A stretch of 14,648 nucleotides of DNA, taken from positions 1-14,648 of the forward strand of contig JACQGW010000072.1 of NCBI GenBank assembly GCA_016199325.1, written 5' to 3'. A program made the position numbers and the translations under genes. Under the pieces are notes generated by a model that saw nothing but the letters and a program-made list of their open reading frames with translations, was not told where the DNA came from and did not search any database. Shown piece by piece: positions 1 through 14,648 of the stretch. Each line of letters begins with the position of its first letter. Position 1 is the first letter of the stretch. The stretch comes from Chloroflexota bacterium (GTDB taxonomy: Bacteria > Chloroflexota > Dehalococcoidia > JACQGW01).

Positions 1-128
1 CCTGGTCATCAGCCTGCTCCGGTACGCCGGTGCGACCAACATTGCCCAAGCCAGACGCTGGTGCGATGCCCATCTCACCCTGACTCCCCTGCCTCTGACC
101 GCCAGCCTGATTACATGAGAAAGCCCTG
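1..128 (+). mobile_element. Right end of an ISAs1-type insertion sequence (partial)
   Basis: The first 128 bases contain the 3' end of a transposase-like frame (2-118) followed directly by ATGAGAAAGCCCTG (115-128). Read on the complement this is CAGGGCTTTCTCAT, which resembles a CAGGG-type IS terminus. The outer end would be base 128, after which the sequence becomes a GT39-like membrane protein. The left end, the other terminal repeat and any target-site duplication lie outside the window. The family assignment rests on remembered resemblance of the transposase C-terminus, so the boundary is an inference. Confidence 0.45.
2..118 (+). CDS. Transposase, C-terminal end only (ISAs1-like)
   Basis: This frame enters from the left edge and stops at TGA 116-118, giving 38 visible residues that begin LVISLLRYAGATNIAQARRW. 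From memory, ISAs1-family transposases often end in a segment of the form 'LLRLAGxTNIAxAxRxxA', which this matches closely. The catalytic DDE residues would lie upstream, outside the window. The stop overlaps the ATG at 115 of the next frame (ATGA). I read that overlap as a result of the insertion, not a designed coupling. Alternatively it is the tail of an unrelated gene: only 38 residues are visible. Confidence 0.45.
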   Translation: MVISLLRYAGATNIAQARRWCDAHLTLTPLPLTASLIT

Positions 129-1095
129 CGTCGCCGCGCTCGGGCTTGACGCCCTGCGCTGCCGCCGCGGAGAGGCGCTGCAGCGCGCCGTACAGGTCGG
201 CGTTCCCGTCGGGCTGGCCTCGCTCGGGTTCTTCCTCTTTGCGCAGCGCTACGCCAACGAGGCGCTCCGGCAGGTCTGGCAGCCGTTCTTCCTGCCGGCC
301 TTGCCGCTCGATGCGCTGCGGATCGCCGTGGCCCGCACCGGCCACCTGCTCTCGCCGGACCCCTGGCTGGGCTGGCTGCTCGCCATCGGCGTGTGCTGGG
401 CAGGGGCCATGCTCGTCCACCGGCGGCGTCCGGCCGCCGTGGTCGTGCTGGGAGCTGTCCTCCTGGCCTCGATTGGCGCTGCGATGGCCCAGCGATACCC
501 GTTTGGCGAGGCGCGCACGGGGCACTACCTGGCGGCGCTGCTGGCCGCCTTTGCCGGTGCCGGCCTTGGCTCGATCTTCTCGGCTGCGGCGCGGGCGTCG
601 CGACCGCTGGCCGCCCTGGGTCTGGCCGGACTGGCGATCTGGTGGGGATCGAGCATCCCCTGGAGCGGGCTCGGCCGGTTCGTGCCGGTCGAGCACGTCG
701 CGCCCCTGGTCGAGCTCCTGGAGGCGAGCCGGGAGCCCGCGGACGTCGTCGCCCTGCACTACATGACGGTCTACGCCTACGCCTACTACAGTCCGGAGCC
801 CTGGGCGCTGGCGCCAAGCCCAACGGGGTTCGACGTCCGATTCCGGAATCCCCGCGTGATGGCCTTTGCCTGGCATCGGGGAGACAACGCGAAGTATGAC
901 GAAGAGGCTCGGCAGATGCTGGAGCGGGCAGGCACCGGGCGGATCTGGTTCCTCGCCTCTCATGCCGGCGGCGACGAGGAGCAGTACATGGTCGACCGTC
1001 TGGCCGGTCGTGGGGCGGTCGTGGGCGCCTGGCAGCAGCCGGGGGCGAGCCTGCGACTGATCACGAGCAGTCGGCCTGGTGGTCTGCCACGCTGA
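115..1095 (+). CDS. GT39-like membrane glycosyltransferase, C-terminal part (5' truncated, probable pseudogene)
   Basis: The frame encodes about five hydrophobic segments (roughly nt 190-250, 360-420, 430-485, 520-580 and 600-655) followed by a soluble C-terminal domain of about 140 residues. That domain contains 'GTGRIWFLASHAGG' and a final 'GASLRLI' strand. This is the layout of the last membrane helices and extracytoplasmic domain of GT39-like (GT-C fold) proteins. The N-terminal half, which should carry the acidic catalytic loop, is absent. The frame stays open to the left edge, but the codons before 115 do not look like a membrane protein and another frame there looks like a transposase end. 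The ATG at 115 lies within the presumed IS terminus. If translated, the product would lack catalytic residues. Confidence 0.6.
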   Translation: MRKPCVAALGLDALRCRRGEALQRAVQVGVPVGLASLGFFLFAQRYANEALRQVWQPFFLPALPLDALRIAVARTGHLLSPDPWLGWLLAIGVCWAGAMLVHRRRPAAVVVLGAVLLASIGAAMAQRYPFGEARTGHYLAALLAAFAGAGLGSIFSAAARASRPLAALGLAGLAIWWGSSIPWSGLGRFVPVEHVAPLVELLEASREPADVVALHYMTVYAYAYYSPEPWALAPSPTGFDVRFRNPRVMAFAWHRGDNAKYDEEARQMLERAGTGRIWFLASHAGGDEEQYMVDRLAGRGAVVGAWQQPGASLRLITSSRPGGLPR

Positions 1096-1120
1096 TTGTA
1101 ATGGATGCGGCCTGCCGGGT

Positions 1121-1160
1121 TCATGCGTCATACGTCATACGTCATGCGTCATTACGTCAC
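1121..1160. repeat. Short tandem repeat, 7-bp CGTCATN units
   Basis: Four consecutive 7-bp units CGTCATA, CGTCATA, CGTCATG and CGTCATT occupy 1126-1153. They are preceded by TCATG and followed by ACGTCAC. The array sits in the 134-bp spacer between the truncated gene ending at 1095 and the start codon at 1230. It could be slippage-prone microsatellite DNA or a set of binding sites; nothing in the sequence decides between these. Confidence 0.7.
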
Positions 1161-1185
1161 CTTTCGACGGGCGGTGCCCATCAAA

Positions 1186-1199
1186 ACCACTGAAGTGGT
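1186..1199. promoter_or_regulatory. Small dyad upstream of the 1230 gene
   Basis: ACCACT (1186-1191) and AGTGGT (1194-1199) form a perfect 6-bp dyad around GA, 30 bp before the GTG start at 1230. It could be an operator half-site pair or a weak hairpin in the leader. No convincing -35/-10 pair is visible. GAGGAG at 1211-1216 is the most SD-like stretch before the start, although it is 13 bases away. Confidence 0.25.
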
Positions 1200-1229
1200 C
1201 CCTAGTCCCTGAGGAGACGTGCAGGAAGC

Positions 1230-4200
1230 GTGAACTACCAGGACGCCGGGATCGCCCGGGAATCTGTCGGGAAGGGACCGGACCGCATCGCCCGCTGGGT
1301 GAGGACCGTGCGGGCGCTGCCGGTTGTGGTCCCGCTGGCCGCGCTGACCCTCGTGTATACCTTTCCGCTGGCGCTGGAGGCCGCGGGCGCGATGCCCTTC
1401 GTCACCGGCGACCCGGCGCTCCTGACCTGGGTCATGATGTGGAACTGGCAGAGCCTCTGGCAGGCATCGTGGTCGCTGGCCGACGCCAACGTCTACTTCC
1501 CGGCCAGAGGAACGCTCTTCTTCTCCGATCTGCTCCTGCCCGCGACGTTGCCGTTCGGCGCGATCTACGCCGTCAGCGGGAACCCGATCCTCGCGGGCAA
1601 CTGGACGGTGCTGCTCTCGATCTTCCTGAACGCGGCCTCGACGGCCTGGCTCGCCCATCGGTGGACGAATGACCGCCTGGCTGCCTTCGTCGGCGGGGCC
1701 GTCGGCGCCTTCAGCCCTCTGATCCTGGCCAAGCTCATTCATTTCCAGTTGATGATGTTCTGGTGGACACCCCTCGCCCTGGTTTTCGCCGACGCCTACA
1801 GCCGGCGGCCGCGCTTTCTCGCCGGCCTCGGCGTCGTGCTCTGCCTCTGGCTTCAGTTCCTCACGGCCGTCTATCTGAGCTTCTACACGCTCTTCGCCTG
1901 CGCCATCCTGCTGGCGACCGCCGCAGCCACTTTTCGGCGCGGACCGTTTCTCGGGAGGGCTGTCGCCATGCGTTGCCGAGCTGAATCTCGGGTCACGGTT
2001 GGAGCGTCCGGTAAGCCGCCGGCGGATCCGATCGACTCCCCGTCTGCCACGCTGAGCCGCAGCGAGTCGTCCGCGGATCTGACGGACTCCTGGTCTGCCC
2101 GGCTGAGCCGCAGCGAAGCATCTCCCCGGGGCGACGCGGCAGCGTTCGGGAGATGCTTCGCTGCGGCTCAGCATGACAGTGAACCGGCGGGCCCATCCGT
2201 CACAGACTTGGCGGATGCGCCAGGACGACAACCACAAGCCAGGACGTCCTACCGGTTTGTAGCGGTCGCCTATGCGCTCTGCCGGAATCTGCTGGGGGGC
2301 CGGGGTCCGGGCGCTGAAGCGCCAACTACGAGCCGGGAGGGTGCTCCGGTTCGTAGTTGGCGCTTCAGCGCCCGGTTCCCCGGCCCGACGGGCGCCACTC
2401 GGCGCATCGTGTTGCACGGAATGGCGCTGGCGGCCGTCGCCGCGGCGCTGTTCCTGCCGCCCGTGCTTGGATACACGCGCGCCACCTCGGCGTGGGACGC
2501 GCAGCGCCCTCCGGACGAAGTCCGCGACGGCTCGGCGGGGCTCGCGAGTTTCCTCAATACCGACCCCGGCCTGGTGCTGTACGGCGAGCATCCCCTGCGC
2601 CGCTTCACCACCCAGGCGGCGCAGGACTACCAGAAGCGGCTGTTCCCTGGCTTTGCCACCCTGGCACTGGCGCTGCTCGCCAGCCGCTTTGTCGGGACGG
2701 GCCAGGCAGACCGGCAGCAACAGATCCGGCTGCGGGCCATGCTGCTCACGATCCTGGTGGCGGCGGTGCTCGCCGCCGGGCCCTACCTCATCCTCGGCGG
2801 CGGCGACACGGGTATCCCCCTGCCGTACCTCGCCTTGCAGAGCCTCGTTCCCGGGTTCCAGGCGATGCGGATGCCGGCCCGCTTCGCCCTGATGGCTGTG
2901 CCGGCACTGGCGGTGCTGGCCGCCTTCGGCATCCTCGCTCTCCGGCAGGGGGTGCTGGGGCCGCGCCTGGCCCGGATCGGTCCGTGGCTGGCGACGGGGT
3001 GGCTTCTCCTGGAGCTCCTGCGATCCCCGCTGCCGATGGTGCCATTCGACGATGCCTTCGATGGGGAGTCGCGCGAGCTGCTGGCGACTGCGAGGGGGGC
3101 CATCTACTGGCTGCCGCACGTCGAGCCGGACTACCAGTACGCCAACCAGAACATCGCCCTCGAAGTTGTCCGGATGGTCCAGAATCGCGCCCTGATCCCG
3201 ATGGTAAACGGGTACACCGGGCTGATGCCGCCCACCTACCTGGATCTCCACCGCCTGGCCTGGCTGGAGGCGCCGGCCCTCGTCGCGACCGTTCTGAAGA
3301 ACCTGGACGTGAGCACGGTTCTGCTGGACACCCGTCTGATGTCGCCGGCGCTGGTCGCCGAGTGGGATGCCGCTGCGAGAGACGAAGGGTCGTCCGTTCG
3401 ATTTGCGCGGACGGCCGGAAACGGCCGCTTGCGCCTCTACGAGATCGGCCGGGTGCCGAGTCCGGCGCCGGTTGTGAACGCCGCGATTGCCAACGAGCAG
3501 TTCGAGGTCAGCCGTCCCGCCACGCTCTTCCTCGACTTGACGAACGCCGAGCCGGCGCCCTGGGTCAACCGCCATGTGGACGGCCTCCAATCGGTCGGCG
3601 TCCGGTGGGTCTATCAATCGGACGGCCGGACCTACTCGGCCAACGTGCGGGCCGCCCTTCCCCTCTACGTGGCCCCGGGCGGAGCGGCAACGGCGCGCCT
3701 CTCCGTCACGGCGCCGCCGGTGGCCGGCGAGTACGACCTTGCAGTCGACGTCCAGGGCGCGCTCCAGGCGCGTCGCCGGGTTGCCGTCACGACCGATCGC
3801 CCGCCGACGTCCAGGGAGCGCGGTGGGGAGATCACGGCCGAGCTGCGCATCGAGCCGGCGCTGGCGCCGGAGCTGACGCTTCGGCCGGGGGCCCCGCTAC
3901 GGCTGCGCGGCAGCGTCGCCAACACCGCTGCGGTGATCTGGCCGATCTTCAACCCGCTCGAGCCCATCGGGCACGTGCGGGTCGGCTATCGGTGGTACCC
4001 GCGCGGTCGTGAGAACCCTGAATCCGAGCTGCGTGGACTTCAGGGACGCTTCGATCTCAGCCGTGCAGTCTGGCCGGGGCAGTCGGCGCCGATTGCCGGA
4101 ACGATCCTGGCGCCGGGCGAGCCGGGCCAGTACACGCTGGAGATCGGTCTGGTCGTAGAGGGCATCGCCTGGCTGCAGGAAGCGCGGCCGCCACGCAGCG

Positions 4201-4241
4201 CGGGCGTCTGGACGGCGATCGTCGTTCAGCGCGGCGAATGA
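1230..4241 (+). CDS. Large GT39/YfhO-like membrane protein with C-terminal beta-sandwich domains and an in-frame repeat insertion
   Basis: This 1003-residue protein has a polytopic membrane core (about residues 30-600), a soluble extracytoplasmic region (about 615-745) and two successive beta-sandwich-like modules (about 745-855 and 870-1000). The modules share 'RW(V)Y...GR' strands and 'PGxxA...APxxxGxY' turns. The first extracytoplasmic loop carries GDP (60-62) and DAN (85-87), both conserved in its paralogue at 8888-11428. This fits an enzyme or relative of the GT-C class acting outside the membrane; the acceptor is unknown. Compared with the paralogue it has about 138 extra residues (near 247-390), made of palindromic repeats rich in Ser, Arg and Ala, between two membrane segments. 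Other frames also give long open stretches, as expected at this GC content; conservation with the paralogue selects this one. The GTG start is the first in frame with a nearby SD-like sequence. Confidence 0.85.
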   Translation: MNYQDAGIARESVGKGPDRIARWVRTVRALPVVVPLAALTLVYTFPLALEAAGAMPFVTGDPALLTWVMMWNWQSLWQASWSLADANVYFPARGTLFFSDLLLPATLPFGAIYAVSGNPILAGNWTVLLSIFLNAASTAWLAHRWTNDRLAAFVGGAVGAFSPLILAKLIHFQLMMFWWTPLALVFADAYSRRPRFLAGLGVVLCLWLQFLTAVYLSFYTLFACAILLATAAATFRRGPFLGRAVAMRCRAESRVTVGASGKPPADPIDSPSATLSRSESSADLTDSWSARLSRSEASPRGDAAAFGRCFAAAQHDSEPAGPSVTDLADAPGRQPQARTSYRFVAVAYALCRNLLGGRGPGAEAPTTSREGAPVRSWRFSARFPGPTGATRRIVLHGMALAAVAAALFLPPVLGYTRATSAWDAQRPPDEVRDGSAGLASFLNTDPGLVLYGEHPLRRFTTQAAQDYQKRLFPGFATLALALLASRFVGTGQADRQQQIRLRAMLLTILVAAVLAAGPYLILGGGDTGIPLPYLALQSLVPGFQAMRMPARFALMAVPALAVLAAFGILALRQGVLGPRLARIGPWLATGWLLLELLRSPLPMVPFDDAFDGESRELLATARGAIYWLPHVEPDYQYANQNIALEVVRMVQNRALIPMVNGYTGLMPPTYLDLHRLAWLEAPALVATVLKNLDVSTVLLDTRLMSPALVAEWDAAARDEGSSVRFARTAGNGRLRLYEIGRVPSPAPVVNAAIANEQFEVSRPATLFLDLTNAEPAPWVNRHVDGLQSVGVRWVYQSDGRTYSANVRAALPLYVAPGGAATARLSVTAPPVAGEYDLAVDVQGALQARRRVAVTTDRPPTSRERGGEITAELRIEPALAPELTLRPGAPLRLRGSVANTAAVIWPIFNPLEPIGHVRVGYRWYPRGRENPESELRGLQGRFDLSRAVWPGQSAPIAGTILAPGEPGQYTLEIGLVVEGIAWLQEARPPRSAGVWTAIVVQRGE
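2022..2123 (+). repeat. 51-bp imperfect tandem duplication inside the 1230-4241 coding sequence
   Basis: Unit 1 (2022-2072) and unit 2 (2073-2123) match at about 40 of 51 positions and share GCTGAGCCGCAGCGA exactly. The period of 17 codons keeps the frame, giving two related peptides ending in '(T/R)LSRSE'. Unit 2 runs directly into the left arm of the palindrome at 2102-2172, so unit 1 looks like a decayed extra half-element. Confidence 0.8.
2102..2172. repeat. Palindromic repeat, family A, copy 1 (within coding sequence)
   Basis: A perfect 25-bp inverted repeat: left arm 2102-2126 begins GCTGAGCCGCAGCGAAGC, right arm is 2148-2172, with a 21-nt loop between. The element is translated as part of the host protein: 'LSRSEASPR' on the left and 'GRCFAAAQHD' on the right. 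The same arms occur at 6273-6355 in another gene. Confidence 0.9.
2309..2373. repeat. Palindromic repeat, family B (within coding sequence)
   Basis: A perfect 23-bp inverted repeat: left arm 2309-2331 begins GGGCGCTGAAGCGCCAACTA, right arm is 2351-2373, loop 19 nt. Similarity continues outward imperfectly, with GGCCGGGG on the left and CCCCGGCC on the right. It is translated as 'GAEAPTTSRE' and 'RSWRFSAR'. The sequence is unrelated to family A, so the insert in this gene is composite. Confidence 0.9.
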
Positions 4242-4308
4242 ATCCGTCGCATACGTTCGGTGCGGCGTGATCCGGGCTGGCGAGGCCTGGCACGTCGATC
4301 TGGTGCTC

Positions 4309-4390
4309 GCCGGGGAACGGAGCACTCACGTGCGCACTACGAACCAGTGCCGCCGCTCGTAGCGCGCACGTGAGTGCTCCGTTCCCCGGC
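4309..4390. repeat. Palindromic repeat, family C, between two membrane-protein genes
   Basis: Inverted repeat with 34-bp arms matching at 33 positions: left 4309-4342 begins GCCGGGGAACGGAGCACTCA, right 4357-4390, loop 14 nt. It occupies the middle of the 277-bp spacer 4242-4518, where I see no gene. It could fold into a very stable hairpin in a readthrough transcript. There is no following T-tract, so I do not call it an intrinsic terminator. It could still stabilise 3' ends or limit downstream expression. Confidence 0.9.
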
Positions 4391-4518
4391 GATGCAAGGA
4401 GCACCGCACATGGCCCTGGAGGCTCACGGGCGCGAACTGTGCTCCGGGGCACTCCCTGGTTCGCGGTGTCGTGAACGCTGGCGACTCGATCGCGTAGACC
4501 AACGTCCATCGGAGGCAC

Positions 4519-7008
4519 ATGGACCCTACTGCTGGCTTGAATCTCGTCCTGCTGATGGTTTCCGTGCTGGCAGCCGGCGGCAGCGCCCTGCTCGCAATGC
4601 GCCGCCGGCCCGGCGTGCCGCTGGATCTGACGGCCGGCGAATCGCTCTATCTGTCGGCGGTCGTCGGGGCGGTGGCTGCTTCCTGGCTGGGACTAACACT
4701 GGCCGAGCTGGGACGCTTCTCGCTGCCGGCCTTGATGGGTCTCCTGCTGGTCTTCGCGCTTGTCCTTCAGCTCTATCACTTCTTTCAATTCGGCCACGGG
4801 CGGCGACACAGGGGTGCCCCCCCGTGGTCGCCCTCTCCGTCGCACCTCGCAGCGTCGCTGCGATTCCGTTTGTCTCCGACGCGACACGACCTGCTGCTGC
4901 TGGCGACGCTGGCGCTGGCCATCGCACTGTTCTTCCGGCCCCACGAATTCGTGCTCGGTGGACGTGACCCGGGGGCGTACGTCAACACCGGTGCGACGAT
5001 TGCCCGAACGGGAGCGATCCTCGTGCGCGACCCGATGGTGCCGGCGCTGACGCCGGAGGAGCGGGGCTTCCTCTTCGCCGACACGCCCGTGCCCTGGATT
5101 CGCAGCGGCTGGCCCGGCTACCAGATGCTCAACTTCCACGAGGGCATCGTCGAGCCCCACGGGCTTCACCTGTTTCCGGTCTGGCTGGCGGCGCTGGGCG
5201 CCGCCGGGGGAGTCGAGATCAGCCTATTCGCCATGCCTGTGCTCGGCCTGCTCTCGGTGGCGAGCGCGTACTTCCTGGGCCGCCGCCTGTTTGGCCGGGG
5301 CGTCGGGCTGCTGGCGGCCTTTCTCCTGACCATCAACGTCGCCGAGGTCTGGTACGCACGATACCCTGCCGCCGAGATGCTCGTCCAGTTCCTCGGACTC
5401 GCCGGGCTCTACGTGTTCGTGTTGATGCTCCAGACGCACCGGCTGGGACTGGCCGTGCTCGCCGGCGTGAGCTTCGGCCTCGTACACCTGGCGAAGATCG
5501 ACGCCATTGCCGTGGTTGTTGCACTGGCCCTCTACGTCGGCTACGAGTCGCTTACGGGCAGCTTCCGGCGAGAGTATGCCGTCTTGCTGGCCACGTTCGG
5601 ACTGTTGCTCGGGCAGACAGTCGCCCACGCCGCCCTCATCGCGCCGGCCTACGCCCTCGCTCAGGTCATGGCGGCGATCCCCGGGATCGACCCCGGCGCC
5701 TTCGATCGGGCGGATGCCAATCACCCGTTCACGGCCTCGTTCGCCATCGACTTCCTGCGCTCCAACGTTCGCCAGGCGGCAACGCTGGCGGCGGCCGGTG
5801 CGCTGCTGCTCACCCTGGTGGTCGCCGGCCATGGCCGGCTGAAGGGCGCGCCTGCGTTCCTGCGCCGGCATCGCCGCCGGCTCTCGGTCGGCCTGGCGGT
5901 GTTCGTGATCGGCCTGGCGTTGTACGCCTATTTCGTTCGGCCGCTGGGCGGTCCGGTATCCCCGCCGGGCACGATGGCGGCGGCGATCGAGCTGAGCGAC
6001 CGGCGCAGCCTCGTCTGGCTGGGATGGTATCTGTCGCCCCTGGGGCTGGCGCTGGCCATCGCCGGCTTCCTGCACCTGGCCGCGACGACGCGCGATCGGG
6101 CAGTCGCCCTGTTCCTGCTGATGGCGATGGCCGGCACGGTTCCGTTCCTCTTCCGGACGCTCGTCGCGCCGGATCACTTCTGGGCCGCGCGGCGCCTGCT
6201 GGCGGTCGGCGTGCCGGCGTTCGTCCTGCTCGCTAGCTACACGATTCTCAGGATCCCGCTGCCTCCGTGGTCTGTCATGCTGAGCCGCAGCGAAGCATCT
6301 CCCCGGCACGAACAGGGACCGCCGGGGAGATGCTTCGCTGCGGCTCAGCATGACAAGGCACGGGTCGCTCAGCATGACAAGGCACGGGCCGCTGCGGTTC
6401 AGCATGACGAGTCACTGTCTTGGCGTCTTGGCGGTTCGACCTCTCCCGAATCGGCACTGCCGCTCGACACCCTGCCCGCAGGAGCGCCTCGGCTGCGTTT
6501 CCCGGCTGCCCTGCTCCTGCGCGCGCTCTTGATCGGGCTGCTGGCCGTTCTCTATGGTCGAGCGACCTGGCCGTTCCTGGGGCATCAGGAGTACGCGGGG
6601 GCGTACCGGCAACTGGCGCTGGTCGCCGCGGCTGTGCCGCCGGAGGCGATCCTGGTGCTCGAATGGCCCGAGCCCGCTCAGCGCCTCGCCACGCCGCTGG
6701 CGCAGCTCTTCGAGCGCGATACCTTTGCGCTGCGGCGGGAGCACCTGGGCGATCCACGGCTGGCGGCCTTCGCCCGGCGATGGTCCGGCTTCGGCCGCAC
6801 CGTGTTCTGGCTGGGCGCCGGGCCGGTCGCGCCTGCCGGCCGGCAGGAGAACGCCGCCGTCGGATTCGAGCCGGCCGGTCGCTATGCGCTCGACCTGGTC
6901 CATGCGGAGGCGCCCAACGACCGATTGCCGACACGCATCGAGCGCGAACGGCTGGACCTGTGGCTGTATGAGCTGCCGGCCACGCAGACGACATCTCTTG
7001 GGAGGTAG
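4519..7008 (+). CDS. GT39-like polytopic membrane glycosyltransferase with in-frame repeat insertions
   Basis: An 829-residue protein with three N-terminal membrane segments (about 8-26, 44-66, 70-90), a basic loop (about 92-124), then a GT39-like core. The first extracytoplasmic loop has 'GGRDPGAYVNTG' with Asp150, followed by 'EPHGLHLFP' near 212-220 and 'RYPAAEM' with Glu286. These are placed like the acidic and His residues of GT-C enzymes using polyprenyl-phosphate sugars. The C-terminal part (about 690-829) is soluble. Residues about 586-650, between two membrane segments, come from palindromic and direct repeats; the loop near 95-107 contains half of another repeat family. GGAGG at 4511-4515 lies only three bases from the ATG, an unusually tight spacing. 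The stop is one base from the next start, suggesting coupling. The sugar and acceptor are unknown. Confidence 0.85.
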   Translation: MDPTAGLNLVLLMVSVLAAGGSALLAMRRRPGVPLDLTAGESLYLSAVVGAVAASWLGLTLAELGRFSLPALMGLLLVFALVLQLYHFFQFGHGRRHRGAPPWSPSPSHLAASLRFRLSPTRHDLLLLATLALAIALFFRPHEFVLGGRDPGAYVNTGATIARTGAILVRDPMVPALTPEERGFLFADTPVPWIRSGWPGYQMLNFHEGIVEPHGLHLFPVWLAALGAAGGVEISLFAMPVLGLLSVASAYFLGRRLFGRGVGLLAAFLLTINVAEVWYARYPAAEMLVQFLGLAGLYVFVLMLQTHRLGLAVLAGVSFGLVHLAKIDAIAVVVALALYVGYESLTGSFRREYAVLLATFGLLLGQTVAHAALIAPAYALAQVMAAIPGIDPGAFDRADANHPFTASFAIDFLRSNVRQAATLAAAGALLLTLVVAGHGRLKGAPAFLRRHRRRLSVGLAVFVIGLALYAYFVRPLGGPVSPPGTMAAAIELSDRRSLVWLGWYLSPLGLALAIAGFLHLAATTRDRAVALFLLMAMAGTVPFLFRTLVAPDHFWAARRLLAVGVPAFVLLASYTILRIPLPPWSVMLSRSEASPRHEQGPPGRCFAAAQHDKARVAQHDKARAAAVQHDESLSWRLGGSTSPESALPLDTLPAGAPRLRFPAALLLRALLIGLLAVLYGRATWPFLGHQEYAGAYRQLALVAAAVPPEAILVLEWPEPAQRLATPLAQLFERDTFALRREHLGDPRLAAFARRWSGFGRTVFWLGAGPVAPAGRQENAAVGFEPAGRYALDLVHAEAPNDRLPTRIERERLDLWLYELPATQTTSLGR
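4808..4834 (-). repeat. Half copy of palindromic repeat family E inside coding sequence
   Basis: This stretch matches the right arm of the repeat at 11721-11747 at about 21 of 27 positions, sharing CCCCCCGTGG and a GCCCT end. It is translated within a basic, proline-rich loop of the 4519-7008 protein ('RGAPPWSPS'). The other half is not evident, so this appears to be a decayed or partial insertion. Confidence 0.6.
6273..6355. repeat. Palindromic repeat, family A, copy 2 (within coding sequence)
   Basis: A perfect 35-bp inverted repeat: left arm 6273-6307 begins TGTCATGCTGAGCCGCAGCG, right arm is 6321-6355, loop 13 nt. It contains the 25-bp arms of the copy at 2102-2172 without a mismatch. 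It is translated in the same frame as that copy, giving 'MLSRSEASPR' and 'GRCFAAAQHD'. It falls in a loop between two membrane segments of the host protein. Confidence 0.93.
6343..6409 (+). repeat. Direct repeats trailing the family A palindrome
   Basis: GCTCAGCATGACAAGGCACG begins at 6343 and again at 6367 (24-bp period). A third, diverged copy of the core, TTCAGCATGAC, begins at 6398. The spacings are multiples of three, so the frame is kept, and the peptide 'AQHDKAR' is repeated. The units are copies of the palindrome's right edge, pointing to local duplication after insertion. Confidence 0.8.
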
Positions 7009-7009
7009 G

Positions 7010-8914
7010 ATGGCGGAGACGCTCGCGACGAGGGCAAACGACGAAGGGGCGACTCCACTCGTGTCGCTCATCGGGTCGGGTCGGGCACGGGTCGCCTGGA
7101 TCGCCGGGTTCGCCCTCGCCGTCGCCCTGGGAGTCGCCGTCCAGGTCTGGGCCGCACTCCAGTGGTCCGCCAACGCGGACGGCGATGAGGCGGTCATCGG
7201 GCTTATGGCGCTCCACGTTCTCAAGGGGCAGATCCCGACTTACTACTACGGCCAGACCTATCTCGGCAGCCTCGACGCGATCCTGTCGGCGGCCGTGATG
7301 CGGCTCTTCGGCGATGGCGCCGTCGCGCTGCGGGCCAGCTCGCTGATCCTGGCCGGCGCGTTCTTGCTCCTCCACGGCAGACTGGTCTGCCTTCTCTGGG
7401 GCAGGCGCGTCGCCCTGCTGAGCCTGCTGGTGCTGGCGCTGCCGGGCTGGCGTGTCCTCTGGTGGACCTACAAGCCGATCGTCGCCTTCGGCGCTATGGC
7501 CGCCCTGGGCACGGCGGCTCTCCTCCTGATGCACCGGATGCTGTCGTCCAGGGACCGCCCCGGAAGGCCATGGCAGGGTCAGGCCAGACTGGTCGCGCTG
7601 GGCTTCGTCGTCGGCCTTGGGCTGTGGGTTCATCCCATGACGCTCGTGTACTTCGCAACAGTCGGAGTCGTCTTCTGGCTCGGGACGCCGGAGTGGGCCG
7701 CGCTCCACCAGAAGGTGGCGCGAAGCTCATTCAGGATGATGTTGCCGCTCGTGGCCCTTGGCGCCGCCGGGCTGCTGGCGGTCTCCCTCTTTACGAACGG
7801 GTGCGTGCCGCAGGCGCTCTACTCGACAGGCCAGACGATCTCGCGCGTCCTGCTGGTCGGGCTGGGAGCCGGCCTCGCGCTGGCCGCCGTCCGCGTGAGC
7901 ACCCGTCGCCGGGACCTCCTCGCCGGCGCGCTGAGCGTGGCGGCAGGGCTGGCGATCGGGAATCTGCCGCAGTGGCGGGCCTGGCTCTTCTTCGGCGTCG
8001 CTCCCGCAAGCGGAGTCGTCCCGACGTGTTTGACCGAGGCGTCCGGCCGCGCCGAGCTCGTTCTGAGGGAGCTCGTGCCGGCCATGTGGGGGCTGCCGTC
8101 CTTCCAGGCCCTCCGCCAGTTGCCTCCGTCGCAGGCCGGGCTGTGGATCGTCGCGATGCTGCTGATGCTGGCGGCGCTTGGCGCCTTCGTGTGGCGTGAG
8201 CGGAGAGTCTGGTGGCCTATCCTGGCGCTGGCACCCCTTCCCCCGCCGGTGGGGCGAGCAGGCGGAGCCGCGGCGGTCGGGCTGCTCTTTGGCATCCCGG
8301 TGGTGCTGGCCGTCCTGGGCGGCAACACCCTCAACGTGTGGGCGGTCCGCTACCTGCTGATCGCCTGGCAGGCGAGCTCGGTGATCCTGGCGATCTTTCT
8401 CTCACGGGTGGTGAGCCGATCCCGCCTGCTGGGCGTCGCCGTCGTCGGGTTCTGGGTGTTCCAGGTAGGCGTCGCCAACCTCGTCGAGCTCGACGGCATC
8501 TGGAGCGCCCGCCGCGAGCGATTCTCGACCGAGACGGTCTCCGAACTCGATGCGTTCCTGTCGCAGCACAGCGTGGCGGGGGGATATGCCGACTACTACG
8601 TGGCCTACACGCTCAGTTTCCTGACCGAGGAGCGGCTGACCTTCGCGCCCTACAACGGCGGCGACCGCTACCCGGCCTACTCCGAGAAGGCCGCCGCCCT
8701 GCCCGTGCAGGCATACGTCTTCTGGCCCAGCACGATCCCGCCCGGGATCGCGCGCGCCGACGAGCTCGCCCGCGAGCTTCGCCAGCACAAGCTCGGCACC
8801 TTCGGCCCGGCCTTCCCAAAGGTGCTCGACGACCTCGGCAGGCGGGTTGTCCTGGAGCGGCGCCAGGTGGGAGAGTGGGACGTCTGGCTAGTCGGTGACG
8901 GTCACTGCGATTGA
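7010..8914 (+). CDS. GT39-like polytopic membrane glycosyltransferase
   Basis: A 634-residue protein with a membrane segment at about 29-50, then an acidic first loop 'NADGDEAVIGLMALHVLKG' (Asp59-Glu60) followed by 'YYYGQTYLGSLDA' (about 78-90). These are hallmarks of a common GT39-like family in which the acidic pair is thought to be catalytic. About ten more hydrophobic segments follow, ending with a soluble domain that includes 'GGYADYYVAYTLSFLTEERL' near 523-542, also typical of this family. The ATG at 7010 is preceded by GGGAGG (7000-7005), which overlaps the end of the upstream gene; with a one-base gap the two are likely translated together. The frame extends further upstream but that part only shadows the previous gene. 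Its last 27 bases overlap the end of the opposite-strand gene. Confidence 0.88.
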   Translation: MAETLATRANDEGATPLVSLIGSGRARVAWIAGFALAVALGVAVQVWAALQWSANADGDEAVIGLMALHVLKGQIPTYYYGQTYLGSLDAILSAAVMRLFGDGAVALRASSLILAGAFLLLHGRLVCLLWGRRVALLSLLVLALPGWRVLWWTYKPIVAFGAMAALGTAALLLMHRMLSSRDRPGRPWQGQARLVALGFVVGLGLWVHPMTLVYFATVGVVFWLGTPEWAALHQKVARSSFRMMLPLVALGAAGLLAVSLFTNGCVPQALYSTGQTISRVLLVGLGAGLALAAVRVSTRRRDLLAGALSVAAGLAIGNLPQWRAWLFFGVAPASGVVPTCLTEASGRAELVLRELVPAMWGLPSFQALRQLPPSQAGLWIVAMLLMLAALGAFVWRERRVWWPILALAPLPPPVGRAGGAAAVGLLFGIPVVLAVLGGNTLNVWAVRYLLIAWQASSVILAIFLSRVVSRSRLLGVAVVGFWVFQVGVANLVELDGIWSARRERFSTETVSELDAFLSQHSVAGGYADYYVAYTLSFLTEERLTFAPYNGGDRYPAYSEKAAALPVQAYVFWPSTIPPGIARADELARELRQHKLGTFGPAFPKVLDDLGRRVVLERRQVGEWDVWLVGDGHCD

Positions 8915-11428
8915 CACTACGGATCGGCCGGTCGGATCGGTGTTGTAGAACCAGGCGACGCCTTCGGCGACTGCGCCGATCCGCAGGGTGTAGGCGCCGG
9001 GCCTGGTCGGCGCCCTCAATGCACCGGCGAAGCCGATCGCCTCGCCGGGAAACACGTCGCGGGGCAGGTCGATCCGCCCCTGGAGGTCGGCCAGCTCGTG
9101 CTCGGGCGTTTCCCGCCCCCGCGGATACCATTGATAGCCGACCCGTACCTGCCCAGCACCGGGGACAGGGACGGCGGCCAGCCAGCGCGCCTGGCCGCTG
9201 TTCTGCAGTGACCCGTACAGGCGCAGCCAGGCGCCAGATCGGACGGATAGGCGGTCCGGCACATCGGCCCGAAGCCATAGGACGGACTGGAGGCCGGCCG
9301 GTCTCTCTCGCGAGGTCGTCGGTGCCTCTCGTTCAACCACTACGTCCCCCCGCGCACGGGCGACGCCGGCAGGGTCGATCTCCAGCGTGTACTCGCCTGC
9401 GATCCCGGGCGTCGTGACCTCCAGCGCAACCGAGGTCGTGCTGCCGGGCGCGATGTACAGCGGAGGGAGCAGCGGCTCGACGGCGGCGAGCTGCCGGCCG
9501 CTCGACCGGTGGGTCCAGCGGACGGCGGCGGACTGCCAGCCATGCAGTGAGCGGTTGACCCACGGAGCGAGGGTGTTGTTGGCGAAGTCCAGGCCCACGT
9601 TGACCCGGCTTTCCGCGGGGAGCCGACGAACTGGGATGACCAGATCGACCCGCGGGCTTGCCAATGCGGGACTGTCGATCTCGAGAAAGCGCAAGCGTCC
9701 CCCACCCGCCAGCTCGCGGATCGTGCCGGCGCCCGCGAGCGCCATCCACTCCGAGACCAGCGCCGCGTCCAGACGCGCCGTGTCCAGCACGACCGTGCGC
9801 ACGCCGAGGCCCCGCAAGATCGGCGCGACGACGCCGGGCTCCTCGGCGACGGTGAGCCGCTGGAAACCCCGGTAGGTGGGTGGAAGGTGGCCCGAGTAGC
9901 CGTTCACCATCGGGATCATGGCGCGATTCTGGACCATGCGTGCCGTTTCCAGATAGAGGTTGATGGGGTCGGACTCGGCCATTGGCAGCCAGATCACGGG
10001 GCCTGTCACTCGGGCGAGCGGATCGAGCGACGCCGGGTCGAAAACGTCGGCCAGCCGGCTCATGGGGATGGGCGCGCGCAGGAGCTCGATCAGGAGCAAT
10101 CCGAGCAGTGCCCAGGGCAGGATGCGCCGGCGGCCGGACAGGGGCCACTGACGCAGGGCCAGGACGCCGAAGGCGGCGAGGATCGACAGCGCCGGCACGG
10201 CCATCAACCCGAAGCGCGCTGCGCCGCGCATGGCCTGGAAACCGGGGAACACCTGGTACAGCGCCAGATATGGCAGGGGCACCCCGGTGTTCTGGCCGGA
10301 AAGGACGAGGAACGGCCCGAGTGCCAGCACCGCCGCTGCGACGCCGATCACCAGCGCTGCCAGAACGCGCCGGCGGTTCTGCGGGCTCAGCCGCCCGGAC
10401 CGAGCGTGGAGCAGCGCGATGGCGGCGAGGCCGAGCGGAACGAATCCGGGGAAGAGGTGCTTCTCGTAGTCGTTCTTCGACTGCGTGTACTGGCGCAGCG
10501 GATGATCGCCGTAGAGCAGGCTGAGCGGGTCCGTGCTCACGAAGCTCGCGGGGCTGGCCGAGAACATGACCACATCTGCGACGGTGCGTTGGGCGCCCCA
10601 CATCCGTGCCATCGCCTCGTACCCTGCGACCGGCGGCAGGAAGAGAGCGACGCCGACGGCACCGAGCACAGCCCCGTGTCCGAGCAAGCGGCGACGAGCT
10701 GTCCACATCCGGCGGAGCCACGTCGCCACACCCCCGTCGCGCCAGGTGCAGCCTCCGACGACGAAGATGTGGATCAGGCAGGCGAAGAGGACGTAGAAGC
10801 TGAGATAGACCGCCGTCATGAACTGAAGCCACAGGCAGACAACCACGCCGAGGCCGGCCACCAGACGAGGCCGCAGGAGATACGAGTCGAGGCAGATCAG
10901 CGCGAGCGGCGCCCACCAGAACATAATCAATTGGTAGTGGCCCAGTTGCGCCAGCATGATGGGGCTGAACGCCGCGACGGCGCCCCCGGCCAGGGACGCC
11001 ATTCGATCGCCGGTCCAGCGATAGGCGAGCCAGGCGCTGATGGCGCCGTTCAGGAAGACTGCCAGGAGCAGCGTGGAGTTCGCCGCCAGGATCGGGTTGC
11101 CGGTCAGCGAGTAGACGGCGCCGAACGGGAGTGCCGCCGGCAGAACGAGGTCGGAGAAGAACGCCGTTCCGCCGAGCGGATAGAAGATGTTGGCGTCCGG
11201 TAGCGTCCAGGGTGCGCGCAGCAGCGCGTGCCAGTTCCACATCAGCAGCCAGGTGATGAACGCCGGGTCGCCGGAGTTGTACGGCAGCGAGGTTGCCCAG
11301 GCGAGGACGATGGGATGCGTATAGAGCGGAGTCAGCGCCGCCAGCGGGCCGGCAACGGCCAGCGCCGTTCTGGCGCGGCCTCCCAGGCGGAGCATTGGCG
11401 TGACGTTGGTCAGGGTACGGACGAGCAT
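8888..11428 (-). CDS. Large GT39/YfhO-like membrane protein with C-terminal beta-sandwich domains (paralogue of 1230-4241)
   Basis: From the chosen ATG the protein is 846 residues: a polytopic core, a soluble extracytoplasmic region and two beta-sandwich-like modules ending '...VSIAVTVTD'. It aligns along its whole length with the 1230-4241 product: 'GDPA' near 53-56, 'DANIFYP' near 78-84, 'MVQNRAMIPMVNGYSG', 'LAPWVNRSLHGWQS' and 'VGYQWYPRGRE'. It has no equivalent of that protein's 138-residue repeat insert, so it shows the ancestral architecture. A likely role is transfer or handling of lipid-linked sugars outside the membrane, as for GT-C relatives, but catalytic residues are less obvious than in the 4519 and 7010 products. 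GGAGGAG at 11446-11452 is 17 bases from this ATG, rather far. GTG at 11473 (861 residues) or ATG at 11395 are alternatives. Confidence 0.85.
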   Translation of the reverse strand: MLVRTLTNVTPMLRLGGRARTALAVAGPLAALTPLYTHPIVLAWATSLPYNSGDPAFITWLLMWNWHALLRAPWTLPDANIFYPLGGTAFFSDLVLPAALPFGAVYSLTGNPILAANSTLLLAVFLNGAISAWLAYRWTGDRMASLAGGAVAAFSPIMLAQLGHYQLIMFWWAPLALICLDSYLLRPRLVAGLGVVVCLWLQFMTAVYLSFYVLFACLIHIFVVGGCTWRDGGVATWLRRMWTARRRLLGHGAVLGAVGVALFLPPVAGYEAMARMWGAQRTVADVVMFSASPASFVSTDPLSLLYGDHPLRQYTQSKNDYEKHLFPGFVPLGLAAIALLHARSGRLSPQNRRRVLAALVIGVAAAVLALGPFLVLSGQNTGVPLPYLALYQVFPGFQAMRGAARFGLMAVPALSILAAFGVLALRQWPLSGRRRILPWALLGLLLIELLRAPIPMSRLADVFDPASLDPLARVTGPVIWLPMAESDPINLYLETARMVQNRAMIPMVNGYSGHLPPTYRGFQRLTVAEEPGVVAPILRGLGVRTVVLDTARLDAALVSEWMALAGAGTIRELAGGGRLRFLEIDSPALASPRVDLVIPVRRLPAESRVNVGLDFANNTLAPWVNRSLHGWQSAAVRWTHRSSGRQLAAVEPLLPPLYIAPGSTTSVALEVTTPGIAGEYTLEIDPAGVARARGDVVVEREAPTTSRERPAGLQSVLWLRADVPDRLSVRSGAWLRLYGSLQNSGQARWLAAVPVPGAGQVRVGYQWYPRGRETPEHELADLQGRIDLPRDVFPGEAIGFAGALRAPTRPGAYTLRIGAVAEGVAWFYNTDPTGRSVVSIAVTVTD

Positions 11429-11519
11429 GCCGGTATCAGGTGGAACTCCTCCAGGTGCCCAGGAATGTAGCACAGTCCGGCCGAAAAGACGAGGGGGGAG
11501 AAGGGACCTAACCCCCCGG

Positions 11520-11544
11520 CCCCCTTCCCGCCGCGGGAAGGGGG
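11520..11544. repeat. Perfect GC-rich palindrome, family D
   Basis: CCCCCTTCCCGC (11520-11531) and GCGGGAAGGGGG (11533-11544) form a perfect 12-bp dyad around one base. It lies in the divergent spacer 11429-11883, about 90 bp upstream of the minus-strand membrane-protein gene. It resembles a C/G-rich repeat I associate with Chloroflexi genomes. No T-tract follows on either strand. Confidence 0.8.
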
Positions 11545-11634
11545 AGCCGTTGGCGGGCCAGCCACGTCCCGCGCAGGCGGTCTATGATAAGATGGTCTGG
11601 CACCATTCGAGATTGCGGCATGAGGTTCGTAGTA

Positions 11635-11788
11635 GCGACTTGGGCAGGTTGACGAATTGATCGGCTACAGGAGACGGGGCGACCACGGGGGGATCGCCCC
11701 TACGGAGAGGCCGCCCCGTCGTAGGGGCAACCCCCCGTGGTTGCCCTCCCCGGTATCTCCGAGTATCTTGTCAACCTGCGTCAGTCGC
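11635..11788. repeat. Nested inverted repeat, family E, MITE-like
   Basis: Outer arms 11635-11653 and 11770-11788 match at 16 of 19 positions, including the shared GCAGGTTGAC. Inside them, 11676-11703 and 11721-11748 form a second, GC-rich dyad with about five mismatches in 28, sharing ACCACGGGGGG. The roughly 154-bp unit looks like a small non-autonomous element or an old palindromic repeat. It fills much of the 455-bp spacer between divergent genes. I see no gene in that spacer and no strong promoter; a weak TATCAT-like box for the minus strand lies near 11583-11588. Confidence 0.7.
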
Positions 11789-11883
11789 CGCTCCCCCTTG
11801 GAAGGCGATGGGCGTCGCCACTGCGAGGTGACCACGGCCGCGCCGCCAGACCGCTCGCCATCCTCTCGCAAGCGTGGGCATCG

Positions 11884-12330
11884 ATGACCACTGGTGCGCT
11901 CTCTTCGACCGAGTGGGAATACCTGCGTGCCCATCGGGTCGGTCATCTGGCGACGGCCGACCGCCACGGCCGGCCATCGGTCGTCCCGATCTGCTATGCC
12001 GACGACGGCGTCTTCATCTACTCGGCGCTCGACCTGAAACCGAAGAAGGTGGCGCCGACGCAACTGCGGAGGGTGCGCAACCTGTTGGAGAACCCCGTCG
12101 TCGCCTTCCTGGTCGACGACTACGCCGAAGACTGGACGCGGCTCGCCTACCTCCTCGTCCGCGGCCGGGCGTCGATCGTCGAGCCCGGCTCGGCCGAGCA
12201 CGCCGCCGCGGTCGAGCTCCTTCGCCGCAAGTATCCCCAGTACCGCCAGATGCCCATCGAGACGGTGCCGGTCATCCGCATCGCCCCGACGACGGCGACG
12301 GCGTGGGGGGCTGTCAAGGGGAACCGATGA
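11884..12330 (+). CDS. PPOX-class (split-barrel) flavin/F420-dependent oxidoreductase, TIGR03668-like
   Basis: A 148-residue protein of the size usual for the pyridoxamine 5'-phosphate oxidase-like split-barrel fold. 'VGHLATADRHGRPSVVPICY' (about 20-39), 'SALDLKPKK' and 'NPVVAFLVDDYAEDWTRL' correspond to the cofactor-binding strands, the Lys-Pro-Lys segment and the 'VDxYxxDW' motif of the TIGR03668 group. From family knowledge it is a soluble cytoplasmic homodimer binding F420 or FMN; the substrate is unknown. The frame is open upstream to 11737, but that part runs into repeat sequence and is not conserved-looking, so I start at ATG 11884. No good SD precedes it. It has no evident functional link to the membrane proteins. 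Confidence 0.85.
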   Translation: MTTGALSSTEWEYLRAHRVGHLATADRHGRPSVVPICYADDGVFIYSALDLKPKKVAPTQLRRVRNLLENPVVAFLVDDYAEDWTRLAYLLVRGRASIVEPGSAEHAAAVELLRRKYPQYRQMPIETVPVIRIAPTTATAWGAVKGNR

Positions 12331-12355
12331 ATCGAACTCCAACATCTACTTCGCC

Positions 12356-13603
12356 GTGCTTGACGTTGATGGGAATCCGGCCTATGGCCCCATAAACCTC
12401 ACGAACAACACTGCCTGGGGTACCTCCAACGACGTGAACAGGCCCAGCTTCTCCGATCCGCGCATCGCTGCCACCGGCGACAACCGTTTCATGCTCGCCT
12501 GGTGGGCAAGCCATCGGGCTGCGCCCACGGGTGGCTGCAGCTACTGCTCGGTCGACGATATCTACTATGCCGTGCGCGATAGCCGTGGGAGTGAGGTCAA
12601 GCCAGCCTCCAGACTTACCAGCGATACTCCAGGCACCGACGATGGCTACTACGGCGCGGCACTCACACGCCTATCCGGCAACCGCGCGTTGCTGACAACT
12701 CGACGCGGAGGGAACTATGGGGATGTGTACTCCGTCGTACTCGACAGTGCCGGCAGCGTCGTTCGGGGAATGACGAATCTCTCCGGAGACGGGCCGAGCC
12801 AGACAGATTGGATGCCTGCCGCAGTTCAGATTCCGGGCGGAAACACGGTAGTGGCCTGGTCGAGCGGCTGGGCAGAAACCAGCGTGATCCGCTTCGCCGT
12901 GCTCGATGCGTCGTACGGGCGCGTCTCCGGCCCGACCCTTCTGACAAACCCAGCGGCGCGGGGGGGCAACTACTATATCTCCGTAGCCGCGGATGGCGCT
13001 GGCAATGTGGTCCTTACGTGGATGGATTTCGAATACCCTCAACTGAACCTGTACTACGCGCTGGTGGACGGCGCCGGCTCGATCCTGACGCCACCTCAGA
13101 TCTTCCAGACGAGCCGTGCCGCCAGCCCCTCCATCTTGACCAGCTTCGAGGGCTACGGTAGCGCGTCGTACAACTGGACACCGGTCTCGGGAGTGGATGC
13201 CGCGGTGGCGTTCGACCGATCGGTCTTCGGCGCCTCGCCCGGGCAACGCGCAAGCGTGACCGTACGTTACGCCAATCACGGCGCCACGAAGGCCAGCGGG
13301 ATCGTCTTGACCGCTATCATGGACAGCGGCCTGTCTTATTCCAGCGACACGTCGGGTATCACTCCGACCGTGAGCGGAAATAGCGTCGTTTGGCGTCTAC
13401 CGGAGCTGAGCTTGCTGGAGAGCCGTGGCTTGGCCTTCGCCGTTGAAGTCCCATCCGGCGCAGCCTACGGCACCCGATATCCAGTGACCGTCAGGCTGTC
13501 CACGGACTCACCGGATACGGACCTGTCTGACAACACGTCGACTGCCCAGGTGATAGTTACACATCGCCTGTTCTTGCCCTTCCTCCGACGAGGTGTCCCG
13601 TAG
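12356..13603 (+). CDS. Secreted propeller-like repeat protein with DUF11/CARDB-like domain, N-terminus missing
   Basis: The frame encodes four to five units of about 55-65 residues with the signature 'xYAVLDxxGxxVxxPTxLT', for example 'DIYYAVRDSRG', 'DVYSVVLDSAG', 'IRFAVLDASYG' and 'NLYYALVDGAG', as in beta-propeller blades. A DUF11/CARDB-like Ig module follows (about residues 280-398, with 'ASVTVRYANHGATKASGIVL'), then the tail 'HRLFLPFLRRGVP', like a C-terminal motif I associate with secreted Chloroflexi proteins. There is no signal peptide. Coding character continues upstream of the GTG at 12356 to about 12326 ('DESNSNIYFAVLDVDG') without a start codon or SD, right against the stop of the previous gene. 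I read it as a 5'-deleted gene. Its lower GC and different codon use set it apart from the genes to the left. Confidence 0.7.
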   Translation: MLDVDGNPAYGPINLTNNTAWGTSNDVNRPSFSDPRIAATGDNRFMLAWWASHRAAPTGGCSYCSVDDIYYAVRDSRGSEVKPASRLTSDTPGTDDGYYGAALTRLSGNRALLTTRRGGNYGDVYSVVLDSAGSVVRGMTNLSGDGPSQTDWMPAAVQIPGGNTVVAWSSGWAETSVIRFAVLDASYGRVSGPTLLTNPAARGGNYYISVAADGAGNVVLTWMDFEYPQLNLYYALVDGAGSILTPPQIFQTSRAASPSILTSFEGYGSASYNWTPVSGVDAAVAFDRSVFGASPGQRASVTVRYANHGATKASGIVLTAIMDSGLSYSSDTSGITPTVSGNSVVWRLPELSLLESRGLAFAVEVPSGAAYGTRYPVTVRLSTDSPDTDLSDNTSTAQVIVTHRLFLPFLRRGVP

Positions 13604-13609
13604 TTCATC

Positions 13610-13837
13610 GTGCTCTATGATCGTGTGGCTAGCCTGGCGGCCTATTCGGACGGTGAGCCGGCCATTCAGTTGAACGCCGAGAAGACGGCGCGGACGGCGC
13701 CGCTCATCGCCGTGAGCAATGAGCCGGAGGGCCGCTCGGCCGTGCCGGTCGCGCCGATTGTGCAGCTCCAGCAGACGCGGTTCCGCATCTCGCTGCCCAT
13801 CATTGCTCGGGGCAGTCAGTCGAGTGGGGGGTGGTAG
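13610..13837 (+). CDS. Short remnant ending in a surface-protein-like tail
   Basis: A 75-residue frame follows the preceding stop in the same reading frame, six bases later. It has no recognisable domain, but its end, 'RFRISLPIIARGS', resembles the tail of the previous product ('HRLFLPFLRRG'): hydrophobic residues with a Leu-Pro pair followed by Arg. No SD precedes the GTG. It may be the 3' remnant of another secreted-protein gene, or the former continuation of 12356-13603 beyond a newer stop. It may also be non-coding. Confidence 0.3.
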   Translation: MLYDRVASLAAYSDGEPAIQLNAEKTARTAPLIAVSNEPEGRSAVPVAPIVQLQQTRFRISLPIIARGSQSSGGW

Positions 13838-13876
13838 CGTCATGCCCTGAACTGCCGACCTGTGGGTGACCAACGG

Positions 13877-14227
13877 ATGAGGACCAGTGACCACGTCAAG
13901 TCGTGGCGCGCCGGACGAGACGTATCCGGCGACAACGCCTCTAGCCGGGCTGTCGGTCAAATGCGGTCGCGGCGTGTCCGTAACGATCGCGATCAGGCGG
14001 CAACAGGCTCCGAGGGTTCTGAGCGCCCATCGCTGTCCGAGCGCGAGAAAGCGGTCCTCCAAGCATTCGTGCGGTGTGACGGCAGCACTCATGTCGCTCG
14101 GACGCTCGGCATCAGCGAGTCTACCGTCAGGAACCACCTGGGCGCGATCTACTGGAAGCTCGGCGTCAAATCCCGGTTGGCCGCCGTCGTCGTGGCGATT
14201 CGGCAGGGGATAGTCCACATGGAATGA
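13877..14227 (+). CDS. Small LuxR-type helix-turn-helix regulator without a receiver domain
   Basis: The last 65 of 116 residues form a LuxR/GerE DNA-binding domain: 'LSEREKAVLQAF' (helix 1), 'THVARTLGISESTVRNHLGA' (helix-turn-helix) and 'IYWKLGVKSRLAAV' (dimer helix). The first 50 residues are basic and polar, without receiver, PAS or autoinducer-binding features, so no input domain is visible. The ATG at 13877 is preceded by GGGTGA at 13864-13869, a partial SD at good spacing; GTG 13862 is the alternative. It could be a stand-alone regulator of a kind common in large genomes, or the C-terminal remnant of a response regulator. Its targets are unknown. Confidence 0.75.
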   Translation: MRTSDHVKSWRAGRDVSGDNASSRAVGQMRSRRVRNDRDQAATGSEGSERPSLSEREKAVLQAFVRCDGSTHVARTLGISESTVRNHLGAIYWKLGVKSRLAAVVVAIRQGIVHME

Positions 14228-14530
14228 GGCGCTGCGGGGCTGCGCGGCTTCGGTGGCCGTCACCATTTCGCGTTCGGTAACCGTCGTAGTGGCGGCTCGG
14301 GAGCCGCCCGCCCAGTTCGTGAACCGTACGCCGCCCCTCGAATGGCACGGCACCTACCTTCGCCAGGGCTCCGACCGCGCCATCTCTCATCGACAGGAGC
14401 CTGATAGTAGGTTATCGTCTTCTCCTCAGTAGTAGATAGAGACTACTTCAGAGAACATGTTATCATGGTATATTGCGGAACTGATACGCCGTGCCGTCAT
14501 GCAGGCGTATGGATTAGCAGAGGATGTCGG
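14228..14530. other. Gene-poor stretch with lower GC
   Basis: I see no defensible gene here. GC drops around 14400-14520. Two small dyads are present: AGTAGT (14428-14433) with ACTACT (14442-14447) around 8 nt, and the 8-bp palindrome AACATGTT (14454-14461), just before an AT-rich stretch with TATCAT and TATATT. These could be operator and promoter parts for a gene to the right of the window, but no clear -35 box is placed correctly. Confidence 0.4.
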
Positions 14531-14647
14531 GGCATGTTTCAAATTCGGCAGGAAATCGGTTGACACTCTGGAGGGCCGCCCCGACTGCTGGCAAGGCGGG
14601 GAAATAACGAGGCGCTGCAAAGTGTCAAGCGGTTTCTGAAACATGCC
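14531..14647. repeat. Interrupted inverted repeat at the right edge
   Basis: GGCATGTTTCA (14531-14541) is repeated perfectly inverted as TGAAACATGCC (14637-14647). Inside, 14552-14567 and 14621-14636 pair at 14 of 16 positions and both contain TTGACACT when read inward. The left arm has 10 extra bases (14542-14551) between the two blocks. The interior is 53 nt. This could be the end of a mobile element, a pair of facing binding sites, or facing -35 boxes. The window ends before its context can be seen. Confidence 0.75.
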
Positions 14648-14648
14648 G

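Follow-up and report, generated by a model that had tools for sequence, protein, structure and literature searches.

A composite in-frame insertion of two REP-type palindromic repeats in a membrane protein gene of a Chloroflexota bacterium

The gene at 1230..4241 (forward strand) of the 14,648-nt stretch of DNA analysed here (the window) carries a composite in-frame REP insertion. The insert occupies 1970..2400 (forward strand), where alignment and reading frame assign about 140 extra residues (protein residues ~247-390) to a membrane protein, and it combines inverted pairs of two different repeats, referred to as family A and family B. The explanation that I consider likely is that two types of REP entered an existing gene in frame, and that the insert is probably translated as a disordered and roughly neutral spacer in a loop. 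This sits well with the core of the original prediction, in which palindromes had been inserted in frame in the manner of Rickettsia palindromic elements (RPEs): homologues lacking the insert were found, and the repeats recur in other genes.

Composition of the insert

Scanning the window for inverted repeats (loops of up to 60 nt) returned four with perfect arms of at least 25 bp, located at 2102-2172, 2307-2375, 4307-4392, and 6273-6355; the longest perfect arms in 20 first-order Markov shuffles of the window measured 9-15 bp. The insert contains the first two, and the original prediction had not mentioned the other two. The family-A pair (2096..2178, forward strand), which resembles a dimer of CGTC/TGTC-type REPs with the tags outward and the left tag degenerate, has perfect 25-bp arms (2102-2126/2148-2172) separated by a loop of 21 nt, and the family-B pair (2307..2375, forward strand), which fits a GTAG REP dimer with the tags inward, has perfect arms (2307-2331/2351-2375) around a loop of 19 nt. 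The original prediction had described two perfect palindromes with arms of 25 and 23 bp: both palindromes and the 25-bp arm were recovered, and the second arm measures 25 bp instead of 23. It had also listed a 51-bp tandem duplication as a component of its own. The duplication (2014..2115, forward strand, from sequence comparison; units 2014-2064/2065-2115, 51 bp each) is present at 80% identity, but it is not separate material, since the left arm of the family-A pair is part of it: the second unit extends into this arm itself (26/29 matches) and the first into a degenerate copy of it (22/29), with best values of 17-18 in a control using three letter shuffles of the window.

The 431-nt insert stretch reached a folding z of -11.5 against 100 shuffles, and the 97-nt stretch 2091-2187 around the family-A pair one of -8.0. 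The two family-A pairs of the window, the second of which is described below, fold at -41.1 and -51.4 kcal/mol (DNA parameters), and single family-A arms fold no better than shuffles (z of -0.4 and -0.2). Such very stable folds, and the mention of REPs as possible RNA elements in the available text of Di Nocera et al. (2013; PMC3733652), speak for a reading in which the palindromes serve mainly as mRNA hairpins within the coding sequence, acting on translation speed or transcript stability, with the peptide as a by-product. The hairpins are missing from the homologues, however, and a search of Rfam at gathering scores found no family, and I consider this reading improbable.

Reading frame and absence from homologues

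Between 1980 and 2400 there are no stops in the host frame and four and six in the other two forward frames, so that the frame runs intact through the insert, as had been noted originally. Openness alone is weak evidence, because 461 of 5000 Markov-simulated inserts were open as well. It does bear on the idea that the ribosome skips the hairpins (translational bypassing), or that they are otherwise removed, and the peptide is never made. Strong hairpins are present at the site, but an insert free of stops in the host frame does not require skipping, and, besides the empty Rfam search, Pfam as the sole check for inteins gave no match in the 1230-4241 protein at E 0.01, which makes this idea highly improbable. 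Palindromes are prone to misassembly, and an assembly artefact or a decayed pseudogene has to be weighed for this reason; against it stand 1003 open codons with similarity to the paralogue on both sides of the insert in one frame, together with a further case in the adjacent gene and three in other records, and I regard it as quite improbable.

The host is a polytopic membrane protein of 1003 aa with a GT-C-like fold: the top Foldseek matches were oligosaccharyltransferases and DPY19, with ArnT lower (E of 3.5e-6 and weaker), at low target TM-scores of 0.36-0.47 for the best sixteen matches. The heptamer TCATACG is repeated in tandem upstream of the gene (5.4 copies, 1121-1159). A paralogue without the insert is encoded on the reverse strand (8888..11473; 861 aa with the longest start) and is 50% identical and 142 residues shorter. 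About 138 extra residues had been proposed relative to this paralogue, which agrees with an insert of ~140 residues (1003 vs 861 aa), and of the claim that the two proteins are collinear everywhere else, the large gap at the insert site held while small indels were found elsewhere too.

Aligning the paralogue and relatives, the check that had been asked for, gave 148 residues at the insert site in the 1230-4241 protein, 12 in the paralogue, and 2-14 in all 41 other family rows (24 loci and 17 proteins, P0004-P0020, out of 54 listed). The insert is hence missing from the paralogue and from 41/41 homologues, and the opposite outcome, homologues that all carry the region as conserved, non-repeat sequence, was not seen among these rows. 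The search returned no close orthologue of this protein with an empty site; its best-scoring homologues beyond the paralogue are ~30-38% identical. A range of only about 30-38% applies to the window proteins and their best-scoring relatives (paralogue aside), and a small protein at 11887-12327, which I take to be pyridoxamine-oxidase-like, is up to 59% identical to its relatives. The arms are perfect over 25-35 bp, yet the paralogues are 50% identical, which suggests that the insertion probably postdates the gene duplication by far, although repair between the arms could also keep them alike.

In an AlphaFold model of the protein (20 sequences, mean pLDDT 62.7), residues 252-383 have a pLDDT below 50 and are placed between helices 239-253 and 388-422, in line with the proposal of a tolerant loop between membrane segments. 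Low pLDDT is not special to the insert, because the C-terminal quarter of the protein is low as well. Active sites of GT-C enzymes face outward, and the insert probably faces the cytoplasm and would thus be remote from the active site, to judge from an arginine-rich loop of the paralogue and from a helix count that takes the N-terminus to be inside.

In-frame copies in other proteins

The next gene (4519..7008, forward strand) encodes a PMT_2-type membrane protein of 829 aa (PF13231 at E 2.2e-7) with an in-frame family-A insert of its own. This second insert (6265..6438, forward strand) provides ~50-70 extra residues and consists of a family-A pair with perfect 35-bp arms (6273-6355) followed by tandem degenerate right half-arms (6360-6415); the site holds 81 residues in this protein vs 13-32 in 4/4 aligned homologues. 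Degenerate right half-arms follow each other with a 24-nt period over 6336-6415, a mirror image of the left-arm duplication of the first insert.

Searching proteins with the second-insert peptide (22 candidates scored) returned both window proteins and, from sources named as Chloroflexi, three others (P0057-P0059) that are known here as protein sequences alone: a member of the YfhO family with 983 aa (E 1.0e-5), one of the O-antigen ligase family with 630 aa (E 1.5e-5), and a hypothetical protein of 1444 aa (E 1.6e-3). In all five proteins the distance from LSRSE to AAQHD is 20 residues, and in each the family-A peptide lies between hydrophobic segments in a simple hydropathy scan. Repeats that never occur in other coding sequences, the second outcome that would have spoken against the prediction, were thus not what was seen. 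The family-B peptide GPGAEAPTTS was found in the 1444-aa protein (P0059) by reading its sequence, and a protein search with family-B peptide words (57 candidates) returned the window's own protein as its sole match. P0057, P0058, and P0059 carry more repeat-like peptides, among them NQKPETRNQKPET and a repeated LPAAGRGRGWG, which suggests further repeat families inside their coding sequences.

The recurrence of the same peptides can be explained simply by the stops of the palindrome. Taken alone, each of the two family-A pairs in the window has one other forward frame that stops in the left arm and another that stops in the right arm, which leaves the host frame as the sole open one, reading ..LSRSEASP..RCFAAAQHD.. 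in both. A family-A pair of such spacing that keeps its gene open must therefore read this peptide, and shared family-A peptides need no selection. The argument is limited to family A, because two forward frames stay open in the family-B pair when it is taken by itself.

This bears on an alternative in which the insert was recruited for a function in the protein, such as regulation or docking on the cytoplasmic side, and is under selection for its peptide. A frame that is kept and the same peptides in five proteins, each between hydrophobic segments, speak for such recruitment, but common family-A peptides are to be expected when the other two frames hold stops. Moreover, third-position GC of 0.62-0.74 in three insert blocks departs from the 0.76-0.96 seen in 17 other blocks of the gene, pLDDT is very low, and the homologues manage without the insert, which together make recruitment unlikely. 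Tolerance of REP-type insertions as neutral loop spacers is the most likely reading.

An intragenic location is not usual for family A, as far as a crude coding test (open frame and codon-position GC) can tell: it was passed by 0/72 distinct family-A clusters in the fetched relatives (62 with enough flank) and by the two in the window. The protein search detects coding copies only and gives no in-frame rate for the window's lineage. Six family-A clusters in longer open frames, from four loci of a Thermomicrobiales MAG (L007, L011 twice, L015 twice, L021), were set aside, as the translations indicated a spurious frame or a repeat outside the conserved part, which is a judgement rather than a homology test. 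Three family-B passes of the coding test were counted as chance, being single unpaired hits with at most two mismatches, and two of these fall within homologues of the window protein (L062, L064). A 34-aa family-A peptide gave weak matches only in 158 genomes of the class of one family-A-rich genome (best E 2.4e-4, in that genome, G001), some of its matches lying in open frames of 313-520 aa; a 494-aa open frame with such a match (L021) was judged spurious.

The two repeat families

The family-A arm can be written TGTC-ATNCT-ga-GC-nnnn-GC-ga-AGN'AT-CTC and is paired head to head in the window. Relatives were searched with the arm pattern GATNCTTCGC-nnnn-GCTCAGNATGAC, in which two single N positions are left free. 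This free N/N' pair is Watson-Crick in 123/129 listed copies (62/68 distinct) and takes three pair types, against 52.6 expected from the column make-up, where the 129 copies are the first places listed in each of 29 genomes; among matches from viral contigs the count was 29/30, with 14.5 expected. Covariation of this kind indicates that every family-A arm forms a separate hairpin, two of which make up the long palindrome as a head-to-head dimer, while the remaining stem positions are set by the search pattern and hence prove nothing. The stem has nine positions starting with AT, most of them fixed by the pattern, with a GA/GA mismatch at two positions and a 4-nt loop. The base before GTC, which is itself part of the pattern, was T in 58, C in 37, and G in 7 matches (n=102; some loci overlap), and the 3' tail is mostly CTC, in contrast to the unpaired CCA tail of the CGTC REP consensus. 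Tags point outward in both window pairs, and most family-A clusters in loci L001-L021 are single arms at the threshold used.

The family-B arm reads TCGTAG-TN-GGCGC-TTCA-GCGCC, and both arms in the window show TCGTAG, two bases, and the stem. Family-B loci of relatives, which had been fetched using the first of the two stems, contain GGCG/CGCC and an alternative GCGG/CCGC (36/49 units perfect), and three altered-tag controls each gave 0. A tag adjoining the stem, a short stem (5-13 bp) with a short loop, and a multi-copy, often dimeric occurrence are hallmarks of GTAG REPs, and family B, which shows the first two in the window and the multi-copy occurrence in other genomes, fits this superfamily. 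An intergenic palindrome at 4307..4392 (forward strand), 65 nt past the stop of the 1230-4241 gene, also has inward GTAG tags and perfect 29-bp arms, but its stem is unlike that of family B; both end in a similar GTTCCCCGGC box despite their different stems.

Comparison with known repeats

In-frame REPs are already known. Di Nocera et al. (2013; PMC3733652) described GTAG and CGTC REPs together with intragenic copies in several species, and assigned RPE-4 and RPE-6, which are intragenic repeats of R. conorii, to the CGTC-tagged REPs. With the GTAG REPs of that paper family B shares the GTAG tag, the short stem-loop, inverted dimers, a multi-copy occurrence, and known intragenic copies, a placement by description rather than against the 24 consensus sequences published there. 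The CGTC superfamily is characterised by CGTC tags (with TGTC and CCTC variants), stems of 8-9 bp that start with AT, loops of 4-5 nt, mostly head-to-head dimers, and no dedicated transposase. Family A resembles it in a CGTC/TGTC tag, a loop of 4 nt, and intragenic copies and, less clearly, in nine stem positions that start with AT, in the head-to-head pairing of both window pairs, and in a dedicated transposase not being evident in most of the family-A genomes searched; it differs in a tail of CTC instead of CCA and in the tandem GA/GA mismatch of its stem. To call the repeats unrelated to RPEs, as the first description did, was hence too strong, as family A resembles CGTC REPs, RPE-4 and RPE-6 included, by tag, loop, and head-to-head pairing, a likeness of described features rather than of RPE sequences.

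Both here and in Rickettsia, palindromes lie in frame inside otherwise conserved genes and are read as extra residues, but the host is another one and two element types are joined in one insert. Of the REP inserts in the available text of PMC3733652, over half consist of dimers or grouped repeats that code for 20-30 residues, and clusters code for 43-82, compared with ~140 residues here. The enterobacterial repeats RU-1/RU-2/RU-3 (Delihas, 2007; PMC2759123) are similar by description, although not by sequence, in that small repeats lie in annotated genes with the frame kept, including one for a putative inner membrane protein; in contrast to the repeats described here, they are MITE-like units of 103-168 bp.

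In the available text of PMC3733652, Chloroflexi are listed for GTAG REPs only, with T. roseum GTAG-23 named, and the five phyla given for CGTC do not include them; the available part of the T. roseum genome paper (PMC2615216) holds nothing further on these repeats. Exact DNA words of the family-A repeats had no match in the literature, and the literature searched, with most subscription papers and supplements lying outside it, described neither CGTC-like repeats in Chloroflexi nor a mixed composite. The host group, the mixed composite, and the size are therefore new in the papers searched.

Proposed origin and wider reading

Families A and B would be non-autonomous repeats that spread at the DNA level, and a RAYT-like single-strand transposase acting in trans is proposed as a mover for the GTAG units only. 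A family-A pair that arrives in a gene would survive only if the phase is kept and the remaining stop-free frame is used. Here the insert would have landed in a loop that joins two membrane helices of the GT-C-like fold, the stretch around one family-A arm would then have been duplicated in tandem, and translation probably yields a spacer that is disordered and roughly neutral. Among the results that count against this explanation, a Y1_Tnp search, which covered 12 genomes other than the family-B genomes, gave no match in three of four family-A-rich genomes (G001, G003, G004) and three matches in the fourth (G002).

A wider reading, which I put forward tentatively and consider rather doubtful, is that a Chloroflexota lineage has repeatedly accommodated REPs of two superfamilies in loops on the cytoplasmic side of GT-C proteins and of other membrane proteins for envelope polysaccharides, with the stops of family A fixing the peptide. 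If so, such a palindrome would repeatedly give rise to new protein segments in frame. The insert itself extends in-frame REP insertion to a further host group and joins two REP superfamilies in one coding insert that is larger than the sizes quoted in the available text of PMC3733652. A palindrome with only one stop-free forward frame would explain why the same peptides recur, which is testable in any REP-rich genome, and a CGTC-like hairpin family with a covarying stem pair is added to the phylum of the Thermomicrobiales MAG, which that text does not list for CGTC.

Occurrence in other genomes

In a collection of 84,980 species genomes, the family-A 28-mer (one free base) was found in 21 stretches: 17 in the Thermomicrobiales MAG and one each in a Thermomicrobiaceae MAG, SKYG40, SKYG83, and an Acidimicrobiaceae contig edge. 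Allowing up to three mismatches, these five genomes hold 45, 21, 81, 69, and 1 copies, and a reversed control gave 0. The 28-mer on the Acidimicrobiaceae-binned contig edge (L020:34-61) is identical to that of the window and is the lone copy in its genome, where it is possibly mis-binned. The generalised family-A pattern occurred in 29 of 400 genomes, an even draw from the phylum of the Thermomicrobiales MAG, which its name gives as Chloroflexota, with up to 85 copies and 0 for the reversed pattern.

Family B was found in six of the same 400 genomes, with 28, 11, and 9 copies in three and one hit each in the other three; its reversed control gave four single hits, two of the three single-hit genomes (L089, L090) show a second arm nearby, and dimers are present in the family-B loci of relatives. 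Family-A hits were not found in the six family-B genomes, and twelve other genomes gave a single weak family-B hit, in G004. No genome with both families in number was found among those examined, and the window's lineage is therefore not among them. None of 47 genomes in the class of another genome (G148) contained a 26-nt family-A word, and a distant blastn search with the second insert found nothing in plasmids.

Neither the family-A 28-mer nor family B was found in a viral collection. The generalised family-A word gave 25 stretches there, and one contig (L204:8595-8970) carries five family-A arms in series at a spacing of ~87 nt.
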